NCBI GenBank assembly: GCA_943328975.2
Contig: CALQCC020000006.1
Span: 62,001 to 126,000, forward strand
From: Bordetella parapertussis
GTDB lineage: Bacteria > Acidobacteriota > Terriglobia > Bryobacterales > Bryobacteraceae
DNA length: 64,000 nt
Direction of reading: 5' to 3'
The notes under the pieces were generated by a model. That model made no database searches. It was not told where the DNA came from and saw only the letters and a program-made list of their open reading frames with translations. The position numbers and the translations under genes were made by a program. Of the stretch, positions 1 through 64,000 are shown piece after piece (within the stretch, counting starts at the first letter, position 1; the number at the start of each line of letters is the position of its first letter).

Positions 1-121
1 GGAGGGCATCCTCCGCGGCGGCGTGTATCACGTCAACAAGGGGCTGGGCGTGGACGAGTCCGTAATGTGGGGCGAGTATTATTTCTGCGAAGCGCTGGAA
101 CGCGTGTTGTGGAAGCACTAG
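1..121 (+). CDS. Glycoside hydrolase family 88 (unsaturated glucuronyl hydrolase), C-terminal end
   Basis: Only the last 39 codons are in the window; the frame is open from base 2 and stops with TAG at 119-121. The visible end contains [22 protein letters not shown] and a final [11 protein letters not shown] tail of the form LGVDES-(x)W-G(E/D)Y-F-EAL is typical of GH88/GH105 unsaturated uronyl hydrolases, which release the unsaturated uronic acid left by polysaccharide lyases. The gene faces the next one tail to tail with a 9-bp gap. The assignment rests on a short fragment; GH105 is the main alternative. Confidence 0.6.
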
Positions 122-130
122 GGGCTTAAC

Positions 131-2176
131 TCACCACATCAGTACGTGCCAGAGGCTGGCGAAGTCGTCGGTCCAGAGCAGTGGTTCGGCGGGTGACCAT
201 CCGGAGACCAATTGCTGCAGGTTGGTCCGCTTGACGAAATCTCCGTCGGGGGCAATCAGGATCCAACGCGAGCCGTCTTCACCAGCGGGGGCGTAGCCGT
301 TGGACAAGAACTGCGAGGCAGACCATCCGAGGTGTCCTGCAACTCCGCGCACCACGGGTTCCAGATTCAGCGTGCGGTTGGAGATATGCATCATCAGCAG
401 GCCGCCGGGCTTGAGGCGCTGACGGTAGATGTCGGCACACTGGGCGGTGAGCAAGTGCATGGGTATCGCATCGCTGGAGAATGCGTCGACCACAATCATG
501 TCGTAGTCGTTGCGTTTGCCTTCGGCTAGTTCGCGTTCGAGCACGATGCGGGCATCGCCGAGAGCTACGTCGACCTTGGCCTTGGAGTCTTTCAAGTACG
601 AGAACCATTCGCGCGCGACGGTTTCGTCGTCGGGATTGATTTCGTAGAAACGGATGTTGTCGCCGGGGCGGCCCCAAGCTGCCATAGTTCCGGCGCCTAG
701 GCCGATGATGGCGATGTTGCGGTCGGCGCCTTCCTTTTGCATGGCTTGCATCACGACGCCGACGCCGCTGCGCGGTCCGAAGTAGGAAGTCGGTTGCGAA
801 CGCAGGGGCTCCTTCAGATACTGCGAGCCGTGTTTGATGCGGCCGTGGGTCAACTGGCGGAAGGCTCCGGCTTCATCGGCACGTTCGGCGACGGTGAGGA
901 TGCCGAAGAAGTTGCGCACGGTGGCCATCGGAATTTTTCCGATTCCGGGCAACACGGCGAGCGCGACCGAGCCGAGTGTTCCGAACAGCAGGGCCATCAT
1001 GGGGACACGCACGCGGAAGTTTTGGCGGGTCCATTCGGCGTAGGCTCCGCTGCGGAACCAACCGACTAAACCGAGCGCGCAGGTGCCGGTCAAGGCGAGC
1101 GGGTATTCGGTAAATTGGCGGAACATGCCGGGCGCGATTAACGCGACGAAGACGCCGCCGATTACGCCGCCTACGGACACGATCAAGTAGAAGGCTGTCA
1201 GGTGGCGGGCCGCGGGTCGGGATAGCGCGAGTTCGCCGTGGCACAACATGCAGGCGGCAAAGAGAGCTCCGAGGTAGACGGCGGCTTCTCCCCAGAGTGG
1301 CAGGAAGACAACGCCCGCGCTGGTAGTGGCTGCGGCCACGGGGGCGAGTACGCCGGCGAGGACCGCGAAGGGCAGGCGGCGATACCAACGGTCGCTTTCG
1401 AAGGTGAGGATGAAGCTTAGCAGGTAGACCGAGAGCGGAAGAATCCACAGGAAGGGAGCTACTGCGATGTCTTGCGTGATTAGGTTGGTGGTCGCCAGTA
1501 ATAGCGTGGAGGCGGTCGCCGCTAGCGCCAACCAGAACACGACGGTCATCGCGGAGGGGCGTTCTTCGGGTGCTGTTACTTCTTCGTGTTCTACTACGGC
1601 TGCGCCGCGCACTTTCCACGCGACTGTTCCACACACTGCTACGAAGCCCACGTAAAGGCCGGACCAGATCCAACTTTGAGTGAGCAGGCGGGCGTAGGGT
1701 TCCAGTAGAAATGGGTAGCTGAAGAGCGCTAGAAACGATCCGAAGTTCGAGAGCGCGTAGAGCCGCCAGCCGGCGCTGGATTGTTTAAGCGAGAACCACT
1801 TCTGCAAGAGGGGCGTGGTGGAGGAGAGTAAGAAGTATGGTCCGCCGACTGTGCCTAGTAGGAGAAGCAGGATTTGCGCGGCGGGATTGCCTGCGCCGGT
1901 GGGCTTCCAGATTTCGGCGTTGGGAGCGACGGGCAGAAGGAACAACGAGGCCACAAGAAGTGAGATGTGGATGGTGGCTTGTTTCTTCGCTGATTTGAGC
2001 GAGCCGACCCAGTGGGCGTAGCCGTATCCGGCGAGCAAGATGCACTGGAAGAAGAGGAGGCAGACGCTCCACACGGCGGGCGTTCCGCCGAACCATGGGA
2101 GGATATAACGACCCATGAGGGGCTGCACTTGAAAGAGGAGAAAGGCGCTGAGAAAGATTGTGACGGGAAAGAGCAC
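131..2176 (-). CDS. Membrane-fused spermidine synthase-like protein
   Basis: A 681-residue protein with two parts. Residues 1 to about 430 are a chain of hydrophobic segments (start MLFPVTIFLSAFLLFQVQP) resembling the membrane half of fused MFS/spermidine synthase proteins. Residues about 470-680 form a Rossmann methyltransferase-like domain with GLGAGTMAAWG, an acidic strand end (FYEINPDDETV) and DMIVVDAFSSDAIP, the pattern of the SpeE fold. Such fusions are widespread in acidobacteria; aminopropyl transfer has not been shown for most. It follows argR on the same strand after 7 bp, so it may be the last gene of the arginine operon. Polyamine synthesis from arginine-derived precursors would fit, but is inference. 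Confidence 0.8.
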   Translation of the reverse strand: MLFPVTIFLSAFLLFQVQPLMGRYILPWFGGTPAVWSVCLLFFQCILLAGYGYAHWVGSLKSAKKQATIHISLLVASLFLLPVAPNAEIWKPTGAGNPAAQILLLLLGTVGGPYFLLSSTTPLLQKWFSLKQSSAGWRLYALSNFGSFLALFSYPFLLEPYARLLTQSWIWSGLYVGFVAVCGTVAWKVRGAAVVEHEEVTAPEERPSAMTVVFWLALAATASTLLLATTNLITQDIAVAPFLWILPLSVYLLSFILTFESDRWYRRLPFAVLAGVLAPVAAATTSAGVVFLPLWGEAAVYLGALFAACMLCHGELALSRPAARHLTAFYLIVSVGGVIGGVFVALIAPGMFRQFTEYPLALTGTCALGLVGWFRSGAYAEWTRQNFRVRVPMMALLFGTLGSVALAVLPGIGKIPMATVRNFFGILTVAERADEAGAFRQLTHGRIKHGSQYLKEPLRSQPTSYFGPRSGVGVVMQAMQKEGADRNIAIIGLGAGTMAAWGRPGDNIRFYEINPDDETVAREWFSYLKDSKAKVDVALGDARIVLERELAEGKRNDYDMIVVDAFSSDAIPMHLLTAQCADIYRQRLKPGGLLMMHISNRTLNLEPVVRGVAGHLGWSASQFLSNGYAPAGEDGSRWILIAPDGDFVKRTNLQQLVSGWSPAEPLLWTDDFASLWHVLMW

Positions 2177-2183
2177 GAGAGTG

Positions 2184-2618
2184 TTACTTTAACAAGTCCA
2201 GGAGTTTTTTGCGAAGGGCTTCGGCGGTTTTTGCATCGTGCGCGACGACGAGGATGGTGTTATCGCCCGCGATGGTGCCGACTACTTCGGGCCATTCGGC
2301 TTGATCGAGAGCCTCGGCCAAGGGGCTCGCGCTGCCGGCTACGGTGCGGAGGATGAGCGTATGCTGGGCGACAAGTACGTCTTGCAGAAATTCACCGGCC
2401 ATGGTTTCCAGGTCGGGTCCGGGGGGTGCGACGGACGAGGGCAACACATAACCTTGCGGCGTCTTCACCAAACCGAGTTCGCGGATATCGCGAGAGAGCG
2501 TGACTTGTGTGGCTTCCACGCCCATCTCGCGCAGAGCGTCGCATAGGCCTTCCTGGGTCCGCACACGTTGGGTGCGCAGAATTTTCAGGATCTGGCCTAG
2601 GCGGTAGCTCTTGTTCAT
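2184..2618 (-). CDS. argR: Arginine repressor ArgR
   Basis: A 144-residue ArgR. The N-terminal winged helix has the recognition motif TQVTLSRDIRELGLVK, and the C-terminal arginine-binding trimerisation domain has GTIAGDNTILVV. The start is the ATG at 2618, which overlaps the argH stop by 4 bp (ATGA), as expected for translational coupling; a longer in-frame extension to 2789 lies inside argH and is not real. It is the last arg gene of the argF-argG-argH-argR operon and probably controls its own operon through the palindrome at the argF start. The family binds 18-bp ARG boxes when loaded with L-arginine. Confidence 0.95.
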   Translation of the reverse strand: MNKSYRLGQILKILRTQRVRTQEGLCDALREMGVEATQVTLSRDIRELGLVKTPQGYVLPSSVAPPGPDLETMAGEFLQDVLVAQHTLILRTVAGSASPLAEALDQAEWPEVVGTIAGDNTILVVAHDAKTAEALRKKLLDLLK

Positions 2619-3997
2619 TTGGTTAGATCGGCCAGGCGCGCGCGGGCGGTCACGAGTGCCGCGGCCACGGATTGCGGTCCGGTGCCACCGCGAATCTCGC
2701 GGGTCTTCATGCCTTCCGATGGCGTGAGGAGAGCCGCCATGGCGGGCGTGAATTCGGGGGCGAACTTGGTCAGCGTTTCGGCGGACCAATCGGACGGCTT
2801 CTTGCCGGAGCGCACGCTATCGAGAACTAAGCGTCCGACAATTTGATGGGCGGAGTGGAACGGTGTTCCGTTGCGAGCTAGCGCTTCGGCTAGATCGGTG
2901 GCGACTACCCAGCTCTCTTCTGCTGCCGCTGCAGGCTTCGCTGCATTTAATTTGGCGGACTCGACGACAACGCGCGCCATCTCTAGCGAGCCGCACAATT
3001 GGTCGGCGGCAGTGAAGATGGGTTCTTTGTCTTCCTGCATGTCGCGATTGTAGGTGGTCGGCAGGCCCTTCATGGTCATGAAGAGCGCGGTCAATTCTCC
3101 GAACACACGACCGGACTTGCCGCGGATTAATTCAAGTGAATCGGGGTTCTTCTTTTGCGGCATCAGGCTGGAACCGCTGGTGACGCCGTCGCCGAGTTCG
3201 AGCCATCCGAACTCCTCGCTGGAGTAGAGAATCCAATCTTCGGCGAGGCGGCTGAGGTGCAGCATCGTGGTGGATGCGGCGTAGAGGAAGTCGAGCGCGA
3301 AGTCGCGGTCGGCCGAAACGTCCATGCTGTTGTTGGTTACGGACGCGAATCCGAGTTCTTTGGCGATGGCTTCGCGATCGAACGGGAAGCCGCTGCCGGC
3401 GAGTGCACCGGAGCCGAGAGGCATCACGTTCACACGCGCACGGGCTTGCTGGAGGCGTTCAAAATCTCGGGCGAACATTTCAAAATACGCCAGCAGGTAA
3501 TGCGGCCACAGGACCGCTTGTGCGCGGCGCATGTGGGTGTAGCCGGGGATCACGGCGTCGGGATACTTTGCGGCGTTGTCGAGCAGTGCGTTCATCAAGC
3601 CAGCGAGAAACGCCGAGGAGCGGTCGATTTCTTCGCGCAGCCACAGGCGGATATCGAGCGAAACTTGTTCGTTGCGGCTGCGGCCGGTGTGAATTTTGTC
3701 GGCGATGGCACCGGCACGTTCTTTGGTTTTACGGATGACGACGGTGTGGACATCTTCGTCCGTGACGCCGTCCAGGAACTTGGGATCGCGAGCGTCCACG
3801 CGGATGCTCTCGAGGGTTGAAACCAGCGTCTCGCGCTCGGCGGCCGTCAGGATACCGACGCGCTCCAGGGCTCGCGCAAATGCTTGCGAGCCCCGGATGT
3901 CACAGTCGATCAAACGCCCGTCGAAGTGCACGCTGCGGCCGAACCGTTCGAAAACTTCGGACGGTCCTTCCTCAAAACGGCCTCCCCAGAGCTTCAT
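2615..3997 (-). CDS. argH: Argininosuccinate lyase
   Basis: A 460-residue argininosuccinate lyase, which splits argininosuccinate into arginine and fumarate. It starts MKLWGGRFEEGPSEVFERF, has TGRSRNEQVSLD, and carries the fumarase/aspartase superfamily signature GSSLMPQKKNPD. The ATG at 3997 overlaps the argG stop by 4 bp. Upstream in-frame codons to 4270 lie within argG and give an unrelated basic peptide, so they were excluded. Length and motifs are normal for the family. Confidence 0.97.
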   Translation of the reverse strand: MKLWGGRFEEGPSEVFERFGRSVHFDGRLIDCDIRGSQAFARALERVGILTAAERETLVSTLESIRVDARDPKFLDGVTDEDVHTVVIRKTKERAGAIADKIHTGRSRNEQVSLDIRLWLREEIDRSSAFLAGLMNALLDNAAKYPDAVIPGYTHMRRAQAVLWPHYLLAYFEMFARDFERLQQARARVNVMPLGSGALAGSGFPFDREAIAKELGFASVTNNSMDVSADRDFALDFLYAASTTMLHLSRLAEDWILYSSEEFGWLELGDGVTSGSSLMPQKKNPDSLELIRGKSGRVFGELTALFMTMKGLPTTYNRDMQEDKEPIFTAADQLCGSLEMARVVVESAKLNAAKPAAAAEESWVVATDLAEALARNGTPFHSAHQIVGRLVLDSVRSGKKPSDWSAETLTKFAPEFTPAMAALLTPSEGMKTREIRGGTGPQSVAAALVTARARLADLTK

Positions 3998-5226
3998 TTC
4001 TTTTTGGCTTTCTTGGCCGCCGCTTTTTGGACTGCGGCGCGAACCTGGATCGGGAGGCCGATCAAGTTGATGAAGCCGCGCGCGTCCTTCTGATCGTATT
4101 CGGCGCCCATGGTGAAGCTGGCGATGGCGTTGGAGTAGAGCGAATAGGGCGACTTGCGAGACACGGGCTCGATGGAACCCTTGTACAAGCGCAGGGTGAT
4201 TTCGCCGGTGGTGTTTTCGCAGGCCTTGGTGAAGAAGTCGTCGAGGGCTTCGCGCAACGGGGTGAACCACAGGCCGTTGTAGACCAGTTCGGCGTAATCG
4301 AGCGCGAGCTTCTGCTTGTAGTGCGCCATGCTCTTGTCGAGCGTTAGGGCTTCGAGCTCCTTGAAGGCGTACATGATGAGCGCGCCGCCCGGAGTTTCGT
4401 AGCAGCCGCGGGACTTCATACCGACGAAGCGATTTTCCACGAGATCGATGCGTCCGACACCGTGCTTGCTGCCGATCTTGTTGAGCTTTTCGAGCAATGC
4501 GACGGCGGAGGTGTAGCGCTTGCCGTCGACCGAAACGGGAGTGCCCTTTTCGAAGCCGATGGTGACGTCTTCGGATTTGTTGGGGGCATCCTTCGGGGAT
4601 GTGGTGAGCATCCAGATTTCATCCGGAGCTGCGTTGGCCGGATCTTCCAGCGCGCCGCCTTCGTGCGAGATGTGCCAAATGTTGCGGTCTCGGCTGTAGA
4701 TCTTTTTGGTGGATTGCGCGATGGGTACGTTGTGTTCCGCAGCGTACTTGATGGCGTCTTCGCGGGAGATGATGTCCCATTCGCGCCACGGAGCGATCAC
4801 GGGGAGATGCGGAGCGAGCGCCTTGTAGGTGAGCTCAAAACGCACCTGGTCGTTACCCTTGCCGGTGCAGCCGTGCGACAAGGCATCGCAACCGGATTCG
4901 AGCGCGACTTCGACCTGACGCTTGGCGAGCAGGGGACGCGCGATGGAGGTTCCGAGCAAATACTTGTGCTCGTATTCCCCGCCCGCGCGGACCATCTTCC
5001 ACAGGTATTCGGAGACGAACTCCTCACGCATGTCGGCGACGTAGCATTCGGATGCGCCGGTGGCTTTCGCTTTCTTCTTGAGGCCGGTGAGTTCCTCGCC
5101 GCCCTGGCCGATGTCGCCGCACACGGCGACGACTTCGCAGCCATAGTTCTCTTTCAACCACGGAATGATGATGGAGGTGTCCAAGCCTCCCGAGTAGGCG
5201 AGCGCGACCTTCTTAGGTTTGTTCAT
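3994..5226 (-). CDS. argG: Argininosuccinate synthase
   Basis: A 410-residue ATP-dependent ligase that joins citrulline and aspartate. The N-type ATP pyrophosphatase loop is clear at the start (ALAYSGGLDTSII), followed by HGCTGKGNDQVRFE. The C-terminus is lysine-rich (KKAAAKKAKKK), an unremarkable tail. It starts 7 bp after the argF stop and overlaps argH by 4 bp, so argF, argG and argH should be made from one message. Confidence 0.97.
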   Translation of the reverse strand: MNKPKKVALAYSGGLDTSIIIPWLKENYGCEVVAVCGDIGQGGEELTGLKKKAKATGASECYVADMREEFVSEYLWKMVRAGGEYEHKYLLGTSIARPLLAKRQVEVALESGCDALSHGCTGKGNDQVRFELTYKALAPHLPVIAPWREWDIISREDAIKYAAEHNVPIAQSTKKIYSRDRNIWHISHEGGALEDPANAAPDEIWMLTTSPKDAPNKSEDVTIGFEKGTPVSVDGKRYTSAVALLEKLNKIGSKHGVGRIDLVENRFVGMKSRGCYETPGGALIMYAFKELEALTLDKSMAHYKQKLALDYAELVYNGLWFTPLREALDDFFTKACENTTGEITLRLYKGSIEPVSRKSPYSLYSNAIASFTMGAEYDQKDARGFINLIGLPIQVRAAVQKAAAKKAKKK

Positions 5227-5233
5227 AAATTTG

Positions 5234-6184
5234 TTAGTTCCCCAGGAGTGTTAGCAGTAGCGCCTTTTGGGTATGCAGGCGATTTTCGGCTTGATCGAAC
5301 ACCGCGGATTGCGCCGACTCAATCACTGAGTCTGACACTTCGTCGCCGCGATGGGCGGGCAAGCAATGCATAAAGATGGCGTCTTTGTGGGCAAGGGACA
5401 TGAGCGCGTCATCCACGCAATATCCTTTGAACGCGACTAAACGCGCGGCCGATTCTTCTTCCTGGCCCATGCTGGTCCACACGTCGGTGTAGACTGCGTG
5501 CGCGCCGGCAACCGCTTGACGCGGATCATTCAAGATCGTTATCTTCCCGCCGCGCCGTGCCAGGCCGACCATCTCCGCGGTGGGCTCATAGCCCTTCGGC
5601 GAAGCGACAGTTACGTCGACACCCAAGCGGGCGGCTGTAATCATGAGCGAATTGGCGACGTTGTTGCCATCACCTACGTAGGCGAGCTTCAGCCCATCCC
5701 AACCACCGAAGCGTTCCTTCAGCGTTTGTACGTCGGCCAATGCCTGGCAGGGATGATAGAGATCGCTGAGGGCGTTGATGACCGGCACGCCGGAGCACTG
5801 CGCAAGTTCGTCCACTGTGGATTGCGCAAACACGCGAGCAGCGATCACGTTGACCCAACGGCCCAGGATGCGGCCCATGTCTTTGATCGGCTCCCGCTGA
5901 CCGAGTGTTCCGTTGGCCATCACGGAGTCGCCGCCCATCTGCTTCATGGCTAGTTCAAAGGCCACGGCGGTTCGCAACGACGGCTTCTCGAATAGCAACG
6001 CCAGATTGCGCCCAGCCAAAGCAGTGGAATAGCGCTGCGGGGTCCGCTTCATCTGCGCAGCCAACTCCAACACGCTTAGTAGCGTGTCCGGAGCGAGGTC
6101 CAAATCGTGGCACACGTGTGCCACTGGCGTCGCCAGAACCTGAGGTGAAGGCAGCGGGTTCCCGGTCTTGAGCGTCGATTGCAT
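5234..6184 (-). CDS. argF: Ornithine carbamoyltransferase
   Basis: A 316-residue transcarbamylase making citrulline from ornithine and carbamoyl phosphate. The carbamoyl phosphate loop reads FEKPSLRT (classical FxKxSTRT; the SLRT form occurs in several phyla), followed by HPCQALAD, and the ornithine/catalytic loop is HCLPAHRGDEV. First gene of the arginine operon. The ATG at 6184 overlaps a perfect palindrome (6183-6210). No Shine-Dalgarno sequence is visible and the predicted leader is only about 15 nt. Confidence 0.95.
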   Translation of the reverse strand: MQSTLKTGNPLPSPQVLATPVAHVCHDLDLAPDTLLSVLELAAQMKRTPQRYSTALAGRNLALLFEKPSLRTAVAFELAMKQMGGDSVMANGTLGQREPIKDMGRILGRWVNVIAARVFAQSTVDELAQCSGVPVINALSDLYHPCQALADVQTLKERFGGWDGLKLAYVGDGNNVANSLMITAARLGVDVTVASPKGYEPTAEMVGLARRGGKITILNDPRQAVAGAHAVYTDVWTSMGQEEESAARLVAFKGYCVDDALMSLAHKDAIFMHCLPAHRGDEVSDSVIESAQSAVFDQAENRLHTQKALLLTLLGN

Positions 6185-6210
6185 GATTATTCAGCGGACT
6201 GAATAATCAT
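6183..6210. promoter_or_regulatory. Palindromic operator at argF start (candidate ARG box)
   Basis: A perfect 12-bp inverted repeat, ATGATTATTCAG at 6183-6194 and CTGAATAATCAT at 6199-6210, separated by CGGA. The half-sites contain TGAAT/ATTCA, the core of known ARG boxes. It covers the predicted -10 and the first two bases of the argF ATG, so ArgR bound here would block both polymerase and ribosome. The match to ArgR is inferred from motif and from argR being in the operon. Confidence 0.75.
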
Positions 6211-6234
6211 ACATCCAATCATGATCCCGCGCAA
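6206..6234 (-). promoter_or_regulatory. Promoter of the argF-argG-argH-argR operon
   Basis: On the minus strand TTGCGC (6234-6229) and TATGAT (6211-6206) are 17 bp apart. The -10 lies inside the palindromic operator. Transcription would begin near 6199, leaving a leader of about 15 nt. Confidence 0.6.
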
Positions 6235-6254
6235 GCGCTATTTTGGGAAGGCAA

Positions 6255-6611
6255 ATGAACGACACGCGTAAGATTGAAAATGTCCACGTAGCGCTGTGGC
6301 TGATGAAAGACATGTCTTGGGTTTCCGACTGGAAGCTCCTCGGCCTGATCATGGTTGTGCCGACGCTTGCGGTCTCCGTGAAGATCTGCTGGGACACGAG
6401 GCACCGTATGGCGGATATGGTCCACAACATCGCGGTCAGTTTGTGGATTTGCGCGAATACGGTATGGATGATTGGCGAGTTCTACTACCAGGACATGACG
6501 CGTCCCTTCGCTCGGGGCTTCTTCTTTGCAGGGATGGCCTTACTCATCGGCTACTACCTTTGGGCGTGGACACGTCGAGAGGATGCACCGGGAGGTCAGG
6601 CCTATTTTTAG
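6255..6611 (+). CDS. Small membrane protein of unknown function
   Basis: A 118-residue protein with three hydrophobic stretches (about residues 30-47, 60-78 and 90-108) and a charged end (WTRREDAPGG). The ATG at 6255 is chosen because GGGAAGG lies 4-10 nt upstream; a TTG 12 bp earlier is possible but has no such site. I do not recognise a family. It is divergent from argF and leads a row of four same-strand genes with an ECF sigma factor and two DUF2892-type proteins, so a role in the same envelope response is possible but unproven. Confidence 0.75.
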   Translation: MNDTRKIENVHVALWLMKDMSWVSDWKLLGLIMVVPTLAVSVKICWDTRHRMADMVHNIAVSLWICANTVWMIGEFYYQDMTRPFARGFFFAGMALLIGYYLWAWTRREDAPGGQAYF

Positions 6612-6690
6612 AATTTCAAGATTCCCGCGAACCGAAACGCTCCTTCGCACCCTCTTGTCTAGTGAGAACGCTTTTCAAGGAGACACAATC

Positions 6691-6903
6691 ATGTTTTACG
6701 TAAAGAATTTGCCCGGGTGGGAACGTGCGCTGCGTGTGGGTGCCGGAGGGATGATGGTGGCGGGTGGATTGTACTGGATGCCGGGATCGCCGATGGGTTA
6801 TGTTGCCATCGCAATGGGCATGATAGCCGGCGTGACGGGGTTGATCGGGTTCTGCCCGATGGACGCCATGGTGGGCCGTAAGCTGGACAAGAGTAAGGGG
6901 TAG
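6691..6903 (+). CDS. DUF2892 (YgaP-like transmembrane) protein
   Basis: A 70-residue protein beginning MFYVKNLPGWERALRVGAG, with two hydrophobic segments and the motif GLIGFCPMDAMVG. The N-P-G-WERA(L/I)R start and G-(x)-CP ending are the hallmarks of DUF2892, the small membrane module also found at the end of the YgaP rhodanese. AAGGAG at 6678-6683 supports the ATG at 6691. It ends 5 bp before the ECF sigma factor gene, so the two are probably co-transcribed. Confidence 0.85.
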   Translation: MFYVKNLPGWERALRVGAGGMMVAGGLYWMPGSPMGYVAIAMGMIAGVTGLIGFCPMDAMVGRKLDKSKG

Positions 6904-6908
6904 AAACG

Positions 6909-7439
6909 GTGACTCGGAGTTGGCGGCATGATGCGACGTTGATTGAGGCGGCACAGGCCGGTGACGAACAGGCGCTGGTGTCGCTGCTGGAAGCGGCGCA
7001 ACCGGATATCCGCAAGTATGCTCGCGTGAGTTGCCACCACGCGGACGATGTAGACGATGCGGTGCAGGAGACACTGTGGCTGCTCTACCGGCGAGTGGGA
7101 AGTCTGCGCGCACTCACATCTCTATCCGGCTGGTTGTACACGGTGGTGCGGCGCGAGTGCCAACGGATGGCGCGCTTGGCTTTCGGTGGCGGGACGCATG
7201 AGATCGAGGCGATGGAAGACGACTTGCGCCTTTCCACGCGGCCGCCAGTGGAACTGCGGGTGGATCTGGCACAGGCGATTCGTTCGCTGCCGGAACATTA
7301 CCGCGAGGTCGTTCTCTTGCGCGACATCGAAGAGATGTCGATTCAAGAGATCTCTTCGGCGTTGATATTGACGCGGGAGAGCACGAAGGCTCGGTTGCAT
7401 CGTGCGCGGGCGCTGATCCGGGAATACTTGAAAGACTAA
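6909..7439 (+). CDS. ECF-type RNA polymerase sigma factor
   Basis: A 176-residue group IV sigma factor starting at GTG 6909. Region 2 (about residues 12-85) contains DVDDAVQETLWLLYRRV and SGWLYTVVRREC; region 4 (about 125-170) contains LPEHYREVVLLRDIEEMS and a helix-turn-helix ending TKARLHRARALIREYL. No classical anti-sigma gene (zinc anti-sigma or DUF-type with a large periplasmic domain) follows. Instead it sits between two tiny DUF2892-type membrane proteins with a conserved CPM motif, which are the only candidates here for a sensor or anti-sigma. Confidence 0.92.
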   Translation: MTRSWRHDATLIEAAQAGDEQALVSLLEAAQPDIRKYARVSCHHADDVDDAVQETLWLLYRRVGSLRALTSLSGWLYTVVRRECQRMARLAFGGGTHEIEAMEDDLRLSTRPPVELRVDLAQAIRSLPEHYREVVLLRDIEEMSIQEISSALILTRESTKARLHRARALIREYLKD

Positions 7440-7445
7440 AAGGCC

Positions 7446-7694
7446 ATGGACATTCCAAAATTCAAAACCTGCGAGGTAGCTAGTCCGTTCGCCAGCCGAT
7501 CGGTGGTGGAGCATCTGGTGCGCGGTTTGATTGGTGCTGGTTCGCTGGGCTGGGCCATCTACCTTTCCGACACTCAGCCACTGGCTTTGATTCCGCTTGG
7601 CCTGCTCGCACTGCTTGCGTTTCGAGGTTGCCCGATGTGTTGGATACTCGGACTGATTGAGACGATCGGACGCGGGCCCACGCGCCAGAAATGA
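7446..7694 (+). CDS. DUF2892-like membrane protein
   Basis: An 82-residue protein with about 25 soluble residues, then two hydrophobic segments (about 30-45 and 47-58) and the ending FRGCPMCWILGLIETIGRG. The (G)CPM motif lines up with the GFCPMDAMVG of the DUF2892 protein upstream, and here it has a second cysteine (CPMC). The start at ATG 7446 follows the sigma gene stop by 6 bp and has AAAGG just upstream. Probably the last gene of the sigma factor operon. Confidence 0.75.
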   Translation: MDIPKFKTCEVASPFASRSVVEHLVRGLIGAGSLGWAIYLSDTQPLALIPLGLLALLAFRGCPMCWILGLIETIGRGPTRQK

Positions 7695-7722
7695 ATCTGG
7701 ACACGCTGTGATAGGTTAAGGC

Positions 7723-8847
7723 ATGTTTGGCTCACTGAGAATCGCGCATGGGCTTCTTCTGGCCGCATTTGTCTCGGATCCGCTTCTCGCTCAAGACGAC
7801 ATTTCTAAGCTGCTGGAGAAAGAGCTACAGGTGAACCGTCTGGCGGGGATGGCGGTGGTGGTTCGGGCGGACGGCGCGGCGGTGATCGGATCTGCTGGAG
7901 TGAAGCGGGATGGGGAGAGTGCCGCTATCGAGAGGGGGAATCTATTCCATCTGGGATCGAATACCAAGGCATTCACGGCGACGATGATTGCTCGCTTGGT
8001 GGAAACTGGAAAGCTGTCGTGGGCGACAACGCCGCTGGATGTTTTTCCGGAGTTGCGGGCGACGCTGCATCCGGCGCTGAAGGATGTGACGCTGGAGCAA
8101 CTGCTATCGCATCATGCGGGGATCGCACCGTACAGCGACTCGAGTGAGAAGGAATACAAGGCGCTGCCTCCGATCAGTGGCAGCGCGGTGGAACAACGAA
8201 TCAAGTTTTCGGCGTGGGTGCTGCAGCATAAACCCGCGCTGGCTCCGGGAAAGAAGGGGTCCTACTCCAACGCGGGTTTCGTGATCGCGGCGGCGATGGC
8301 GGAGCGAGTCACGGGATCGTCTTGGGAGGAGTTGGTTACGGCGCACGTGCTGGAGCCGCTGGGAATCCATGCGGTGTATGCGTGGCCGGCGACGGGGGAT
8401 CGCGGCCAACCGTGGGGCCACTCGGAAACGAAGAAGGGCCTCAAGGCGCAGGATCCAGCGGATGAATTGGAGCAGCTACCGCCGTTCCTTCTGCCCGCGG
8501 GCGGCATGGCGATGTCGATGGGCGATTACGGCAAGTTTCTACAGGAACACTTGCGAGGCTTGGAGGGCAAGAAGAGTTCGTTTCTTTCGGTCGAGACGAT
8601 TCGCAAGTTGCACTCCTCCTCGATGATGGACAAGTACGCGTTGGGCTGGGGGATTGCGCCAGTGGATGGCGTCCCCTCGAGTTCGCATACTGGCAGCGCG
8701 GGGAGTTTCTACGCGGTCGTGGTCCTGCAACCGGGCCGCGATGTGGCGGTCGCCGTGGTTACGAATTCGGATGGCGTGAGAAGCGAGACCAGCGCGAAGA
8801 AAGTATTGAAGGCGTTGCTGGCGCAACACCTTAGTCCGGCGCGCTGA
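7723..8847 (+). CDS. Secreted serine hydrolase, beta-lactamase/D-aminopeptidase superfamily
   Basis: A 374-residue protein with a signal peptide (cut probably after PLLAQ). It has the three motifs of the class C beta-lactamase fold: SxxK as LGSNTKAFTA near residue 85, YxN as YSNAGF near 180, and HTG as SSHTGSAG near 313. Such enzymes act in the periplasm as esterases, peptidases or low-activity beta-lactamases; substrate cannot be told. GGTTAAGG just upstream of ATG 7723 may be its ribosome site. It stands alone, 28 bp after the sigma operon. Confidence 0.88.
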   Translation: MFGSLRIAHGLLLAAFVSDPLLAQDDISKLLEKELQVNRLAGMAVVVRADGAAVIGSAGVKRDGESAAIERGNLFHLGSNTKAFTATMIARLVETGKLSWATTPLDVFPELRATLHPALKDVTLEQLLSHHAGIAPYSDSSEKEYKALPPISGSAVEQRIKFSAWVLQHKPALAPGKKGSYSNAGFVIAAAMAERVTGSSWEELVTAHVLEPLGIHAVYAWPATGDRGQPWGHSETKKGLKAQDPADELEQLPPFLLPAGGMAMSMGDYGKFLQEHLRGLEGKKSSFLSVETIRKLHSSSMMDKYALGWGIAPVDGVPSSSHTGSAGSFYAVVVLQPGRDVAVAVVTNSDGVRSETSAKKVLKALLAQHLSPAR

Positions 8848-8911
8848 CTACACTGGCGTACGGGGTAGGCATTCCGATTCAGGACTAGGAAATCTGTCAC
8901 AATAGCTGCCT

Positions 8912-11449
8912 ATGCGTTGCGCGGCTTGTCAGGCTGAGATTGTCAGGCCGGGACGGGTTTGTCCCGAGTGTGCGGTGCCGCTTGATCCCGATCCGGACGC
9001 TACAGAGACTGTAGCGATGAAGGTGAAGCCGCCGTCTTCTTCTGGTTCGTCCGCCAAGGATGGGCGGTTTGCTCCAGGAGTATTGCTGGCGGAGCGCTAC
9101 CGTATCATTTCGATGATCGGGCGAGGGGGCATGGGCGAGGTTTACCGGGCCTCCGATTTGAAGCTGAACCAACCTGTGGCGCTGAAGTTTTTGCCTGCCG
9201 CTGTTGCGAAGAAACCTGGGCTGCTGGAGCGGTTTCATGGCGAGGTTCCCATCGCTCGGCAAGTCTCGCATCCGAACGTGTGCCGCGTTTACGACATTGG
9301 AGAGGCTGAGGGCACCGCGTTCATTTCGATGGAGTATGTGGACGGCGAGGACCTCGGCAGCCTGCTGCGGCGCATCGGGCACCTGCCTACTGCCAAAGCT
9401 ACGGAGATCGCGCGCAAGTTGTGCGCGGGTTTGGCTGCGGCGCATGCGAAGGGCGTGCTGCATCGCGACCTGAAGCCTGGCAACATCATGATCGATGGGC
9501 GCGGGCAGGTCCTCATCATGGACTTCGGGCTCGCGTCGCGGGCGCGGAGGTGCGCAACGGGACTCCAGCGTACATGGCTCCCGAGCAGCTTTCGGGGAAA
9601 GAAGTTTCGGAACGCAGCGACATCTACGCGCTCGGGCTGGTGCTGCACGAAATCTCCATGGGGGAGCGCGCGTTCAAGGGTAAAGACCGCTCCACCCTCC
9701 CGAGCGCGGTGAGCATCGTCCGCGACATCGACCCCATCGTCGACCGCGTCATCGCCCGCTGCCTCGATCCCGATCCGGCCAAGCGTCCGCAATCGGCCCT
9801 GGGCCTCGCCCGGATGCTGCCCGGTGGCGATCCGCTGGCCGAGGCCCTTGCGGCGGGCGATACACCCTCCCCCGAACTCGTCGCCAACTCCGGCTCCACC
9901 GAAGTCCTGCGCGTCCCCGTCGCCATCGCATGTTTGGCCGCCGTGATCCTGGGCATTGGAGGCGTCGCCTAGATGCAGCAGCGCAACAACTTCGTCAACA
10001 AGGTGCCCATGGAGTTCGCGCCGGACTTTCTCGCGGTCAAGGCTCGCGACATCGCCGCTGGTTTGGGCTACACCGAACGACCCGTGGATCGCGCCTTCGG
10101 CTGGTTCACGGATGCGGGATACCGCACCTACGCGAGCGCGCAGCCCGACGCCGCGCGCTGCTTGACACAACAGGGAACCAATCGGCCTCCCCCGCTCATC
10201 TTCTGGTACCGCGAAGCTCCCCGCTACCTGGTGGGAGAGGAGGGTGGAGCCGTCGAGAGAAATACCCCCCCCGCGGCGGAGCCGGGAAATCTCGAAATGC
10301 AGCTCGATTCCGAGGGTCGCCTGCTGCAGTTCCGCACTTGGCCGTCCGAGACGGCAGCGGCAGAGAAGCCCGCCACAGACTTCTCCAAACTGCTGACCGC
10401 CGCGGGATTCGATCCCTCGAAACTGACCGCAGCCGATCCCTCGTGGACACCGCCGATGGCGTTCGATACCCGAGCCGCGTGGACAAGCAAAGAGGGCTCC
10501 GACCCCATCCGCATCGAAGTAGCCTCGTGGCGGGGGCAGGTGGTGGCGTTGCAGCGCCAGCTTCCCTGGAACGTGGCCGCGCCCCCGGTGAATCGTCTCT
10601 TCAACTTCTATTTTTTGCTCCTGTTGCCGCTGGTGGCCGCCCTTGTGGCTTGGCGCAACCTCCGGCTGGGGCGTGGGCACAAACGCGGCGCGAATCGCTT
10701 GGCCGGGTTCCTCCTCGTGTGCCAGATCACTTCTCAACTCCTCGCGTCCCACCACATTCCGCAGAACGAGGAAGGCTTGGTCATCGTTACGGCGCTGCGG
10801 GACGCCCTGTACCTCCCCGTAGCCCTCTGGTTGATCTACGTTGCCTTTGAACCTTTCCTGCGCCGTTACGTGCCCCACACTTGGTTGGCTGGAGCCGCTT
10901 GCTAGAGGGCCGCTGGAAGGACCCGCTGGTGGGCGGCAATTTACTGGCGGGCTGGGCATGAGCCTTATAGAGATGGTGGCCCCCAACCCCAACGTGAATG
11001 TATTCCTACTTGCGGATGCCAGCGGTTCCATCGCATTTCTCGCCGCCATGGCGAGCAAAGGGATCAGCGCCACATTGCTCCTTACGTTGCTGTGGCTCTT
11101 GTTTCGCATTCCCACCCGGCGCGATTGGCTGGCGTCCGTTCTGATGGTCGGCGTGTCAATTGCCGTGGCCGGGCCACGCGGCATTGGAATATTGACGTTT
11201 GGGACCTTAATAGGGATTGTGGCTCTGCTCCTCACGCGCTTCGGGGTCCTGGCATTGGCAGCGGCTTTCGTTACCGCCTACCTCGCCGTCTTCGGGGTCG
11301 CGCCTTGGACCACGTCTATCTCGGTGTGATACGCCAAGACGATGTTCCTCGCCATTGCCTTGATTCTGGCCATCGCGATCTACGGCTTCCGCACCACGCT
11401 CGCGGGGCGGGCCTTGTGGCAAGATGGATTGGAAAAGGACGGTGCCTAA
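8912..11449 (+). pseudogene. Broken membrane Ser/Thr protein kinase gene
   Basis: Pieces of one large kinase in three frames. The intact start has a zinc ribbon (MRCAACQ...CPECAVPL), then the kinase lobes with [27 protein letters not shown] and DFGLAS. At about 9536-9541 the frame shifts and continues [17 protein letters not shown] to about 9969, apparently missing part of the activation loop. An in-frame TAG at 9970-9972 interrupts the first membrane segment; the same frame continues with MQQRNNFVNKVPMEFAPD to about 10875. A single-base shift near 10880 gives GWSRLLEGRWKDPLVGG, then another shift near 10945-10965 leads to a multi-TM tail. An in-frame TGA at 11327-11329 stands where Trp would fit, followed by YAKTMFLAIALILAIAIYGF to TAA 11449. 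Five lesions make this non-functional as one kinase. Confidence 0.88.
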
Positions 11450-11731
11450 ATGGATTGGGAGTACGTAGAAACCGAAGCCCCTGAAGCATTCTGCCGCATG
11501 GAACATTTCGGCATCAAGAAGGTACTGGAAGACGGGAACACCGTGGAGTTTTTAGTGACCGTGCGCAAGTACGTGAACGGACCTGATCCCGCGATGTCTT
11601 TTTTCGCCGAGGCGGATAAGCAGGTGAATCAGAAGTCCGCCCCGTATACTCCGGTGGGTTGGGGCTCGACACAGAATGACGCGCTGTGGGAGTGCATCAA
11701 GGCGATCCGTAAGTTTCCGTATCAACCGTAG
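11450..11731 (+). CDS. Hypothetical 93-residue protein
   Basis: A small soluble protein, MDWEYVETEAPEAFCRMEHF at the start and AIRKFPYQP at the end. It begins directly after the last stop of the broken kinase gene (TAA 11447-11449, ATG 11450), with no clear ribosome site. No family recognised. Its charged, regular composition and codon use look like a real gene, but it might be an orphan left beside the decayed kinase. Confidence 0.6.
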   Translation: MDWEYVETEAPEAFCRMEHFGIKKVLEDGNTVEFLVTVRKYVNGPDPAMSFFAEADKQVNQKSAPYTPVGWGSTQNDALWECIKAIRKFPYQP

Positions 11732-11748
11732 TTCGGCTACCGTAAACC

Positions 11749-12585
11749 ATGCGCAACGTACTGCTTCTAGTGACCTTCGCCGGGGCTCTATCCGCGCAAT
11801 GGGTCCACTACCCCACGCCCGGTATTCCGCGCACCAAAGACGGCAAACCGAATCTGACCGCTAAAGCGCCGAGACTGAACGGCAAGCCCGACCTCTCCGG
11901 CGTGTGGCATGTGGAACCGAATACGCGCGCAGAGATGAAGCAACTATTCGGCAACGACGTGGACGCGATCGAAGTGCCCGGGATGGAAATCGACACGATC
12001 ACGAAGTACGCGATCACGCTCTTCCCTGATCTCAAACCGGGCACTGAACCGATCCGTCCCGAGGCAGCTGCGATCATGGCTCGGCGCGCGCCGGGAGGAC
12101 CGGAAGCTCTGCCCTCCACGCACTGCCTGCCGTTGGGAATTCCTCTGGCGACCAATCTCTCTGAGTTCAGCAAGATCGTGCAGACGCCTGGTTTGATCGT
12201 GATCATGCTCGAACTCAACGGCGGTATGACGCGCCAGATCTATACCGATGGCCGCAAGCTACCAGTGGATCCGACGCCTTCCTGGCTGGGTTATTCGGTG
12301 GGCAAATGGGAAGGCGACACGCTGGTGGTGGATACTATCGGGCTCAACGACAAGGGCTGGCTGGACATCTTCGGGCATCCGCAGAGCGAAGCCATGCACA
12401 TCACCGAGCGCTATCATCGCCGCGACTTCGGGCACATGGATATTGAGATGACCTTCGACGATCCGAAGATGTACACCGAGCCGTTCTCGATCAAGCTGAC
12501 GCATCTGCTGCAGGCGGATACGGATATTTTGGAGTACGTGTGCCTTGAAAACGAGAAGGACAAACCTCATATGGGGTTGCAGTAG
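11749..12585 (+). CDS. Secreted protein of unknown function, acidobacterial type
   Basis: A 278-residue protein with a short signal peptide (MRNVLLLVTFAGALSAQ) and the phrases KPDLSGVW, GYSVGKWEGDTLVVDTIGL and MHITERYHRRDFGHMDIEMTF. Proteins with this D(L/F)SGVW start and GKWEGDTLVVDT core are very abundant in acidobacteria, usually annotated as hypothetical. Periplasmic location is likely; no activity is known to me. The ATG at 11749 gives the signal peptide directly. Confidence 0.8.
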   Translation: MRNVLLLVTFAGALSAQWVHYPTPGIPRTKDGKPNLTAKAPRLNGKPDLSGVWHVEPNTRAEMKQLFGNDVDAIEVPGMEIDTITKYAITLFPDLKPGTEPIRPEAAAIMARRAPGGPEALPSTHCLPLGIPLATNLSEFSKIVQTPGLIVIMLELNGGMTRQIYTDGRKLPVDPTPSWLGYSVGKWEGDTLVVDTIGLNDKGWLDIFGHPQSEAMHITERYHRRDFGHMDIEMTFDDPKMYTEPFSIKLTHLLQADTDILEYVCLENEKDKPHMGLQ

Positions 12586-12620
12586 GCATTCTCCGCGCGT
12601 CAGGTAGATGTTCCCTACAT

Positions 12621-12648
12621 TTGACACGCTCTTGACATCCTCTTGACA
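12621..12648 (+). repeat. Three TTGACA sites phased at 11 bp
   Basis: TTGACA occurs at 12621, 12632 and 12643, exactly 11 bp apart, with related 5-bp spacers (CGCTC, TCCTC, TCCCC). A fourth TTGACA is at 12701. One helical turn per unit places all copies on one face of the DNA, as in direct-repeat sites of OmpR/PhoB-type regulators. It lies about 80-110 bp before the secreted InlB-repeat gene. None of the three has a convincing -10 at 16-18 bp. Confidence 0.55.
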
Positions 12649-12729
12649 TCCCCGATTGGGTACTCCCGCAAGCTGGTTGTAGAGCCGAGATGACTTCGGC
12701 TTGACAACGATAGGGGAGAGAACAATCGA

Positions 12730-14394
12730 ATGAAACTAGGACGATATGGCGGCTTGGTAGCTGCCGGACTGCTTGCACTGGTAACCGCACCAGCCGCGAT
12801 GCAGGCACAAACAACTGTGACTATGTACGGCGCGCTGTCGAATTTTGACGTCATTAATCTCACGGGCCAAGAGACACATGGTTTCGAGATTGAGATCCAT
12901 GGCGTGAACAGCATCGGCGGGGCCTTCAACTGGAATCGCTACGGCGCACCACAAGTGGTGCCGATCCCGGGTGGAGGCGGGGTGTATGTGCGTTACCTCT
13001 CTCCGTGGGATTCCGCGTCGCAGAAATTCTTAGACACGACGCCCGTGGCCGTTCATCCGACGGCAACCAACGGTCACCAATGCGTGCTGGGCACGTATGG
13101 ATATGACACCAGCGGCTGCGAACATTTCGGGGTGTGGACGATGACGAATCCTTCGCAGACGATTTATCGTTGGTTGGTAGCGGACCCCAACAATCCTGGA
13201 CAATTGATCGCTGGCGCTGATTCGCTCGTGGCGATTCCTGCCCCGATCTGGACCGTTCAACCGGCGCTGCCCGCAGAGCCGGTGGTCATCGTAGCAGCTG
13301 TTGATCCGCCGATCCCGCCTCCGCCGGCCAAGCTTTTCGGCGCGGCCCAGTGGATGAAGACCTACAAGACGGAGAACGCACGTCAGGTTGGGTTGGATGA
13401 ATTGGTGGCCGATAACGCAGTGGTTCCCCAAGACGCGGCGAAGATCGAAACCGCGTGGGATCTGATCCAGTCGGAACTCGGCAGCAACAGCAAGAGAAAG
13501 CAGAAGCGTGGTTCGTTGGGCAATGGATCTCACGCGGTGGTACGCCGTTTTGAGTTCTTCCAGTTCACCGGCACGATTGATCCGGTGACGGGAGAGGCGA
13601 TTTGCGCGGACGGATTGTGCAACGCTCCGGCGGATGGTGAAGTCGGCGACTTTATCGGCGCGCAGAATGCGGCTGCGAATCTGAATATTCCGGCGCAATA
13701 CAACGTGACCGTTGCGGTTGCCGGCGACGGTAGTGTCGGCACGGCAGACCGCTTGATCGACTGCCCCAAGGTTACCTGCACCACTGCGGTGAATGCGGAC
13801 GGTCAGATTTCGTTGACCGCGACCAACGGCAAGGGCATCTTCACCGGTTGGACCGGAGCGTGCCAGGGCGTGAATCCGATCTGCACCATCAGGGTGGATT
13901 CGGAAGCGCCCGTGACCGCGACGTTCACTTTGCCGCTCCGCCTTACCGTGAGGTTGACAGGACTCGGAACCGTGACGACCAACCCGAACAGTAGGGACTT
14001 CCTGCCGGGCACGTCCGTGACCATGACGGCAACGCCCGCTGCTGGCTACGTATTGTCCAGTTGGGGAACTTCATGCGCCGGCACGGCGTCCACGTGCACC
14101 ATCACGGTGAACGCTGCGACTACCGTCAGCGTCACGTTCGCCCTCATCGGCGCTCCGGCCCCGCCGCCCGCGGGCACCTCTTACAAGTTGGTGATGAAGA
14201 ACAACGGTAAAGGCACCGTGAGCAGCAATCCGATCGGTTCCAGCTTCTCGAAGGGGACTGCTGTGACGGTCACCGCCGTTCCTGATCCGACCGCAACATG
14301 GACGGGTTGGACGGGTGGAGGATGTTCGGGTCTGGCGTTGACGTGCACTGTCACGATGAACGCGGACACGACAGTACAGGCGAACTTCCGGTAG
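12730..14394 (+). CDS. Secreted protein with three InlB B-type repeats
   Basis: A 554-residue secreted protein with a signal peptide (cut near AAMQAQ). The first ~230 residues are a unique domain rich in aromatic residues; a basic stretch (SKRKQKRG) follows near residue 257. The last ~220 residues hold three divergent InlB/Listeria-type beta-grasp repeats, each with the pattern V-(x)-GxGxVxxxP and GWTGxCxG-(x)-CTVTMNADTTVxAxF. Paired cysteines in each repeat suggest disulphides. This module is common in cell-surface proteins and acts as an adhesive or spacer stalk. A ribosome site (GGGGAGAG) precedes ATG 12730. Confidence 0.82.
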   Translation: MKLGRYGGLVAAGLLALVTAPAAMQAQTTVTMYGALSNFDVINLTGQETHGFEIEIHGVNSIGGAFNWNRYGAPQVVPIPGGGGVYVRYLSPWDSASQKFLDTTPVAVHPTATNGHQCVLGTYGYDTSGCEHFGVWTMTNPSQTIYRWLVADPNNPGQLIAGADSLVAIPAPIWTVQPALPAEPVVIVAAVDPPIPPPPAKLFGAAQWMKTYKTENARQVGLDELVADNAVVPQDAAKIETAWDLIQSELGSNSKRKQKRGSLGNGSHAVVRRFEFFQFTGTIDPVTGEAICADGLCNAPADGEVGDFIGAQNAAANLNIPAQYNVTVAVAGDGSVGTADRLIDCPKVTCTTAVNADGQISLTATNGKGIFTGWTGACQGVNPICTIRVDSEAPVTATFTLPLRLTVRLTGLGTVTTNPNSRDFLPGTSVTMTATPAAGYVLSSWGTSCAGTASTCTITVNAATTVSVTFALIGAPAPPPAGTSYKLVMKNNGKGTVSSNPIGSSFSKGTAVTVTAVPDPTATWTGWTGGGCSGLALTCTVTMNADTTVQANFR

Positions 14395-14406
14395 TTTGCC
14401 CCCGAG

Positions 14407-14445
14407 TCATCGTGGCGCCCCACTCCGACGGCGGCGCCACGATGA
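14407..14445. terminator. Strong hairpin between surface-protein gene and receiver gene
   Basis: Perfect 13-bp inverted repeat: TCATCGTGGCGCC at 14407-14419 and GGCGCCACGATGA at 14433-14445, loop of 13 nt. It starts 12 bp after the upstream stop codon. There is no run of T after it, so it is either a weak terminator or an RNA stem that affects the downstream gene. Confidence 0.5.
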
Positions 14446-14465
14446 TTCAAATTGGCCTTAATTCT

Positions 14466-14876
14466 ATGAATCGAACCATTCTCATCGTGGAAGACTCTGG
14501 CCAGTGCCGTAAGATTCTGGAGATGACCTTCGCTGGCATCAGCGGAGTGTTGATTGAAGCGGTGGAAACGGCCGAGGACGCGCTGCGAGAGTTACGCTCC
14601 GGCAAAGTTTGCGCCCTGGTTACGGATTTGAGGCTCCCGCAAATGAGCGGATTCGATTTGATCGAGTTTGTCCGGTCAGAAGATGGATTCGCCAAGCTGC
14701 CGGTGTTGGTGGTGAGCGGAGAGCGCAGCCAGGACACGCAAGCGCGCGTGATGGCGCTGGGAGCGGACTCCTTCTTCGCCAAACCGTTTTATCCTTCCGC
14801 TGTGCGGGGGGAATTGCTGCGATTGATCGGGAATCCGGAAGCCCAGTCTGCCGGGACTAGCGCTGGTCAATCTTAA
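14466..14876 (+). CDS. Single-domain response regulator (CheY-like receiver)
   Basis: A 136-residue receiver domain with no output domain. The start MNRTILIVEDSGQCRKIL gives the acidic pair (VED), ALVTDLRLPQMSG holds the phosphorylation Asp, VLVVSGE the Thr/Ser position, and FFAKPFYP the conserved Lys-Pro. An earlier ATG at 14442 lies in the 3' arm of the hairpin and would add eight atypical residues, so 14466 is preferred. No histidine kinase is next to it. The 3' end overlaps the convergent DUF167 gene by 20 bp. Confidence 0.88.
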   Translation: MNRTILIVEDSGQCRKILEMTFAGISGVLIEAVETAEDALRELRSGKVCALVTDLRLPQMSGFDLIEFVRSEDGFAKLPVLVVSGERSQDTQARVMALGADSFFAKPFYPSAVRGELLRLIGNPEAQSAGTSAGQS

Positions 14877-15084
14877 CGAGCTTCCGCGTCGCTGTCTGCC
14901 CGCTGATTACTTCCACTCCACTCCGAGGCACACCGTAGTGCCGGGCGAGAAAGTTACACAACTCCTCATTCGCTTGACCTTTGTCCGGAGGCGCAGCCAC
15001 ACGAATTTTCACCGTCCCATCCGCCATTGCTCCCGCAATTTCCGTGCGCGGGCTGCGCGGAGTGACTTTCACCTTGAGCGTCAT
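14857..15084 (-). CDS. DUF167 (YggU) family protein
   Basis: A 75-residue protein with the family features VKVTPRSPRTEI, VKIRVAAPPDKGQANEEL and SGVEVISGQTATRKLVKI. DUF167 proteins are small conserved alpha/beta proteins of unknown role, often encoded after the YggT membrane protein; no yggT is seen here. The ATG at 15084 overlaps the stop of the upstream transthyretin-like gene by 4 bp, so it is the last gene of a four-gene operon. Confidence 0.88.
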   Translation of the reverse strand: MTLKVKVTPRSPRTEIAGAMADGTVKIRVAAPPDKGQANEELCNFLARHYGVPRSGVEVISGQTATRKLVKIDQR

Positions 15085-15404
15085 TCGTTGCTGCGATAGG
15101 TGGTGTAGCCGTAGGGGCTGAGGACCAGTGGAATGTGATATCGCTCACTGGGGTCGCGCACTTCGAAGGTGATGGTGATCGAAGGGAAGAAGGCATCGGG
15201 CAGAACAGTGGCAACGTCAACCATTAGGCGGTAGATCCCTGCGGCCGGCGGTTCGCCAAATTCATCGATCCGGCCTTCGGTGTTGGTGATGCCGTAGCCC
15301 ACTTCCTTCCATCCCTGGCCTGTAATAAAGATATCCAGTTCCACGGGGATACGCGCGCCGGGCGTGCCGTGCGAGGAATCCTGTACCTGGGTCGTAATCA
15401 TCAT
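15081..15404 (-). CDS. Transthyretin-like protein, HIU hydrolase fold with altered active site
   Basis: A 107-residue protein of the 5-hydroxyisourate hydrolase/transthyretin family. The fold is clear from TTQVQDSSHGTPG, GIYRLMVDVA, AFFPSITITFEV and YHIPLVLSPYGYTTYR. Known HIU hydrolases need the N-terminal His of the TTH motif, an Arg, the His of YH(V/I)P and the C-terminal YRGS. Here TTH is TTQ and YRGS is YRSNE, while the Arg (EGRIDEF) and the YHIP His remain. It may have lost hydrolase activity or act as a binding protein. Its operon partners are not purine genes. ATG 15404 or 15401 may be the start. Confidence 0.78.
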   Translation of the reverse strand: MMITTQVQDSSHGTPGARIPVELDIFITGQGWKEVGYGITNTEGRIDEFGEPPAAGIYRLMVDVATVLPDAFFPSITITFEVRDPSERYHIPLVLSPYGYTTYRSNE

Positions 15405-15411
15405 CTCGAGT

Positions 15412-15894
15412 TTATGGTTTCCTTCCGGTTATCTCTGCGTCGACTTTTTCAATATGATGAAAACGGATGCGATAGGTAGCTGCGGCCAAGCCTGCTTCGG
15501 GAAGTTCAAAGCGGGCGGCGATCATCCGTTTCACGGTTTGTCCGCCGCGGATCATTTCTCCGATCCCGAGAGTCGGGTTCGGTTGGGGTAATTTCTCGTA
15601 ATCCAGATAGCGTCCAATTTCGCCCTTGCTCAACAGGCCCGAGGGCGTGGCTTTGTCGCCATCCATCTTATCGAGCTCCAACTGAATGAGGTCGAAGCCG
15701 ACAGCGGAAGGGTTCGTCACGGTGAAGTCGACAATTACCAAAGAGGCTTCGGGCGTGAGCGGTCGGACGCGGACGTCGGTGATGGCGCCGGTCAGGGTCA
15801 GTAAGTGGTTCTGGTTAACGGATACGGTGCTGTAGAGCGCGACGCCGATGATCACGACGGCGGCTAGCAACATTACGATGAATTGGCGGCTCAT
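15412..15894 (-). CDS. Membrane-anchored protein of unknown function
   Basis: A 160-residue protein with one N-terminal membrane segment (about residues 5-24, MLLAAVVIIGVALYSTV) and a periplasmic beta-rich domain containing LVIVDFTVTNPSAVGFDL, reminiscent of LEA/FxLD-type domains. It follows the AI-2E transporter-like gene after 2 bp and precedes the transthyretin-like gene by 7 bp, so it is in the same operon. No family recognised with confidence. Confidence 0.72.
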   Translation of the reverse strand: MSRQFIVMLLAAVVIIGVALYSTVSVNQNHLLTLTGAITDVRVRPLTPEASLVIVDFTVTNPSAVGFDLIQLELDKMDGDKATPSGLLSKGEIGRYLDYEKLPQPNPTLGIGEMIRGGQTVKRMIAARFELPEAGLAAATYRIRFHHIEKVDAEITGRKP

Positions 15895-15896
15895 GA

Positions 15897-17042
15897 CTAA
15901 TCGCCCAGCAGCTTTCCGTAGGATTCCAAGCCCTCGACGTGATCACAGACGGCTTTGATTCCGGCCGTGATCGGGATGGCGAGCAGCAAGCCGATTCCGC
16001 CCCACAGCATTCCCCAGAGCATCAGCGCCAAGGTTACCACCAGCGGGTTCAGGTGGACGCGCGAGCCGACGAACTTGGGGTAAAGCAAGTTGAGCGCGAA
16101 CAAATGAAGGATGGCGACGCTCACCGATATAAAGAGATAGACCGTGGGTTCGGTTGAGAACGGCAGCGCGGCTACCAACGGGGGAATCAAGCCCAGAGGC
16201 AAGCCGATGTAGGGCACCAGGCTGAGGAATCCGCTCATGGGTCCGACCAGGGGCCAATAGGGCAGTCCTACGACAGCGAACAGAATGGAACTCATCACGG
16301 CCAGCAGCAGGCCCAGCAAGAAGTTGCCCACGACGTAGGCGCGCACCATATCGCCGACGCCGTCCAGGGCTTTCATGACGGTGTAGCGCGGTTCGCCTTC
16401 CAACGTGACGATCAAGCGCGAGCGCAGATGATCGCCCCAGCTCAAGATGAAGTAGACAAGGAACGGCACGAACGACGCCATGAGGATGACGCTGTAGACC
16501 GACTGCAAATAATCGTAGGCGTAACGCAGGAGCGCAGTGGGTTCCTGTTGAATGCGGACCTCTTGCACGGGCGGAGGCAGAACGGGCTCGGGTGTGCGCT
16601 TGCCGCGGACAGAACCGGCAGGGGGCGCAGGGATGGCGATCTGCACGCGTTCCTGAAAGCGGCGAGGGACAATGTTCTTGTAGACGTTGTTCTGGAAACT
16701 TTCGACGCGGATCGCGGCGCCCTCGACGATTTGGTTGAGGCGCTCGCCGTAGACAGGAAGGTCGTCTACGAAGGCTTGGCCTTGAACGTATATGCCGAGG
16801 CCCGCAAGATAGAGACCGGTGAGCCACAGTGCGCAGGCGAGGAAACTGGCCAAGCCGCGCGGGACTCTGATTCGCATGAAGAGGCGCACCAGCGGTTCGA
16901 GTAAGAAGGCGATGATAAAGGCGATGATGACGGTGATAAAAAACACACGTCCGTAATATAAGAGGGCGACGCTCGCACCGGCTCCGAGCGCGCCAATCGC
17001 AACGCGGTAGCCTTTTTCGGTAGTGGAGCTAGGAGCGTACAC
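15897..17042 (-). CDS. AI-2E family transporter (PerM-like permease)
   Basis: A multi-spanning protein of the AI-2E/PerM family: paired N-terminal segments (FFITVIIAFIIAFLLEPLV), a central soluble Pro-rich insert (PEPVLPPPVQEV), and the conserved C-terminal block with LVGPMSGFLSLVPYIGLPLG and LYPKFVGSRVHLNPL. The family exports varied small solutes; only some members handle AI-2. The start is uncertain. A GTG at 17042 with GGGAG just upstream gives 381 residues and leaves a gap to the divergent ruvX; a TTG at 17081 would give 394 residues but overlap ruvX. Confidence 0.85.
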   Translation of the reverse strand: MYAPSSTTEKGYRVAIGALGAGASVALLYYGRVFFITVIIAFIIAFLLEPLVRLFMRIRVPRGLASFLACALWLTGLYLAGLGIYVQGQAFVDDLPVYGERLNQIVEGAAIRVESFQNNVYKNIVPRRFQERVQIAIPAPPAGSVRGKRTPEPVLPPPVQEVRIQQEPTALLRYAYDYLQSVYSVILMASFVPFLVYFILSWGDHLRSRLIVTLEGEPRYTVMKALDGVGDMVRAYVVGNFLLGLLLAVMSSILFAVVGLPYWPLVGPMSGFLSLVPYIGLPLGLIPPLVAALPFSTEPTVYLFISVSVAILHLFALNLLYPKFVGSRVHLNPLVVTLALMLWGMLWGGIGLLLAIPITAGIKAVCDHVEGLESYGKLLGD

Positions 17043-17049
17043 TCGACTC

Positions 17050-17062
17050 CCAATATAATTGG
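17050..17062. promoter_or_regulatory. Palindrome with TATAAT between divergent genes
   Basis: CCAAT-ATA-ATTGG forms a 13-bp palindrome in the short gap between the AI-2E transporter gene and ruvX. It contains TATAAT (17054-17059) in the ruvX direction, 11 nt before the GTG at 17071. A shared promoter or operator is plausible; no good -35 was found. Confidence 0.4.
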
Positions 17063-17070
17063 AATAGCAC

Positions 17071-17553
17071 GTGCGCGACAATCAAATTCCAGTGAAGGGC
17101 CGTGTTCTTGCACTGGACCTAGGCAAAAAACGCATCGGATTGGCCTTGAGCGATGCTCTGGGCATCACCGCGCAGGGCTTGCCGACGCTGCAACGCACGA
17201 CTCTGCGGGCCGATGTGGCGGAGCTGGAGCGCATCGCGAGCGAGTATGATGTTAGCCTTATATTGATGGGGCTGCCCTTGCACATGGATGGCAAGGAAGG
17301 CCGCCAAGTGCAGTATACGCGAGAATTTGCCGAATATCTGACGGGCCGCACAGGCCGCCCGGTACAGTTTTGGGATGAGCGTATGACCTCTGTCGAAGCC
17401 GGTCGCGTGTTGCGGGATAGTGGCATCAGCATTGCCAAGCGCGCCAAAGCGGTGGATCGACTGTCTGCCCAGATTCTTCTCGAAAGCTACCTGAGCACAG
17501 GTGAGCTGGCGATCGAAGAATGGGACAACGAAGAAAACGCATCGGAGTATTAA
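17071..17553 (+). CDS. ruvX: Holliday junction resolvase-like protein RuvX (YqgF)
   Basis: A 160-residue YqgF/RuvX nuclease of RNase H fold. It has the signature LALDLGKKRIGLALSD near residue 15, LILMGLPLHMDGKEG, FWDERMTSVEAGRVL and the C-terminal acidic residue in DRLSAQILLESYL. Members act in anti-termination/16S rRNA maturation or junction resolution. Start is GTG 17071 or GTG 17092; the former is used because the TATAAT lies 11 nt before it. The mltG gene follows after 1 bp. Confidence 0.93.
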   Translation: MRDNQIPVKGRVLALDLGKKRIGLALSDALGITAQGLPTLQRTTLRADVAELERIASEYDVSLILMGLPLHMDGKEGRQVQYTREFAEYLTGRTGRPVQFWDERMTSVEAGRVLRDSGISIAKRAKAVDRLSAQILLESYLSTGELAIEEWDNEENASEY

Positions 17554-17554
17554 A

Positions 17555-18583
17555 GTGTTTCGCTGGCTGTTTCGTATAGTTCTTCTCTTACTCGTCTTCG
17601 CTGCCGCAGCTGGAGCGATCGGCTACTTCAGGCTCGCAAAACCGTTTCGCGGATTTGAGGGCGAGCGGATGCTCAACATTACGCGCGGCACCAGCACGAG
17701 AGAAATCGCAAGGCAGTTGGCCGAGGCGGGTGTCATCGAAAATGAATACCTCTTCCTGGCTGCGCGCGCTATCCAGCCCAAAGTGGTCCTTCAGGCGGGC
17801 GAGTATCAATTCTTGGATACCGCAAGCATCTGGGACATCATTGACCGCTTGCATCGCGGCGACGTTTACACCTTTGAATTCACAATTCCAGAAGGCAGCA
17901 ACATTTGGGACATCGCGCGGCTAGTGGAAATGCAGGGCATCATGCACGAAAAGGACTTCCTGGCCGCGGCATCGGACCCAGGGGAGATTCTGGATCTTGC
18001 TCCTGAAGCTACCTCGCTGGAAGGCTACTTGTTCCCAGCGACCTACAAACTCTCGCATAAGACGACGGCGCAGGAGTTGTGTCACATGATGGTGGAACAG
18101 TTCCGCCGTCAGTGGAAGGCGATCGGCGGCGGGATGCCTCCGCATCAGACCGTGACGCTGGCATCGTTGGTGGAAGAAGAAACGGGCGTATCTTCAGAGC
18201 GCGAGTTGGTGGCGGGCGTGTTCTCTAATCGGTTGCGTAAGGGGATGCAACTGGCCTGCGATCCCACGATTATGTACGCGTCGCGCCTGTTGGGGAAGTA
18301 TCGCAACGGTACGATCTATAAAGCGGACCTCAAACGCGAGCATCCGTACAACACCTATCTCAACACGGGGCTGCCACCGGGGCCGATTTCGAGTCCAGGA
18401 AAAGCATCGATGGAAGCGGCGCTGCATCCTGCCGAGACCGATGCCATCTACTTCATGGCGCGCCCGGATCGCAGTGGGCACGTCTTTTCCGCAACCTTGG
18501 CCGCGCACAATCGCGCGGTGCAGAACTTCCGCAATGCCATCTCCGCCGCCAAAGCAGCCGAAGCCGCCGAGCAAGCGAACTGA
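17555..18583 (+). CDS. mltG: Endolytic murein transglycosylase MltG
   Basis: A 342-residue inner-membrane lytic transglycosylase that cuts nascent glycan strands. One N-terminal membrane segment (FRIVLLLLVFAAAAGAIGYF) is followed by a LysM-like region and the YceG domain with the catalytic-Glu motif LASLVEEETGVSSE, VFSNRL and DPTIMYA. Start is GTG 17555, which has GGAG at 17544-17547; further upstream codons lie inside ruvX. The ruvX-mltG order is common. Confidence 0.94.
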   Translation: MFRWLFRIVLLLLVFAAAAGAIGYFRLAKPFRGFEGERMLNITRGTSTREIARQLAEAGVIENEYLFLAARAIQPKVVLQAGEYQFLDTASIWDIIDRLHRGDVYTFEFTIPEGSNIWDIARLVEMQGIMHEKDFLAAASDPGEILDLAPEATSLEGYLFPATYKLSHKTTAQELCHMMVEQFRRQWKAIGGGMPPHQTVTLASLVEEETGVSSERELVAGVFSNRLRKGMQLACDPTIMYASRLLGKYRNGTIYKADLKREHPYNTYLNTGLPPGPISSPGKASMEAALHPAETDAIYFMARPDRSGHVFSATLAAHNRAVQNFRNAISAAKAAEAAEQAN

Positions 18584-18977
18584 GCTGGCTCGCTGGCTGG
18601 GCGAGCTTGAGCCAGTCGTCATTGGCCTGCCCGAATGGGACGTGTTGCGCAAAGCTCTGGCGCCCATCTCCGATAGTTATTTGCGCCGACTTCTGCGTGC
18701 GTCCGGAATCCCGTTACACCCATTAGTCGAAGGCGTGCGACAGGAAGACTTCGCCTCGCTGGAGCGGACCTTGCTCGCATTGTTGGGAGAGGAACGCAAG
18801 GCCGCGCACACTCTGGTGATAGAGGCCAAGGACCACGCCCGGTGGGCGGTGAAAAAGCATCCCGAAAAAGAAGAAATGATTCTGTGGATGCTAACTTGGC
18901 TAGAGAACCCGGGGATCTTTGCGCCATGGCTGGAGATCCGTAAAGGAATGTTGCATGCGCCCACCGAAACTACTTGA
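18534..18977 (+). CDS. Conserved hypothetical protein between mltG and recX
   Basis: A 147-residue soluble protein in a different frame from mltG. The well-formed part begins at about 18585 (ELARWLGELEPVVIGLPEW) and includes SYLRRLLRASGIPLHPLVEG and ENPGIFAPWLEIRKGM. The start is uncertain: ATG 18534 overlaps mltG by 50 bp and adds a Pro/Lys-rich stretch; GTG 18642 would drop residues that look like part of the domain. I recall similar proteins only from acidobacteria. It overlaps recX by 23 bp. Confidence 0.65.
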   Translation: MPSPPPKQPKPPSKRTELARWLGELEPVVIGLPEWDVLRKALAPISDSYLRRLLRASGIPLHPLVEGVRQEDFASLERTLLALLGEERKAAHTLVIEAKDHARWAVKKHPEKEEMILWMLTWLENPGIFAPWLEIRKGMLHAPTETT

Positions 18978-19485
18978 GCTGGAAGAACTAAAGAATTACG
19001 CGGCGATGGCGTTGGCCACGCGGGCGCAATCGAGCTCGGAGTTGCGGACGCGCTTGCGCAAGAAGGCCGCGCACAAGGAGGACGTCGAAGCGATCCTCGC
19101 GTACCTGCAGGAATCCGGCTATGTGGACGACACGCGATTCGCGGGGGCGTTCGCGGAGTGGCGCAAGGAGAACCAGGGCTTCGGCAAGGCGCGCGTGGTG
19201 CGCGATTTGATGTCGCGCAAGGTGACTCCCGCGCTGGCGCAGGCCGCGGCGGAGGAGGCCTATAAGGAGGCCGACGAGGTCAAGCTGATCGAGGCGTTCA
19301 TTGCGCGCAAGTTTCGGGGCAAGGATATGAAGGCGTTCTTGGCGGAGACCAAGAATCTGGCGTCTGCCTTCAGAAGGCTGCGCACGGCGGGGTTCGGGAG
19401 TAGCAACTCGATTCGTGTGCTGAAGCGGTATGCGTCGGCAGCGGAAGAGTTGGAAGATACGCCGGAAGAGATCGAAGAGAGCTGA
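18955..19485 (+). CDS. recX: Regulatory protein RecX
   Basis: A 176-residue RecX, made of three-helix repeats; the family modulates RecA filaments. Motifs SSELRTRLRKKAAHKEDVE, YLQESGYVDDTRFA and GFGKARVVRDLMSRKV are typical. The ATG at 18955 has AAAGGA 7 nt upstream. The C-terminus is acidic (EELEDTPEEIEES). recA is not adjacent. Confidence 0.9.
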   Translation: MRPPKLLELEELKNYAAMALATRAQSSSELRTRLRKKAAHKEDVEAILAYLQESGYVDDTRFAGAFAEWRKENQGFGKARVVRDLMSRKVTPALAQAAAEEAYKEADEVKLIEAFIARKFRGKDMKAFLAETKNLASAFRRLRTAGFGSSNSIRVLKRYASAAEELEDTPEEIEES

Positions 19486-19494
19486 CCGCTTGCT

Positions 19495-19530
19495 CACGCG
19501 CGCGGCTCGAAGGATTGAGCGGCGCGCGTG
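19495..19530. terminator. Bidirectional hairpin between recX and sodA
   Basis: CACGCGCGC (19495-19503) pairs perfectly with GCGCGCGTG (19522-19530), with an inner GCTC/GAGC stem. It lies between two converging genes. No T-tract follows on either side, but the stem is very stable. Confidence 0.6.
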
Positions 19531-19545
19531 GCAGCGAAAGAGGGA

Positions 19546-20151
19546 CTACTTGTTGAAGCGGGCTTCGGCGGCGGGCCAATTGACTACGTTCCACCAGTTG
19601 GCGATGTAGTCGGGGCGGCGGTTCTGATACTTGAGGTAGTAGGCATGCTCCCACACGTCGCAACCGACGATGGCGTTCTTGCCTTCCATCAGCGGGTTGT
19701 CCTGGTTGGGGCTCGACGTGATCTCGACGCCGGAGCCGGTCTTAATCAACCAGGCCCAGCCGGAACCGAAGCGGCCAACGCCGGCGGCGCTGAACTTGGT
19801 TTTGAAATCTTCGAAGCTACCGAAGGCGGTGTTGATCGCCTGCGCAAGGTTGCCGACGGGGGTGCCGCCTTGGTTGGGTCCCATGAGTTCCCAGAAGAGC
19901 GAATGGTTCCAGTGGCCGCCACCGTTGTTGCGGACGGCGGTGCGGATCGCCTCGGGGACGATGGCGCAGTTGTTGGCTAGGAGTTCTTCGATGGACTTCG
20001 ATGCGAGATCCGGGGCGGACTCGAGAGCTTTGTTGAGATTGGTCACGTAGGCTTGGTGGTGCTTGCCGTGGTGAATCTCCATCGTCAATTTGTCGATGTG
20101 CGGTTCCAGCGCGTCGTGCGCGTAGGGGAGTGCGGGTAGTGTGAAAGCCAT
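19546..20151 (-). CDS. sodA: Superoxide dismutase (Mn/Fe family)
   Basis: A 201-residue cytoplasmic superoxide dismutase. Metal ligands are visible: His27 (EIHHGKHH), His83 ([11 protein letters not shown]), Asp165 and His169 ([10 protein letters not shown]). Metal preference cannot be fixed from sequence by eye. The start is the ATG at 20151; in-frame codons up to 20253 run into a repeat element and were rejected. TACAAT ends 6 nt before the ATG and there is no Shine-Dalgarno site, suggesting a leaderless message. Confidence 0.96.
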
Positions 20152-20157
20152 AGTTGT

Positions 20158-20163
20158 ATTGTA
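20158..20163 (-). promoter_or_regulatory. -10 element of sodA (leaderless type)
   Basis: TACAAT on the minus strand, 6 nt before the sodA ATG. No good -35 is seen; the DNA upstream is the repeat element at 20185-20272. Confidence 0.5.
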
Positions 20164-20184
20164 ACTGGGGATGAGGGTAGTACC

Positions 20185-20272
20185 GTCTGTCCGCTCCCTT
20201 ACGGTCGCGGCTCTGTGTCGGGCTCTGGCAGAGCCCGGACACAGAACCGCCATGCGTGAGCATGCGGACAGA
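20185..20272. repeat. Nested-hairpin repeat element (REP/BIME-like)
   Basis: An 88-bp block of nested inverted repeats between sodA and gatA. Outer arms TCTGTCCGC (20186-20194) and GCGGACAGA (20264-20272) match perfectly. Inside is a long hairpin, GCGG-CT-CTGTGTC-GGGCTC, loop TGGCA, then the complement ending at 20250 with one bulged G, and a small CATGC-GTGA-GCATG hairpin at 20251-20264. The whole can fold as a branched, cloverleaf-like structure. It would end gatA transcription and sits just upstream of the sodA -10. I believe similar elements are dispersed in acidobacterial genomes, but cannot check copies here. Confidence 0.65.
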
Positions 20273-20276
20273 TGCG

Positions 20277-21704
20277 TTAGCGCTGGGATCGTTCGTAGGC
20301 TTCGGCTAGGCGCAGCATGTTCGCTTCGTCGAAGTGTTTGGTCAAGATTTGCAGGCCGACGGGCAAGCCTTCGGGGGTATTGCCGCAGGGGACGCTCATG
20401 CAGGGGATGCCCGTGAGGTCGCCAGTGACTGTATAGATGTCGGCCAAGTAGATGGCCGCGGGGTCGTCTACTTTCTCGCCCAGTTTGAAGGCGGGGTGAG
20501 GGGAGACGGGACCGACGATGGCGTCGACTTGTTCAAAGGCTTGGGTGTAGTCGCGCGAGATGAGGGCTCGGACTTGCTGAGCCTTGAGATAGTAGGCGTC
20601 GTAGTAGCCAGCGCTGAGGACGTAGGTTCCGAGCAAGATGCGGCGTTTACACTCGGCACCGAAGCCTTCGTCGCGGGTGATGCGGTACATCTCGGCCAGG
20701 GTGTTGGCGGAGGCGGCTCTCGTTGTGTAGCGGACGCCGTCGTAACGCGCGAGGTTGGCGCTGGCTTCGGCGGTACAGACGATGTAGTAGCAAGCGACCG
20801 CGTAAGCGGTGTGCGGGAGATTGATTTCCTTGATCTCGCAGCCCAGCTTGGTGAGTTGCGTGATGGCGGCTTGAATAAGATCCCCGGTTTCGGACGGCAG
20901 GCCGTCCATCCATTCTTTCGGAACTCCCAGCTTCATGCCCTTCACTTTGCCGTCGAGCGCAGCGATGTAATCGGCGACGGGGGCGGCGGCGGAGGTCGCA
21001 TCCATTTCGTCACGGCCAGCGATCGCCTGCAGCAGGTGCGCGCTATCGCGAACGTTGCGGCTGAACGGGCCGATGTGATCGAGCGAACTGGCGAAGGCGG
21101 TCAGGCCGTAGCGCGAGACGCGTCCATAGGTAGGCGTGACTCCGGTGATGCCGCAGAAGGATGCGGGCTGGCGGATGGAGCCTCCGGTGTCGGAGCCTAG
21201 CGATACAACGGCGGTGTTCTGGGCGACGACTGCGGCCGAGCCTCCGCTGGAACCGCCGGGTACGCGGTCGAGCGCGACGGGGTTGCGGACGGGGCCGAAG
21301 GCGGAGTTTTCGTTGGACGATCCCATGGCGAACTCGTCGCAGTTGGTCTTGCCGATGATGATGCCTCCGGCTTGTTCCAGGCGAATGACTGCGGTGGCGT
21401 CGTAGGGCGGGATGTAGTTTTCGAGCAGCTTCGAGGCGCAGGTGGTGCGAAGGCCTTTGGTGACGATGACGTCCTTCACGCCGACGGGTACGCCGGCAAG
21501 CGCGCCGGGATCTTCACCAGCGGCGATCTTCTTGTCGACGGCGCGGGCTGCGGCCAGCGCTCGGTCGGGCGAGAAAGTGAGGTACGCGTTGGTCTTGGGG
21601 TTCTCGGCTTCGGCGTAGGCGAGGGATTGCTTCGCGAGTTCTTCTGCGCTGAACTCTTTCTTCAGCAGGCCGGAGCGGATGGAGTCGATGGTGTGTTGGG
21701 TCAT
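20277..21704 (-). CDS. gatA: Asp/Glu-tRNA amidotransferase subunit A
   Basis: A 475-residue amidase-signature enzyme that releases ammonia from glutamine for transamidation of mischarged Glu-tRNA(Gln)/Asp-tRNA(Asn). The Ser-cisSer-Lys triad is visible: Lys in [14 protein letters not shown], then [12 protein letters not shown] and [16 protein letters not shown]. Length is normal. It begins 2 bp after gatC; gatB is not in the window. Confidence 0.96.
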
Positions 21705-21706
21705 CG

Positions 21707-22006
21707 TTAGCGTTCGATCACGAGGGGGACTTTGTAGTAACCGCCGCTGGTGACGGGGGCGTTGGCGACAGCTTCGGCGTTGGAGAGCGACGGGCGCTCG
21801 ACATCTTCGCGTAGTGTGGCGGTGTCGGATGCCTCATAGAGGACCTGCGTCATCGGCTCGACGCCGGTGGTGTCGAGTTCGTTGAGTTTGTCGATGTGGG
21901 TGAGGATGCCGCTCATGTCATGCGCCATGTGGACGACTTCGTCGTCGGTGAGGGCGAGGTTCGCGAGCTCGGCTACGCGGCGGACGTCTTTTTCTGTAAT
22001 CTTCAT
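21707..22006 (-). CDS. gatC: Asp/Glu-tRNA amidotransferase subunit C
   Basis: A 99-residue GatC, which stabilises GatA and binds GatB. It starts MKITEKDVRRVAELANLAL and has the family phrases ILTHIDKLNELDTTGVEPM and LREDVERPSLS. The ATG overlaps the stop of the DUF721 gene by 4 bp and gatA follows at once, so the three genes are one operon. Confidence 0.95.
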   Translation of the reverse strand: MKITEKDVRRVAELANLALTDDEVVHMAHDMSGILTHIDKLNELDTTGVEPMTQVLYEASDTATLREDVERPSLSNAEAVANAPVTSGGYYKVPLVIER

Positions 22007-22380
22007 GCTTGTTTCTTTTTCGATTGTTGGTAGAGCAGAGACATGACGGGATCGGAGATGCCATCGGCTCGGGGAGTTTCGGCGGTCTGCGGCTTGCGGC
22101 GCTGCAGCATGGGGCGGAAGTCGAGGTCGGTGACGAGCGGTTCGCCCAGGATCTCGGCGAGGTTGCGCAAGAGGAAGTGGCGGAGGGCGTAGAGTTGGCG
22201 CTGCCAGATCATGTCGCCTACTTCAATGATGAGCGTGCCGCGCACGAGGCTGGCGGCGAGGGTGTGCTTTTCGATCTTGGGTCCAGCGGCGAGTTTCCAC
22301 GCGGCCTTGGCCCGGTTTTCAGGGTTGTCGGAACCGGCGGGCAATTTCAGTTTGCGGATAAGGCTCGCGGCGCGTTGCAT
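22003..22380 (-). CDS. DUF721 (DciA-like) protein
   Basis: A 125-residue protein with the DUF721 core: AWKLAAGPKIEKHT, GTLIIEVGDMIWQRQLYAL and a C-terminal variable tail (QSKKKQA). Some DUF721 proteins are DciA, the ancestral loader of the replicative helicase DnaB; others are only distantly related. First gene of the gatC-gatA operon. Confidence 0.8.
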   Translation of the reverse strand: MQRAASLIRKLKLPAGSDNPENRAKAAWKLAAGPKIEKHTLAASLVRGTLIIEVGDMIWQRQLYALRHFLLRNLAEILGEPLVTDLDFRPMLQRRKPQTAETPRADGISDPVMSLLYQQSKKKQA

Positions 22381-22401
22381 GGTGGTTCGGGTTGGAAACC
22401 C

Positions 22402-22495
22402 CGCCTACGCTAGGCTTCGGCGGGCAAGCGGGGGAGTTTCGATTGTAGCGCGGGGGGGCAGCCTACGCCAAGGCTACGGCGGGTGAACCCGGGGG
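22402..22495 (+). repeat. Two imperfect copies of a GC-rich palindromic repeat
   Basis: The motif GCCTACGC(T/C)A(G/A)GCT-(x)-CGGCGGG followed by (C/T)(A/G)A-(x)-CGGGGGA occurs at 22403-22435 and 22461-22495, 58 bp apart. Each copy can form a CCGCC/GGCGG stem. They fill the 124-bp gap between the DUF721 gene and the HicA-HicB gene. Likely members of a dispersed family. Confidence 0.55.
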
Positions 22496-22504
22496 ACGCC
22501 GGAA

Positions 22505-22903
22505 CTAAGCTGGAATCGCGTTTGTCCCGGCCAGCGTCGTCGGCTCGGGAATGGGATCACCTTTTTCTCGCATCGTTTCAAGATGCATCTCTATGGCTTC
22601 TTCCATCAAAGCTTTGACTTCTGTCAGCGTTGAAGCCGCCGCAACACATCCGGGCAGGTCGGGGACGTAGGCGCTGTAGCCGGTCGACGTCTTTTCGTGG
22701 ATGACGGTATAGGTCATGATCTCAAGCCCGCTTGTACTTAGGATGCTGCGAAGTGTCTTTGGCGCCAGTTCCTGGAATGGATGGCCTGCAATGGTCACGG
22801 TGCCGAGTTTGGTCGCGTGCTTATATTGTCGATGGCTGCCGCGTTGGCGAACCAACCGCCAGCCATCGAACTCCACCTGTTTAACGACGTCGCGAACCTT
22901 CAC
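22505..22903 (-). CDS. HicA toxin and HicB antitoxin fused in one reading frame
   Basis: A 132-residue ORF joining two usually separate proteins. Residues 1-60 are HicA, a dsRBD-fold mRNA interferase: KQVEFDGWRLVRQRGSHRQY with the catalytic His24, and PKTLRSILSTSGL, where HicA normally ends. Residues 63-132 are a short HicB: MTYTVIHEKTSTGYSAYVPD with LPGC and EAIEMHLETMREKGDPIPEP. Only Glu-Ile links them, and no stop lies between. HicB could also be made from its own ATG at 22717. The ORF starts at GTG 22903. A TGA in another frame (22724-22722) sits at the junction, so the fusion may come from a small indel. The HicB part has no DNA-binding domain. Confidence 0.85.
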   Translation of the reverse strand: MKVRDVVKQVEFDGWRLVRQRGSHRQYKHATKLGTVTIAGHPFQELAPKTLRSILSTSGLEIMTYTVIHEKTSTGYSAYVPDLPGCVAAASTLTEVKALMEEAIEMHLETMREKGDPIPEPTTLAGTNAIPA

Positions 22904-22958
22904 GTGGAAGCTGATCCCACGTGAGTGCCCTTCGAGAATCCAGGATCAACCGGGCAAT

Positions 22959-23504
22959 TTACTTGGTGGCCTTGTTGGGAATCGTTCGCCAAGCCTCGGC
23001 GGTGATTTCGCGACCACGCCAGGCTACCGTTTTGAACGGCCAGGCTTTCGCGACCCAGGCTTTCATGTCTTTGTAGAGTTGGTCTTCGAAGCCTTTGTCG
23101 AATTGGTCTTTCGTGACCCACATCGTTGCGACCACGTCGTAGCCTTCTTTGGGGCTGGGGCGGAGGTAGAAGCAGCCTAGCTCCTTGGTGCCATCGGGAG
23201 TCAGCACGGCGAAGGGGAACGACTTGCGGCCGTCCCACTGGGCTTTCTCGCCGGCCATGTCTTTCGCTTGGTCGGCCATGGTGAGGTCGGGGCGCGGCCA
23301 GTTGCCGCCTTGGGTTTTGCGGATGTGATCGATCGAACTCATGTAGGCCTGGTAGTCGAGCTCGGCTACTGCGGGTCCTAGGGGAACGATCTTGTAGTTT
23401 GCACCCACGTAAGTGGTGGGCACCTGGAATGAGTCGGGGACTAGCTGGGCAAGCGCTGCGACGGGGAGACTTGCCAGCAGCAGGAACAACGTTGCTGGCT
23501 TCAT
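22959..23504 (-). CDS. Secreted protein of unknown function
   Basis: A 181-residue protein with a signal peptide (MKPATLFLLLASLPVAALAQ) and the phrases YVGANYKIVPLGP, ELGCFYLRPSPKEGYDVVATM and KGFEDQLYKDMKAWV. The middle recalls GNAT-type or related alpha/beta domains, but I am not sure. ATG 23504 is chosen for the signal peptide; TATACT ends 6 nt before it. Codons upstream to 24044 lie antisense to the next gene and are not used. Confidence 0.75.
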   Translation of the reverse strand: MKPATLFLLLASLPVAALAQLVPDSFQVPTTYVGANYKIVPLGPAVAELDYQAYMSSIDHIRKTQGGNWPRPDLTMADQAKDMAGEKAQWDGRKSFPFAVLTPDGTKELGCFYLRPSPKEGYDVVATMWVTKDQFDKGFEDQLYKDMKAWVAKAWPFKTVAWRGREITAEAWRTIPNKATK

Positions 23505-23510
23505 GAGCAC

Positions 23511-23516
23511 AGTATA
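23511..23516 (-). promoter_or_regulatory. -10 element of the 22959-23504 gene
   Basis: TATACT on the minus strand, 6 nt before the ATG at 23504. It lies 10 bp from the -10 of the divergent hydrolase gene; the whole intergenic gap is only 34 bp. Confidence 0.5.
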
Positions 23517-23526
23517 TCGCGTGGTG

Positions 23527-23532
23527 TAGAAT
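23527..23532 (+). promoter_or_regulatory. -10 element of the 23539-25440 gene
   Basis: TAGAAT, 6 nt before the ATG at 23539, with no Shine-Dalgarno sequence between. Leaderless-type layout, facing the -10 of the divergent gene. Confidence 0.5.
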
Positions 23533-23538
23533 ATCCGC

Positions 23539-25440
23539 ATGCTACGGCACATACTCGCGTTGGGTGTTCTGTGTGCGGCTCTGGGCTCGGCCGCGGTGAG
23601 TCGGGTGGAGATAACGGAGCGGGCGGATTTACCGGTCGCGGGGTTTGAGCGCATCGGGGGGAAACTGCACTTCGCGCTGGACCCGAAGCTGGCGGCGAAC
23701 AAACACATTGTGGATCTGGCGCATGCGCCGAAGAATGCGCAGGGGCTGGTCGAGTTTGCGTCCGACTTCCTGGTGTTCCGGCCGAAGGATGCGGCGAAGA
23801 GCAATGGGACGGCGCTGCTCGAAATTGTGAATCGCGGGCGGACGCAGATGTGGTCCATGCTCAACTCCGGTGCGAATTCGAACATGCGGTCGTTGCAGGA
23901 TTTCGGGGACAACTTTCTGCTGCAAAAGGGATACACGGTCATCCTGGTGGGCTGGCAATGGGACATCGTGGAGCGCCCAGGGAATTTCAAAGTGTATGCT
24001 CCGGTGGTGCCGAATGTGACGGGTCCGGTGCGGATTGAGATCATTCCGAACGCGAAGCAGGTGGCCGATTCCCTGCCCTATCCGCTGGCGGACGCGAACT
24101 CGGGAACGCTGACGGTGCGGGATGCTCCGTATGGTCCACGGACGATGATCGCGAAGTCGCAGTGGCATTACAGCGCGGATCAGAAGCAGGTGGAGTATCC
24201 GGCGGGGTTCACGCCAGGTCGCATCTACGAGTTTGTGTACACGGCGAAGGATCCGGTGGTGGCGGGCGCGGGGATGGCGGCGGTACGTGACTACATTTCT
24301 TATGTGAAGAAGAACGGCGTGGTGCCGGGGCTCGCGGTGAACGAAGTCAAGCGGGCGGTGGCGTTCGGGAATTCGCAGAGCGGCCGCTTGCTGCGCACCT
24401 TCTTGAATGAAGGCTTCAACGCAGACGAGCAGGGCAAGCAAGTGTTCGAAGGCGTGTGGGCGCAGGTGGCGGGCGGCGGGCATGGCGGATTCAATCAGCG
24501 CTTCTCGCAGCCGGGGCGGACGACGGGGCAATATACGGGGTCGTTCTATCCCACCGATCAGGCTCCGTTCAATCCCGGATCGTTGCTCGCGAAGGCGCAG
24601 GCGGCCGGGGTCGCACCGAAGCTCTACTTGATGACCGGGTCGCACGAGTATTGGGGTCGTGGGGCGGCGTTGAATCACATCACAGAGGACGGGAGTAAAG
24701 ATCTCGATCCGCCGGCGAATGTGCGGATCTATTTCGTGGCGGGGACGCAGCATGGCGGCGGGGGCGGCGGTCCGAATCCGACGGTGCAGAATTTGACCAA
24801 CTCGATGGAGTGGACTTACATCCTGCGCGCGACGATGGTGTCGTTGAATGCGTGGGTGACCAGCAACACATTGCCTCCCGCGTCGGTGTTTCCTCGCATG
24901 GATAAGGGACAACTGGTGCCGATTTCGGCGCTGAACTTTCCGCAGATTCCAGGGTTCGGCGTGGTGAATTATGCGTATGCTCCTCGGCGGCTGGACTTCG
25001 GGCCGGAGTATGCGAGCAAAGGCATTGTGGCGTATGAGCCTCCGCACGCGGGGGGCGCGTATCCGGTGTTGGTGCCCGCGGTGGACGCGGATGGGAATGA
25101 GACGTCGGGGATTCGGTTGCCGGAGTTGTTGTGGCCGCTGGCGACGCACACGGGTTGGAATTTGCGCCATCCGAATGTGGGCGCGGCGGACCAGCAGTAT
25201 TCATTGATCGGCTCGCAAGTGGCGTTCGCGCGCACGAAGGCGGAGCGGGAGAAGACCGGCGACGTCCGGTTGTCGGTGAGCGAGCGGTATCGGAGCCGGG
25301 CCGAGTATTTGACCAAGGTGGAGGCGGCCGCTCGGGCGTTGGCGGGGCAGCGGTTTTTGCTGGAGGCGGATTTGCCCAGGGTGGTGGCGTTGGCCGGGCG
25401 GCATTGGGACACGGTAATGAATCCGTCGGCGGGGAAGTAG
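23539..25440 (+). CDS. Secreted alpha/beta hydrolase domain protein
   Basis: A 633-residue exported protein (signal MLRHILALGVLCAALGSAA). It matches the large alpha/beta hydrolase-domain family common in acidobacteria and planctomycetes: LLEIVNRGR, DNFLLQKGYTVILVGWQWD, the nucleophile elbow AFGNSQSGRLLRTF near residue 280, and GTQHGGGGGG with a likely catalytic His. Substrate unknown; esterase activity would be the default guess. It is divergent from the secreted gene at 22959-23504. Confidence 0.85.
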   Translation: MLRHILALGVLCAALGSAAVSRVEITERADLPVAGFERIGGKLHFALDPKLAANKHIVDLAHAPKNAQGLVEFASDFLVFRPKDAAKSNGTALLEIVNRGRTQMWSMLNSGANSNMRSLQDFGDNFLLQKGYTVILVGWQWDIVERPGNFKVYAPVVPNVTGPVRIEIIPNAKQVADSLPYPLADANSGTLTVRDAPYGPRTMIAKSQWHYSADQKQVEYPAGFTPGRIYEFVYTAKDPVVAGAGMAAVRDYISYVKKNGVVPGLAVNEVKRAVAFGNSQSGRLLRTFLNEGFNADEQGKQVFEGVWAQVAGGGHGGFNQRFSQPGRTTGQYTGSFYPTDQAPFNPGSLLAKAQAAGVAPKLYLMTGSHEYWGRGAALNHITEDGSKDLDPPANVRIYFVAGTQHGGGGGGPNPTVQNLTNSMEWTYILRATMVSLNAWVTSNTLPPASVFPRMDKGQLVPISALNFPQIPGFGVVNYAYAPRRLDFGPEYASKGIVAYEPPHAGGAYPVLVPAVDADGNETSGIRLPELLWPLATHTGWNLRHPNVGAADQQYSLIGSQVAFARTKAEREKTGDVRLSVSERYRSRAEYLTKVEAAARALAGQRFLLEADLPRVVALAGRHWDTVMNPSAGK

Positions 25441-25466
25441 GGGCGACTACCAGTTTGTGAAAGAGC

Positions 25467-26639
25467 CTATCGATCGAGCGTCCACACTTTGGTATTAGCG
25501 CCAGAAGAGATTAAGTACTTGCTGTCAGACGTGAACTCCAGGAGGAAGTCGGCCGCGAGAGCTTGAAGGCGACCATTGGGGATTCGATCATGAATCGCTG
25601 TAGCGATCTCTCGGCCCGTGGCGATGTCATAAAGTCGGATCGTGGCTTCAATTTCTTTCGTTCTTTGATTGCCCACCTTTTGGCCCACGGCTAAGATGTT
25701 CCCATCCGCTGAGAGCGCGATCCCTTCAAACCCATTCACGGGAAGTCGCGCCACCTCTGTCCCATCCCTGCCGTCGTAGATTCCGATGTAGAACTTTCGC
25801 TGCTGAACGATAAAGGCTGTATCGATGATCGCGGCGGCCACTCGTCGACCATCCGCAGTGGTGGCCAGTTTCCACGCAGTATAGCACTCATGTTCAAAAG
25901 ATTTCTTCCAGCGGAGACTCAAATCTCCGGCATTGTGGCAGACGATCCAATGGTCGGATGCGTAGGCGATTGTCTTGCGGTCTGCGGAGATCCTCGGACC
26001 AGTATCGCGGCCAAGTTTTTCACGTCCCCCTTCGGACGCAAAGGGGACCCGGGCAATCTCAGTAAAGTTTGGTAAGGCGGACAAAGCGAGAGCACTAATC
26101 CGTTCATCGCTATATATTGTTCCCAAAGAGATGCCATCCCCTAGCGCCCAGTGGCTGATGCCCTCATCGCCGATAGGCAACTCTTCAACCCGACCCTGTG
26201 GAATGGTGATCCACAGCTGTTGGGATGCCTGACCGTCTACCCGATAGGACGCAATTGCTGCATAGAGGTGTTCGCCATCGGCAGCGAAACTCGCATTTAA
26301 AACTCCTGCTGGAAGAGGACGACGAAATACAATTTGGCCAGACGGGAGGTCCACGATACTGATCGAATTCTCGTCCCTTGAACGGGTTAGGTTTCTGAAG
26401 AACCTGCTTACGGAATAGGTAGTTATGAACGAGCCGCCGTAAAAGCAGACTCGGCGGCCATCGGGTGAACACGCGAGCAGAAAAGCGCCTCGATACTCAC
26501 GGTCTAGCCGTAGCGCAAGGGCACGAGTTCGCCCAAGAGGCTCCTGAATCTGGCCATAGCCATTCCGTAGCGCGAAAACCGTCGGCACAACAAGGCCCAA
26601 GAAATCTCTGCGGGATCTCGATGCCATGGTGGGACTCAT
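25467..26639 (-). CDS. Tat-exported beta-propeller protein
   Basis: A 390-residue protein beginning with a twin-arginine signal (SRSRRDFLGLVVPTVFAL). The rest has WD40/PD40-like blades: FLLACSPDGRRVCFYGG, ASFAADGEHLYAAI, PRISADRKTIAYASD, LATTADGRRVAAAI, IALSADGNILAVGQ, FTSDSKYLISSGANTKVWTL. The role is probably scaffolding or ligand binding. The gene is visibly less GC-rich than its neighbours, which suggests later acquisition. ATG 26639 or ATG 26627 may be the start; both keep the Tat motif. Confidence 0.78.
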   Translation of the reverse strand: MSPTMASRSRRDFLGLVVPTVFALRNGYGQIQEPLGRTRALALRLDREYRGAFLLACSPDGRRVCFYGGSFITTYSVSRFFRNLTRSRDENSISIVDLPSGQIVFRRPLPAGVLNASFAADGEHLYAAIASYRVDGQASQQLWITIPQGRVEELPIGDEGISHWALGDGISLGTIYSDERISALALSALPNFTEIARVPFASEGGREKLGRDTGPRISADRKTIAYASDHWIVCHNAGDLSLRWKKSFEHECYTAWKLATTADGRRVAAAIIDTAFIVQQRKFYIGIYDGRDGTEVARLPVNGFEGIALSADGNILAVGQKVGNQRTKEIEATIRLYDIATGREIATAIHDRIPNGRLQALAADFLLEFTSDSKYLISSGANTKVWTLDR

Positions 26640-26687
26640 TCCGTACGGCTGTTGTCGCCATCTACATACTACAGGTGATCACTAGCC

Positions 26688-27527
26688 CTACGCTCTCCAC
26701 ACCCCGGCGATCAGCAGCCCTGTGAACACCAGCGACACGACGAGCGCCCGCTTGCCGACGGTGCTCATCGGCATCGCGATGGCTTCCGCTGTGGGCGCGG
26801 CGGCGATGTCGCGGAGGTGGACGGCGCAGGACATCAAGAGGGCCAGGCCGTAGTAGAGTTGGCCCCACATGATGAGCACCAATCCGGCGAGCGCTACGAG
26901 GCCCTGCACTACGCGGGCTTGGTTGCTCATGCCGCGCACGGCCAGGCTGATGACGCCGGGGGTTCGTTTGGCGTCGATGCGGGCTTGCAGGCGGACGTGG
27001 ACTACCAGGATGCCGGTCCAGAAATGCACGGCGTGCAGTAGCCACCACGACCAGCCCCAACTGGGAACGCGGCCGGTCACCGCTAGGCACGCGGCCAGGC
27101 CGGACGCGCTGAGGCCTGTGGCGCTAAGGGCTTGAAACCAGACTTCGCGTTGGCGATTGTGGACGGTCATCGTCACGGCGAGGATGGTGAGCGCTCCTGC
27201 GGCTCCGCCTAGTCCTAGTAGGGCTTTGAGCGGCCAGGCGAAGGTGAGCAGTCCGGCGCAGATCGCGATGGCGGCCAACTGCCAGATCACTTGCATGCGG
27301 GCGGCGGCGGTCTCTGCGTGTGGATCGCGCCAGACCCACTTCTGCCTTGCTAAGACGAGCAGCGGCTCGCGAACGAGGAACGCCAGCACTACGCACCCGA
27401 GCGCCGGGGCGACAGGCCATGCGACGGCCTTCAGCGCGATGAGCGAGCCGATGAATGGCTGCAGCAACATCGCCCAGGCTCCATGCTCACGGGGCATGGT
27501 GGAGGGCGTGGTTCCACGTGGTTGCAT
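26688..27527 (-). CDS. YwiC-like integral membrane protein
   Basis: A 279-residue protein with about eight hydrophobic segments. The N-terminal PREHGAWAMLLQPFIGSLIA is the YwiC-like family signature, and HNRQREVWFQALSATGLS follows in the middle. The function of YwiC proteins is not established; some sit near nitrate-reduction genes, but none is here. CATAAT ends 8 nt before the ATG at 27527. It is divergent from mrp. Confidence 0.82.
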   Translation of the reverse strand: MQPRGTTPSTMPREHGAWAMLLQPFIGSLIALKAVAWPVAPALGCVVLAFLVREPLLVLARQKWVWRDPHAETAAARMQVIWQLAAIAICAGLLTFAWPLKALLGLGGAAGALTILAVTMTVHNRQREVWFQALSATGLSASGLAACLAVTGRVPSWGWSWWLLHAVHFWTGILVVHVRLQARIDAKRTPGVISLAVRGMSNQARVVQGLVALAGLVLIMWGQLYYGLALLMSCAVHLRDIAAAPTAEAIAMPMSTVGKRALVVSLVFTGLLIAGVWRA

Positions 27528-27535
27528 CTCTGCTT

Positions 27536-27541
27536 ATTATG
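27536..27541 (-). promoter_or_regulatory. Possible -10 of the YwiC-like gene
   Basis: CATAAT on the minus strand, 8 nt before the ATG at 27527. Weaker than the other leaderless-type sites in the window. Confidence 0.35.
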
Positions 27542-27574
27542 CGGCGTAGGCGAGGCTTGGTACCATCGAGGTTC

Positions 27575-28399
27575 ATGCATCCACAGCAAGAAGCTCCTAA
27601 AATGCCGATTCCCGGCGTGCGTACATTGGTCGCGATTGGTTCGGGAAAGGGCGGCGTTGGCAAGACCACTGTCTCGGTGAACCTGGCGATCAGCCTCGCG
27701 CGGCAGGGACATAAAGTCGGGCTGCTCGACGCGGACGTGTATGGGCCGAACGTGCCGCTGATGATGGGCGCGAACGAAACTCCGATGGGCAATGCCGAAC
27801 GCATCCGCCCGATTGAGAAGTTCGGCGTGAAGTTGATGTCGATGGGATTCCTGAATCCGGGCGACAAGCCGCTGGTGTGGCGCGGCCCGATGCTGCACAA
27901 CGTGATCCAGCAGTTCTTGCGCAACGTGGAATGGGGCGAGCTCGATTACCTCTTGATCGATTTGCCGCCGGGCACGGGCGATGTGGCGTTGTCGTTGATT
28001 CAGACGGCTCCGCTATCGGGAGCCATTGTAGTTACGACGCCTTCGGATGTTTCGTTGGAAGACGCGCGCAAGGCGATCAACATGTTCGCGCAGGTGCGAG
28101 TGCCGATTCTGGGGATCGTGGAGAACATGAGCTACCTCATTGCTCCTGGGTCGGGCGAACGCATCGATGTGTTCGGACAGGGCGGCGGCAAACGGACGGC
28201 GGAGCAGATGAATGTTCCGTTCCTGGGCGAGTTGGCGTTGAATCCCGCAGTGCGGATCGGTGGCGATTCTGGAGCCCCGGTGACGACGCGTCCGGATGGG
28301 GATGCAGCCGCGGAACCGTTCTTCGATTTGGCTCGGCGGGTGAATGTGATCTGCAGCGGCGCCAAGCCCAGCGGTCCCAAGATCACGATTGAGGATTAA
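27575..28399 (+). CDS. Mrp/NBP35 family P-loop ATPase (iron-sulphur carrier type)
   Basis: A 274-residue MinD-type ATPase. It has the deviant Walker A GSGKGGVGKTTVSVNLA, LLDADVYGPNVPLMMG, and DYLLIDLPPGTGDVALSL. It lacks the N-terminal MIP18/DUF59 domain. The Cys-x-x-Cys cluster site usually found after ENMSY is replaced by APGSG (VENMSYLIAPGSGERIDVFG), so it may not carry a cluster in the usual way. ATG 27575 is used; ATG 27602 is an alternative. The 3' end overlaps fabD, which converges on it, by 17 bp. Confidence 0.88.
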   Translation: MHPQQEAPKMPIPGVRTLVAIGSGKGGVGKTTVSVNLAISLARQGHKVGLLDADVYGPNVPLMMGANETPMGNAERIRPIEKFGVKLMSMGFLNPGDKPLVWRGPMLHNVIQQFLRNVEWGELDYLLIDLPPGTGDVALSLIQTAPLSGAIVVTTPSDVSLEDARKAINMFAQVRVPILGIVENMSYLIAPGSGERIDVFGQGGGKRTAEQMNVPFLGELALNPAVRIGGDSGAPVTTRPDGDAAAEPFFDLARRVNVICSGAKPSGPKITIED

Positions 28400-29312
28400 G
28401 TTTTTCCCAGTCGGCGGCTTCACCGAATTTCTGACCGGTGAGAGCCGCGTCGATGTTGCGGAGGAGGCCGGTTAGGACAGCTCCGCAGCCGACTTCGATG
28501 AAGCGGGTCACGCCGGCGTCACTTAAGTGACGGATAGAATCGCTCCAACGGACCGGGTTCGGCACTTGATGGAACAGGCCTTCGCGGGCTTCGGCTCCGG
28601 TGCGGACTTCACGCGCTTGCCAGTTGTTGATGAGGGGCATGCGCAGGTCGGCGAACACGGTGGAGTCGAGATCGGCCTGAAGGCGATCCTGTGCGGGCTT
28701 CATCAGAGGACAGTGGAACGGCGCGCTCACTGGGAGCGAGACGGCTCGTTTGGCTCCAGCGGCTTTGGCGAGCTCCATCGCTCGGGCTACAGCGGCGGTA
28801 TGACCTGCGATAACTACTTGGTCGGGCGAATTGAGATTCGCTGCAGTGACGATTTCGCCTTGAGCGGCCTCGGCTAACACTGCGTCGAGTTTTTCGATCG
28901 GGAGCTTGAGAAGCGCGGCCATGGCGCCGACTCCTGCGGGCACGGCTTCCTGCATATACTGCCCGCGCTTACGCACCAATCGCACCGCGTCGGCAAACTT
29001 CAACGATCCAGCAGCGACCAGGGCTGAGTATTCTCCCAAGCTGTGACCGGCGACGAAGTCGGGCTGCATGCCTCGTGAGGACAATACCGCCCAGGCGGCG
29101 GTCGAGACAGCGACTAACGCGGGCTGTGTGTTCTCGGTTTGCTTGAGTTGGTCGTCGGGGCCCTCGAAGCAGAGTGTCGAGAGCGAGAATCCGAGGGCAT
29201 CGTCGGCTTCTTCAAAAACGCGCGCGGCTTCGGGATACGTGTCGGCGAGGGATTTGCCCATGCCGGCGAATTGGGAACCTTGTCCAGGGAACAGGAAAGC
29301 GATTTTGCTCAT
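28383..29312 (-). CDS. fabD: Malonyl-CoA:ACP transacylase
   Basis: A 309-residue FabD, which loads malonate onto acyl carrier protein for fatty acid synthesis. Motifs: AFLFPGQGSQFAGMG at the start, the nucleophile GHSLGEYSALVAAG, and the catalytic His in SAPFHCPLM. No other fab gene is adjacent. AAGGA lies before ATG 29312, with TTAAAAT further upstream as a likely -10. Confidence 0.95.
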   Translation of the reverse strand: MSKIAFLFPGQGSQFAGMGKSLADTYPEAARVFEEADDALGFSLSTLCFEGPDDQLKQTENTQPALVAVSTAAWAVLSSRGMQPDFVAGHSLGEYSALVAAGSLKFADAVRLVRKRGQYMQEAVPAGVGAMAALLKLPIEKLDAVLAEAAQGEIVTAANLNSPDQVVIAGHTAAVARAMELAKAAGAKRAVSLPVSAPFHCPLMKPAQDRLQADLDSTVFADLRMPLINNWQAREVRTGAEAREGLFHQVPNPVRWSDSIRHLSDAGVTRFIEVGCGAVLTGLLRNIDAALTGQKFGEAADWEKLNPQS

Positions 29313-29336
29313 GCGGTCCTTCGATTTTAACGCGGC

Positions 29337-29366
29337 TTGAGTTCAGGGAAGAAGGCTAGATATAGT
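29337..29366 (+). promoter_or_regulatory. Promoter of the small zinc-motif gene
   Basis: TTGAGT (29337-29342), 18-bp spacer, TATAGT (29361-29366), then 6 nt to GTG 29373. It is divergent from the fabD promoter region and gives a leaderless-type layout. Confidence 0.55.
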
Positions 29367-29372
29367 AGAGGA

Positions 29373-29606
29373 GTGAAACGCAAACCTGAACCGGTCGCCG
29401 AGCCCACCGAAATCGTTGTGCCTGAGGCATTGCTGGAACAGGCTCGGCGCGCGATCGCAGCGGATCGGATGCGCAAACCTACCCCGTGTGTCGTGTGCGG
29501 GCAGGAATGCACTTCGGACACCAGCGAGGGTCTGTGCTGGGTGTGTCGGCGGCTGAAGTTGAGCGCCTGGCGCGACAGCGATTCCCAAATGCCCGCGCAA
29601 GAGTAG
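29373..29606 (+). CDS. Small protein with a four-cysteine zinc motif
   Basis: A 77-residue protein. The N-terminal half is charged (VKRKPEPVAEPTEIVVPE), the C-terminal half holds CVVCGQECTSDTSEGLCWVC, with two CxxC pairs about 12 residues apart, as in treble-clef or ribbon zinc sites. GTG 29373 is chosen because TATAGT ends 6 nt before it; a TTG at 29337 would lie inside the -35. No named family recognised. It ends 2 bp from the convergent gene. Confidence 0.65.
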   Translation: MKRKPEPVAEPTEIVVPEALLEQARRAIAADRMRKPTPCVVCGQECTSDTSEGLCWVCRRLKLSAWRDSDSQMPAQE

Positions 29607-29608
29607 TT

Positions 29609-29809
29609 TTAGATCTCCGGATAAAACTCAAAGAAGGCGTCGAGCGATTGCTCGAGTTGCGCGCGCACTTCCTTTTCCCCACCCTCAATCAAGTGCATGG
29701 TGATGTGCGCGGACTTGCCGTTTTTGAGGCGAATCTCAGCGTCACCGACCTCGTCGATATCCTCGGCGGGCAGCAAGCGGATTCCATACACCAGGGCAAG
29801 TTTGGCCAT
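29609..29809 (-). CDS. Hypothetical 66-residue protein
   Basis: A small acidic protein, MAKLALVYGIRLLPAEDIDE at the start, then IRLKNGKSAHITMHLIEG and LEQSLDAFFEFYPEI. Regular secondary structure is suggested (beta strands, then a long helix). No family recognised. TACAAT ends 5 nt before the ATG at 29809. Confidence 0.65.
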   Translation of the reverse strand: MAKLALVYGIRLLPAEDIDEVGDAEIRLKNGKSAHITMHLIEGGEKEVRAQLEQSLDAFFEFYPEI

Positions 29810-29814
29810 GCTCC

Positions 29815-29820
29815 ATTGTA
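29815..29820 (-). promoter_or_regulatory. -10 element of the 29609-29809 gene
   Basis: TACAAT on the minus strand, 5 nt before the ATG at 29809; leaderless-type layout. Confidence 0.45.
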
Positions 29821-29823
29821 TGT

Positions 29824-30291
29824 TTAGAAGGTCATTCGGGCATTTGGTGCGGACGGAGCTTTTTCAAAAACTTGTTTCACGTTGAACTCTCCGTTGGGGA
29901 GTTTCAGGTGCGTGTTCACGGTTAGGGTCTTACCGTCAGGAGAGAGCGACCACACGTCACGCTGCGTGAGCTTCGCGCCTTGGGCTTCGCGGGAACTTTC
30001 GATCACCAGCGTCTCACCGGACCACGAAGCAGTGCCGGTGTTGGCTCCGTTGACCGAGGGCTTGCCATCGGTGGTGTACTTCAACTCAGTTGTGACTTCG
30101 CCTTGCGCACCCTTCTGATAGGTGGACATGGTGAGCAGCGGGCCCTGCATCTTCACCGAACGCATCATCACCTCAGGCGCGGGGAACTGGCCGTACTGGC
30201 TCTTGGAAACGTTCAGCATCCAACTGCCGGAAAAGTTGGGCGCGGCGAGCAGCGGTAGAGCGAGTGCCATGGCGATGAGTCCTCGATTCAT
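29824..30291 (-). CDS. Secreted lipocalin-like hypothetical protein
   Basis: A 155-residue protein with a signal peptide (MNRGLIAMALALPLLAAP). The mature part begins NFSGSWMLNVSKSQYGQF, a pattern (FSG-(T/S)W-LN-KS) very common in secreted acidobacterial proteins, followed by beta strands such as ATTELKYTTDGKPSVN-like and SLSPDGKTLTVNTHLKLP. Probably a small beta-barrel; no activity known. TATGCT ends 6 nt before ATG 30291. Confidence 0.75.
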   Translation of the reverse strand: MNRGLIAMALALPLLAAPNFSGSWMLNVSKSQYGQFPAPEVMMRSVKMQGPLLTMSTYQKGAQGEVTTELKYTTDGKPSVNGANTGTASWSGETLVIESSREAQGAKLTQRDVWSLSPDGKTLTVNTHLKLPNGEFNVKQVFEKAPSAPNARMTF

Positions 30292-30297
30292 GAGTCG

Positions 30298-30303
30298 AGC
30301 ATA
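30298..30303 (-). promoter_or_regulatory. -10 element of the 29824-30291 gene
   Basis: TATGCT on the minus strand, 6 nt before the ATG at 30291; leaderless-type layout. Confidence 0.4.
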
Positions 30304-30344
30304 ACAGCGAACCTTTGGAATTACCGTCGGGTGAATCCCTTAGG

Positions 30345-31235
30345 ATGGAAAGACGGGAGCAAGCCACATTGGAAAAAGAGTTGGAACCGGCATCGCACTT
30401 CTTTTACTCAGATCGGCTGAAGCTGCAGTTTTGGGACTGGGGCAACGATGGCAAGCCAGTGGTGCTGCTGGTACACGGCTCGCGCGATCATGCGCGGAGT
30501 TGGGACTGGGTCGCCCGGGCATTGCGTGACGACTATCACGTGTATGCGATCGACCTGCGCGGGCATGGGAACAGTTCGTGGGCTCCAGGTGCGCTCTACA
30601 GCATTCAGGAGCACATCCTCGATCTGGCTGTGTTCGCCGACATCATCAAAGAATATCCGGTTCGGATCGTGAGCCATTCGATGGGTGCCATTGTGTCGCT
30701 GTATTATTCGGGGACGTATCCCGAAAACGTTACGCGGCTGGTCGCAATTGAAGGGGTCGGAGTGGGACCTCTGGGATCGACGCCTCCACCGGCGCATCTG
30801 AGGATGCGCAAGTGGATTGAGAAGACCCGCGACCTGGAGCATCACGCGCAGCGCACGTATCCCACGCTAGCGGACGCCGTCGCGAGAATGCAGGAAGCGA
30901 ATCCGTTCTTGTCGGCGGATATGGCTCGGCATCTGACGCTGCACGGGACGAATTGGAACGCCGAGGGCGAGTTGATTTGGAAGTTTGATCACTATACTCG
31001 GGTGATCCATCCGTTTGGGGTGGGGCTGCCCGAAGCTCGCGAGATCTTGTCGCAGATTGCCTGCCCAACGTTATTGTTCTGGGGTCGGCAGAGTTTCGCG
31101 AAGGACCCAGAAGGCGATCCGCAAGCGGAGGCCATCCGCGATAAGAAGATCGTGAAAGTAGATCAGGCGGGGCATTGGCTCCACCATGATCAACTGGAGT
31201 TGTTCTTACGCGAGACGAAGGCGTTTCTGAAGTAG
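30345..31235 (+). CDS. Alpha/beta fold hydrolase
   Basis: A 296-residue cytoplasmic hydrolase. The oxyanion-side motif VVLLVHGSRDHARSWDW, IDLRGHGNSSW, the nucleophile elbow VSHSMGAIVSLYYS, and the terminal His in VDQAGHWLHHDQ give a full Ser-Asp-His set. Acyl or C-C hydrolase activity is likely; substrate unknown. ATG 30345 is preferred over the TTG at 30315. Confidence 0.87.
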   Translation: MERREQATLEKELEPASHFFYSDRLKLQFWDWGNDGKPVVLLVHGSRDHARSWDWVARALRDDYHVYAIDLRGHGNSSWAPGALYSIQEHILDLAVFADIIKEYPVRIVSHSMGAIVSLYYSGTYPENVTRLVAIEGVGVGPLGSTPPPAHLRMRKWIEKTRDLEHHAQRTYPTLADAVARMQEANPFLSADMARHLTLHGTNWNAEGELIWKFDHYTRVIHPFGVGLPEAREILSQIACPTLLFWGRQSFAKDPEGDPQAEAIRDKKIVKVDQAGHWLHHDQLELFLRETKAFLK

Positions 31236-31433
31236 TGGGGCAAGACTCGCGAGCTGGCAGAGAGGTGGGCATCGGGGCGATTACGCGAACCCGTGAATGA
31301 CGCACGCTTCCCCGATCGTCCTCGATATACCGGCACTTCTTCCACTTGCCTGCCGCGTCGGTGATTTTGACGGTGTGCCTTCGGAGACGTAGGTCGTCGT
31401 GGAGATGGTGTCGGCGGCCGACCGTGACCGTGC
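31236..31433. other. Intergenic stretch, possible gene remnant
   Basis: 198 bp between the hydrolase gene and the small zinc protein gene. A minus-strand reading gives KITDAAGKWKKCRYIEDDRG, which looks protein-like but has no start and runs into the hydrolase gene antisense. I see no confident feature; it may be a remnant at the edge of the AT-richer islet that follows. Confidence 0.3.
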
Positions 31434-31658
31434 TCAGGGTGCGGCGGAGAAGAGACGAACCGCCGAATGATTCTTAATCGTTACTCGGCCATAATCGACA
31501 TCAATCATGAGGTTCGAGCACGCACAAGAGAAACTCTCTTTCGGCAGCGAGTGTGTCACCTTTCCGCATAGAGTGCACTCGTAGAAAAGATTCTCGCCCG
31601 CAGGGTATCCTGCCGCAGGATTGTAGGCTTGGTATGTTCTTCCACTTTGTTCGTTCAT
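31434..31658 (-). CDS. Small hypothetical protein with cysteine pairs
   Basis: A 74-residue protein starting MNEQSGRTYQAYNPAAGYPA, then FYECTLCGKVTHSLPKESFS and CACSNLMIDVDYGRV. CxxC and CxC pairs about 18 residues apart look like a zinc ribbon. ATG 31658 is used; codons upstream to 31817 are less gene-like. It lies in an AT-richer islet with an antitoxin and a broken toxin, suggesting acquired DNA. Confidence 0.6.
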   Translation of the reverse strand: MNEQSGRTYQAYNPAAGYPAGENLFYECTLCGKVTHSLPKESFSCACSNLMIDVDYGRVTIKNHSAVRLFSAAP

Positions 31659-31949
31659 GGCACAGGAATGATGATACCGCCGTTCAGAAGATTCTGTGAT
31701 GATGCCGCTTTGATGTACGAACTTAATGGTCGAATGTGGCTTCATGCGAATAGGCAGGAGCGACTCAACGAGATACCGATCGCTGCCAGCGGCGATGGAG
31801 CCGAACAGCTCAGACACGTTACACAGAGCAACCCGAATTGAGTTTCTTTAAGGAATCGCATGAAATCTAATAATTCTTGACGCTGAGCACAGCTCTAGCG
31901 CGTACTTCTTGCCACGCTTAACCACTCTAACCTCGTCCACACTGGATTC
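31659..31949. other. Intergenic stretch without a clear gene
   Basis: 291 bp, visibly richer in A+T than the flanks (for example 31861-31900). No gene with good start, length and composition on either strand. It presumably holds the promoters of the flanking small genes. Confidence 0.4.
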
Positions 31950-32189
31950 GTGGGAGCTCTCAAGAACATTACGTTCAGTGCGTCGCCTGATCTAATCGAA
32001 CGGGCGCGGTTCCGTGCAACCTTGGAGAGGACTACTTTGAACGAGAAGTTTCGAGAATGGCTGGACGCCTACGCGTTACGGAAGCCCACCGTCGAGGAAT
32101 ACCGGCACTTAATGCAGAGTCTCCAGCACGTCGACGCCGGAAGAAAGTTCACCCGTGAGGAGATGAACGAGCGGACCAGCCGTAAGTGA
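31950..32189 (+). CDS. VapB-like antitoxin (ribbon-helix-helix type)
   Basis: A 79-residue protein: MGALKNITFSASPDLIERAR, then RATLERTTLNEKFREWLDAY, the arrangement of a short beta strand and two helices seen in ribbon-helix-helix antitoxins, and a C-terminal toxin-binding tail (HVDAGRKFTREEMNERTSRK). It overlaps the start of the PIN-domain gene by 4 bp, the usual antitoxin-toxin arrangement. The GTG start at 31950 has no clear ribosome site. The antitoxin looks intact, the toxin does not. Confidence 0.75.
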   Translation: MGALKNITFSASPDLIERARFRATLERTTLNEKFREWLDAYALRKPTVEEYRHLMQSLQHVDAGRKFTREEMNERTSRK

Positions 32190-32606
32190 TTCGAGTCTTT
32201 CTCGACACGAATATTTTCGTTTACACGCTCGACCGGCGCGACCCCACCAAACAGCGTCAAGCTATAGAGCTTGTGGAACGAGCCATCACTGAGGAGTCGC
32301 TGGTTACAAGCTACCAAATCATCCAGGAGCTTCTTCATGTAGCAACATCGAAATTCAAGGACCGGATGTCTTCTGAAGAAGCTCAGCGATACGCGAAAGC
32401 TACGTTGTGGCCATGTTTGCCTTGTACACCCCAGTCCACCACTCTATGCATCCGCCCTTTCGATCCTAGAAGGTACCAAATGGACCTTCTACGATTCGCT
32501 GATCATAGCAGCGGCGCTGGAGGCAAAATGCAGTACGATCTACACCGAAGACCTTCAAGCTGGACGACGGATTAGCGGATTGGAAATCCAAAATCCGTTT
32601 GCCTAA
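32186..32606 (+). pseudogene. PIN-domain (VapC-like) toxin gene broken by frameshifts
   Basis: The first ~70 codons are a good PIN domain: VFLDTNIFVYTLDRRDPTK with the first acidic residue, then LVTSYQIIQELLHVATSKF with the second. After about 32400 the frame is lost. The missing part is readable in other frames: FALYTPVH near 32418-32440, and then SALSILEGTKWTFYDSLIIA with the last acidic residues (TEDLQAGRRI) ending in NPFA and TAA at 32604-32606. At least two small indels (near 32410 and 32440) are needed to restore it. As it stands the gene gives a 129-residue product without the C-terminal catalytic Asp region. Confidence 0.85.
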
Positions 32607-32607
32607 A

Positions 32608-33849
32608 CTAGGCCTCGACAGTCTCTTCGACTCTGGCCGCATAGGTGCGATCCACATAGTCGTTCAAGAGAGTCATGAACTCCTCGACGATCTTGTCGCC
32701 GCGGAAGGTGCACTTCAGTTTGCCGTCGACGTAGACAGGGGCAACGGGCTCCTCGAACGTTCCGGGGAGCGAGATGCCGATGTTGGCGTGTTTCGATTCG
32801 CCGGGGCCATTGACGACGCAGCCCATCACGGCCACCTTCATCTCTTCGACGCCGGTGTAGCGGGTCTTCCAGACGGGCATCTGCGTACGCAGGTAGGTCT
32901 GGATCTGGTCGGCCATGTCTTGGAAGAAGGTGCTCGTCGTCCGGCCGCAACCGGGGCACGCGGTAACCTGCGGGGTGAAGCTGCGCAGTTCGAGCGACTG
33001 CAAAATCTGTTGCGACACGATCACTTCGTCGGTGCGATCGCCGTTGGGGAGCGGGGTTAAGGACGAGCGGATGGTGTCGCCGATGCCCTCCTGCAACAGG
33101 ATCCCGATTCCAACGGCGGAGGCCACGATGCCTTTCGATCCCAAGCCGGCTTCGGTTAGGCCGAGGTGCAGAGCATGGTCGGTTTCGGCGGCGAGCATGC
33201 GATAGACGCTGATGAGGTCCTGCACGCCGCTGACTTTCGCGCTGAGGATGATGCGATCTTTTGGCAAGCCATACTGCACTGCGGCCTTCGCGGATTCGAC
33301 GGCGCTGACTACGATGGCTCGTAGCATAACGGTCTTGGCATCGTCGGGCTCCGGCTTGAGCTTGTTCTCGTCCATCAAACGCGTGAGCAGCGACTGATCG
33401 AGCGAGCCCCAGTTCACGCCGATGCGCACAGGGCGACCGTATTCAATCGCCGCTTCGATCATCACGCGGAAGTTGTCGTCGTGTTTCTTGCCAATGTTGA
33501 CGTTGCCGGGATTGATGCGATACTTCGCCAGCGCGCGGGCCATCTCGGGATACTTCTTGAGCAGCAGGTGACCGTTGTAGTGAAAGTCGCCGACGATGGG
33601 CACGCGGACGCCGAACATGTTGAGCGTGTCGACAATTTTCGGCACGGCCTGGGCGGATTCTTCGTTGTTGACGGTGACGCGAACAAGCTCGCTACCAGCG
33701 CGTGCCAGAGCCATCACTTGGTTGACCGTAGACGTCACGTCGGCTGTGTCGGTATTGGTCATGGACTGGACCACGATCGGGTTACCGCCACCTACCATCA
33801 CCCCGCCGACGTTCACTGCCACCGTGCGGTGGCGCGGATTTGCGCTCAT
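32608..33849 (-). CDS. ispG: 4-hydroxy-3-methylbut-2-enyl diphosphate synthase (IspG/GcpE)
   Basis: A 413-residue enzyme of the MEP isoprenoid pathway that reduces MEcPP to HMBPP using a [4Fe-4S] cluster. Cluster ligands are seen in [12 protein letters not shown] and [12 protein letters not shown]. The N-terminal TIM barrel starts with [20 protein letters not shown]. Start is ATG 33849; TACAAT ends 6 nt before it. The extension to 33900 overlaps the divergent promoter region and was rejected. The stop is 2 bp from the end of the broken toxin gene. Confidence 0.96.
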
Positions 33850-33855
33850 GAGGAT

Positions 33856-33861
33856 ATTGTA
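33856..33861 (-). promoter_or_regulatory. -10 element of ispG (leaderless type)
   Basis: TACAAT on the minus strand, 6 nt before the ispG ATG at 33849. No Shine-Dalgarno sequence fits in the gap. Confidence 0.5.
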
Positions 33862-33891
33862 ACGTGTGGCATAATCCTGAAACGAGGAATC

Positions 33892-34290
33892 ATGTCCCAA
33901 GAAAACATTGAAATTGTGCAGTCCTTCTACGCAGCCATTAGCCGAGGCGATGTGGGTACGGTGCTCGGCCTAATGGACCCGCAAGTGGAGTGGAACGAAG
34001 CGGAGCATTTTCTTTACGCCGACCACAGCCCTTACATAGGACCGAACAGTATTCTCAACGGCGTGTTCATGCGGCTGATGTCCGACTGGGAAGGCTTCAA
34101 AGCGATCCCGGAGGAGTTTATCGGAATGGGCGACATGGTTGCGGTCACGGGGCGATATCACGGGACCTACCGTGAGACCGGCAAGAGTGTGAACGCACAA
34201 CTGGTCCACGTGTATACGGTGAAGGACGGCAAGCTGTTGAAGTTCCAGCAGTACACGGATACGGCTCAGTTCCGCGACGTCACGAAGTAA
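33892..34290 (+). CDS. SnoaL-like (NTF2 fold) protein
   Basis: A 132-residue protein of the SnoaL/ketosteroid-isomerase-like group: [54 protein letters not shown] and [19 protein letters not shown]. These small alpha+beta barrels are enzymes or ligand binders; no substrate can be named. AGGA lies 5 nt before ATG 33892. It is followed after 4 bp by the ankyrin gene. Confidence 0.85.
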
Positions 34291-34294
34291 GCGC

Positions 34295-35422
34295 ATGGAT
34301 CTACTGCAACGCGCGCTGCAATCCGGCACGGCAGTCGACCTCGCAGCGGTGAGCGAAGCGTGGGCCTCAGGATTGATTACGCGGAAGCTCGATGTGTCGC
34401 TCGCGCGGCAGTTAGTGGAGCGGGGCGCGACGCTGACCCCGCACGCGGCGGCTGGACTGGGATTCACTGACATCTTGACGAAGATGCTGGCGTCGGATCC
34501 GGCGGTGATCGACGCCAAGGGCTGCGACGCGCGCACACCGTTGCACTTTTCGCGCAACGTGGCGATGGCGGAGTTACTGCTGGCGCATGGCGCGCGAATC
34601 GACGCTCGGGATGAGGATCACTTGTCGACGCCCGCGCAGTGGTTGATCGGTGAGGCTCCTGAGATCACTCGGTTCTTGCTGGAGCACGGGGCGACGCCCG
34701 ATATCTTCATGGCCGCCGCGCTCGGAGATCGCGCACTCGCCGAGCGGTTGATCGCGGCCGATCCAGCGTGCGTATCGCACCGCATTGGTCGCGCGCCTGA
34801 ATTTCCTCCCATCGGCGGAGGACTGGGCGGCACCATCTATCAGTGGACGCTGGCATTCAATTCGTACGCACACCAGATCACGTTGCTCAAGGGACACGCG
34901 GAGATGTTTGACCTTTTGTATTTGAAGAGCGATGCGAAGACTCGGTTTCTGGTCTCCTGTGTACTCGCGCAACGCGAGGAGGCGGAGGCAATTGCGGCTG
35001 CGAATCCGGAACTGCTGGCTTCCCTGCCCTCCGCTGACCTTGAGTTGTTGCCTCGTTACTGCTGGGAGACGAATACGAATTACGACGCGGTGAAGCTGAT
35101 GCTGGACCTCGGCTTCCCGATTACGCAGACCGAACGCAGCCACGGTTACACGGCCCTGCACAACGCTGCATGGTCAGGTTCGGCGGACTTGGTGGAGCTA
35201 TTGATCACACGCGGAGCCGCTGTCAACATTGTGGATCCGGGCTTTGATGCTACTCCTCTCGGCTGGGCCCTGCATGATTGCTTGATCGAGAAACGGCACC
35301 CTGAAGGGCAGTTCGGCCGCGTGGTGAAAGCATTAATCGATGCGGGCAGCGCTTGGGACAAACGAATGTATCCTACCGGGCACGCAGAGCTAGACGAAGT
35401 ATTGCGCAGCTACCTGCCGTGA
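34295..35422 (+). CDS. Ankyrin-repeat protein
   Basis: A 375-residue soluble protein built of ankyrin-like repeats. Clear units are ARTPLHFSRNVAMAELLLAH-GARIDARD, EITRFLLEHGATPDIFMAAA and YTALHNAAWSGSADLVELLI-TRGAAVNIVDPG. The middle (about residues 165-260) is more divergent. Such proteins bind partners rather than catalyse. Co-transcription with the SnoaL-like gene is likely from the 4-bp spacing. Confidence 0.85.
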   Translation: MDLLQRALQSGTAVDLAAVSEAWASGLITRKLDVSLARQLVERGATLTPHAAAGLGFTDILTKMLASDPAVIDAKGCDARTPLHFSRNVAMAELLLAHGARIDARDEDHLSTPAQWLIGEAPEITRFLLEHGATPDIFMAAALGDRALAERLIAADPACVSHRIGRAPEFPPIGGGLGGTIYQWTLAFNSYAHQITLLKGHAEMFDLLYLKSDAKTRFLVSCVLAQREEAEAIAAANPELLASLPSADLELLPRYCWETNTNYDAVKLMLDLGFPITQTERSHGYTALHNAAWSGSADLVELLITRGAAVNIVDPGFDATPLGWALHDCLIEKRHPEGQFGRVVKALIDAGSAWDKRMYPTGHAELDEVLRSYLP

Positions 35423-35443
35423 CGGGGACGCAACAGACCCGCA

Positions 35444-35449
35444 TATAAT
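35444..35449 (+). promoter_or_regulatory. -10 element of the peptide transporter gene
   Basis: A perfect TATAAT, 7 nt before the ATG at 35457; leaderless-type layout. It lies 20 bp after the ankyrin gene stop. Confidence 0.55.
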
Positions 35450-35456
35450 CTACGTA

Positions 35457-36923
35457 ATGGCCACGCACACCGCAGTTTCGAGCACGGCGCAAGACACGGC
35501 TTTTTTCGGACATCCACGCGGACTTTCCACGCTCTTCTTCACAGAGATGTGGGAACGCTTCAGTTACTACGGCATCCGCGCGCTGCTGATCCTCTATATG
35601 ACGGCCTCCGTGGAGAACCACGGTTTGGGCTTGAGCGTGGCCGTTGCAGGCGCTATCTATGGCCTATACACGTCGTGCGCCTACATCTTCGCACTGCCGT
35701 CGGGCTGGATCGCGGATCGTTTCGTGGGACATCAGAACGCGGTGATCCTCGGCGGACTCCTGATCGCAGCGGGCAATTTCGGATTGATGATGCCATCGGT
35801 GGGGATCTTCATCTTGGCCCTGCTGTTGATGGCGATTGGCACATCCTTTCTGAAGACGAGCTGTACCACCGTGGTGGGTTTCTTGTATCCACAAAGCGAC
35901 CGGCGGCGCGACTCCGGATTCACGCTGTATTACGTCGGCATCAACGTGGGCGCGGGTCTGGCTCCAGTCATCTGCGGGTACGTGGGACAAAATATCGACT
36001 TCCGTTACGCCTTCGGACTCGCCGGATTGTTCATGCTGGCGGGCCTGACGCAGTTCACGTTTACTCGAAAGTATCTGGGAGAATCCGGCGCAACCCCGGC
36101 GGTGAAGGCCGCTGCAGCGGATCGCAAGGTGCTGGGACTGGGCTCCGGGCTATTGTTGGCCGTGCTCGCGGCGCTGTTCTTTATGCAGGCCTCTGTCGAA
36201 GCCGTGGCGGATGGGTTCGCCGTAGTGCTACTGGTCGCGGTGGCAGTCACGTTCGCTGGATTGATTTTGTCGAAAGATTTTTCGCCGGTCGAGAAGAAGC
36301 GCATCTACGTGATCCTGGTGCTGTTCATTGCTTCGGCGCTATTCTGGTCGATTTTTGAACAGGCTGGCTCCACTCTGAATTTATTCGCCGACCGCAGCAC
36401 GAACAATTCGCTGTTCGGCTTGACGTTCCCCTCCACGTGGTTCCAGTCTTTGAACCCCGTGTACATTTATGCGCTGGGTCCGTTGCTCGCGTGGCTGTGG
36501 GTGAAACTGGGCGACCGCAATCCATCTCCGGTCACCAAATTCGCGTTCGGGTTGTTGGGCGCGGGCGGCGGCTTCCTGCTGATGGCGCTGGCGGCGCAGG
36601 CCGCAGGTACCGATGGCAAAGTGAGTCCGCTATGGCTTGCAAGCGTCTACCTGATCCACACCGTCGCGGAACTTTGTTTGAGCCCGGTTGGCCTCAGCGC
36701 CATTACGAAACTTGCACCGGCGCGCATCGCGGGGCTCACGATGGGCGTGTGGTTCCTTTCGATCTCCGTTGGCAACTTCTTTGCGGGACGCATGGCGTCG
36801 TTCTATGAATCGATGCCGCTCGATACGCTCGTCGGCTATGCGGGTGGCATCGGCGTCGCGTTTGGGTTGGTGTTGTTGCTGATCTCAAAACCGGTGACCG
36901 GGCTGATGGGCGGAGTGAGATAG
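35457..36923 (+). CDS. Proton-dependent oligopeptide transporter (POT/PTR family)
   Basis: A 488-residue MFS-type transporter with about 14 hydrophobic segments. The family motif ExxERFxYY is present as FTEMWERFSYYGIRALLILY in the first segment; FWSIFEQAGSTLNLFADR, with the conserved FWxxxEQ, is in the second half. POT carriers import di- and tripeptides with protons. The gene follows an ankyrin gene and precedes two secreted proteins; no operon is evident. Confidence 0.92.
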   Translation: MATHTAVSSTAQDTAFFGHPRGLSTLFFTEMWERFSYYGIRALLILYMTASVENHGLGLSVAVAGAIYGLYTSCAYIFALPSGWIADRFVGHQNAVILGGLLIAAGNFGLMMPSVGIFILALLLMAIGTSFLKTSCTTVVGFLYPQSDRRRDSGFTLYYVGINVGAGLAPVICGYVGQNIDFRYAFGLAGLFMLAGLTQFTFTRKYLGESGATPAVKAAAADRKVLGLGSGLLLAVLAALFFMQASVEAVADGFAVVLLVAVAVTFAGLILSKDFSPVEKKRIYVILVLFIASALFWSIFEQAGSTLNLFADRSTNNSLFGLTFPSTWFQSLNPVYIYALGPLLAWLWVKLGDRNPSPVTKFAFGLLGAGGGFLLMALAAQAAGTDGKVSPLWLASVYLIHTVAELCLSPVGLSAITKLAPARIAGLTMGVWFLSISVGNFFAGRMASFYESMPLDTLVGYAGGIGVAFGLVLLLISKPVTGLMGGVR

Positions 36924-36979
36924 GTACTGGTGGTCCCACAACTGAACGCGTTCGGGTTAGACTGGAAACTTCTGAATCC

Positions 36980-37663
36980 ATGAACAGACTCGCACCCATC
37001 TGCCGCGTATTGCTGCTTGTCTCCGGCTGCGGGTGCGTCTGCGCACAGAGCACGCTCAGCGATCTGGAACAAACCGCGTCGAAGGCCCAGGCGCAGTGGT
37101 ACGGGCTGGCATCCGTTCTGGACACACGACTGTCGCGCTTATTGCCGTGTGACCCGGCTGCCACCGCGGCCATCGAAGAAGTACATCGGACCTCGACGGA
37201 GCGATCGGTGGCATTGATCGACTACACCAAGGCTGTCGCCGATCAAACGGCGAAGGACGTCGCGATGGCGCGGCAGATTCGACGCTCAGAAGCGGAATAC
37301 TTGGCGACTTTCGGCCCAGAGCGCGCGGATACAGAGCAGGAACGGGCGGGTATCGAAAGCCAGATCAACAATCTGACGGAGAGTGTGCGCCGGAAGGTTT
37401 CCTTGACCGTCGCCAATGACGAATTGCGCGCGCTGGAAGCGTCGGTACGAGAACGCGCCACACTGGTGACCGAGCATGCGTCCGCCACGGAAGGATCGCT
37501 GGCTCGTTACGAAAGTCTCGCCCTGGCACTCGAGAAGCGCGAAGCGGCGTTGCGCAAGCAAGTCGCGGCACTGGAAGACGAACGGGCAAAGTGGAACGGA
37601 TACTATACGGCGCGTCTGGCTCGCGCACGTGTGGAATGCTCCGGCACGGGGACGGGTCGCTAA
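36980..37663 (+). CDS. Secreted coiled-coil protein of unknown function
   Basis: A 227-residue protein with a signal peptide (RVLLLVSGCGCVCAQ; a lipoprotein-like Cys is possible). The rest is mostly helical and charged, with heptad-like stretches such as SEAEYLATFGPERADTEQ and LEKREAALRKQVAALEDERA. Its stop overlaps the next start (TAATG at 37661-37665), so the pair is translationally coupled. No family recognised. Confidence 0.72.
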   Translation: MNRLAPICRVLLLVSGCGCVCAQSTLSDLEQTASKAQAQWYGLASVLDTRLSRLLPCDPAATAAIEEVHRTSTERSVALIDYTKAVADQTAKDVAMARQIRRSEAEYLATFGPERADTEQERAGIESQINNLTESVRRKVSLTVANDELRALEASVRERATLVTEHASATEGSLARYESLALALEKREAALRKQVAALEDERAKWNGYYTARLARARVECSGTGTGR

Positions 37664-38760
37664 TGCGCCGCTGCACACTCTTCATGATCGGCGCGATGGC
37701 TCCGATGTGGGCGCAGGCTAACCGCGACAGTTACCGGGTTCCGTATCAGGCGTGGCGTCAAACCGCGCCGGCTCTGGAACAGGATGCCGCGACGCCCAGC
37801 GCCACGTTCGCGACGCAGGTGCAAGCCTCCGCGCAGGCGATGCAGAACTTCATGCAAGCCCGCGCGGCATACATTACAGCACCGCAGGCAACGTCAGTGG
37901 AACAAGCGAAGTGGGTGGTGCAACCGTTGACGCGGGCAGAAGCACTGTTGAGCACGCCTACGGAGATGCAGCAATTGCTGGCGGTGACAGCAGCGAAGGT
38001 GGCGACTAGCATCAACTCCTATCCGGCCAACGATAAAGACGTCGTGATCCGGCAACTGCGGCAGGCGCTGGAACGGGAACGCGCCGCCTTGCGGGCCTTG
38101 ACCGAAACGATTGCGGCACACAAGAGTTCGATCACCGAGCTCATCGACATAACCGACGTAGCCGAGGTGGAGCGCGGCTTTGCGAGTCAAGCGCTTTCGG
38201 CGGCTACTGCGCGCCGAGGCCAAATCGCGGCGCACATCCAACGCGAGGCTGCGGACTGGGCGGAATATTACAAGAACCTGGGCGAGGGAGCGGTGAGTGG
38301 AGGTCGGGCTACCGGAACGGGTGCGGCTGCAAGTGCGTCCAGCGCAGGTGCGCCGAATCCCGCTCCTGCGAAGATTACCCGACCCGCCGCAAACGGACAG
38401 CTACCGCTCTCCCGTTACACCGGTGAGTGGATGTTCCCAAACAAAGGCCTTTTCTACGGACCTCAACCGGAGACAGTGGAACTGACAGTGCAGGAGAACA
38501 ACGGTCGCTTCACCGGGACGTTGACCGCTCGGTTTGCAATGGCGGCTGGAAGCCGTGAGAATCCGACACTGACTCTGGAGTTCCAAGGTCCCGTTCTGCC
38601 GGGGAAAACCCAGACGTTCCCGTTGCAGACCAACGACGGAGCCAGCGGTACGATCGAACTCATTCCGGGGTCGGCGTTCAATCTGCTCGAGATCAATATT
38701 CAGATCGAGGCCAGACCCAACAAGGTCGGCTCGACGAATTTCGTTCTAGTGAAGCGCTGA
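37663..38760 (+). CDS. Secreted helical protein with C-terminal beta domain
   Basis: A 365-residue exported protein (signal MRRCTLFMIGAMAPMWAQ). Residues about 20-210 are helical (IRQLRQALERERAALRALTE), then an Ala/Gly/Pro linker and a C-terminal domain of beta strands (RYTGEWMFPNKGLFYGP, ETVELTVQENNGRFTGTLTA, NLLEINIQIEA). The start at 37663 overlaps the stop of the preceding helical protein. Upstream codons to 37591 are within that gene. The two probably work together at the envelope. Confidence 0.72.
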   Translation: MRRCTLFMIGAMAPMWAQANRDSYRVPYQAWRQTAPALEQDAATPSATFATQVQASAQAMQNFMQARAAYITAPQATSVEQAKWVVQPLTRAEALLSTPTEMQQLLAVTAAKVATSINSYPANDKDVVIRQLRQALERERAALRALTETIAAHKSSITELIDITDVAEVERGFASQALSAATARRGQIAAHIQREAADWAEYYKNLGEGAVSGGRATGTGAAASASSAGAPNPAPAKITRPAANGQLPLSRYTGEWMFPNKGLFYGPQPETVELTVQENNGRFTGTLTARFAMAAGSRENPTLTLEFQGPVLPGKTQTFPLQTNDGASGTIELIPGSAFNLLEINIQIEARPNKVGSTNFVLVKR

Positions 38761-38770
38761 GAGAGGTGGG

Positions 38771-38787
38771 GCAGGCACCTTGCCTGC
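38771..38787. terminator. Short hairpin between converging genes
   Basis: GCAGGCA (38771-38777), loop CCT, TGCCTGC (38781-38787): a perfect 7-bp stem in the 26-bp gap between two converging genes. Likely a bidirectional terminator, without a T-tract. Confidence 0.45.
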
Positions 38788-39920
38788 TAGCGCACCATTT
38801 CGATCCTCACGTCATGGACGTCGAAGGTTCCCGCTTCGCGGACAGTTCCATAGAGTCTGCGATATGCAAGAACTAAGGCCGCCGTCTCCGCAGGTGCCCT
38901 GAAGATCATCTTTTCGGGGCCCGTATCCCACTGCGACGGCACCCACTCTTCACCGGCAATCCGCCACTCCAGGCCGGCAACTTCATGCCCGCCATCGCCC
39001 GAAAATCGGGCGGATAATTCATAGTTCTGGCCAGGCCGCAGACCACCAACCATCTGTCGCAACAGCTCGGTGTTTTCAGGTTGCTTTCCAGAAAGACGAA
39101 TACGATGTCCACGCCCACTTTCCAACGTGAGATGCGTAACGCCTTCGGAGTGCACGAGGCGCCAATCGAAGCCGTGTCCCGTTTGTGGCTCTTCAAAGTT
39201 TGGTGCCGTGACGCCGGTGGGAGCGTTCCGTCCCAGTTGCCGCCACACTTCCACCACATCGGCATAGCGCGAGTTCTCGAGCAAGACATCCGTGACAGCG
39301 AGCAACAAATTCTGGTCCCGCACGTTCTTCGCAGCGGCTGCGAGCGCTTCAGGATGTTTCCGTTCGAGCAAGTACGACAAGTAGTCCGACGCCACTGCAT
39401 CACGATTCGGAATCGCTCGAGCAAGGATCTCCGTAGCATCCGTGCTCATGTGCCAGCAGAGGTCAAATGCGGGACGACGATCGCCGTAGGACACTTCGAG
39501 CGCCGAGCGGATCCACATCCAAAAGTCATCAGCGCGGCGTTGACGTAGATAGAAATTAGCGAGCGTCCAACGTGGCTCGAATTGGTGGTCGACGGCGTAG
39601 GCTTCCCGTAACCAGTGCTCTGCCGCAGCAAGATCGCCGTGCTGTTCGGCGGCCAAGCCCAGTCGAATGCGAGGCGCCGAGACAGTAGGATTCAGCCGCG
39701 CGATGCGTTCCAGCGTGAGCGTGGAATCACGACTGTCGTAATCCGCTTGCAACGCACCGAACGCCAGGTACGCCGCATTGCCCGGCATCTGTGCGATGGC
39801 TTGCTCCACACCTTCGGGAGTGCCTGCGCGAAACGCGGCGTCCGCGCGAGCCAGTATCACCGACCACGCAGCCGCTGCCACCAACGCTAGAAGTGCGAGA
39901 ACCGAGACAATGCGCAGCAT
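38787..39920 (-). CDS. Membrane-anchored TPR-like protein
   Basis: A 377-residue protein with an N-terminal hydrophobic helix (IVSVLALLALVAAAAWSVIL). Residues about 30-200 show TPR-like helical pairs (AAEQHGDLAAAEHWLREAYA, WTLANFYLRQRRADDFWMW). Residues about 230-377 are a beta domain with FDWRLVHSEGVTHLTLESG and YELSARFSGDGG, like a carbohydrate-binding jelly roll. Similar proteins occur in acidobacterial exopolysaccharide loci, which I recall but cannot verify. Confidence 0.7.
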   Translation of the reverse strand: MLRIVSVLALLALVAAAAWSVILARADAAFRAGTPEGVEQAIAQMPGNAAYLAFGALQADYDSRDSTLTLERIARLNPTVSAPRIRLGLAAEQHGDLAAAEHWLREAYAVDHQFEPRWTLANFYLRQRRADDFWMWIRSALEVSYGDRRPAFDLCWHMSTDATEILARAIPNRDAVASDYLSYLLERKHPEALAAAAKNVRDQNLLLAVTDVLLENSRYADVVEVWRQLGRNAPTGVTAPNFEEPQTGHGFDWRLVHSEGVTHLTLESGRGHRIRLSGKQPENTELLRQMVGGLRPGQNYELSARFSGDGGHEVAGLEWRIAGEEWVPSQWDTGPEKMIFRAPAETAALVLAYRRLYGTVREAGTFDVHDVRIEMVR

Positions 39921-39949
39921 GTAATACGTTTCGATTACGCGAATACTTG

Positions 39950-39978
39950 TTGCTCGCGTTCCCCTCTCAACTTATACT
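39950..39978 (+). promoter_or_regulatory. Promoter of the FecR-like gene (leaderless type)
   Basis: TTGCTC (39950-39955), 17-bp spacer, TATACT (39973-39978), then 8 nt to GTG 39987. The predicted transcript starts within about 2 nt of the start codon. Confidence 0.6.
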
Positions 39979-39986
39979 AGCTTCCA

Positions 39987-40916
39987 GTGAAGCTACTCTC
40001 GACACTTGTCCTATTTTCGTCCGTCACGTTCGCCGGATCGCCCACAGCGATTGGCGTGGTCACGGCCAGCGGACACTTCACCCTGGAAGGCTCCAGCATT
40101 TGGGGCAACTCCACGTTGTTCGATGGAGCGAAGGTGGAAACGGGCGACGCATCGTCGGAACTCACGCTTTCGAACGGCGTAAAAGTGCAACTCACGGCCG
40201 CAAGCTCGGCTCGCGTGTGGAAGAATCGCTTGGAGCTGGAACGGGGCACGGGACAGATCACTGCGTCCTCCGCATTCTTAGTGAATGCGGGCGGCGTAAA
40301 CGTCGAAGGCTCTCGTTACCGTGTGGGCGTGCTGCCAGGAGCGCGATTGGAAGTAGCCTCGTTAACGGGCAACGCTCGTGTAACGGGATTGCGCGGGAAT
40401 GTTCTAGCGGCGGTTCCGGCCGGGCGGAGTATGAATTTCGCGATGCAGCAAACCGTGACACGCGCTGGTTGCTTGATCTACAAAGGCAACGGATTCATTT
40501 TGCAAGTGGACGATTCGGCGGAAGTATTGCAACTGGCGGGCGGCGCGCTCGGGCAGAACGTTGGCAATCGCGTGCAAGTCACAGGAGCGCTGGCAGCCAC
40601 TGCGGCCACCATCAGCCCGGCATCATCGATTCTCAACGTCTCAGCAGTCACGCTGCGTGCACCGGGCGGCTGCCTGTCAGCAGCGGCAGCCCTCAACGCC
40701 CAGACCTCTGTTCCGACCAACGCACCGAACGCTACACCCGGATCGCAGACCGCGCAGCCTACAACTCAGGCTTCCAACACCGGCAAGACGGCACCCACCG
40801 TGGCTCGCGGGGGCATGTCGACCGGCGCGAAGGTCGGCATCATCGGCGCGGTCGCAGGCGGCGGTGCGGGCGCGGCTCTTGCGCTCGGCGGTAAGAAGTC
40901 CACCACCAGTCCGTAA
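39987..40916 (+). CDS. Secreted FecR-like protein with Gly/Ala-rich C-terminal segment
   Basis: A 309-residue exported protein (signal MKLLSTLVLFSSVTFAG). The mature N-terminus is FecR-like: GSSIWGNSTLFDGAKVETGD, then ASSELTLSNGVKVQL, typical of beta-helical ligand-binding repeats. A long Thr/Ala/Pro region follows. The end is GAKVGIIGAVAGGGAGAALA, then LGGKKSTTSP: a hydrophobic Gly/Ala helix plus a basic tail. Start is GTG 39987. Confidence 0.75.
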   Translation: MKLLSTLVLFSSVTFAGSPTAIGVVTASGHFTLEGSSIWGNSTLFDGAKVETGDASSELTLSNGVKVQLTAASSARVWKNRLELERGTGQITASSAFLVNAGGVNVEGSRYRVGVLPGARLEVASLTGNARVTGLRGNVLAAVPAGRSMNFAMQQTVTRAGCLIYKGNGFILQVDDSAEVLQLAGGALGQNVGNRVQVTGALAATAATISPASSILNVSAVTLRAPGGCLSAAAALNAQTSVPTNAPNATPGSQTAQPTTQASNTGKTAPTVARGGMSTGAKVGIIGAVAGGGAGAALALGGKKSTTSP

Positions 40917-40927
40917 CCGAACGCTCC

Positions 40928-40933
40928 TATAAT
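40928..40933 (+). promoter_or_regulatory. -10 element of the M20 peptidase gene
   Basis: A perfect TATAAT ending 5 nt before the GTG at 40939; the transcript would start at or next to the start codon. Confidence 0.55.
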
Positions 40934-40938
40934 GGAGT

Positions 40939-42309
40939 GTGTCTCTTTCTACCCAACCATTTGTCGACGCCAACAAGGATCGTCTTCTCGAAGAGCTGAA
41001 AGAGTTTCTTCGGATACCCAGCGTCTCCACTTCGCCTGAACACAAGGCCGACGTGCGCCGGGCCGCGGAGTTCGTGGCCAACGCGCTGCGCACCGCAAAA
41101 CTGGAGAACGTCGAGATCATCGAAGGCAAAGGCCACCCGCTGGTGTACGCGGATTGGCTGCACGCTCCGGGCAAGCCCACGGTGCTGTGCTACGGCCACT
41201 ACGACGTGCAGCCGCCCGATCCGCTGGATGAATGGATTTCGCCCCCGTTTGAGCCGACCATCCGCAACGGCAACATCTACGCGCGCGGAGCCACCGACGA
41301 CAAGGGCCAAGTGTACATGCATATTAAGGCGATTGAGTCGCTCTTTGCCGTGCATGGAACGCTGCCGCTCAACGTTAAGTTTCTGATCGAAGGTGAAGAG
41401 GAATGCGGCGGGGAAATGATCGCCGACTATCTCCCCAAGAACACGGCCAAGCTAAAGGCCGACGTCGCGTTGGTCTCTGATACCGAACTCTATGCCGAAG
41501 GCATCCCGACCCTATGCGTCGGCTTGCGCGGCTTGGTCTACACCGAAATTGAAGCGCGTGGTCCGATGCGCGATCTGCATTCCGGCGTTTACGGCGGCGC
41601 TGCTCCCAACGCGATCTTCGGCTTGGTCGAGTTGCTAGCCAAGCTGAAAGACGCCGACGGACACATCAAGATCCCCGGCATCTACGACGACGTCACGCCG
41701 CCGACTCCGGAAGAGAAACATAGCTGGGCTTCCCTGCCCTTCGATGAAGAAGAATATCGCAAGACCGAAGTAGGCTCCACTGTACTCACAGGAGAACCGG
41801 GCTTCAGCGTGATGGAACGCACTTGGGCTCGTCCCACGCTGGAAGTGCATGGTATCGTCGGCGGCTACATGGCTCCCGGCGCGAAGACGGTCATCCCGGC
41901 GAAGGCCACGGCCAAGGTCAGCATCCGGTTGGTGCCGGCGCAGGATCCGGACAAGGTGGTGGCCGCGTACAAGAAGTTCGTTGCCGAGAACACACCGCGC
42001 GGCATTCAGACCGAAGTGCGCGTGCTGAGCGCGAGCGCGGCCAACAGCGTGAATCCAGATCACCCCGCGATTCACTGCGCTGCAGAGGCGTTCGCCGAGG
42101 TACTGGGACGCGAGACGGTTTTCACGCGCGGCGGCGGCTCCATCCCGATTGTGGGCGATTTCAAAACGCACCTGGGCATCCCCACCGTTTTGATGGGATT
42201 CAGCAACCCCGACGACGGCTTGCATTCGCCGAACGAGAAATATCCCATCGCGAACTACTACGCGGGAATCGTAACCATTGCCCACTTCTTTGAAAAGTAC
42301 GGAAAGTAG
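40939..42309 (+). CDS. M20 family metallo-dipeptidase
   Basis: A 456-residue M20 peptidase of the ArgE/DapE/carnosinase type. Metal-site motifs: LCYGHYDVQPPDP, ARGATDDKGQVYMH with the bridging Asp, and LIEGEEECGGEM with the general-base and metal Glu pair; a His near the end in GLHSPNEKYPI. Start GTG 40939 fits the TATAAT just upstream. Its end overlaps the murJ reading frame by up to 32 bp. Confidence 0.92.
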   Translation: MSLSTQPFVDANKDRLLEELKEFLRIPSVSTSPEHKADVRRAAEFVANALRTAKLENVEIIEGKGHPLVYADWLHAPGKPTVLCYGHYDVQPPDPLDEWISPPFEPTIRNGNIYARGATDDKGQVYMHIKAIESLFAVHGTLPLNVKFLIEGEEECGGEMIADYLPKNTAKLKADVALVSDTELYAEGIPTLCVGLRGLVYTEIEARGPMRDLHSGVYGGAAPNAIFGLVELLAKLKDADGHIKIPGIYDDVTPPTPEEKHSWASLPFDEEEYRKTEVGSTVLTGEPGFSVMERTWARPTLEVHGIVGGYMAPGAKTVIPAKATAKVSIRLVPAQDPDKVVAAYKKFVAENTPRGIQTEVRVLSASAANSVNPDHPAIHCAAEAFAEVLGRETVFTRGGGSIPIVGDFKTHLGIPTVLMGFSNPDDGLHSPNEKYPIANYYAGIVTIAHFFEKYGK

Positions 42310-43933
42310 CCCCCAAAAGCCGCAGCAGGAAGCGGTCTTGCGCTCGGCTGGCATCGTTTCACTGGCCGTGCTCGCCAGTCGAGTCACGGGGCTGTTCCGT
42401 GAGATGGCGATGGCGTGGCTGTTCGGCGCCAGCATGTCCTTCGATGCGTTCATGCTGGGCTTCCGCATCCCCAATCTGACGCGTGACCTTTTTGCGGAAG
42501 GTGCTCTCTCCAGCGCCTTCGTGCCGACGTTCACTGAGTACTTGGCCAAGCGCAGTAGGGAAGATGCGGCTCGGCTGGCGAACCTAGTCGCGACGGCGAT
42601 CATCATCGTCGTGGGGGCTCTGTGCGCTCTGGGCATGATCTTCGCACCCCAACTGGTGAACCTGCTCGCATCCGGATTCCGCAACGTTCCCGGCAAGTTT
42701 GAACTCGCGGTCGAAATGACGCGGATCATGTTCCCGTTCCTGCTGCTGGTCGCACTGGCGGCGCAAGCGATGGGAGTGTTGAACGCCTGCAACCGATTCG
42801 GCGTGCCGGCCATGTCCTCGACGTTCTTCAACATCGGGTCTCTCGTCTTCGGCATCTCCATCGGCGTGGGCCTGGGACCGCTAATTGGAATCTCGCGCAT
42901 TGAGGGCATGTCGATCGGAGTCGTGATCGGCGGTCTTCTGCAGTTGGTCTATCAAGTCCCCAGCCTGTACGAACTGGGCTTCCGCTTCCGCCCGGTAATC
43001 GATTGGTCCGAACCCGGCCTGGTCCGCATCCTACGACTGATGGGCCCCGCGATCCTGGGCAATGCGGCGGTGCAGATCAACGTCATGGTGAACACCAACT
43101 TCGCGTCGCAGATCGCGGACCCCGTGCGCGGCTTCGATGGACCCGTGAGTTGGCTCGGCTACGCGTTCCGCTTCATGCAATTGCCGCTGGGGTTGTTCGG
43201 CGTGGCGATTGGGTCGGCCACACTACCGTCCATCTCGCGCAGCGCCGCCGCGGGCGACATGGGCGAGTTCCGGCAGACCATCTCGCACTCCCTGGGAACC
43301 GTATTCCTGTTGACCATCCCGTCGTCGATTGGCCTAGTGGTGCTGGGCGAATCCATCATCGGAGCCATCTACCAAAGAGGAGCGTTCCAGGTCTATGACA
43401 CCGAGCGAACGGCTCTCGCCTTATCGTTTTACGCGATCGGCCTGAGCGGCTACGCGGCCCTCAAAGTTCTCGTGCCGGCATTCTATTCGCTGGGAGATTC
43501 CAGGACGCCCATGCTGGTCAGTCTGGGTTCGATCCTGACAAATTGGTTTGTGGCCTCCACCATGGTGCGCATCCCGGGGCTCGGACATGCCGGGCTGGCC
43601 TTGTCCACCTCCGCCGTGGCCTTGTGTGGATTCGCGCTGCAATTCGCGCTACTGCGAAAGCGCATCGGCGGGATCCACGGTCGAGCGCTGGTGGCTCAAA
43701 TGGGAAAAATCGCCGCCGCGTCGCTCGCCATGGCAGCCGTGGTGTGGCTCTCCAGTCACGGCATGCGCCAACTGGGCGTCTCGCAGATGTGGAGGATGGC
43801 GGACGTAGCCATTTCCGTGCCCCTGGGGGGCGCGGTATATTATTGGAGTGCAAAGATACTAGGTCTTTCGGAGATAGACATGGTACTTCGCTCATTTACC
43901 GGCCCGCTCCGGCGCCGTTTACAGAGGTCTTGA
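42278..43933 (+). CDS. murJ: Lipid II flippase MurJ
   Basis: A 551-residue polytopic protein of the MurJ/MviN family with about 14 hydrophobic segments. Diagnostic stretches are VLASRVTGLFREMAMAWLFG, DAFMLGFRIPNLTRDLFAEG, and ALSSAFVPTFTEYL. It moves the peptidoglycan precursor across the inner membrane. The start is uncertain: TTG at 42278 or 42290, both inside the end of the peptidase gene. Its stop overlaps the ATG of the TPR gene (TGATG). Confidence 0.93.
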   Translation: MPTSLKSTESSPQKPQQEAVLRSAGIVSLAVLASRVTGLFREMAMAWLFGASMSFDAFMLGFRIPNLTRDLFAEGALSSAFVPTFTEYLAKRSREDAARLANLVATAIIIVVGALCALGMIFAPQLVNLLASGFRNVPGKFELAVEMTRIMFPFLLLVALAAQAMGVLNACNRFGVPAMSSTFFNIGSLVFGISIGVGLGPLIGISRIEGMSIGVVIGGLLQLVYQVPSLYELGFRFRPVIDWSEPGLVRILRLMGPAILGNAAVQINVMVNTNFASQIADPVRGFDGPVSWLGYAFRFMQLPLGLFGVAIGSATLPSISRSAAAGDMGEFRQTISHSLGTVFLLTIPSSIGLVVLGESIIGAIYQRGAFQVYDTERTALALSFYAIGLSGYAALKVLVPAFYSLGDSRTPMLVSLGSILTNWFVASTMVRIPGLGHAGLALSTSAVALCGFALQFALLRKRIGGIHGRALVAQMGKIAAASLAMAAVVWLSSHGMRQLGVSQMWRMADVAISVPLGGAVYYWSAKILGLSEIDMVLRSFTGPLRRRLQRS

Positions 43934-44961
43934 TGAGATTCGCATTATTTTTAGCCGTCGCGATCGGCTGCCATGCGCAGAGCATTCAGAGCCTGTCGGC
44001 TCAGATACAGAAGACGCCCACACCGGCCCTGTATGTAGAGCGAGCGGCCGCCTATCTAGCCTCCGGGGACGCGAAGCAAGCCGTTGTGGATATCGATCGC
44101 GCGTTGGATCGCGATTCCTTGAACGTCCGCGCGTTGACGCTACGCGGGCAGGCGAATTTTAAACTCGGCCGCTACTCGGAAACCATCACAGACCTAAGCG
44201 GAGCGATTGCATTGGCACCAGGCGACGCGTCTCTGTATGTGGCACGTTCGGCCGCGCATGCCGCGGCGGGCGATCAACCTCGCGCGCAAGCGGACCGCAA
44301 CGAGGCCTTGCGGCTGGATCCGAAGTCGCTGGCAGCGCTCGACCGGCAACCCGCGGTAGCGGAAGTCGCGGCTCCGGCTCCCGTGGCCCCTGCCCCCGCA
44401 CCCGCACCGGCACCAACAGTAGTTGCTGCAAATACTTTCGTTGCCCCAGTTCCGGCTCCATCAGCGGCGAAGGCTCCGCCAGCGCCCGTTCCGTCACCCG
44501 CAAAGATTGCCGCTACTGCGCCCGCCGTAGTCGCGCCTGCTCCCGCCCCACCGACTGCGGCGAAGGCGCCCGCTCCGGCACCAACAAAGGTCGCGACAAC
44601 CGCAGCAGCGGCCCCCGCGGCAGCAGGTTCGGGAACCGCAGATTCGCGCTATCAGCGCGCCAAAGAGTTCCTGAATCAGGGAAAACATGCGGAGGCCATA
44701 GCGGAACTGGATGAGGCAATCAAGGCACAAGCGACGAATCCGATTCTGTTCAACACTCGCGGCTACGCGTACTACTTATCGAAGGACCCCAAACGCGCGA
44801 TCCAGGATTATGACGCAGCCCTGAAGCTGAACCCCGACTACCTGAACGCGACCCACAATCGCGCCATTGCTCGCAAGGCCGCTGGCGACAAGGCTGGCTC
44901 CGACGCCGACCGACTGCGCGAAGTCGAGCTAGGCAAGAAGCAAGGCGTGAAGGTTCCGTAG
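43933..44961 (+). CDS. Secreted TPR protein with Ala/Pro linker
   Basis: A 342-residue exported protein (signal MRFALFLAVAIGCHAQ). TPR units occupy residues about 25-135 (YVERAAAYLASGDAKQAVVD, RALTLRGQANFKLGRYSETI) and 240-342 (YQRAKEFLNQGKHAEAIAEL, FNTRGYAYYLSKDPKRAIQD). Between them is an almost pure Ala/Pro/Val linker of about 90 residues, which should be extended. ATG 43933 overlaps the murJ stop; AGAGG lies just upstream. Likely a periplasmic scaffold. Confidence 0.8.
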   Translation: MRFALFLAVAIGCHAQSIQSLSAQIQKTPTPALYVERAAAYLASGDAKQAVVDIDRALDRDSLNVRALTLRGQANFKLGRYSETITDLSGAIALAPGDASLYVARSAAHAAAGDQPRAQADRNEALRLDPKSLAALDRQPAVAEVAAPAPVAPAPAPAPAPTVVAANTFVAPVPAPSAAKAPPAPVPSPAKIAATAPAVVAPAPAPPTAAKAPAPAPTKVATTAAAAPAAAGSGTADSRYQRAKEFLNQGKHAEAIAELDEAIKAQATNPILFNTRGYAYYLSKDPKRAIQDYDAALKLNPDYLNATHNRAIARKAAGDKAGSDADRLREVELGKKQGVKVP

Positions 44962-44977
44962 CAGCCTGGAACCAAGT

Positions 44978-45544
44978 CTAGAAGACGATGCGCGCGGTCT
45001 TGGCGACCATTCGTCGCATGGACGCGTCAGTATTCAGCGTGGCAATGCCCGAAAGCGGTACCCACGCAACATCGCGCGACTCCGCACTGACCACCAGCGG
45101 TTCGGCGGGATCAGCTTCCAACAAAAACCGCACATCGTAATGAAAGTGCGCGGGCTCATTCTTACGTTCCGGAATGAGATGCACATCCAGATCGAAGATC
45201 GCCGCCGCCAGTGGACGGACCTTCGTTAAGCCCGACTCTTCCCGAGCCTCGCGCAGAGACGCTTCGATCAATGTCAGGTCGTCGGGCTCCAGATGACCAC
45301 CCATTTGCAGCCAACGATTCAATCGCTTGTGCCAAGTGAGCAAGGCCTGCCCACGCTGGCGCTCTCCCTGTGGGAGCGCATTGACGATCCAACAGGACGC
45401 GGTGATGTGCCCCTCGGGGAAGGCGCGATCGAAGCACGCCTCGTTGTCAGAGACAAAGCGATGCATGCGCTCACGCATCTCGGCCTCCTCGGTATCGAAG
45501 GGCGCGTAGGCGGCGAGGTGTCGTAAAAAACTGGGGCGGTCCAT
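44978..45544 (-). CDS. Nudix hydrolase
   Basis: A 188-residue Nudix protein. The Nudix box is complete: GHLEPDD, then EASLREAREESGL (G-x5-E-x7-REVEESG-type). It is followed by FHYDVRFLLEADPAEPLVV and a C-terminal strand. Substrate unknown. It is upstream of nothing obvious and is separated by 10 bp from the end of the dioxygenase gene on the same strand. Confidence 0.9.
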   Translation of the reverse strand: MDRPSFLRHLAAYAPFDTEEAEMRERMHRFVSDNEACFDRAFPEGHITASCWIVNALPQGERQRGQALLTWHKRLNRWLQMGGHLEPDDLTLIEASLREAREESGLTKVRPLAAAIFDLDVHLIPERKNEPAHFHYDVRFLLEADPAEPLVVSAESRDVAWVPLSGIATLNTDASMRRMVAKTARIVF

Positions 45545-45554
45545 GGAGTACTTC

Positions 45555-46211
45555 CTACGCTACCGCGAGGCGGATGCCAGGCGCTAGTTCTACGGCATCG
45601 GCGTACTCGATATGCAGGACTCGGCGAGGCCGGTCATTGATCGACTTACTGGAAGCGTGAATGAGAAGTGGCCGCATCGCGATAACGCCGCCACATGGAG
45701 CTAAACATTCCACGCTGGTCACCGCTCGGGCCAAAACTTCGGCGCCGGAGAGAACGCCGTCTTGGTGTGACGCCGGAATTACACGCAGCGGGCCGTTCTC
45801 CGCAGTGGAGTCATCCAAGTGCAAGCGTAACGCGATCACTCGCGACAGGGCCCAATCAGGCGCGATGGCGTAAAGCCCTCCGGATTTGCGCGACCATGGA
45901 CCCCAATCGGGTGAATCAAACCGCGCAGCCAGCGGCAGAGCCGTATCCTGGTGCCACGCGATCAACCAATTGGCTTGCTCAGTCTTCTCAAAAAGGGTCG
46001 CCCGGAACGGTACGGCGGACGCCCCCACGAAATTGGCGGCAATCGAGGTAAGCCGCTGGTCATGCACCAGGGCATGAACAACGGCGTTCGACATGAGGTG
46101 GCGGGTCCCCGCTCGAACCGGATGGCGACCCTCGGCAGCGATCGCCCGCAGGACAGCAGAGCACTCCTCGGACGAAATCACGTCCGAGTGAATTGCGTAG
46201 CCGTCGGCCAA
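45555..46211 (-). CDS. Phytanoyl-CoA dioxygenase (PhyH) family protein
   Basis: A 218-residue Fe(II)/2-oxoglutarate oxygenase. The metal facial triad is visible as HxD in LIAWHQDTALPL and the distal His in MRPLLIHASSKS, with a 2-oxoglutarate Arg in NDRPRRVLHIEY. The likely start is TTG 46211, 2 bp past the hemQ stop; upstream codons to 46628 lie inside hemQ and read as Arg-rich noise. Probably coupled to hemQ. Confidence 0.85.
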   Translation of the reverse strand: MADGYAIHSDVISSEECSAVLRAIAAEGRHPVRAGTRHLMSNAVVHALVHDQRLTSIAANFVGASAVPFRATLFEKTEQANWLIAWHQDTALPLAARFDSPDWGPWSRKSGGLYAIAPDWALSRVIALRLHLDDSTAENGPLRVIPASHQDGVLSGAEVLARAVTSVECLAPCGGVIAMRPLLIHASSKSINDRPRRVLHIEYADAVELAPGIRLAVA

Positions 46212-46213
46212 AG

Positions 46214-47029
46214 CTACACCGTCAGCAGATTCTGGATACCATCGGCATGCACGCGCTGGCCGACGTAGAAGGTTCCGAACAACGCATAAACGGCGCTCAC
46301 TTCGTCGAAGCGCATTTCGTAGATGAGGCGTTTGAACACCAACGGGTCGTCGGCAAAAAGATCGACACCCCATTCCCAATCGTCGAAGCCAATCGAGCCG
46401 GTAATGATCTGCTTCACCATGCCCGCATAGCGACGGCCGATCATGCCGTGCTCGTGCATCTGGCGTTGGCGTTCGGCCATGGGAAGCTGATACCAGTTCT
46501 TGTTCTCGCCGCGGCGGCGGTCCATCGGATAGAAGCAAACGAACTTGGCGGACGGAATCTCCGGATAGATGCGCGAGTGCATGGCTTCGCGCTGGCGGTC
46601 GAGCGTTTCCGCGATCTCCCCGTTCCACTCCGGCGTGTGCGGCTCAATGCCTTTTTCGGCCAGCGTAGTGTAGGTCTTCATACTCGACTCATACAAGCCG
46701 AGTTCGACCATGGACAGATACGACGTGGTCAATTCAAGATAATCCCACAGGCGCAGGTGCGAGAGCTGTGTCTGCGCTTCCAGCAGCGACTCAAAGTTGG
46801 GACGGAAGTGGATCAACATGAGGTCGCCCTTGTGGCCCAGCAAAGAGAATGCGGCAGTACCAGTTGCCTCCATCGCAGCGAGGGAAGCGGAGGCTTCCTG
46901 CAGAATCGTGGCTCGCTCAGCGGCGGGCAGAACGCGCCATGCGGCCCAACGCACGCGCAGCATCTGGTGCAGAACGCTGGCCCCTTCAATGGTCAGCGGC
47001 ACGGGGGGCATGTTGTCAAAGTGATGCAT
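46214..47029 (-). CDS. hemQ: Coproheme decarboxylase HemQ (chlorite dismutase family)
   Basis: A 271-residue HemQ-type protein of the chlorite dismutase fold. Recognisable stretches are FVCFYPMDRRRGENKNWYQL (compare the SKRRGExxNWY motif), MHEHGMIGRRYAGMVKQIIT with the proximal-His region, and GFDDWEWGVDLFADDPLVFK. HemQ makes haem b from coproheme in the coproporphyrin-dependent pathway. Early tetrapyrrole genes (hemA, hemC, cobA-hemD) lie 8 kb away on the same strand. ATG 47029 is used. Confidence 0.88.
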   Translation of the reverse strand: MHHFDNMPPVPLTIEGASVLHQMLRVRWAAWRVLPAAERATILQEASASLAAMEATGTAAFSLLGHKGDLMLIHFRPNFESLLEAQTQLSHLRLWDYLELTTSYLSMVELGLYESSMKTYTTLAEKGIEPHTPEWNGEIAETLDRQREAMHSRIYPEIPSAKFVCFYPMDRRRGENKNWYQLPMAERQRQMHEHGMIGRRYAGMVKQIITGSIGFDDWEWGVDLFADDPLVFKRLIYEMRFDEVSAVYALFGTFYVGQRVHADGIQNLLTV

Positions 47030-47099
47030 CGTTTCTATTCTCGCGCAGAACCGATCCCCCTCGTGGCACCCAAAGTGCATGAACCACACCACGTCGTGT

Positions 47100-47105
47100 T
47101 AGAAT
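47100..47105 (+). promoter_or_regulatory. -10 element of the 47114-47848 gene
   Basis: TAGAAT, 8 nt before the ATG at 47114; leaderless-type layout. Confidence 0.45.
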
Positions 47106-47113
47106 TGAGATCC

Positions 47114-47848
47114 ATGCACCCAGACGTTGCTCTGGTCAACCAGCTCCAGACCCTTGATCTAAGAATTACCGCCCTCGATAAGGAAGTTGCTGAACTTCCA
47201 CGGCACATTGCCGTTATCGAGAAGACACTTGAATCGCATCTGCGTAAGCTTTCGGCTGATAAAGCCGCGCTCGCGGCGAATCAGAAAGACCGAAAGAATC
47301 TGGAAGGGGAGATCCAACTCCACCAGAGCAAGATTTCTAAACTGCGCGACCAAATGTCGCAGGCCAAGACGAACGACCAGTTCAAAGCCTTCCAGAACGA
47401 AATCGACTTCGCGGAGAAAGAGATCCGCAAGGCCGAGGACCGCACAGTGGAATTGCTCAGCGCTTCCGAACCCCTGGAGGCCAACGTCAAACAGGCCGAA
47501 GTCGCGCTGAAACAAGAACAGAAGCAGGTCGATGCCGAAAAGGCCGAGGCTCGGGAACGTACCGCTGCCCACCAGGCCGAGTTGGATAAGTTGCGCGCCG
47601 AACACAAAGTCGCGTTCGCAGCCCTGCCCAAGCCGATCGCAGCCACCTACGAGCGGATTCGCAAGAAGTGGAAGGGCACAGTCGCCGCAGAGGCCACCGA
47701 GGGACGCTGTACCGCGTGCCACATGGTGTTGCGGCCTCAGGTCTTCCAGGACCTCCGCAAGGGGACCAACCTCATGCAATGCGAGAACTGCAGCCGCTTC
47801 CTGTATTACAACCCGCCCATCACTAGCAGCCTCGTTGACATGACCTAG
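47114..47848 (+). CDS. Coiled-coil protein with C-terminal C4 zinc ribbon
   Basis: A 244-residue protein. Residues about 1-180 are a long coiled coil (LVNQLQTLDLRITALDKEVA and onward). The C-terminus has a zinc ribbon, EGRCTACHMVLRPQ and MQCENCSRFLYYNP (two CxxC pairs). This is the C4-type zinc ribbon family found in most bacteria, possibly nucleic acid-associated; its exact role is not settled. In-frame codons upstream to 46193 run antisense through hemQ and are not real. Confidence 0.9.
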   Translation: MHPDVALVNQLQTLDLRITALDKEVAELPRHIAVIEKTLESHLRKLSADKAALAANQKDRKNLEGEIQLHQSKISKLRDQMSQAKTNDQFKAFQNEIDFAEKEIRKAEDRTVELLSASEPLEANVKQAEVALKQEQKQVDAEKAEARERTAAHQAELDKLRAEHKVAFAALPKPIAATYERIRKKWKGTVAAEATEGRCTACHMVLRPQVFQDLRKGTNLMQCENCSRFLYYNPPITSSLVDMT

Positions 47849-47868
47849 GGCTGTCGGGGTTAAAGGGG

Positions 47869-47874
47869 TAGAAT
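47869..47874 (+). promoter_or_regulatory. -10 element of the 47881-48219 gene
   Basis: TAGAAT, 6 nt before the ATG at 47881; leaderless-type layout. A TTGACA at 47835-47840 is too far (28 bp) to be its -35. Confidence 0.45.
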
Positions 47875-47880
47875 CGGTCC

Positions 47881-48219
47881 ATGAGACTGATTCTACTCTT
47901 TACCCTGACGGCGCTCTCTGCGCTCACCTCATTTGGGCAAGCCCCCAAGGCTGCGCCCGTCCCCAAGGCAGCCCCCGCTGCGGCCAAGGCCGTCGCGAAA
48001 GCCACTGAATTGCTGGACATCAATAGCGCTACCGCAGAGCAACTGGGGGCGCTTCCAGGAATCGGCGACGCTTACTCCAAGAAGATCATGGATGGCCGGC
48101 CCTATAGCGGCAAGGACGATCTTGTGAACAAGAAGGTTGTTCCGCAGGCCACCTACGACAAGATCAAGGATCTAATTATGGCGCGGCAAGGCGCGGGTAA
48201 GAGCAAAGCCAAGAAGTAG
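47881..48219 (+). CDS. Secreted helix-hairpin-helix protein (ComEA-like)
   Basis: A 112-residue protein with a signal peptide (MRLILLFTLTALSALTSFGQ), an Ala/Pro/Lys spacer, and a helix-hairpin-helix domain: LLDINSATAEQLGALPGIGD, then AYSKKIMDGRPYSGKDDLVN. The domain matches the DNA-binding part of ComEA. Alone, it could help DNA uptake or simply bind DNA outside the membrane; no other com gene is near. Confidence 0.85.
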   Translation: MRLILLFTLTALSALTSFGQAPKAAPVPKAAPAAAKAVAKATELLDINSATAEQLGALPGIGDAYSKKIMDGRPYSGKDDLVNKKVVPQATYDKIKDLIMARQGAGKSKAKK

Positions 48220-48221
48220 TT

Positions 48222-49109
48222 CTACGCCGAATAAGGCGTGCGCTGCAACGCTTCCGACTCTTCGCGAGTACGGGAGCGGTGCAACCGCCGGCTGCCCGGC
48301 CATTCCAGGCGCATGTCGCGGCAGACTTCGTCCAGCATATCCACCGTGCAGGTCTTGCTCTCGGCCGCGAAGGCACTCAGCAGGAGGTTATCGCACACAC
48401 CGTTAATGACGCGAGGAATGCCCTGCGAACGTAGATGGATTTCGGCCATCAGTTTTTCGGTAAACACATTCTGCTCCGGCATGCCGGCATGTTCCAGTCG
48501 CGATTCGATGTATTCGATCGCATCCCGGAGGGTGAACGGCTGCAGGTTGCAGCGGAGAACCACGCGCTGCTTCAACTGCCGTAAGTTTGGAGCGTCCAGC
48601 TTGCGATCAAATTCGGGTTGCCCCGCCATAATGATCTGGATCAGCTTCCCGTTGCGATTTTCCAGATTGCCCAGCAAGCGAATCTCTTCCAGAACTTCCC
48701 ATTCCAGATTGTGCGCTTCGTCCACGATCAGCACCACGGTGCGACCGTCCTGGGCTTGCTCCACCAACAACTGATTGAGGGCAAAGAGGACTTCGGTCTT
48801 GGACGTTCTGGAACACGGCAGGTCCAGATCGTACGCGATCATTTCAAAAAACTGGCCTGAGTTGATGCGAGAGTTGAACAGGAAGGCAAACTCGATGAAT
48901 TGGTCTTCCAGGTAATCGCGAAGACACTCCAGCATCGTCGTCTTGCCCGTGCCAACTTCGCCGGTCAGGACGATAAAACCCTTGCGCGCCTGCACACCAT
49001 ACACTAGATTCGCAAGAGCTTCTTCGTGCTGTTCGCTGCGATAGAAGAACGCGGGGTCAGGACTTAAATTGAAGGGGCTCTCCGAGAAGCCAAAGAACGC
49101 ATTATACAT
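48222..49109 (-). CDS. ExeA/GspA-like AAA+ ATPase
   Basis: A 295-residue ATPase. It starts MYNAFFGFSESPFNLSPDP, the typical opening of the ExeA family, then YRSEQHEEALANLVYGV, Walker A GEVGTGKTTML, Walker B VVLIVDEAHNL and the sensor region LIQIIMAGQPEF. Relatives power assembly of type II secretion components or occur in exopolysaccharide/exosortase loci. It lacks the C-terminal membrane helix and peptidoglycan-binding part of full ExeA. It lies 86 bp after csm5 on the same strand; a link to the CRISPR module is possible only by position. Confidence 0.87.
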   Translation of the reverse strand: MYNAFFGFSESPFNLSPDPAFFYRSEQHEEALANLVYGVQARKGFIVLTGEVGTGKTTMLECLRDYLEDQFIEFAFLFNSRINSGQFFEMIAYDLDLPCSRTSKTEVLFALNQLLVEQAQDGRTVVLIVDEAHNLEWEVLEEIRLLGNLENRNGKLIQIIMAGQPEFDRKLDAPNLRQLKQRVVLRCNLQPFTLRDAIEYIESRLEHAGMPEQNVFTEKLMAEIHLRSQGIPRVINGVCDNLLLSAFAAESKTCTVDMLDEVCRDMRLEWPGSRRLHRSRTREESEALQRTPYSA

Positions 49110-49195
49110 TCGGGGCTAAACCCTCTCTTATGTTCTACACATCGATAGTACCATGCGTTTCCAACAGGGTGGATAGGCAAATAGAGGAGCGGGTA

Positions 49196-50317
49196 CTAGA
49201 TCAGCTCTAACAACACGAATCCAGCGACTTGCGAAGCTTTCCCACCCTGGAAGACAATACGGCGCGTCTTGGGGAACGGCAGGCCCGTGCGCAAGGCGTT
49301 ATCGTAGAACGCCACACGCTTGGCCAGTGAGCGATAGGAGGCATCGGTGGTGTCTCCCGCAGCAATCTTCGAGAGAACGCCGCCACCCCACCCAATGGAG
49401 AGCACGCAAGCGTCTTGCCGTGAGGATACGGCGCGGATCTTGGCTTCGAGTTCATCCACCGTTGCAGCCAACGGAGCCAACCCTGTCCACTGCGCGTACT
49501 GTTTGTGATGCGCCAGTTGCGACGACGCAAAACGGTTCGCGGCCTGGAAAATCTTCGCACGGTCGCGATCAGAGGATTCGTTCCACACGCCTTCAAAGGC
49601 CGTGCCCGGCGACGCCATCTCGGCGAACGTCGGAGTGCTGTCATCAATGCGACGGGCGTCTACCGTGCCACGGGCAGCTTTCCAACCCAACTCGTACTGG
49701 CCCTCGCCCTTGGCCACCAACGTCGAGGTCCGCAGCAAGTAAACGTTCATGCTGCTGTGATTGATGCTCGCTGAATCACCCGCCGATACGCGGCGCATGA
49801 TGCTCTTCCCCGAACCACCCAGTACCGCTTCTTCCGCCTTGGTAGCGGGATTACGCGGGATTCGTTTGCCTTCGGCCTCTTCAGACTCGATGCGCTTCAC
49901 CAGATCGCGCATGGTCGCTTCGCTCCAGCGATCGAACACCGCGGCGGTACGAAGCGCGCCCTTGATCGCCGTGGCAGGCAGGTAAGCTCCACCCGCAGTG
50001 GAGGCTGCAAAAGTCGGAATAAAAAGACCTTGCGCCGGCGTCTTCTCAAACACCGGGACCTCGCTGGAGTGTTCGAACGGAATGCGTCGACCAGCGAAGT
50101 TCTGCGCAAATCCACCCCACGAGGCAAAGTCTAACTTATCGGCCTTCTTGAGCTGCGCGAGGTATCCCTCAAAGCGCGGCCCCTTGGCCAGCAAGCGGAA
50201 AATGCGCCGCTGATCCAGAACATTGACGTGGTCTTTCCACACCATGTAATCGATGGGCGAAAGCTTGCTGCCATCGCCGACCAGAGTCGGGGTCAAACAT
50301 GTGACGCGATACTTCAT
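49196..50317 (-). CDS. csm5: Type III-A CRISPR protein Csm5
   Basis: A 373-residue RAMP protein. It begins MKYRVTCLTPTLVGDGSKLS, followed by PIDYMVW, the Csm5 opening (LTPxxxGxGxxLxPxDY). Further on are FIPTFAASTAGGAYLPATAI with KGALRTA, the RAMP substrate-loop region, and a C-terminal Gly-rich stretch (IGWGGGVLSK). Csm5 caps the 3' end of the crRNA filament. ATG 50317 overlaps the csm4 stop by 4 bp. In-frame codons to 50680 lie inside csm4. Confidence 0.9.
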   Translation of the reverse strand: MKYRVTCLTPTLVGDGSKLSPIDYMVWKDHVNVLDQRRIFRLLAKGPRFEGYLAQLKKADKLDFASWGGFAQNFAGRRIPFEHSSEVPVFEKTPAQGLFIPTFAASTAGGAYLPATAIKGALRTAAVFDRWSEATMRDLVKRIESEEAEGKRIPRNPATKAEEAVLGGSGKSIMRRVSAGDSASINHSSMNVYLLRTSTLVAKGEGQYELGWKAARGTVDARRIDDSTPTFAEMASPGTAFEGVWNESSDRDRAKIFQAANRFASSQLAHHKQYAQWTGLAPLAATVDELEAKIRAVSSRQDACVLSIGWGGGVLSKIAAGDTTDASYRSLAKRVAFYDNALRTGLPFPKTRRIVFQGGKASQVAGFVLLELI

Positions 50318-51321
50318 GCAGTCACCTTCAAAGGAATCGAAATCGCCAGTGCGAAGCCCGCGCGATACACCGGATGCGCGAAGCCGTCCGGGGCAACATC
50401 GGCAACCGCGCCGCGCGGAGCAGCCGAGGCCACGATGACTGAGCCTTCCGTCACCATGCGCGTCAGTTTCTTGCCATCGCCCCACCCAGCTTGGCTTTCC
50501 ACGCGTCCACCGCGGGTCGTCAATTCGTAGTCGCCCTGTTGCCAATCGACCGCGTCGGTAGTCGCAGGATGGAACAACGAAAGCAGCCAGTAACCGGATT
50601 CCGTTTCTGACTTCGGCTGTTTGAGCAACAACCCAGGCAATTCGCCCGCAGTGATCTCCGGCATTTCCGAACGGCCCCAACCACGCGAACGTTCCCCGCC
50701 CATACCGGAATCAGCCAGCAAACGAAACGCAGCAGTCAGCGGACCAGTCCAGCGATCGCGCGCAGCATCGTCGGCAAACTCAGCGACGGTCCACAATCCG
50801 CAATCGGGAGTAAATTCCAAACACGCAGTGGAATGCGGCGTAACGCTGCTGCCGTCCCGATCCACAGCGGCACTGGAGCGGACGGCCACGCGAAACGGTC
50901 CAGGTACGGACGGGTTGCGCGCGGGCACCAGACATTCGCTTTCGCCGTCAATCGCCCACGATCCTTCAGATAGCGTACGACCCGCGAGCAGCGTCTCTAC
51001 AACGCTCATAGGGACGAAACGTGCGCCCTTCCAACGAATCTTCGCAGACGCTTGGGGCGGCCACAAATTGCGCGGCGGCTCGACTAACAACGTATCGCCC
51101 TGAAACGGGAAGCACGACCCGAAACGCACCGCAGGTTCCGCTGCGCGCGCCGTTGCCTCTAACCACTCGTCGAGCATACCCAGTTGCGCCATCGCGCTCG
51201 ACACCGCGGAATACAGCGAGTCGCTGTGAAACACGCGGTCGACGCGATCCCGCACCCCGGAATCCGGACCAATGCGCCAAGGGCCTGTCGGCCGCAGGCG
51301 GATGAGAAGACCTTGCGGCAT
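50314..51321 (-). CDS. csm4: Type III-A CRISPR protein Csm4
   Basis: A 335-residue RAMP protein that holds the crRNA 5' tag and contacts Cas10. It starts MPQGLLIRLRPTGPWRIGPD and has FHSDSLYSAVSSAMAQLG (the Csm4 HSDTLFSAL-type motif), RFVPMSVVETLLAG and the Gly-rich loop DSGMGGERSRGWGRSEM. Normal length for the family. It starts 1 bp after csm3. Confidence 0.9.
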   Translation of the reverse strand: MPQGLLIRLRPTGPWRIGPDSGVRDRVDRVFHSDSLYSAVSSAMAQLGMLDEWLEATARAAEPAVRFGSCFPFQGDTLLVEPPRNLWPPQASAKIRWKGARFVPMSVVETLLAGRTLSEGSWAIDGESECLVPARNPSVPGPFRVAVRSSAAVDRDGSSVTPHSTACLEFTPDCGLWTVAEFADDAARDRWTGPLTAAFRLLADSGMGGERSRGWGRSEMPEITAGELPGLLLKQPKSETESGYWLLSLFHPATTDAVDWQQGDYELTTRGGRVESQAGWGDGKKLTRMVTEGSVIVASAAPRGAVADVAPDGFAHPVYRAGFALAISIPLKVTA

Positions 51322-51322
51322 C

Positions 51323-52156
51323 CTAGCTCAGTTTTTCGCCAAACGAAGAATCATTTACCAGCGACTGCACCGCAGCCAGGTCCGCACCCGACGCGAGTTC
51401 GGCTTCCGCCGCGCCCGTCGAATAGAAGGACTCCCCGCGCCATGTCATCGTGACGTTCGCGAAGCGAACACGTCCGCTACCACGCGAACCGCCGCCGCCC
51501 AACGCATCGTCTTCCAGCAGCCGCAGGCCACCGATCAAACGCGCCGCCAGCGCCTTATCTTCTTCGCATAGAATGTCGAGCACCATGCGCACACGGAAGC
51601 GCGCACCGGCCGGAACACGTTCCAACGTCCGAGGATTCGCCTGCGATGTGATGCGGTCGATCGCGTTCTCGCTCTTGACCTCAGTGATTTCGTCGTCCAG
51701 GTTCTCGCGCATCTGCGCCGTGATGGACTCCTGATCGAGCGGCGCATCGTAGATGGCCAAACGCGCAGGGCTCGCCGAGCGAGCTTCGATGGCTTCGCCT
51801 TCCACCCGTTCCATGCGACCCGGATTGCGGCCGAACAGCAGGCAGATTTCGTCATCCGGACGATCGCTCTGGTGGATGCGCACTTCTTGTCCACGGCGCT
51901 TCGACAGATAGACCAACTCCGAAGGAGCCGTCAGCCCCATCGCGGTTTCCAGCAAGGACCGCAAGCGTCCGCGCAACGAACTGCCCGGGACATACGGCAA
52001 CCCGAACGCATCCTTTACAACCGGATTGTCCGCGCCGCCGATCTCGAGCGATCCCTTGCCCGCGCCAATGTGCAGGCCGGTCTCGCAGTGCAGATCACCG
52101 GCCAGAATCAGCTTGCCGATCAGCTTCAATTTAGTTTGAGCAGTATGTTGGCTCAT
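51323..52156 (-). CDS. csm3: Type III-A CRISPR protein Csm3 (target RNA nuclease subunit)
   Basis: A 277-residue Cas7-like backbone protein. The loop with the catalytic Asp is intact: GAGKGSLEIGGADNPVVKD, followed by LPYVPGSSLRGRLRSLLE. The C-terminal Gly-rich loop is DDALGGGGSRGSGRVRF. In known complexes repeated Csm3 subunits cut bound target RNA every 6 nt using this Asp. The preserved Asp argues that the module still cuts RNA. It starts 9 bp after csm2. Confidence 0.93.
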   Translation of the reverse strand: MSQHTAQTKLKLIGKLILAGDLHCETGLHIGAGKGSLEIGGADNPVVKDAFGLPYVPGSSLRGRLRSLLETAMGLTAPSELVYLSKRRGQEVRIHQSDRPDDEICLLFGRNPGRMERVEGEAIEARSASPARLAIYDAPLDQESITAQMRENLDDEITEVKSENAIDRITSQANPRTLERVPAGARFRVRMVLDILCEEDKALAARLIGGLRLLEDDALGGGGSRGSGRVRFANVTMTWRGESFYSTGAAEAELASGADLAAVQSLVNDSSFGEKLS

Positions 52157-52165
52157 ATAGTCTCG

Positions 52166-52954
52166 CTATTCGTTGTAGGCGACGATCGCCTCAAACAGGT
52201 CCTTAAATCTTTCGTATCCCTGCGCGTTGTTCTTGCGCGTCACCTGCAGCAACAGCCGCTCCAAGCCATCCAGGCTGCGCAGCGAATGCCGCGCGATAGT
52301 GTAAGCCAAGCGCGCGCGCAACATCACAAACTGATGCTGGCGATCACTTTCCGGAGCCCGCACCGCACGGCGCACGGCGTTAAACAAACGGCGCAGTTGG
52401 CTCTTAGTGCCGCTATCCATGTCGCGCATGCGAACCACAACGGCATGGGCTTGATTATCCAGATAGAGGCTATCGGTCATCAATTTCTCGATGTCGATAT
52501 CCATCATCGGCTCGAACGAACGGGCTCCGCGATCACCACCACCCGGACGTCCACCGCCTTCGCGACGGTCTCCACCCGGACGAGGACCACGATCTCCGCC
52601 ACCCGGACGACCGCCCTCAGGACGGCCACCACCACGCTCCGGACGAGGACCTCGATTTTCGCCACGCGGACCATCCGCACGCGCACCCTCGGCACGCGGT
52701 TCGCGCTTCGGCTGCGGCTCACGTTTCGGTTGCTGTTCACGAGCCGGCTGCTGTTCGCGCGGTTCACGCGGCGGACGGCTGCCTTCACGCTTCGCCAGCT
52801 GCGCGGCCAACGTTCCTTCGACAGGACCGGACGGCGCGGCGCTCTTCGCCACTAAAGGTTCCGCGACAACAGCTGGTTCCGGTGCGGCGACAGGCTCAGC
52901 CGCCGGAGCCGGGGTTTCGATAATGGGAGTAGGGTTCTCTTGATTCTCTTCCAT
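52166..52954 (-). CDS. csm2: Type III-A CRISPR protein Csm2 with long Arg/Gly/Pro-rich N-terminal extension
   Basis: A 262-residue protein, about twice normal Csm2 length. Residues about 150-262 are the helical Csm2 core: LMTDSLYLDNQAHAVVVRMR, KSQLRRLFNAVRRAVRAPES and a C-terminal YERFKDLFEAIVAYNE. Residues 1-55 are Ala/Pro/Glu/Val-rich. Residues 56-147 are a low-complexity basic stretch with PREPREQQPAREQQPKREP, then repeats of RPGGGDRG and RPERGGG, like RGG domains that bind RNA. The start at ATG 52954 is firm: AAGGAG lies 5 nt upstream. The extension is in frame and lies between two cas genes, so it is not a start-site error. Confidence 0.88.
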   Translation of the reverse strand: MEENQENPTPIIETPAPAAEPVAAPEPAVVAEPLVAKSAAPSGPVEGTLAAQLAKREGSRPPREPREQQPAREQQPKREPQPKREPRAEGARADGPRGENRGPRPERGGGRPEGGRPGGGDRGPRPGGDRREGGGRPGGGDRGARSFEPMMDIDIEKLMTDSLYLDNQAHAVVVRMRDMDSGTKSQLRRLFNAVRRAVRAPESDRQHQFVMLRARLAYTIARHSLRSLDGLERLLLQVTRKNNAQGYERFKDLFEAIVAYNE

Positions 52955-52972
52955 ACAACTCCTTAAGCGCAC

Positions 52973-54424
52973 TTACGCTTGAGCGGCAGACAGCCTCGCC
53001 CATTCTAGCGCCACGCGGCCCGCAGGCCGTAACTTTACTGTGATCGCGCTACGACCGATCAAATCCGCAATCAATGCCGTGCGCGCCTTCTCAAATTCCT
53101 GCCGCCCCCGGCTCCCCATGCGGGTAGCATGCCGCGAAGCGTTCAAGATCCGTCGGATACGGCGATGATACCGCCACGGCCGCTCGCCACCCATCTTCCG
53201 AGCCTGCTTCTTGGACATCCGCGACTGCGTCTCGCGATAGATCCCGCACAAGTCCCGCAGATATTGAGGGGAGCAGCCAAACTCGCTCACCATCTTCGAC
53301 AAAGCGTCTTTCAGCGTCGCGGCCTCGGCGAACTGCTTCCATTCCAGCGTGCGGCCCAGGATCCAGATGCAATCCTTGTCCGACGATTTCGCCGCTTCCA
53401 AACGTTGCCCGGCTTCTTCAAACACCGCCCCCAGCGAAGCATCCACTGCGGGAGCCAGCGCCAGAGCCATGGTGATGGTCTTGCCTTCAGGACCAACGAA
53501 GTCTTTCAAATTCTGCTCGGCAAAACGATGGAACAGCCGTTCAATTTCGCCAGCCAATCCGATCAGCGCGTCCCAAGCTCCGTAGACTGCGAAGTCGTCG
53601 CCGCCGGAATACATCACTGTGACCTTGCGCCAGAACTCCGGCATGGAACACAGCACTTCTAGTTCACCGGCGAAGAACTGTTTGTACATCACCGAAAGTT
53701 GAATATGTTCTTCGATCGACTGCGCGCGCTGCATGCGGATGGCGAAGTTATCCACGTCGCCGCGCAACACACCCCACGTTTCGACGCCGCCTGCACGAGA
53801 GGCCAACACCGCCGTCGACGCGGGCTCCGTGCCATCTTCGCTCGGCGCAGTGTGGCGAGCAAACGGAATCGCTTCGGCTGCCGCAGTTAACGGCCACGAA
53901 TGTTTTCCAGCAGTCGTCGTCACGCGACCCGGCGTTTCAGGGGACCACGAAACAGACTCCGCATCGCGCAGCGGAAATCCAAGTTCGGTAATGAAGTACT
54001 CTTCCGCGGAAGCATCCGCTGCTGTCACGGTCTCGTCGAACCCCGGAGCTCCGCGACGCTGATCCAGCGCCACCTGCAAGCGCCGACGCACATCCGTCCA
54101 GTCGCCTAAATTCTCCGTGAGACTCCAAATCAACTTCAGCGCGTTCCCGCTCAGCTGTCCGATTTCGGCAGCAGCGGCGGTCAGGAAAGCCTCCGCGGAC
54201 TCGCGCGTTTCAATCGGCAGCAGCAGCAGGAACCGGCCGCCACCACTCGATCCCAGCAGAATCTTCGCCAGCCCCAACTCCGCCAGCAACGCGCGCGGCA
54301 GCACTTCGCTCAGCAGGCTGATCCAATGCGAACGCCCCGTAAACACCTGGTCGGCGTCACGCGTGGCGGGGGCGAGCAGACAGTTGTCCACTCCTAGGAG
54401 TTTGCCTTCGAGAAAGATCTGCAT
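52973..54424 (-). CDS. cas10: Type III-A CRISPR protein Cas10/Csm1 lacking the HD domain
   Basis: A 483-residue Cas10, against roughly 750-850 in typical Csm1. It begins directly in the first palm region (KILLGSSGGGRFLLLLPIET near residue 52). The second palm has RGDVDNFAIRM at 221-231 and the cyclase motif VMYSGGDDFAVYG, GGDD at 274-277, intact. There is no N-terminal HD motif and no four-Cys zinc site; the C-terminal helical domain is basic (RRIRRILNASRHATRMGSRG). It should be able to make cyclic oligoadenylate but not cut ssDNA. It begins 15 bp after the cobA-hemD stop with no Shine-Dalgarno sequence and no room for a promoter in the gap. Confidence 0.92.
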   Translation of the reverse strand: MQIFLEGKLLGVDNCLLAPATRDADQVFTGRSHWISLLSEVLPRALLAELGLAKILLGSSGGGRFLLLLPIETRESAEAFLTAAAAEIGQLSGNALKLIWSLTENLGDWTDVRRRLQVALDQRRGAPGFDETVTAADASAEEYFITELGFPLRDAESVSWSPETPGRVTTTAGKHSWPLTAAAEAIPFARHTAPSEDGTEPASTAVLASRAGGVETWGVLRGDVDNFAIRMQRAQSIEEHIQLSVMYKQFFAGELEVLCSMPEFWRKVTVMYSGGDDFAVYGAWDALIGLAGEIERLFHRFAEQNLKDFVGPEGKTITMALALAPAVDASLGAVFEEAGQRLEAAKSSDKDCIWILGRTLEWKQFAEAATLKDALSKMVSEFGCSPQYLRDLCGIYRETQSRMSKKQARKMGGERPWRYHRRIRRILNASRHATRMGSRGRQEFEKARTALIADLIGRSAITVKLRPAGRVALEWARLSAAQA

Positions 54425-54439
54425 TTGCGGGCGAAACCA

Positions 54440-55894
54440 TCACTGTAGCATGGCTTCCACTAATCCCGTCATCGTGTGTGGCTCGGCCTCGACGTCCACA
54501 TGCAACCCGAGCTCGCGCGCCGTGGCCGATGTGATCGGGCCAATCGACGCGATCTTGATCCCTGCCAGCGCTTCCACACCAACCTCGCCCACCATGTTCT
54601 TCACCGTCGAGGAACTAGTGAACGTGATCCAGTGCGGCTTGCGCGCCAGCACGTCCTTCGCGCGATCGGACAAGTTGGCCGGAGCTTCCGTGCGATACGC
54701 CTCCACCACGTCGACAATCGCGCCGCGTTTGGCAAGTTCCGCAGGCACCACATCGCGCGCCACGGCGGCCCGAGGCAGCAGCACTCGCTTGCCCTTCAGA
54801 TCTTCCGACGCGAGCGCCTCCAGCAAACTCTCCGCGACGTATTCCGCAGGCATGCAGTCCGCCTTCAAATGCAGCGCTTCCACCGCAGCGCATGTCGCTG
54901 GACCAATCGCTGCGATCTTGCCACGTAACTTCCGAATATCGTCCAGCCCCGCAACAAAGCGGCGAACCCCATTCACGCTGGTGAAGATGATCCAGTCGTA
55001 AGTATCCAGCCGCTGCATCGCCAGCGCCAACGGACCAGGATCGGCAGGCGGCTGAATTTCGATCACAGGCAGCGCGATCACTTCCGCGCCCAGGGCCTCC
55101 AGCGGTTCCGCCAAGTCACGCGACTGCCGATGGTCCCGCGTGATCACGATGCGCTGCCCAAACAGCGGCAGCCGCTCAAACCAATTGAACTTATCCCGCA
55201 GCGACACAACCTCGCCGATCACGATCGTCGCCGGTGGACGCAAACCCTGCGCCACGATCAATCCCGGCAGTGTCTCCAGCGTTCCAACGATGGTCTCTTG
55301 ATTCGGCCGCGTGGCCCAACGCACCACCATCGCGGGCGTTTTCGCCGACCGCCCCCGAGCAATCATCTCCGCCGCGATCGCCGCGAAGTTGACCAGCCCC
55401 ATGAACAACACGACAGTCTCCGCCGAACCAACCTTGCCCCAGTCAATCGCATCCACGCGATGCCCCGTCACAAACGTAACAGCCGAGGTGTGCTCGCGAT
55501 GCGTCAGAGGAACTCCCGTGTAAGCCGCAACGCCCAGCGGAACCGTCACGCCCGGTACGATCTCGAACGCCACGCCCGCAGAGGCCAGCGCCTCAACCTC
55601 TTCCCCGCCCCGAGCAAAAATGAACGGATCGCCGCCCTTCAACCGGACCACGTTGCGTCCACGCTGCGCATGTTCGACCAACAGCGCGTTGATCTCCTCC
55701 TGCGACATCTCGTGATTGGCGCGCTTCTTGCCGACATAGATCCGCTCGGCGGTAACGGGAGCATAGTCGAGCAAACGATCGCTAGCCAGCGCGTCATAGA
55801 GAACTACGTCCGCGCGTTCGAGCACCTTGCGCCCTTTGACAGTGATCAGATCGGGATCACCGGGGCCCGCACCGACCAGATACACCTTGTTCAC
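54440..55894 (-). CDS. Fused uroporphyrinogen-III methyltransferase / uroporphyrinogen-III synthase
   Basis: A 484-residue two-domain enzyme. Residues 1 to about 245 are CobA/SUMT: KVYLVGAGPGDPDLITVKG, VVRLKGGDPFIFARGGEE and PGVTVPLGVAAYTGVPLTHR. Residues about 255-484 are HemD: RIVITRDHRQSRDLAEPLEA, DWIIFTSVNGVRRF and WITFTSSSTVKNM. It closes hydroxymethylbilane to uroporphyrinogen III and methylates it to precorrin-2, the branch to siroheme and cobalamin. It overlaps hemC by 4 bp. A siroheme reductase gene lies at 61176. Confidence 0.95.
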   Translation of the reverse strand: MNKVYLVGAGPGDPDLITVKGRKVLERADVVLYDALASDRLLDYAPVTAERIYVGKKRANHEMSQEEINALLVEHAQRGRNVVRLKGGDPFIFARGGEEVEALASAGVAFEIVPGVTVPLGVAAYTGVPLTHREHTSAVTFVTGHRVDAIDWGKVGSAETVVLFMGLVNFAAIAAEMIARGRSAKTPAMVVRWATRPNQETIVGTLETLPGLIVAQGLRPPATIVIGEVVSLRDKFNWFERLPLFGQRIVITRDHRQSRDLAEPLEALGAEVIALPVIEIQPPADPGPLALAMQRLDTYDWIIFTSVNGVRRFVAGLDDIRKLRGKIAAIGPATCAAVEALHLKADCMPAEYVAESLLEALASEDLKGKRVLLPRAAVARDVVPAELAKRGAIVDVVEAYRTEAPANLSDRAKDVLARKPHWITFTSSSTVKNMVGEVGVEALAGIKIASIGPITSATARELGLHVDVEAEPHTMTGLVEAMLQ

Positions 55895-56787
55895 GCCGAA
55901 TAAACCTCGCGCAGAATATCCGCAGCTCCCTCATCCAGCAGCGTCCGCCCCAACGTCGCGCCCACATGCGCCGAATCCGGCCCCGACAAGTACCCGCGCA
56001 CCACCTCAGACCCATCCGGCCGCGCCACAATCGCACTCAAGAACACACCATCCGCAGTAACCGTGGCATGCGCGCCCACAGGAACCTGACAGCCCCCGCC
56101 CAGCACCAGCAACAACGCCCGCTCCGCCGTCACAGCACTCCGCGTAGCAGCATGATCCAACTTGCGAGCCAACTCCTGCGCCGCCCCGCCGTCATCGCGA
56201 GTCTCAATCGCCAGCGCACCCTGCCCCACCGCCGGACACATGATCTCCGCCGGAATCAACTCCGTAATCCGATCCGCCCAGCCCAACCGGCGTAGCCCCG
56301 CCGCAGCCAGCACGATCGCGTCGTAATGTCCTTCATCCAGCTTGCGTAACCGCGTGTCCACGTTCCCGCGCAGCATCTCGATCGACAGTCCTTGCCCCAG
56401 CGCCAACAATTGCGACGACCGCCGCAGCGAACTCGTACCTACCTTCATGCCCTCGCGCAATTCGCTCACCCGAGCCCCGATCAACGCATCGCGCGGCTCT
56501 TCACGTTCCGGAATCGCAGATAAGATCAACCCCGCCGGCAACTCCGTCGGCACGTCCTTCATACTGTGTACCGCCAAATCAATCGACCGATCCAGCAGCG
56601 CCTCTTCAATCTCTTTCGTGAACAGACCCTTGCCGCCCACCTTCGATAGCGGCACGTCCTGAATCCTGTCGCCGCTCGTCTTAATGATTTCGATGCGAGC
56701 TTCCGCGCCCAACGCCGCCAAACACGATTGAATATGCCGGGCCTGCCACAGCGCGAGTTGCGACCCGCGCGAACCAATGACGATCAT
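55891..56787 (-). CDS. hemC: Hydroxymethylbilane synthase (porphobilinogen deaminase)
   Basis: A 298-residue HemC that links four porphobilinogens. It has IGSRGSQLALWQARHIQ, VGTSSLRRSSQLLAL, MLRGNVDTRLRKLDEG, and the Cys carrying the dipyrromethane cofactor in LLVLGGGCQVPVGAHA. It overlaps hemA and cobA-hemD by 4 bp each, so the pathway genes are coupled in order. Confidence 0.97.
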   Translation of the reverse strand: MIVIGSRGSQLALWQARHIQSCLAALGAEARIEIIKTSGDRIQDVPLSKVGGKGLFTKEIEEALLDRSIDLAVHSMKDVPTELPAGLILSAIPEREEPRDALIGARVSELREGMKVGTSSLRRSSQLLALGQGLSIEMLRGNVDTRLRKLDEGHYDAIVLAAAGLRRLGWADRITELIPAEIMCPAVGQGALAIETRDDGGAAQELARKLDHAATRSAVTAERALLLVLGGGCQVPVGAHATVTADGVFLSAIVARPDGSEVVRGYLSGPDSAHVGATLGRTLLDEGAADILREVYSA

Positions 56788-58046
56788 TCGTCTCCGCCTA
56801 GTCTAAAAAGTTTCCGGATGATATCGAGCTCGTGCGAGTCCGACCCTTGCTTGCGCAGCTCCGAGATCGGTCCATGCGCGATCTTGTTCACCAGCCCCCG
56901 CGTCAGGGCATCGATCGCTTCCTCTTGCTGCGGCGTGAGCGCACCCAGCTTCGCCCGCACACGATCGATCGAATCCTTGCGCCATCCATCGAGCTGCTCC
57001 TGCAACCGCACAATCGTCGGAGCCACCTCACGCGTCTTCAGCCGCAGCATCATACGCTCGACTTCTTCGCCGATGATGTCTTCGGCATCCTTGGCGACTT
57101 CAATACGACCCTTCAGGTTCGTATCCACCACCTTGCCCAAGTCGTCAATATCGTAGAGAAACGCGCCGTCCAGTTGGTTCACTTCCGGATCGATGTTGCG
57201 CGGCACCGCGATGTCGATCAGGAACATCGGCTGATTGCGTCGCTTGGAAATCGCAGCCCGCACCTGATCCTTGGTCAGGATGTAATGCGGAGCCCCGCTC
57301 GACGCCAGCACGATATCGACCGACGGAATCATATCCTCGAACTTCTCGTAATCGATGACGCGTCCGCCGCAGTCTTCCGCCAGCGCCTCCGCCCGAGCCC
57401 GCGTGCGATTCGTAACCAGAATCTCCGACACGCCTGCCCGCCGCAGATGCCGAGCCGCGCTCTCCGCCATCTTACCTGCGCCAATCACCAGCGCGCGCTT
57501 GCCCTGCAACGTCCCGAAAATTTCGCGCGCCAGTTCCACCGCCGCGTAACTCACCGAAACCGCGCTCTGCCCAATCTCTGTCTCGGACCGCACCCGCTTC
57601 GCCACGTTGAACGCGCGCGTCATCAACAGGTCCAGGAACCCGCTAACCGAGCCATTCGACTTCGCCACCGCATAAGCGGCCTTGAGCTGCCCCAGGATCT
57701 GCGGCTCGCCGATCACCATCGAATCCAAGCTCGACGCCACGCGGAACAAATGCCGGATCGCCTCGGGCCCGTCGTAACGATACAAGTACGGCGTCACCCA
57801 AGCGCGCTCTACACTGCGAGCGTCCGCTAGGAAGCCCTCGACCGCAGCCTCCACCTCGGCACCCTCATCCGCGGTGACCGACACTTCGACCCGGTTGCAG
57901 GTGGAAAGGATCATCCCCTCCAAAATCCCCGGACGCCGCTTCAACTTATCCAGCGCCTCCGGCAGCGCCTTCTCGTCGAATGCGATCCGTTCGCGCACTT
58001 CCACCGGAGCCGTACGATGATTCAAACCCGTAAGTAGGAATTTCAT
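56784..58046 (-). CDS. hemA: Glutamyl-tRNA reductase
   Basis: A 420-residue NADPH enzyme opening the C5 route to 5-aminolevulinate. It starts MKFLLTGLNHRTAPVEVRER and has the catalytic Cys in LSTCNRVEVSV, GEPQILGQLKAAYAVAKS, and the NADPH fold at ALVIGAGKMAESAARHL. ATG 58046 overlaps the stop of the HemX/CcsA-like gene by 4 bp; extension to 58190 was rejected because it lies within that gene. Confidence 0.97.
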   Translation of the reverse strand: MKFLLTGLNHRTAPVEVRERIAFDEKALPEALDKLKRRPGILEGMILSTCNRVEVSVTADEGAEVEAAVEGFLADARSVERAWVTPYLYRYDGPEAIRHLFRVASSLDSMVIGEPQILGQLKAAYAVAKSNGSVSGFLDLLMTRAFNVAKRVRSETEIGQSAVSVSYAAVELAREIFGTLQGKRALVIGAGKMAESAARHLRRAGVSEILVTNRTRARAEALAEDCGGRVIDYEKFEDMIPSVDIVLASSGAPHYILTKDQVRAAISKRRNQPMFLIDIAVPRNIDPEVNQLDGAFLYDIDDLGKVVDTNLKGRIEVAKDAEDIIGEEVERMMLRLKTREVAPTIVRLQEQLDGWRKDSIDRVRAKLGALTPQQEEAIDALTRGLVNKIAHGPISELRKQGSDSHELDIIRKLFRLGGDE

Positions 58047-58861
58047 GGAGCCAGAGTCGACTCCAATCCCAAATGCGTTACCCATGTCAACGCGCTGCAT
58101 CCCAGCACCGCCAACGCCATCACCGCAGCCTTGCGCCCACGCCACCCCGCCGACTGGCGCAGGAACAGCATAATCAATAAGAGGACCCAAGTGAACAGAG
58201 AGATCGTAATACTAGGATTCCCGATCCAACTCGAATTCGAATAGAAGAAAGCCCACATCACCGCGAAAATCAGTCCCAGAGTCAGAAGCGCGAACCCCAG
58301 CCCCAGCGACTTCGTCAGCATCCCATCCAGTGTCGCCAGCGGAGGCAACTTTTCCAGCAAGGCGCTCCCCGACTTGTTCTTCAGCCGCCGCTCCTGCATC
58401 AAGTACGCCACCGCCGACAGCGCCGTAAAGAACAACGCCGCGTACCCAGCCAGCACTAATAGAATGTGGACCACCAGCAACACACCGCGGAATCCCTCGT
58501 CCTGCGCAGGCGTCATCGGGGTATCCAATGCGGCCACCAGCACCATCGCGAACACCAGCGGGAACAGAGCCACTGACGCGCTGCCAAAGCGGTAGCGCCT
58601 TTCCGTAACGACGAACGCAAACGCAATCAGGAACGCACACAAACTCAGCGTCTGATAAAAGTTGTCCACCGGAATGTGTCCGCTCGCGAGGCCCAGGTCG
58701 ACAATCGCGACCCCATGCAAAATCACCGCCAGCCGGAACGCATTCAGAGCCACACCAAACGCACTCTGCCCCTGCCGCACCGCGGTGAGCAAGGAATGCA
58801 GCAGCCCCACGGCATACAACCCCGCCGCGACGCGCAACCAGAATGTGCTGGCTTCAATCAT
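58043..58861 (-). CDS. HemX/CcsA-like cytochrome c assembly membrane protein
   Basis: A 272-residue protein with about eight hydrophobic segments, matching the CcsA/HemX family commonly encoded before hemA. It has VHILLVLAGYAALFFTALSA and WAFFYSNSSWIGNPSITISL. The Trp-rich WGxxWxWD haem-handling motif of true CcsA is not seen, so HemX, which limits HemA level in bacilli, is the closer match. First gene of the tetrapyrrole/CRISPR train. TAGAAT on the minus strand (58877-58882) is a likely -10. Confidence 0.83.
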   Translation of the reverse strand: MIEASTFWLRVAAGLYAVGLLHSLLTAVRQGQSAFGVALNAFRLAVILHGVAIVDLGLASGHIPVDNFYQTLSLCAFLIAFAFVVTERRYRFGSASVALFPLVFAMVLVAALDTPMTPAQDEGFRGVLLVVHILLVLAGYAALFFTALSAVAYLMQERRLKNKSGSALLEKLPPLATLDGMLTKSLGLGFALLTLGLIFAVMWAFFYSNSSWIGNPSITISLFTWVLLLIMLFLRQSAGWRGRKAAVMALAVLGCSALTWVTHLGLESTLAP

Positions 58862-58876
58862 TTCGGTCCCAATTTG

Positions 58877-58882
58877 ATTCTA
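58877..58882 (-). promoter_or_regulatory. -10 element of the tetrapyrrole/CRISPR gene train
   Basis: TAGAAT on the minus strand, 15 nt before the first ATG (58861). This is the only clear promoter-like site ahead of nine co-directional genes. No convincing -35 was found. Confidence 0.4.
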
Positions 58883-59006
58883 CGCTGCTTGGGGGGGGCT
58901 TGACCGAATTCGCGTTCATCGGCGCCTATTCTGCCGCCATCCAGCCGATCTTTCAAGCAGCTACCGTTTGCACCCGGCGAAACTCGTTTTGGCCCAAACT
59001 GAACAC

Positions 59007-59723
59007 ATGAACCTCACCAACAAAACCTGCCTCGTCACCGGAGCCACCCGCGGCATGGGACGCGCCATCGCCAAGATGCTGGCCCAGGAAGGAGCCCGCG
59101 TCGCCATCTGCGGCCGCACCGAATCCTCCGTCGCCAAGGGCATCGCCGAGCTGGAATCAGAGACCGGCAATAAAGTCAAGGGCAAAGCTGCCGATGTAAA
59201 GTTACACAGCGAAGTTGTGAAGTTGTTCGAGTATGTCCAAGCGGAGCTAGGCCCGCTGGATGTTCTGGTCAATAATGCCGGCATCGGAATTTTCGGTGAC
59301 GTCGGGGCGCTTTCGGTCGAAGACTGGAAGGTAACTCTCGAAACCAACCTGTATGGGCCGTTCTACTGCGTGCAACAAGCTCTACCGAGTTTTGAAACGC
59401 GCGGAGGGGGTCACATCGTCAATATAGGTAGCATGGCGGGCGCGTATGCGTTCGCAGGCGGTGCGGCTTACAACGCGTCGAAGTTCGGATTGACCGGATT
59501 TACCGATGCTGTGATGCAGGATTTGCGAAGTAAGAACGTCCGGGTGAGTTACGTGATGCCCGGCAGTACAGCGACCGAGTTTGGCGGCGGGGATCCGGAA
59601 GCCGGAGCGGCGTGGAAGATCTGGCCCGAAGATGTGGCCGAGGTAGTAAGGATGCTGTTAAAGATGCCGGAAAGAACTTTGGTCAGTCGAGTAGAGGTCC
59701 GGCCCTCACAGCCGAAGAGGTAG
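59007..59723 (+). CDS. Short-chain dehydrogenase/reductase
   Basis: A 238-residue classical SDR. The NAD(P) motif is LVTGATRGMGRAIAKML, then DVLVNNAGIGIFGDV and the catalytic Ser/Tyr/Lys in IGSMAGAYAFAGGAAYNASK. The ATG at 59007 is preferred to 58968 because the domain starts at once (MNLTNKTCLVTG). CGR after the second strand (AICGRTESS) suggests NADP preference. Substrate unknown. Confidence 0.9.
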   Translation: MNLTNKTCLVTGATRGMGRAIAKMLAQEGARVAICGRTESSVAKGIAELESETGNKVKGKAADVKLHSEVVKLFEYVQAELGPLDVLVNNAGIGIFGDVGALSVEDWKVTLETNLYGPFYCVQQALPSFETRGGGHIVNIGSMAGAYAFAGGAAYNASKFGLTGFTDAVMQDLRSKNVRVSYVMPGSTATEFGGGDPEAGAAWKIWPEDVAEVVRMLLKMPERTLVSRVEVRPSQPKR

Positions 59724-59895
59724 TTGACGGGATGGGCGAATCGGTTCGCGATGGGGAGCATCTAAACAAATGGCACTAAGGTTGCCGCAGACGCTGTGGC
59801 GAGAAGAACTGGATGAACCTTCGGTTCTTCCGCGAAAAAAGGCTCCGGGGTTGTTGGATAGAAGTGACAGAGGGCCCGAGAAGGGAGACAGAGCA

Positions 59896-61101
59896 ATGGA
59901 CACGAAAATCACACGGTTGAATGTTCCGCTAGATCCGGCGCGCACAGGCCGGGACGCGACTCAGTTGGAGAACGGGTTGCGGCGCCTGATCATCGGGCAG
60001 GATGAGGCGATCCAACAAATCGTCAACATCTACCAGATGAACCTCACCGGCATGAACGCTCCAGGTCGCCCCATCGGGAACTTCTTGTTTCTGGGACCCA
60101 CCGGCTCGGGCAAAACGCGCATTGTGGAAGCCACGGCCGAGACTCTGCTCAAGAACCCCCGCGCGGTTATTAAGATCGACTGCGCCGAATTCCAGCACAG
60201 CCACGAAATCGCCAAATTGATCGGCTCACCTCCGGGCTACCTGGGGCACCGCGAAACGCATCCCCTGCTGTCGCAGGAAGTGCTGAATCAGTTCCATACC
60301 GAAGACAACAAGCTCAGCTTCGTACTCTTCGACGAAATCGAAAAGGCCTCCGACGCCCTGTGGAACCTGCTCCTGGGCATCCTGGACAAAGCCACGCTCA
60401 CCTTGGGCGACAACCGCAAGGTCGACTTCTCCAACTGCCTGATCTTTATGACCAGCAACCTCGGCGCATCCGAGATGGCGGCCATGATGGCCCCCAAACT
60501 CGGCTTCGGCATCGGCCAAACCAACGAACAATTGGCGGCCGGCGTCGCCGACGAAAAGCTCTCCGGCAAACTGGCCCGCAGCGGTGTCGAAGCCGCGCGC
60601 CGCAAGTTCACCCCGGAATTTATGAACCGGCTCGACAAGATCGTGACCTTCCAACCGCTCGGAGCCGAACAGTTGCGCAAGATTCTCGACATTGAGCTGA
60701 ATCAGGTCCAGCAGCGCATCTTCAACGCGCCGCCCAACGCCAGTATGGACCGCGCCTTCGTCTTCACCGTCTCCGACGCCAGCAAGGACTTCCTGCTGTC
60801 GGAAGGCACGGACATGAAGTACGGAGCTCGCCACCTGAAGCGCGCCATTGAACGCTTACTCGTGCAGCCCATGTCCAACCTCATCGCAACGGAACAAGTC
60901 CGCGGCGGTGACTGGGTCCGCATCGACTTCGACACCGAAGCCAAGATCCTGCGCTTCGCCCGCGAAGCCGAAGGTCTCCCCGTGGGAGAAATGGCCCGCT
61001 TGGTGGACACCTCGGTCACCATCCCGGTCCAAACCATGTCGCAAGGCGCTGTCGCCGAAACCGCAAACGCCCTCCGCGCCCGCGGCAACAAACGCAGCTA
61101 A
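59896..61101 (+). CDS. Single-module AAA+ ATPase, ClpB/ClpC D2-like
   Basis: A 401-residue protein with one Clp/Hsp100-type module: LIIGQDEAIQQIVNIYQMNL, Walker A FLFLGPTGSGKTRIVEA, pore-loop region GSPPGYLGHRETHPLLS, Walker B FVLFDEIEKASD, sensor IFMTSNLGASEMAAMM, and FMNRLDKIVTFQPL with the arginine finger. The ClpB D2 small domain follows (YGARHLKRAIERLL). It has no N-domain or D1. It may be a stand-alone unfoldase; its partner is unknown. ATG 59896 has GGGAG upstream; an in-frame ATG at 59770 is weaker. Confidence 0.87.
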   Translation: MDTKITRLNVPLDPARTGRDATQLENGLRRLIIGQDEAIQQIVNIYQMNLTGMNAPGRPIGNFLFLGPTGSGKTRIVEATAETLLKNPRAVIKIDCAEFQHSHEIAKLIGSPPGYLGHRETHPLLSQEVLNQFHTEDNKLSFVLFDEIEKASDALWNLLLGILDKATLTLGDNRKVDFSNCLIFMTSNLGASEMAAMMAPKLGFGIGQTNEQLAAGVADEKLSGKLARSGVEAARRKFTPEFMNRLDKIVTFQPLGAEQLRKILDIELNQVQQRIFNAPPNASMDRAFVFTVSDASKDFLLSEGTDMKYGARHLKRAIERLLVQPMSNLIATEQVRGGDWVRIDFDTEAKILRFAREAEGLPVGEMARLVDTSVTIPVQTMSQGAVAETANALRARGNKRS

Positions 61102-61118
61102 CCGCATCCGAACGCACA

Positions 61119-61156
61119 AACGCCCCGGTGTCCTTACGGACTCCGGGGCGTTTTCT
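61119..61156 (+). terminator. Intrinsic terminator after the AAA+ gene
   Basis: AACGCCCCGG (61119-61128) pairs with CCGGGGCGTT (61143-61152), with an inner GTCC/GGAC stem, loop TTAC and one T-T mismatch, followed by TTTTCTC. The best classical terminator in the window; it also serves the convergent reductase gene. Confidence 0.85.
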
Positions 61157-61175
61157 CTTGGAGAGAAGAGAACCT

Positions 61176-62930
61176 TTACGCCGCGCACTCACCGCGGCCG
61201 AGCTTCAACGAGTAGTTCTCGTTGTCGCCCCAATCCATGAACACTTCCGGATCCGCATCCGCGGACGGCTTTTCCAGATCCGCCGTCAACTTCTTGAACG
61301 TCTCCACCTTGAAGCGCTTGACGTACTCGCGGAAGCTTTCCCCCGCCTCACGGTTGGCGATGAAGTGGGTCAGGATGCGATCCACAGCCACCGGAGCCAT
61401 GCGGGCCGGCAGACTCTGAATGGTGATGCCGAACTCCTGCTCGGTGCCACCGAGCATCATCTTGTAATACGGGACTTCCATTTTTACCCCGTCCGGGCCG
61501 TCGATCTTGCGCGCGTTGCCGTAGAAGCCCAAGTCGCCGATCCAATGCTGGCCGCAGGAATTGGGGCAGCCGCTGATGCGGATCTTCAGGTCGCGCACGC
61601 TGGGGTCGTCATACTTGCGCACGGTGAACGCCAGCGCATCGCCCAGCCCCATGGACTTGGTCAGCGCCAGGTTGCAGCTATACGCACCCGGGCACGTCAC
61701 CACGTCACTGATCTCATCGGCGCGATCTTTCGCCAAACCGAGCGCCGCCAACGCTCCGTACACGCGATTCAAAGCGCCCACCGGGACATAGGCAAGCATC
61801 ACGTTCTGCGACATGCTCACACGCATCATGCCGTCACCGGCATCTTCAGAAAGCTTGGCCAAGCCGCGCATCTGGTCGCCGGTCAGGTTGCCTTGCGGAA
61901 CCATCACGGTCACGATCGTGTAGCCCGCCTGCTTCTGGTCGCGCACGTTGGTCTTGCGCCACTCGGCGAACTCAGCCGAGGGATCGAACATCGGCAACAT
62001 CTCACCGGTGCCCTTCGCGGGAGCCGTCGAACGGAAACCGCCGAAGTTCTCCGGCACGGCGTCCGGCATCGGGATGCCGCCGTTCTTCAAGATGTCTTGG
62101 TACTGCTCTTCAATCGTGTCGCGGAGCCAATCGAAGCCACGCTCGCGTAGGATGAACTTCAAGCGAGCCTTGTCCTTGTTGCCACGGTTGCCATGCAAGT
62201 TGAACACGCGGATCACAGCTTCCACGCGCCGCACCACGTCCTCAGCCGGGATAAACTCGTGCAGAACCTTGCACTCCACCGGAAGCGGTCCCAGACCGCC
62301 CGCGACGGTCATGCGGAAGCCGTTGACGCCGTCCTTCTGGATCGCACGCAGGCCGACATCATTGATCTTGGTCGCGACGGTGTCTTCTTCGCCGCCCGAA
62401 AACGCCACCTTGAACTTGCGCGGCAGAGCGTCGGTCAGTTCCTTATGCAGGAACGCAAACGCCAAGCGAGCCGCATACGGCTGCACGTTGAACGGTTCTT
62501 CCGGCAACAACCCCGCCAGCGGACACGCGGTCACGTTGCGGACCGTGTTGTAGCAAGCCTCGCGCGTAGTCAGCCGGGCATCGGCCAACATATGCAGCGC
62601 ATCCGGGACCTGGAGCAGCGGCACAAAGTGATACTGAATGTTCTGCCGAGTCGTGAGGTGACCCTTGCCGCCCGCCACCGCGTCCGCCACAGCCGCCATC
62701 GCCCGCATCTGATCCGCCGTCAGCAACCCGCCCGGAATCTTGGTGCGGATCATCTGCACGCCTTCCTGGCGCTGACCGTACACACCCCGGCGCAAGCGTT
62801 GCGCGCGGAACTGATCGTCGGTAATCTCCTTGGCCAGCCACGCTTGCGCATGACCGCGGAACTGTTCGATATCCGCGCGGACAGTGCTATCGTACTCTTG
62901 TTCAAGGACTTGCTGGTTCGGCGAAGGCAT
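61176..62930 (-). CDS. Siroheme-dependent sulfite/nitrite reductase
   Basis: A 584-residue hemoprotein reductase with the duplicated ferredoxin-reductase-like and siroheme domains. The siroheme/[4Fe-4S] ligands are seen as TCPGAYSCNLALTKS (C-x5-C) and RISGCPNSCGQHWIG (C-x3-C). The C-terminal end, GRGECAA, is typical of assimilatory sulfite reductases, so sulphite is the likelier substrate, though ferredoxin nitrite reductase cannot be excluded. The siroheme could come from the cobA-hemD product nearby. Confidence 0.9.
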   Translation of the reverse strand: MPSPNQQVLEQEYDSTVRADIEQFRGHAQAWLAKEITDDQFRAQRLRRGVYGQRQEGVQMIRTKIPGGLLTADQMRAMAAVADAVAGGKGHLTTRQNIQYHFVPLLQVPDALHMLADARLTTREACYNTVRNVTACPLAGLLPEEPFNVQPYAARLAFAFLHKELTDALPRKFKVAFSGGEEDTVATKINDVGLRAIQKDGVNGFRMTVAGGLGPLPVECKVLHEFIPAEDVVRRVEAVIRVFNLHGNRGNKDKARLKFILRERGFDWLRDTIEEQYQDILKNGGIPMPDAVPENFGGFRSTAPAKGTGEMLPMFDPSAEFAEWRKTNVRDQKQAGYTIVTVMVPQGNLTGDQMRGLAKLSEDAGDGMMRVSMSQNVMLAYVPVGALNRVYGALAALGLAKDRADEISDVVTCPGAYSCNLALTKSMGLGDALAFTVRKYDDPSVRDLKIRISGCPNSCGQHWIGDLGFYGNARKIDGPDGVKMEVPYYKMMLGGTEQEFGITIQSLPARMAPVAVDRILTHFIANREAGESFREYVKRFKVETFKKLTADLEKPSADADPEVFMDWGDNENYSLKLGRGECAA

Positions 62931-62949
62931 GGTCTTATTCCCTATAGAG

Positions 62950-62955
62950 ATTATA
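62950..62955 (-). promoter_or_regulatory. -10 element of the sulfite reductase gene
   Basis: TATAAT on the minus strand, 19 nt before the ATG at 62930; the leader would be about 13 nt. No good -35 is visible. Confidence 0.45.
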
Positions 62956-63005
62956 CACTACCAAGCAAAGGGCGGTGGCTCTCCAGAATGATAGCACCCG
63001 AGTTT

Positions 63006-63074
63006 CACGCAAAGTCCGCAAAGCTCGCAAAGTTTTTCTGAGTCTTTCTTGGCGAACTTTGCGGACTTCGCGTG
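63006..63074. repeat. Inverted repeat next to the GxxExxY gene
   Basis: CACGCAAAGTCCGCAAAG (63006-63023) is matched at 17 of 18 bases by the reverse complement of 63057-63074. The 33-bp centre holds CTCGCAAAG and TTTTTCTGAG. Such (A)CGCAAAG-(x)-CGCAAAG elements are dispersed in many environmental bacterial genomes and are often found beside GxxExxY genes, as here. Confidence 0.8.
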
Positions 63075-63108
63075 AGAGGTTCTTCTTCCTCCCTCCACCC
63101 ACTTGAGG

Positions 63109-63492
63109 ATGGATGAAAACGCCGCTGCTAGAGAGATCGTCGATACCGCATTGCGCGTGCATCGAGCACTAGGTCCGGGACTCTTAGAGAGTGTGTATTC
63201 CGCGGTCCTGGCAAGAGCTTTGCGAGAACGGGGGCTGAAGGTCGCGTCCGAAGTTGGGATGCCCATCAGGTTTGAGGGTACCGTCTTTGAACTCGGCTTC
63301 CGGGCGGATTTGATCGTGGAAAATTGCGTGATTGTCGAAGTCAAATCTGTCGCCGAGATTTCAGCGGTTCACAAGAAGCAATTGCTAACCTATTTGCGTC
63401 TTGGCGAGATGCGACTGGGACTGTTGATCAACTTCAACGTACTCCTGATCAAAGACGGCGTTTGCAGGATCGCCAACGGTTTGGCGGACTAG
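63109..63492 (+). CDS. GxxExxY family protein
   Basis: A 127-residue protein with the family motif GPGLLESVYSAVLARAL (G-L-L-E-S-V-Y) and a PD-(D/E)xK-like core: RADLIVENCVIVEVKSV followed by KKQLLTYLRLG. The Asp and Glu-x-Lys suggest a nuclease-type site, but function is unproven. ATG 63109 is used; a TTG six bases earlier is possible. It lies 35 bp after a long inverted repeat. Confidence 0.88.
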   Translation: MDENAAAREIVDTALRVHRALGPGLLESVYSAVLARALRERGLKVASEVGMPIRFEGTVFELGFRADLIVENCVIVEVKSVAEISAVHKKQLLTYLRLGEMRLGLLINFNVLLIKDGVCRIANGLAD

Positions 63493-63493
63493 G

Positions 63494-64000
63494 TCACTTC
63501 CCCAACAGCGCGGGCCAGTTCAGGACCACGTGGACGGGTTCGATCTCCGCGGCGCCCGCATTGGGGTTTTCTCGGACGAAGAACCGCTTGCCATCGTACG
63601 TGATGGCATAGAGGATCTGCTGCAGACTAAGCACGGAGGCCCCTGCCGGCTTGAAGAGAGGCTTGGGCACGCCTGCCTCAAACCCCGCACCCGTCTTCAC
63701 CTCCACCGACATGAACGAATCGTCGCCCCCGAAGTAGATCAATTCCTTGCCGTCGCCGCGCCACAAAGGTGCAATGCCCCGTCCAGTGGAAATTTTCCTA
63801 CGGGCAGTGAACTCAGGGAACGAGGCGACCCAGATCTCCGGGCCGCCGCTTTCTTGGGACAGGTAGGCGACCCACTTACCGTCCGGCGAGACGCGGACAT
63901 CGTCCATCGCGTATTTCTCTTCGATCAAGTGGCGCGGTTTGGGGTCGAGCGGTTTGACCGCAGTCTCTTCCGGGGCTGCGAAGAGCGAAATTCGGCTGGT
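63494..64000 (-). CDS. PD40/WD40-like beta-propeller protein, C-terminal part
   Basis: The frame is open to the window edge, so the gene is 5'-truncated; about 168 residues are seen. Propeller blades include DDVRVSPDGKWVAYLSQESG, EIWVASFP and GIAPLWRGDGKELIYFGGDD, and the end is FFVRENPNAGAAEIEPVHVV. In acidobacteria this tail is commonly the extracytoplasmic end of Ser/Thr kinases or TolB-like proteins; which one cannot be told here. Its stop is 1 bp from the stop of the convergent GxxExxY gene. Confidence 0.78.
   Translation of the reverse strand, partial: TSRISLFAAPEETAVKPLDPKPRHLIEEKYAMDDVRVSPDGKWVAYLSQESGGPEIWVASFPEFTARRKISTGRGIAPLWRGDGKELIYFGGDDSFMSVEVKTGAGFEAGVPKPLFKPAGASVLSLQQILYAITYDGKRFFVRENPNAGAAEIEPVHVVLNWPALLGK

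Follow-up and report, generated by a model that had tools for sequence, protein, structure and literature searches.

Membrane proteins that restrain an ECF sigma factor are known from Bacillus, where SigM has the anti-sigmas YhdL and YhdK, the latter small in size; the module described here may be alike in this respect. Cysteine-based control of ECF sigma factors has likewise been described for the ZAS-type anti-sigmas (e.g. ChrR), which carry a separate zinc-binding domain (PMC8999054), whereas the candidate regulator considered here is a membrane protein of 65–77 aa or less without one. For the CorE-like sigmas (ECF238) it is the cysteines of the sigma factor itself that are tied to the metal response; as described in the same source, CorE bears a C-terminal cysteine-rich extension (PMC8999054), whereas the two cysteines of the sigma factor in our window (the whole stretch of 64,000 nt that was analysed) lie in region 2, and its match to region 4 extends as far as residue 168 out of 176, which places it outside the CorE-like group.

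Among known systems, the module would work most like SigF-NrsF of Caulobacter, for which PMC3511200 describes an autoregulated ECF sigma factor, a membrane regulator with two important cysteines, and a link to DUF692 (bufferin-type) operons and metal stress. On the same account the two differ in that NrsF is larger, its cysteines are thought to be periplasmic, its gene follows that of the sigma factor, and the promoter reads GTAACC-N16-CGAA versus GCGAAYC-N16-SCCTCTT here (PMC3511200). No NrsF gene was present among the six window genes scanned, and the locus is not counted as SigF/NrsF. E. coli YgaP shares with the membrane partner a two-helix PF11127 transmembrane domain with a cysteine ending helix 2, but in YgaP this domain is fused to a rhodanese domain (PMC4730233). 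A search of open-licence PMC papers found none linking DUF2892 with an ECF sigma factor. To our knowledge, YgaP has no sigma gene partner.

Organization of the locus

The following features were identified, in order along the window:

6255–6611: ORF of a 118-aa membrane protein, beside argF
6627–6656, forward strand: promoter-like element GCGAACC-N16-CCCTCTT, 34 nt 5' of the ATG of the DUF2892 gene
6691–6903, forward strand: 70-aa two-helix membrane protein, PF11127 (YgaP-like TM, DUF2892), sigma-linked subgroup, with GFCPMDA at the probably cytosolic end of helix 2 (second Cys lost)
6909–7439, forward strand: ECF sigma factor, 176 aa, GTG start, with invariant Cys42 and Cys84
7446–7694, forward strand: 82-aa membrane protein with GCPMC and weak DUF2892 likeness

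The coordinates and 5–6 bp spacing of the gene row given by the initial annotation were correct: 5 bp separate the DUF2892 gene from the sigma gene, and 6 bp separate the latter from the 82-aa gene, which is probably co-transcribed with it. The ECF identity of the sigma factor was also borne out, as it consists of regions 2 and 4 only, both above the Pfam cut-off (Sigma70_r2, 37.4 bits; Sigma70_r4_2, 49 bits). Both flanking proteins had been assigned to DUF2892; this held for the 70-aa protein (45.9 bits against a curated cut-off of 25.3), whereas the 82-aa protein scored below the PF11127 cut-off (13 bits, E 0.12). The CPM motif that the two were noted to share is indeed present, as GFCPMD upstream and GCPMC downstream, but it is a general PF11127 motif, and the proteins have little in common except this stretch. 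In agreement with the reported lack of a standard anti-sigma, Pfam detected no anti-sigma domain in the six window genes scanned. A search of solved structures with the DUF2892 protein returned a chance match only.

A layout with DUF2892-like proteins on both sides of the sigma factor did not prove general. The 82-aa protein lies next to the sigma factor in the window genome only, among the loci examined, and has stand-alone relatives in three genomes of the same genus. The window is an odd member of its clade: its upstream protein has CPMD, and the GCPMC protein on the downstream side looks unrelated.

The 118-aa protein, previously taken to head the row, is an older neighbour belonging to the host locus and lies outside the unit. 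It matched no Pfam family above the cut-off, and it occurs in 4 of the 237 genomes of the bacterial family, all of one genus; the three same-genus species that have an orthologue are not among the 15 genomes in which the sigma factor had a match. Two of these genomes (G194 and G195) retain argF and the 118-aa gene, and their likeness to the window stops at ∼6571–6584, before the element and the DUF2892-sigma pair; in the third, the 118-aa gene alone is alike. Since two same-genus genomes keep argF and the 118-aa gene without the pair, the pair sits beside an older host gene, and the 118-aa protein was rejected as a member of the unit because these loci diverge before the element and have no sigma match.

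At 8912–9972 of the window, two overlapping frames make up a PknB-type kinase gene seemingly split by a frameshift. Its position, ∼1.5 kb downstream, raises the idea that the sigma factor is under the control of this kinase (8912) in ECF43 fashion, which we regard as very improbable: the kinase frame appears broken, no Ser/Thr kinase gene was found by the pair in the three annotated DUF2892-bearing relatives opened, and L049 has a histidine kinase only. Furthermore, region 2.2 of the sigma factor keeps an acidic DVDD instead of an STTA-type motif, the motif of the ECF43 member EcfP being given as STTA (PMC8999054), and the sigma factor is therefore placed outside ECF43.

Association of DUF2892 with a sigma factor clade

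The initial annotation had made its proposal depend on co-occurrence of DUF2892 with this ECF group elsewhere, and such co-occurrence was found across several phyla. A profile run in all frames identified a DUF2892 partner beside the sigma factor in 16 of 19 non-actinobacterial clade loci (duplicate loci counted once, two Ensifer loci near-identical, and the loci of the seven sigma-adjacent DUF2892 proteins that form the profile, including the window's, counted among the 16). With the same profile, all 52 gene rows around more distant ECFs lacked a partner; some of these loci occur twice in the set, and some had a flank of only ∼1.5 kb. The partner lies upstream on the strand of the sigma gene in 15 of the 16 loci and downstream in Nostoc, and the clade loci without DUF2892 beside the sigma factor are L004, L005 and L053. 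The pair occurs in Acidobacteriota, Alpha-, Beta- and Gammaproteobacteria and on one cyanobacterial plasmid. A tblastn search of 72,556 plasmids with the window DUF2892 protein returned six records, all six adjoining the sigma factor, and the pNL1 DUF2892 protein returned five, all sigma-linked and a subset of those six.

Two PF11127 genes are present in the genome, which might favour a pairing of chance neighbours; given adjacency across phyla and the shared element, we consider this extremely improbable, and it is contradicted by the contrast of 16/19 versus 0/52 and by plasmid matches that were sigma-linked only. The best reading of these sequence data is that the genes for DUF2892 and the ECF sigma factor make up a single regulatory module that moves horizontally.

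Close relatives of the sigma factor are rare and scattered, which points to horizontal movement. Within the bacterial family of the window, 15 of 237 genomes had a sigma match (E 1e-20), three of them in the clade (its own genome, G016 at 78% identity and G052 at 76% over a contig end); the remaining 12 are more distant ECFs. A sample of the phylum gave a match in 1 of 396 genomes, its own, and samples of the classes of G636 (Microvirga locus; Alphaproteobacteria) and G632 (Natronospirales locus) gave 3 of 385 and 2 of 369, respectively, one of the latter already known. Further relatives, on named contigs and plasmids, came from an uncultured proteobacterium, from two MAGs of Gammaproteobacteria, and from Ensifer, Novosphingobium (pNL1), Cupriavidus, Variovorax, Nostoc, enterobacterial plasmids and actinobacteria. 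Plasmid matches were opened as a sample, covering 1 of ∼21 enterobacterial and 3 of 7 Ensifer records.

The enterobacterial plasmid opened (L053) carries a solitary clade sigma alongside haloacid dehalogenase, ABC transporter and oxidoreductase genes, with no DUF2892 within 5 kb of the sigma gene. Some 20 enterobacterial plasmid records are similar to L053, many of cattle or milk origin. Viral carriage was also considered and set aside: 20 IMG/VR stretches fitted a pattern, none coding for a relative, and phage records gave weak ECF matches only (11 records, identity ≤30.1%).

A promoter-like element shared by the clade

Of 15 distinct loci, 13 have the element GCGAAYC-N16-SCCTCTT upstream of the DUF2892 start, its halves separated by exactly 16 bp; the match in L073 is weaker, with a spacing of 17, and L072 showed no recognisable element. 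In the window, the element is the sole exact match and ranked first of 127,936 window positions in a leave-one-out analysis, with 0 of 515,624 background positions scoring as high. For the leave-one-out analysis, the matrix was built without the site in question and, for six loci, also without its closest relative; in all 13 cases the true site still held the top rank within its locus. In nine of the loci, none of the 515,624 background positions scored as high; one did so in each of two loci, four in L036 and 11 in L069. Among 13 non-training loci (excluding L079, a repeat of L035), the top site precedes the sigma operon in nine (L004, L005, L076 and L155–L160); of the exceptions, L074 has a 15-bp version, and L072, L073 and L053 have no site by the matrix. 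In Nostoc, the DUF2892 gene stands apart 3' of the sigma gene yet keeps the element.

The operons concerned differ in content. In L004 (306–3833) and L005 (1388–4399), the clade sigma is the last gene of a bufferin-type operon with the element in front; by Pfam the L004 operon encodes a DUF2282 precursor, an MbnB-type enzyme, DUF2063 and DoxX, while in L005 DUF2063 was identified by Pfam and the other genes were assigned by likeness. In all eight actinobacterial loci opened, a short one-helix ORF upstream ends at or just before the sigma start, in the place of DUF2892. It would encode a microprotein of ∼30–47 aa with CxC or a single Cys near a basic tail (e.g. ...LLLCACTVTL(L)RRRRRQRG; motif variants CAC, CTC, CAY and CSR), an internal start giving 30–47 aa where the first ATG or GTG frame is longer, and one of these ORFs is annotated as a 47-aa hypothetical protein. 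Each of the eight has a GAATCC...GGCTC/GCCTC-type element 5' of it. A 114–147-aa protein with no Pfam match was seen right after the actinobacterial sigma gene in L156 (2040–2405), L159 (2219–2563) and L076 (4587–5030).

In a quick tree, weak in several branches (15 of 43 open), the sigma factors of actinobacteria cluster together (99) next to the DUF2892 group, and the bufferin-operon pair is likewise a single group (98). The tree implies three changes for DUF2892, for which one gain and two losses would do.

Because the element tracks the sigma clade, the sigma factor is very probably autoregulated, transcribing its own operon; the strongest evidence for the element being the sigma factor's own promoter is that it accompanies the sigma factor into operons of different kinds.

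Search for further targets

In its own genome, the element with ≤1 mismatch occurred at 78 places versus 85 for the reversed pattern, i.e. without excess, and the three non-operon matches checked (L096, L097 and L179) were all inside genes. A stricter pattern applied to 18 genomes or records gave 25 places, eight of them at the sigma factor's own module, compared with six for the control. The sole credible target seen is the sigma factor's own operon, an outcome that fits either a feedback brake or a partner that is the output.

Since there is no excess of matches and the sites checked are intragenic, the partner itself could be the output, and this constitutes the main rival explanation: DUF2892 or the microprotein, made when the sigma factor is active, would handle thiols, metals or sulfane sulfur at the membrane, and the sigma factor would be controlled otherwise, e.g. 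by its own cysteines. We regard it as possible but rather unlikely. It accords with the absence of other clear element targets and with the Nostoc DUF2892 gene, which is a separate, target-like unit with the element, while the sigma genes that end the bufferin operons of L004 and L005 indicate that targets can be metal-stress effectors. Moreover, YgaP is described as a sulfurtransferase whose transmembrane part has been proposed to be a thiocyanate exporter (PMC4730233). However, a one-helix actinobacterial partner of ∼30–47 aa suits a regulator more than an effector, and a close pairing with the partner mostly upstream is what one usually sees where a regulator is autoregulated.

Conserved cysteines of the partner and the sigma factor

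The cysteines of the partner, whose conservation the initial annotation had proposed to check, are conserved in the group but not fully in the window. All 16 sigma-linked partners have G(F/Y)CP, and 15 of the 16 have a second cysteine (CPxC) at the end of the second helix, beside a basic tail; the exception is the upstream copy in the window itself, which has one Cys (GFCPMD). The window DUF2892 thus lacks the CPxC of the sigma-linked subgroup and shares its other trait, as it adjoins an ECF of the clade with the GCGAAYC-N16-SCCTCTT element. Generic PF11127 proteins of relatives have CPAY, CPMM or similar where the site aligned, and CPxC in no case. Cys-Pro is therefore a trait of the family as a whole, and the second cysteine is the mark of the sigma-linked group. 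From the positive-inside rule we infer that both ends of the partner are cytosolic, which would place the cysteine motif at the inner membrane face. In E. coli YgaP, C159 is reported to end transmembrane helix 2, and the rhodanese domain preceding helix 1 is cytosolic (PMC4730233); C159 is the cysteine that matches the motif of the partner.

In the sigma factor, Cys42 is invariant in 27 of 27 sequences and Cys84 in 26 of 26 (sequences with that part). Both region-2 cysteines also occur in 10 of 20 outgroup ECFs, a group from the window's own bacterial family, and so are not specific to the DUF2892 pair; the sigma cysteines probably predate the pairing. At least seven of these 10 cysteine-bearing acidobacterial relatives (L037–L048) adjoin an OsmC-like gene, one of which was checked by Pfam.

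An alternative that follows the sigma factor alone would make it the thiol or metal sensor via Cys42 and Cys84, with the membrane protein as an accessory. Invariance of both cysteines in the clade, their presence in related ECFs beside OsmC-like genes, and their retention without DUF2892 in L053 and the bufferin-operon sigmas all agree with such a role. It would nevertheless not account for the conservation of the membrane partner and of that protein's second Cys, and we consider it improbable.

Proposed mechanism

Building on the observed pairing, the shared promoter-like element and the conserved cysteines, we consider it narrowly probable that the tiny membrane protein restrains the sigma factor via its cysteine motif and basic tail, with thiol or metal stress releasing it. 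DUF2892 would act on the sigma factor as a negative regulator, serving as an anti-sigma or a tether in the membrane; both of its ends would be cytosolic, and its motif and tail would bind the sigma factor and keep it at the membrane. Thiol-reactive stress (an oxidant, a metal ion or reactive sulfur species) would break this contact, and the freed sigma factor would start an autoregulatory loop that also yields more partner. In the window, the downstream GCPMC protein may compensate for the one-Cys CPMD partner upstream.

Several observations count against restraint by the partner: the missing second Cys of the window DUF2892, the clade loci L004, L005 and L053 without DUF2892 beside the sigma factor, and the partner's cytosolic parts, which are very short for an anti-sigma. 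The occurrence of Cys42 and Cys84 in related ECFs, and the absence of targets seen beyond the sigma factor's own operon, weigh in the same direction.

A more specific version, which we put forward tentatively and regard as unlikely, is that of a minimal anti-sigma in which one cysteine-bearing helix with a basic tail, either the second helix of DUF2892 or the stand-alone actinobacterial microprotein of ∼30–47 aa, anchors the sigma factor. The cysteines of partner and sigma factor would make up a shared metal or disulfide site of four cysteines (two from each), and its opening would be the signal.

If restraint by the partner is correct, it would give a function to the widespread tiny membrane family PF11127/DUF2892 and would reveal a means, not described to date, by which a sigma factor can be retained at the membrane. 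It would also add to the ECF regulators one of very small size, which ordinary anti-sigma searches miss, and provide a compact mobile sigma-promoter pair whose promoter is defined. Lastly, the link between this clade of sigma factors and operons for bufferins (copper-binding peptides) means that metal or thiol stress can be tested as the signal.

What the first reader, a model, noticed from the sequence alone, without database searches (positions are those of the whole stretch)
49196..54424. Orphan type III-A module with HD-less Cas10 and intact cyclase
cas10-csm2-csm3-csm4-csm5 are complete and in order. Cas10 is only 483 aa: the HD nuclease and the usual zinc site are absent, yet GGDD (274-277) is intact. 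Csm3 keeps its catalytic Asp (GGADNPVVKD). The window has no array, cas6, cas1/cas2, or Csm6/Can/CARF effector. Seen: motifs and gene content. Known: Cas10 palm domains make cyclic oligoadenylate; HD cuts ssDNA. Inference: the module guides RNA cleavage and perhaps signals, using crRNAs and an effector encoded elsewhere, or serves a non-immune RNA role.
Basis: partly seen in the sequence, partly recalled or inferred. Interest (0 to 1): 0.8.

Follow-up and report, generated by a model that had tools for sequence, protein, structure and literature searches.

The report
Family-wide CRISPR complex without CRISPR arrays
A stripped-down type III-A CRISPR complex, normally part of an immune system that varies from strain to strain, is present as an almost universal, strongly conserved gene set throughout one family of soil bacteria, although most of these genomes lack the spacer-acquisition gene and show no detectable guide arrays, which suggests that it was turned into a housekeeping RNA machine.

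Summary
In detail: cas10-csm2-csm3-csm4-csm5 are complete at 49196-54424 (-), and Cas10 (483 aa) starts exactly where the first palm domain of known Csm1 starts, so the HD domain is absent while the GGDD cyclase is present. An orthologous HD-less Cas10 occurs in 83 of 91 sampled genomes of the family (Bryobacteraceae, Acidobacteriota; 63 genera) and in 0 of 60 other genomes of the order and class. The whole operon is syntenic in all 20 relatives first inspected. Csm2 core, Csm3 and Cas10 are mostly under stronger purifying selection than neighbouring haem enzymes. Every Csm2 examined carries a Gly/Arg/Pro-rich, probably disordered N-tail. A stand-alone Cas6 elsewhere in the genome is equally family-wide (59/61). 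Cas1 is patchy (27/61) and absent here; arrays of the usual handle type are absent here and from 76/101 family genomes. Of 20 family genomes with neither Cas1 nor a detectable array, 17 keep both csm and Cas6. Best reading: a vertically inherited, domesticated type III-A RNP with a function independent of CRISPR memory. Guide RNA and messenger receptor were not found; RNA slicing and cyclase activity are inferred from conserved residues.

The parts
52973..54424 (-). cas10/csm1, HD-less, 483 aa: palm1 (~1-125), short linker without Zn cysteines (~125-210), palm2 with RGDVDN and GGDD (~215-355), helical D4 (~362-480)
   Evidence: PF22335 1e-17, TIGR02578 2e-47; AlphaFold model pLDDT 83 aligns over residues 1-482 to Csm1 240-757 at Z 31-33; GGDD-type motif readable in 43 of 44 orthologues, strict GGDD in 39
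52166..52972 (-). csm2/cas11 with an Arg/Gly/Pro/Glu-rich N-terminal tail (~145 aa) followed by a nearly invariant Csm2 core
   Evidence: PF03750 1e-9 on residues 173-266; tail of 40-165 aa in all 48 orthologues measured, G 16%, R 16%, P 16%, E 12.5%; core dN/dS 0.02-0.06
51323..52156 (-). csm3/cas7, backbone subunit with catalytic Asp43
   Evidence: TIGR02582 200 bits against a cut-off of 90; D43 aligns with GG-D-NPV of solved Csm3 chains; conserved in >=97% of 43 orthologues
50314..51321 (-). csm4/cas5
   Evidence: TIGR01903 133 bits against 55
49196..50305 (-). csm5/cas7-like, ATG start at 50305
   Evidence: TIGR01899 41.8 bits against 38.3; orthologues in 72 of 91 loci, many of which are cut by contig ends
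48222..49109 (-). XrtA/PEP-CTERM-type (ExeA/GspA-like) AAA ATPase, directly downstream in about half of the relatives; probably a neighbour rather than a component
   Evidence: TIGR03015 292 bits, below its cut-off of 324.5; directly downstream of csm5 in 28 of 61 loci with enough sequence

Best explanation
This is a domesticated type III-A (Csm) ribonucleoprotein fixed in the family Bryobacteraceae. Shown: a five-gene csm operon and a separate Cas6 inherited together with the lineage. HD nuclease, Zn linker and Cas1 are gone from this genome and no array was detected; the cyclase motif, the RNA-slicing aspartate, the Csm2-Csm5 scaffold and Cas6 are retained, and every Csm2 seen carries an R/G/P-rich tail. 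Inferred mechanism: Cas6 trims a host RNA that is not a classical CRISPR array transcript. Csm4/Csm3/Csm2/Csm5 assemble on it. A matching host transcript is bound and cut by Csm3 at 6-nt steps. Target binding switches on the Cas10 palm cyclase, which makes a nucleotide messenger read by a receptor that is not yet identified. The R/G/P-rich tails add non-specific RNA binding or clustering. The result is a regulatory or RNA-quality function rather than adaptive immunity.
For: Near-universal and single-copy: 83/91 family genomes, all same-genus copies at 68-89% identity and all other genera at 66% or less, none in 60 other genomes of order and class and none in a sample across the phylum, where hits outside the family are ordinary Cas10 fragments under 92 bits against 702-770 bits in the family. 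Whole operon syntenic in 20/20 relatives and in most of 91 non-redundant loci. dN/dS of csm2 core 0.02-0.06, csm3 0.04-0.08 and cas10 0.07-0.11, against 0.09-0.22 for hemA/C/D. Cas6 in 59/61 family genomes, with distances correlated with Cas10 (Mantel r 0.64, p 2e-4). Cas1 only 27/61. TTGARAC-type arrays in 25/101 family genomes and not in this one. 17 of the 20 genomes without Cas1 and without array keep both csm and Cas6. Active residues conserved. Gly/Arg/Pro-rich Csm2 tail in every orthologue examined.
Against: No guide RNA and no messenger receptor were found. The array tests cover only repeats ending in GARAC/TTGARAC, and arrays can fall out of draft assemblies. Two CARF families were tested, no SAVED. 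At least one relative (G076, L049) has lost both GGDD aspartates, so the cyclase is not indispensable everywhere; four of 91 family genomes at >=92% completeness lack Cas10 altogether. Strong selection and vertical descent show that it matters, not what it does. The haem genes are the only housekeeping yardstick used for selection. Cas6 and the csm operon are unlinked, so their partnership is inferred.
Confidence: 0.55

Rival explanations
1. In-trans immune module: the chromosomal Csm complex and Cas6 use crRNAs from arrays of whatever mobile CRISPR system the strain happens to carry, as many array-less type III loci are thought to do.
For: 25 of 101 family genomes have arrays with typical handles; the 2025 classification states that most III-B, III-C, III-E and III-F loci lack arrays (PMC12669027); the slicing Asp and Cas6 are retained.
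Against: Most carriers, this genome included, show no array and no Cas1, yet the module is kept under strong purifying selection there. No array was found within about 10 kb of csm in 91 relative loci; the repeat hits inspected were tandem or coding repeats.
Confidence: 0.2
2. Ordinary slow-evolving III-A immunity whose arrays were missed because the repeats do not end in GARAC or because arrays drop out of draft metagenome assemblies.
For: The relatives are nearly all metagenome-assembled genomes and this one is in 69 contigs; a Cas6 with crRNA-maturation profile matches is conserved; only two repeat-end patterns were tested genome-wide.
Against: Genomes of 99-100% completeness in few contigs (G011: 30 contigs) also lack arrays and Cas1; window and cas6 surroundings show no repeats of CRISPR type; without Cas1 arrays could not be renewed.
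Confidence: 0.15
3. Guide-free complex: the RAMP proteins and the R/G/P-rich Csm2 coat or cluster RNA non-specifically, and Cas10 acts as a constitutive or allosteric nucleotidyl cyclase.
For: No guide source found; the R/G/P-rich tail is present in all Csm2; Csm2 core and Csm3 are the most conserved subunits.
Against: Residues needed for guide-directed slicing (Csm3 Asp43 and its surrounding motif) and a Cas6 are conserved family-wide, which a guide-free coat would not need.
Confidence: 0.1

Closest known systems
Type III-A (Csm) effector complexes (S. thermophilus, L. lactis, S. epidermidis, E. italicus, T. onnurineus)
   Same: Same five subunits in the usual order; Cas10 fold from palm1 to D4 (Z up to 32.8 over residues 1-482); GGDD; Csm3 catalytic Asp.
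   Different: No HD domain, no Zn-ribbon cysteines, no detected array, no cas1; cas6 unlinked; R/G/P-rich Csm2 tail; fixed in one bacterial family instead of patchy.
HD-less, cyclase-positive type III loci (III-D, many III-B, about a third of III-A)
   Same: Cas10 relies on palm and cyclase only (PMC11229360).
   Different: Those loci normally sit with arrays and a CARF/SAVED effector in a defence locus; neither was found here.
Array-less type III loci (III-B, III-C, III-E, III-F) and exapted CRISPR systems
   Same: Lack of a local array; reductive evolution (PMC12669027).
   Different: Those are scattered and mobile; this one is vertically inherited across 63 sampled genera of one family. Searches of an open-access full-text library found no description of it.
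III-A2 variant of the 2025 classification
   Same: III-A-type Cas10 predicted to synthesise cOA.
   Different: III-A2 lacks an identifiable Cas11 (PMC12669027); here Cas11/Csm2 is present and has the best conserved core of the complex.

Membership tests
CRISPR-Cas subtype III-A effector module | Cas10/Csm1 with two palm domains and GGDD | tested here: met
   PF22335, TIGR02578 (162 of 170 bits), fold match to Csm1 at Z 31-33
CRISPR-Cas subtype III-A effector module | Csm2, Csm3, Csm4 and Csm5 in one operon | tested here: met
   conserved order in relatives
CRISPR-Cas subtype III-A effector module | HD nuclease domain in Cas10 (typical, not obligatory) | tested here: not met
   Residue 1 aligns to Csm1 residue 240-251 in the reference complexes checked
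CRISPR-Cas subtype III-A effector module | Catalytic Asp in Csm3 | tested here: met
   D43 in GGADNPV, >=97% of 43 orthologues
Complete type III CRISPR-Cas immune system | CRISPR array | tested here: inconclusive
   None in the window or near cas6; none for the TTGARAC pattern and chance level for the GARAC pattern genome-wide; other repeat ends not tested
Complete type III CRISPR-Cas immune system | Cas6 crRNA-processing nuclease | tested here: met
   Stand-alone gene on another contig, PF10040 3e-14, PADLOC Cas6 4e-49; 59/61 family genomes
Complete type III CRISPR-Cas immune system | Cas1 adaptation protein | tested here: not met
   No PF01867 hit in the genome; 27/61 family genomes
Complete type III CRISPR-Cas immune system | cOA-responsive effector (CARF/SAVED) | tested here: inconclusive
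   PF22230 0/41 and PF09670 1/41, that one in G004 on the same contig as an ordinary Cas10; SAVED and other CARF families not tested
III-A2 variant | No identifiable Cas11/Csm2 | tested here: not met
   Csm2 present
Complete type III CRISPR-Cas immune system | Guide RNA bound in the complex | not testable with these tools
   needs RNA sequencing of purified complexes

The most novel reading that the evidence does not exclude
A whole bacterial family uses a former type III-A CRISPR effector as a housekeeping RNA-guided machine, with guides processed by a stand-alone Cas6 from a non-CRISPR host RNA, a retained second-messenger cyclase, and an R/G/P-rich Csm2 that may drive RNP clustering.
Probability: 0.35. 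Interest if true: 0.93.

Novelty: new variant of a known kind. Interest (0 to 1): 0.8.

Why it matters
CRISPR effectors are normally mobile, patchy and tied to spacer memory. A complete multi-subunit Csm complex that is a near-core gene set of a family, kept under mostly stronger purifying selection than neighbouring haem enzymes and present where neither Cas1 nor an array can be detected, would be a rare case of a class 1 CRISPR complex taken over by a chromosome for a non-memory function. It makes open questions directly testable: what RNA a Csm complex binds when there is no array, what a Cas10 cyclase signals outside immunity, and what an R/G/P-rich tail does to a Cas11 subunit.

Tried and rejected
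Longer Cas10 start with HD: rejected (upstream stop, fold alignment starts at palm1). Haem-operon co-function: the hem genes lie upstream only in close relatives, so the linkage is lineage-specific; a recurrent upstream motif (CTGTGCTAAAGTGA-like) about 35-55 nt before cas10 suggests an own promoter. Downstream ATPase as effector: it is an XrtA/PEP-CTERM-type ATPase present next to csm in only 28/61 loci. CRISPR array near csm or cas6: repeats flagged in L041-L047, L056 and L173 include coding tandem repeats or a uniform 70-bp tandem repeat, not arrays; the one real array pair next to a Cas6 (L110, G029) lies beside large RAMP-like genes in a genome that lacks this Cas10. Solitary repeat-like handles in the genus: the 30 loci examined are mostly coding and, except one pair from sister genomes, unrelated. 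Own-genome array pattern hits were at control level. Pseudogene decay: rejected by dN/dS. Rfam: no hit in the window or at the cas6 locus.

Full report
Observation. The window carries cas10-csm2-csm3-csm4-csm5 on the - strand at 49196-54424, all confirmed by curated profiles. Cas10 is 483 aa; its open frame ends just upstream at 488 aa. A profile of its family aligns residues 7-11 to residues 255-273 of solved Csm1 chains, and the AlphaFold model (pLDDT 83) superposes over residues 1-482 on Csm1 residues about 240-757 with Z up to 32.8. So the protein is palm1, a short linker, palm2 and D4; domain A (HD) is absent and the linker has no cysteine pairs. GGDD and the Asp223/Asp225 pair are present. 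Csm3 keeps the catalytic Asp at position 43.

Genome context. The window is C6:62001-126000 of a 4.34 Mb, 69-contig genome, 99.7% complete. RAMP searches find only this csm3 and csm5. Cas1 is absent. A stand-alone Cas6 lies at C37:23957-24817, with no repeats in 20 kb around it and ordinary neighbours. A three-repeat pattern with TTGARAC ends finds nothing here, and the looser GARAC pattern is at control level. No Rfam hit was found in the window or at the cas6 locus.

Distribution. An orthologous Cas10 is in 83 of 91 family genomes, one copy each, with same-genus identity 68-89% and other genera 66% or less, and in none of 60 genomes of other families. The named relatives in GTDB are overwhelmingly labelled Bryobacterales, Bryobacteraceae, Solibacter, Sulfopaludibacter or Acidobacteria/Terriglobia (one record is labelled Acidimicrobiia). 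A phylum-wide sample of 297 genomes finds no orthologue outside the family; the hits there score under 92 bits, against 702-770 bits in the family, and several lie in frames of 800 aa or more. In 20 relatives the whole operon is present and syntenic; in 91 non-redundant loci cas10 to csm5 are the conserved block, and the next most frequent gene is an XrtA-type ATPase. Cas6 is in 59 of 61 family genomes tested. Cas1 is in 27 of 61, often in several unrelated copies. Arrays of the tested type are in 25 of 101 family genomes. Of 20 family genomes without Cas1 and without such an array, 17 keep both csm and Cas6.

Conservation. GGDD-type motifs are readable in 43 of 44 Cas10s: 39 strict GGDD, two GGDE, one AGDD, one GSDD; one relative (L049) has lost it, and another (L048) has an altered RGD motif before the first metal-site Asp. 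The Csm3 catalytic segment is conserved in at least 97% of 43 sequences. The Csm2 core is nearly identical across the family and is always preceded by a 40-165 aa tail rich in G, R, P and E. NG86 estimates against genus-mates give dN/dS of 0.02-0.06 for the Csm2 core, 0.04-0.08 for Csm3, 0.065-0.113 for Cas10 and 0.05-0.16 for Csm4 and Csm5, against 0.09-0.22 for hemA, hemC and hemD; many synonymous distances exceed 1, so these are rough. Cas10 and Cas6 distances are correlated (Mantel r 0.64, p 2e-4), Csm5 and Cas10 more strongly (0.93). This is the signature of vertical inheritance under constraint, not of a mobile defence locus or a decaying relic.

Mechanism. Shown: composition, inheritance, constraint, conserved catalytic residues, absence of HD and Cas1, and absence of arrays within the stated tests. 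Inferred from the known biochemistry of Csm complexes: Cas6 matures a guide, Csm3 slices at 6-nt intervals, target binding activates the Cas10 cyclase. Not found: the guide RNA and the messenger receptor (PF22230 0/41; PF09670 1/41). The PF22230 model may simply be insensitive here. Because the module persists where no array can be seen, its main function is best explained as independent of CRISPR memory.

Literature. HD loss is common (HD recognisable in 65% of III-A loci, PMC11229360), and array-less type III loci are known (PMC12669027). Searches of an open-access library found no paper describing this family-wide module; subscription papers are not covered, so absence of a description is not proven.

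Limits. The relatives are mostly metagenome-assembled genomes. Only repeats ending in GARAC/TTGARAC were searched genome-wide. Function is inferred, not measured.

Noticed in passing
L056:3818-4258 (-), L046:4035-4367 (-), L047 about 3700-4270 (-), L045:3745-3936 (-): Downstream of the csm-ATPase block several relatives encode a small secreted protein with proline-rich tandem repeats (e.g. VGDPPRPYDLTIK, PPNPWDEGPPKLTIGPTL) behind a long leader; resembles a repeat-type precursor peptide, function unknown.
   Followed up: partly
L110 (G029:C13:65000-84999), 6456-6961 and 8704-9370: Two CRISPR arrays with the same 37-nt repeat and about 90% identical duplicated leaders, between large RAMP-like ORFs and a Cas6 related to the family Cas6; this genome lacks the HD-less Cas10.
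   Followed up: partly
L049 (G076:C128:5098-6453): Cas10 orthologue in which both GGDD aspartates and the first palm2 metal-site Asp are lost (SGIEG), with the rest of the operon kept: a natural cyclase-dead member.
   Followed up: no
window:54440-58861: The csm operon starts 15 bp after a cobA-hemD fusion in a hemX-hemA-hemC-hemD cluster; seen only in close relatives, so probably a lineage-specific insertion behind the haem genes.
   Followed up: yes
L173:9580-9929: Uniform 70-bp tandem repeat (five units) directly upstream of cas10 in one relative; not a CRISPR array.
   Followed up: partly
G025, G029, G085, G090: Family genomes of at least 92% completeness without the HD-less Cas10; useful natural losses for correlating phenotype or gene content.
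   Followed up: no

Follow-up and report, generated by a model that had tools for sequence, protein, structure and literature searches.

A Csm2 (Cas11) core behind a long, predicted disordered N-terminal arm in a type III-A operon of Bryobacterales

The product encoded at positions 52166 to 52954 of the window (the whole 64,000-nucleotide stretch of DNA that was analyzed) is a genuine Csm2 (Cas11) core behind about 150 low-complexity residues. Comparisons across the family indicate that this N-terminal arm is translated, is protein coding, and is selected for its composition more than for its sequence. The reading that we favor, at a rough probability of 0.45, is that this is a functional Csm2 in which the core-proximal Arg/Gly segment of a disordered arm weakly contacts RNA and thereby aids a complex that cleaves RNA through Csm3.

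RESULTS

The csm2 gene and its product

The features of the operon are as follows.

52166..52954, minus strand: csm2 with N-terminal extension, 262 aa; PF03750 and TIGR01870 on the C-terminal part
52959..52964, minus strand: ribosome-binding site AAGGAG, 4 nt 5' of the csm2 ATG, read directly and SD-like by scoring
52790..52954, minus strand: outer extension, residues 1 to 55, Ala/Pro/Glu-rich, net charge -6
52514..52789, minus strand: inner extension, residues 56 to 147, Arg/Gly/Pro-rich polyampholyte, predicted disordered (pLDDT about 44 to 56)
52166..52504, minus strand: Csm2 core, predicted helical bundle, residues 151 to 262 and stop (alignment, AlphaFold, structural match)
52973..54424, minus strand: cas10/csm1, 483 aa, no HD domain, GGDD present
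51323..52156, minus strand: csm3, with the catalytic loop GGADNPVVKD
50314..51321, minus strand: csm4, by profile match
49196..50323, minus strand: csm5, by profile match

The csm2 ATG is at 52954, 18 nt past the cas10 stop, and the stop codon is at 52166. Pfam Csm2 (PF03750) matches residues 167 to 260 (E = 9.5e-10; 39.7 bits against a cut-off of 24.8), and NCBIfam TIGR01870 matches residues 183 to 261 (39.1 bits against a cut-off of 30.6). The extension alone (52505 to 52954) matched no Pfam family at an E value of ≤1. At 262 aa the protein is far larger than the 120 to 140 aa or so that is usual for Csm2 without a long extension; its membership in the family holds nonetheless, because size is typical of Csm2 and does not define it. 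The open reading frame, the profile matches, and the core coordinates thus agree with the reading made earlier from the sequence alone (the sequence-only reading), which had proposed a Csm2 with an N-terminal extension of about 150 residues behind a strong ribosome site; the AAGGAG four bases ahead of the ATG is that site. Two open reading frames of 327 and 150 aa lie opposite csm2 on the plus strand and are not taken as genes, because it is the minus-strand frame that has homology and a codon-position signal.

In the AlphaFold model (59 sequences in the alignment), the core has a pLDDT of mostly 85 to 95 and the arm one of about 44 to 61, so that the core is predicted to be a confident helical bundle and the arm intrinsically disordered. 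Residues 154 to 262 of the model align with solved Csm2 chains at Z scores of 10 to 12 and rmsd values of mostly 2 to 3 Å. These scores stand well clear of the next block of alignment rows, at about Z = 8, which consists of Cas10 C-terminal domains and helical bundles of other kinds. The top 16 Foldseek matches of the model are all Csm2 (E > 0.001; probability, 0.82 to 1.00). The modeled core therefore has the Csm2 helical-bundle fold. It also resembles type III-A Csm2 in its RNA-contact residues and in its operon with cas10, csm3, csm4, and csm5. Each of the best 80 of 207 homologues (see below) has R, Y, and R at the positions that we take, by our own motif reading against the S. epidermidis sequence, to correspond to three RNA-contacting residues of S. 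epidermidis Csm2. Contact of that Arg, Tyr, and Arg with target RNA is described in the text available from PMC10289348.

Composition and predicted disorder of the arm

The arm begins with an Ala/Pro/Glu-rich part and continues as Arg/Gly/Pro low complexity, in the order and over the residues that the sequence-only reading had given (1 to 55 and 56 to 147). From residue 56 to the junction with the core, it has 24 basic and 16 acidic residues (net charge, +8), with many Asp and Glu and 1 aromatic. The arm of the window as a whole has a net charge of +2, 1 aromatic in 149 residues, 1 RGG, and 5 RG; its richest 60-residue stretch is 77% R+G+P, and RPGGGDRG occurs in 2 exact copies. The description of the arm as RGG-like is therefore apt as far as it is Arg/Gly-rich and predicted to be disordered, but the combination of RGG repeats, aromatics, and net positive charge expected of an RGG-type region, and with it a classical RGG tract, was not found in the arm of the window.

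Composition was computed for 77 arms of the best 80 of the 207 homologues. Those left out were L254 (truncated by its contig), L223 (incomplete at the 5' end), and L220, for which the scripted start fell inside cas10 and the arm was taken by eye as 114 aa. These 77 arms contain 64 aromatics in 6,746 residues and a median of 1 RGG. Their median net charge is +2, with 22 of the 77 being neutral or net negative, and the 34 core-proximal residues are net positive in all 77. At the DNA level the repeat in the window is weak (four 39-nt copies of 62 to 77% identity; TRF arrays short and low scoring), which gives no indication of a collapsed or expanded repeat. A misassembled tandem repeat was rejected on this ground and because an equivalent arm is found in 79 independent assemblies.

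To place the arm within its own genome, we use a tract survey of 2.04 Mb of that genome; csm2 is absent from this survey because a longer antisense open reading frame displaced its frame, and its value of 0.77 was computed separately and carries no rank. The Arg-type tracts of equal strength on recognizable proteins are on an IF-2 with an Arg/Gly/Pro tract (L171:10116-13190) and on an S4/pseudouridine synthase with a long C-terminal tail of the DRGDRPSGPPRGDRP type (L204:628-2241). These tails are comparable Arg-type low complexity on RNA-associated proteins, but they are not on CRISPR proteins and homology between the tracts is undetectable; the arm, searched against its own genome, matched only itself, with the next match at an E value of 0.08 or worse. 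Gly/Pro/Ala tracts without much Arg were found on enzymes of the secreted type.

The arm is conserved, and sequence comparisons indicate that it is translated

We examined conservation in two sets of genomes. The first is a survey of 61 genomes, 37 of them from the family of the window, in which 32 of the 37 family genomes have an orthologous Csm2. The second is a scan of named genomes that gave 207 confirmed relatives, of which the best 80 were examined; nearly all are labeled Bryobacterales, Bryobacteraceae, Solibacteraceae, Terriglobia, Acidobacteriaceae, or Acidobacteria, and the single Acidimicrobiia and Arcobacter entries are probably mislabeled bins. All 32 orthologues have an arm of at least roughly 39 residues, and so do all 79 readable homologues of the best 80 (one is cut by a contig end), with lengths of 34 to 174 residues. 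The sequence-only reading had named armless homologues in the same operon as the result that would tell against it, and there are none in either set; the two sets have species in common and are not independent. A conserved arm composition, which it had proposed to look for, was seen throughout the family.

In 13 of the 32 family orthologues, the 100 codons ahead of the core motif contain no ATG, GTG, or TTG, and translation in these must therefore begin far upstream. For 62 of 76 loci of the best 80, the csm2 start that we chose lies between -30 and +60 nt from the end of cas10. We compared 18 close pairs, which are hand-picked close relatives and not a random sample. In all 18, third-position differences exceed those at each other position; the dN/dS ratio is 0 to 0.30 for the arm and 0 to 0.07 for the core. 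An internal start near codon 148, the second outcome that had been named in advance as adverse, was looked for and was not found: the start-codon-free stretch and the third-position excess argue that it is already refuted for the family.

In a tree of Csm3 and the Csm2 core, arms of at least 85 residues require 9 gains or losses, and the Csm2 of the window falls inside a well-supported set of 21 that are all long armed. Across the arms of the best 80 homologues, no short linear motif is conserved except at the junction, which is RP[ED]GP or RPFEGP-like.

Other Csm2 proteins

A Csm2 is encoded in 18 of 396 genomes sampled across the phylum, and 16 of the 17 Csm2 proteins from outside the family were read (all but L301). 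The open frames of these non-family Acidobacteriota proteins are 137 to 180 aa, with one of 219 aa, in contrast to the 262 aa and disordered arm of about 150 residues in the window; their N-terminal tails are short, several being Gln/Ser/Arg/Gly-rich, and none has a comparable tract. A divergent Csm2 in another family of the class (G057, L011:910-1818) has an independent Arg/Pro-rich extension of about 190 residues, which includes a four-cysteine, zinc-ribbon-like stretch with weak Pfam zinc-ribbon matches (E = 0.04 to 0.24).

Thermococcus onnurineus Csm2 (PDB 6mur and 6iqw) also has residues before the common fold, since the structural alignment starts at chain residue 46 to 50. This is a precedent for N-terminal additions to Csm2, but it amounts to only about 45 residues, and the alignment does not give their Arg/Gly content. 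Full-text literature searches, judged largely from the search results, returned no Csm2 described as N-terminally extended, disordered, RGG bearing, or condensate forming and no report of type III systems in Bryobacter or Solibacter. The statement that no Csm2 of this form had been described is thus correct in that we found no description, and it needs qualification in that short polar tails are common and T. onnurineus has its extra residues.

The csm operon and its inheritance

The genes form a tight operon in the order cas10, csm2, csm3, csm4, csm5. Wherever the flanking DNA of the best 80 loci reaches far enough, the set is complete: csm3, csm4, and csm5 are present in 56 of 56 loci on the downstream side and cas10 in 50 of 50 on the upstream side. 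In the five surveyed loci that have heme genes, the Csm2 core is 90 to 96% identical to that of the window, compared with 70 to 91% for hemA, hemC, and hemD, and it exceeds each of the three in all five; the Csm3 core is likewise more conserved than the neighboring heme genes. These comparisons suggest that cas10-csm2-csm3-csm4-csm5 is vertically inherited across Bryobacterales and is housekeeping-like rather than swapped. Horizontal mobility of the operon was rejected, as the cores follow the species and the make-up of the operon does not change, and a viral origin was rejected because no relative of the Csm2 core was found among viral contigs.

The Csm3 loop GG[A/S]DNPV[V/I]KD, whose Asp we take to be the catalytic residue, is kept in 81 of 81 sequences. 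Evolution is faster in Cas10, whose mean identity is 0.76 within the genus and 0.49 across genera. No HD family was matched in the Cas10 of the window by Pfam at an E value of ≤1, and the motif HD-x-[GA]-K is absent from all 77 Cas10 sequences; HD-less Cas10 proteins exist elsewhere. GGDD is kept in 59 of the 77, that of the window included, and is altered in the other 18, which belong to scattered lineages. As a general figure, about 97% of Cas10 proteins are predicted to be active in the portion of PMC12669027 available to us. A comparison by eye revealed no pattern between arm length and GGDD decay. Types III-C, III-G, III-H, and III-I, which have an inactivated or lost Cas10 cyclase according to the same portion of that source, resemble this family in that some members have lost GGDD, the motif that makes cOA, but differ from it in that the Bryobacterales operon is an ordinary III-A set with only 18 of 77 Cas10 sequences altered.

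Separate, clearly different III-A loci are present in G032, G004, and G023. The one in G023 (L065, 11068 to 13669), a second locus in a genome that has the core Csm operon as well, lies close to Cas1 and has CRISPR arrays, with runs of 21 and 15 repeats.

The surroundings of the operon were also inspected. In the window (52973 to 58861, minus strand), it follows ccsA-hemA-hemC-hemD on the same strand, as it does in L214, L219, L226, L227, and L228, and since the gaps in the window are a few bases or overlaps, it may be cotranscribed with heme synthesis; hemD was not found in the other 45 of the 50 loci with enough upstream DNA. An AAA ATPase of the XrtA/PEP-CTERM type (48222 to 49109, minus strand; TIGR03015, below cut-off) adjoins csm5, and such a gene is next to csm5 in 32 of the 56 loci with enough downstream DNA. 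It is probably a neighbor rather than a Cas protein.

Cas1, Cas6, arrays, and effectors

No Cas1 was found in the genome of the window, which is 99.66% complete; Cas1 is absent from 24 of the 37 family genomes and matched in 13. Many type III systems lack a cas1 of their own. Cas6, the protein for crRNA processing, is present in 36 of the 37 and, in the genome of the window, is unlinked to the csm operon. This orphan Cas6 (G000:C37:24434-24796; L066:9457-10320) lies between RCC1-like and mpg genes, with no array or other cas gene nearby and only coding or weak repeats. The unlinked site is conserved, in that its gene order is common to 5 of 14 neighborhoods (the genome of the window, G001, G011, G014, and G020).

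With a detection script that recovered its positive controls, no CRISPR array was found in 2.04 of 4.34 Mb (47%) of the genome, with both ends of most contigs covered, and none was found in the 80 homologous loci (0.90 Mb). The latter contain only short repeats, which we read as coding because their spacings are multiples of three. Genome-wide pattern searches, which covered only repeats that end in TGAAAS or GAAAS, agree: the TGAAAS triple pattern had 0 matches, and the GAAAS triple pattern had 67, compared with 58 in a reversed control, an excess too small to be called an array. III-B, III-C, III-E, and III-F loci without an adjacent array may use arrays in trans. Such missing adjacent arrays are common for these four subtypes in the available text of PMC12669027. 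A CARF protein of the Cas02710 type is absent from the genome of the window. The Csm6-HEPN search gave no match in any genome, controls included, and is uninformative.

DISCUSSION

What the arm may do

In a Csm complex, copies of Csm2 sit next to one another on the target RNA (several copies per complex are reported in the text available from PMC10289348), so several arms would be displayed on each complex. We infer that the core-proximal Arg/Gly segments would make weak, sequence-independent contacts with bound or incoming RNA and that these contacts would strengthen target capture and an otherwise loose association of Csm2, the conserved output of the complex presumably being cleavage of the target RNA by Csm3. 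The arms of the subclade of the window have an added acidic Ala/Pro/Glu segment, probably a solubilizing or self-shielding brush. In what is available of PMC13060164, Csm2 is mobile or loosely held without target and becomes ordered with it, and N-terminally His-tagged Csm2 still assembles (likewise in PMC9762709), which suggests that its N-terminus can bear an exposed tail. We favor weak, multivalent RNA contact because R, Y, and R are kept, Csm2 orders with target, a tagged N-terminus is tolerated, and the 34 proximal residues are positive. Added RNA affinity is plausible.

Some observations limit this reading. A simple electrostatic model of RNA binding is weakened by an arm that is almost charge balanced (median, +2; not positive in 22 of 77), and the range of lengths together with the 9 changes of the long form on the tree argues that no precise arm architecture is required. 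The other tracts of the genome point both ways: we count the Arg-type tracts on IF-2 and the S4/pseudouridine synthase, both RNA associated, in favor of an RNA role, and the common Gly/Pro/Ala-rich tracts on unrelated secreted proteins against it.

Charged disordered arms often act as docking sites, and the main rival to RNA contact is that the arm recruits a partner protein, such as a degradosome nuclease or Csm5/Cas10. In the available part of PMC9762709, S. epidermidis Csm5 binds and stimulates PNPase through a basic disordered stretch (disordered region 2), which is a likeness on another Csm subunit, although that region is a short internal loop, neither N-terminal nor on Csm2. The conservation of composition and not of sequence, with no short linear motif kept beyond the junction, and the lack of a known partner leave us doubtful of docking.

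A GC-rich genome might also expand disordered termini, with selection removing only harmful ones, and the arm would then be tolerated low-complexity filler. This would account for the free variation in arm length (34 to 174 aa) and sequence, for the similar Gly/Pro/Arg tracts on other proteins of the genome, and for an arm dN/dS (≤0.30) far above that of the core (≤0.07). We nevertheless consider filler unlikely, given that the arm is lost in none of the 79 readable homologues, that the core-adjacent segment is net positive in 77 of 77, and that the dN/dS ratio is clearly below 1.

It is quite improbable that the arms serve as a condensate scaffold that concentrates the complex by phase separation. 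They are Arg/Gly-rich and predicted to be disordered, and there are several Csm2 copies per complex (text available from PMC10289348), but the near absence of aromatics (1 of 149 residues in the window and 64 of 6,746 over the 77 homologues), the few RGG (median, 1), and the near neutrality of the arm lead us to set aside the earlier suggestion that it promotes condensates. Finally, a miscalled start, with translation from near codon 148 and the arm untranslated, has two ATG codons directly ahead of the core in the window to recommend it and has next to no chance of being correct, as these two lack an SD sequence, 13 of 32 orthologues have no start codon in that region, and the third-position excess is seen in 18 of 18 pairs.

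Should the arm raise the affinity for RNA, as in the reading that we favor, it would be a natural answer to a problem in engineering Csm RNA-knockdown tools, which are weak both in holding Csm2 and in capturing the target.

A possibly domesticated Csm complex

The larger surprise is the inheritance pattern of the operon, which is more worthy of attention than the arm by itself. A tentative explanation, which we rate as possible but below even odds, is that in Bryobacterales the Csm complex has been domesticated as an RNA-guided or RNA-directed ribonuclease with vertical inheritance, free of CRISPR adaptation and maybe loaded by Cas6 with chromosomal guides, in which Csm3 would act on cellular or persistent transcripts and the Csm2 arms would be an RNA-handling device for that role. 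The constant and conserved operon, the retained Csm3 loop, the decay of GGDD, the loss of Cas1, the unlinked Cas6, and the fact that no array was seen fit a domesticated complex that cleaves target RNA, and they do not prove it. If the complex is domesticated, many soil bacteria would have retained a type III system among their core genes, with target RNA cleavage preserved while the nuclease and signaling outputs decay, and the question would arise of which guides and transcripts the Csm complex handles.
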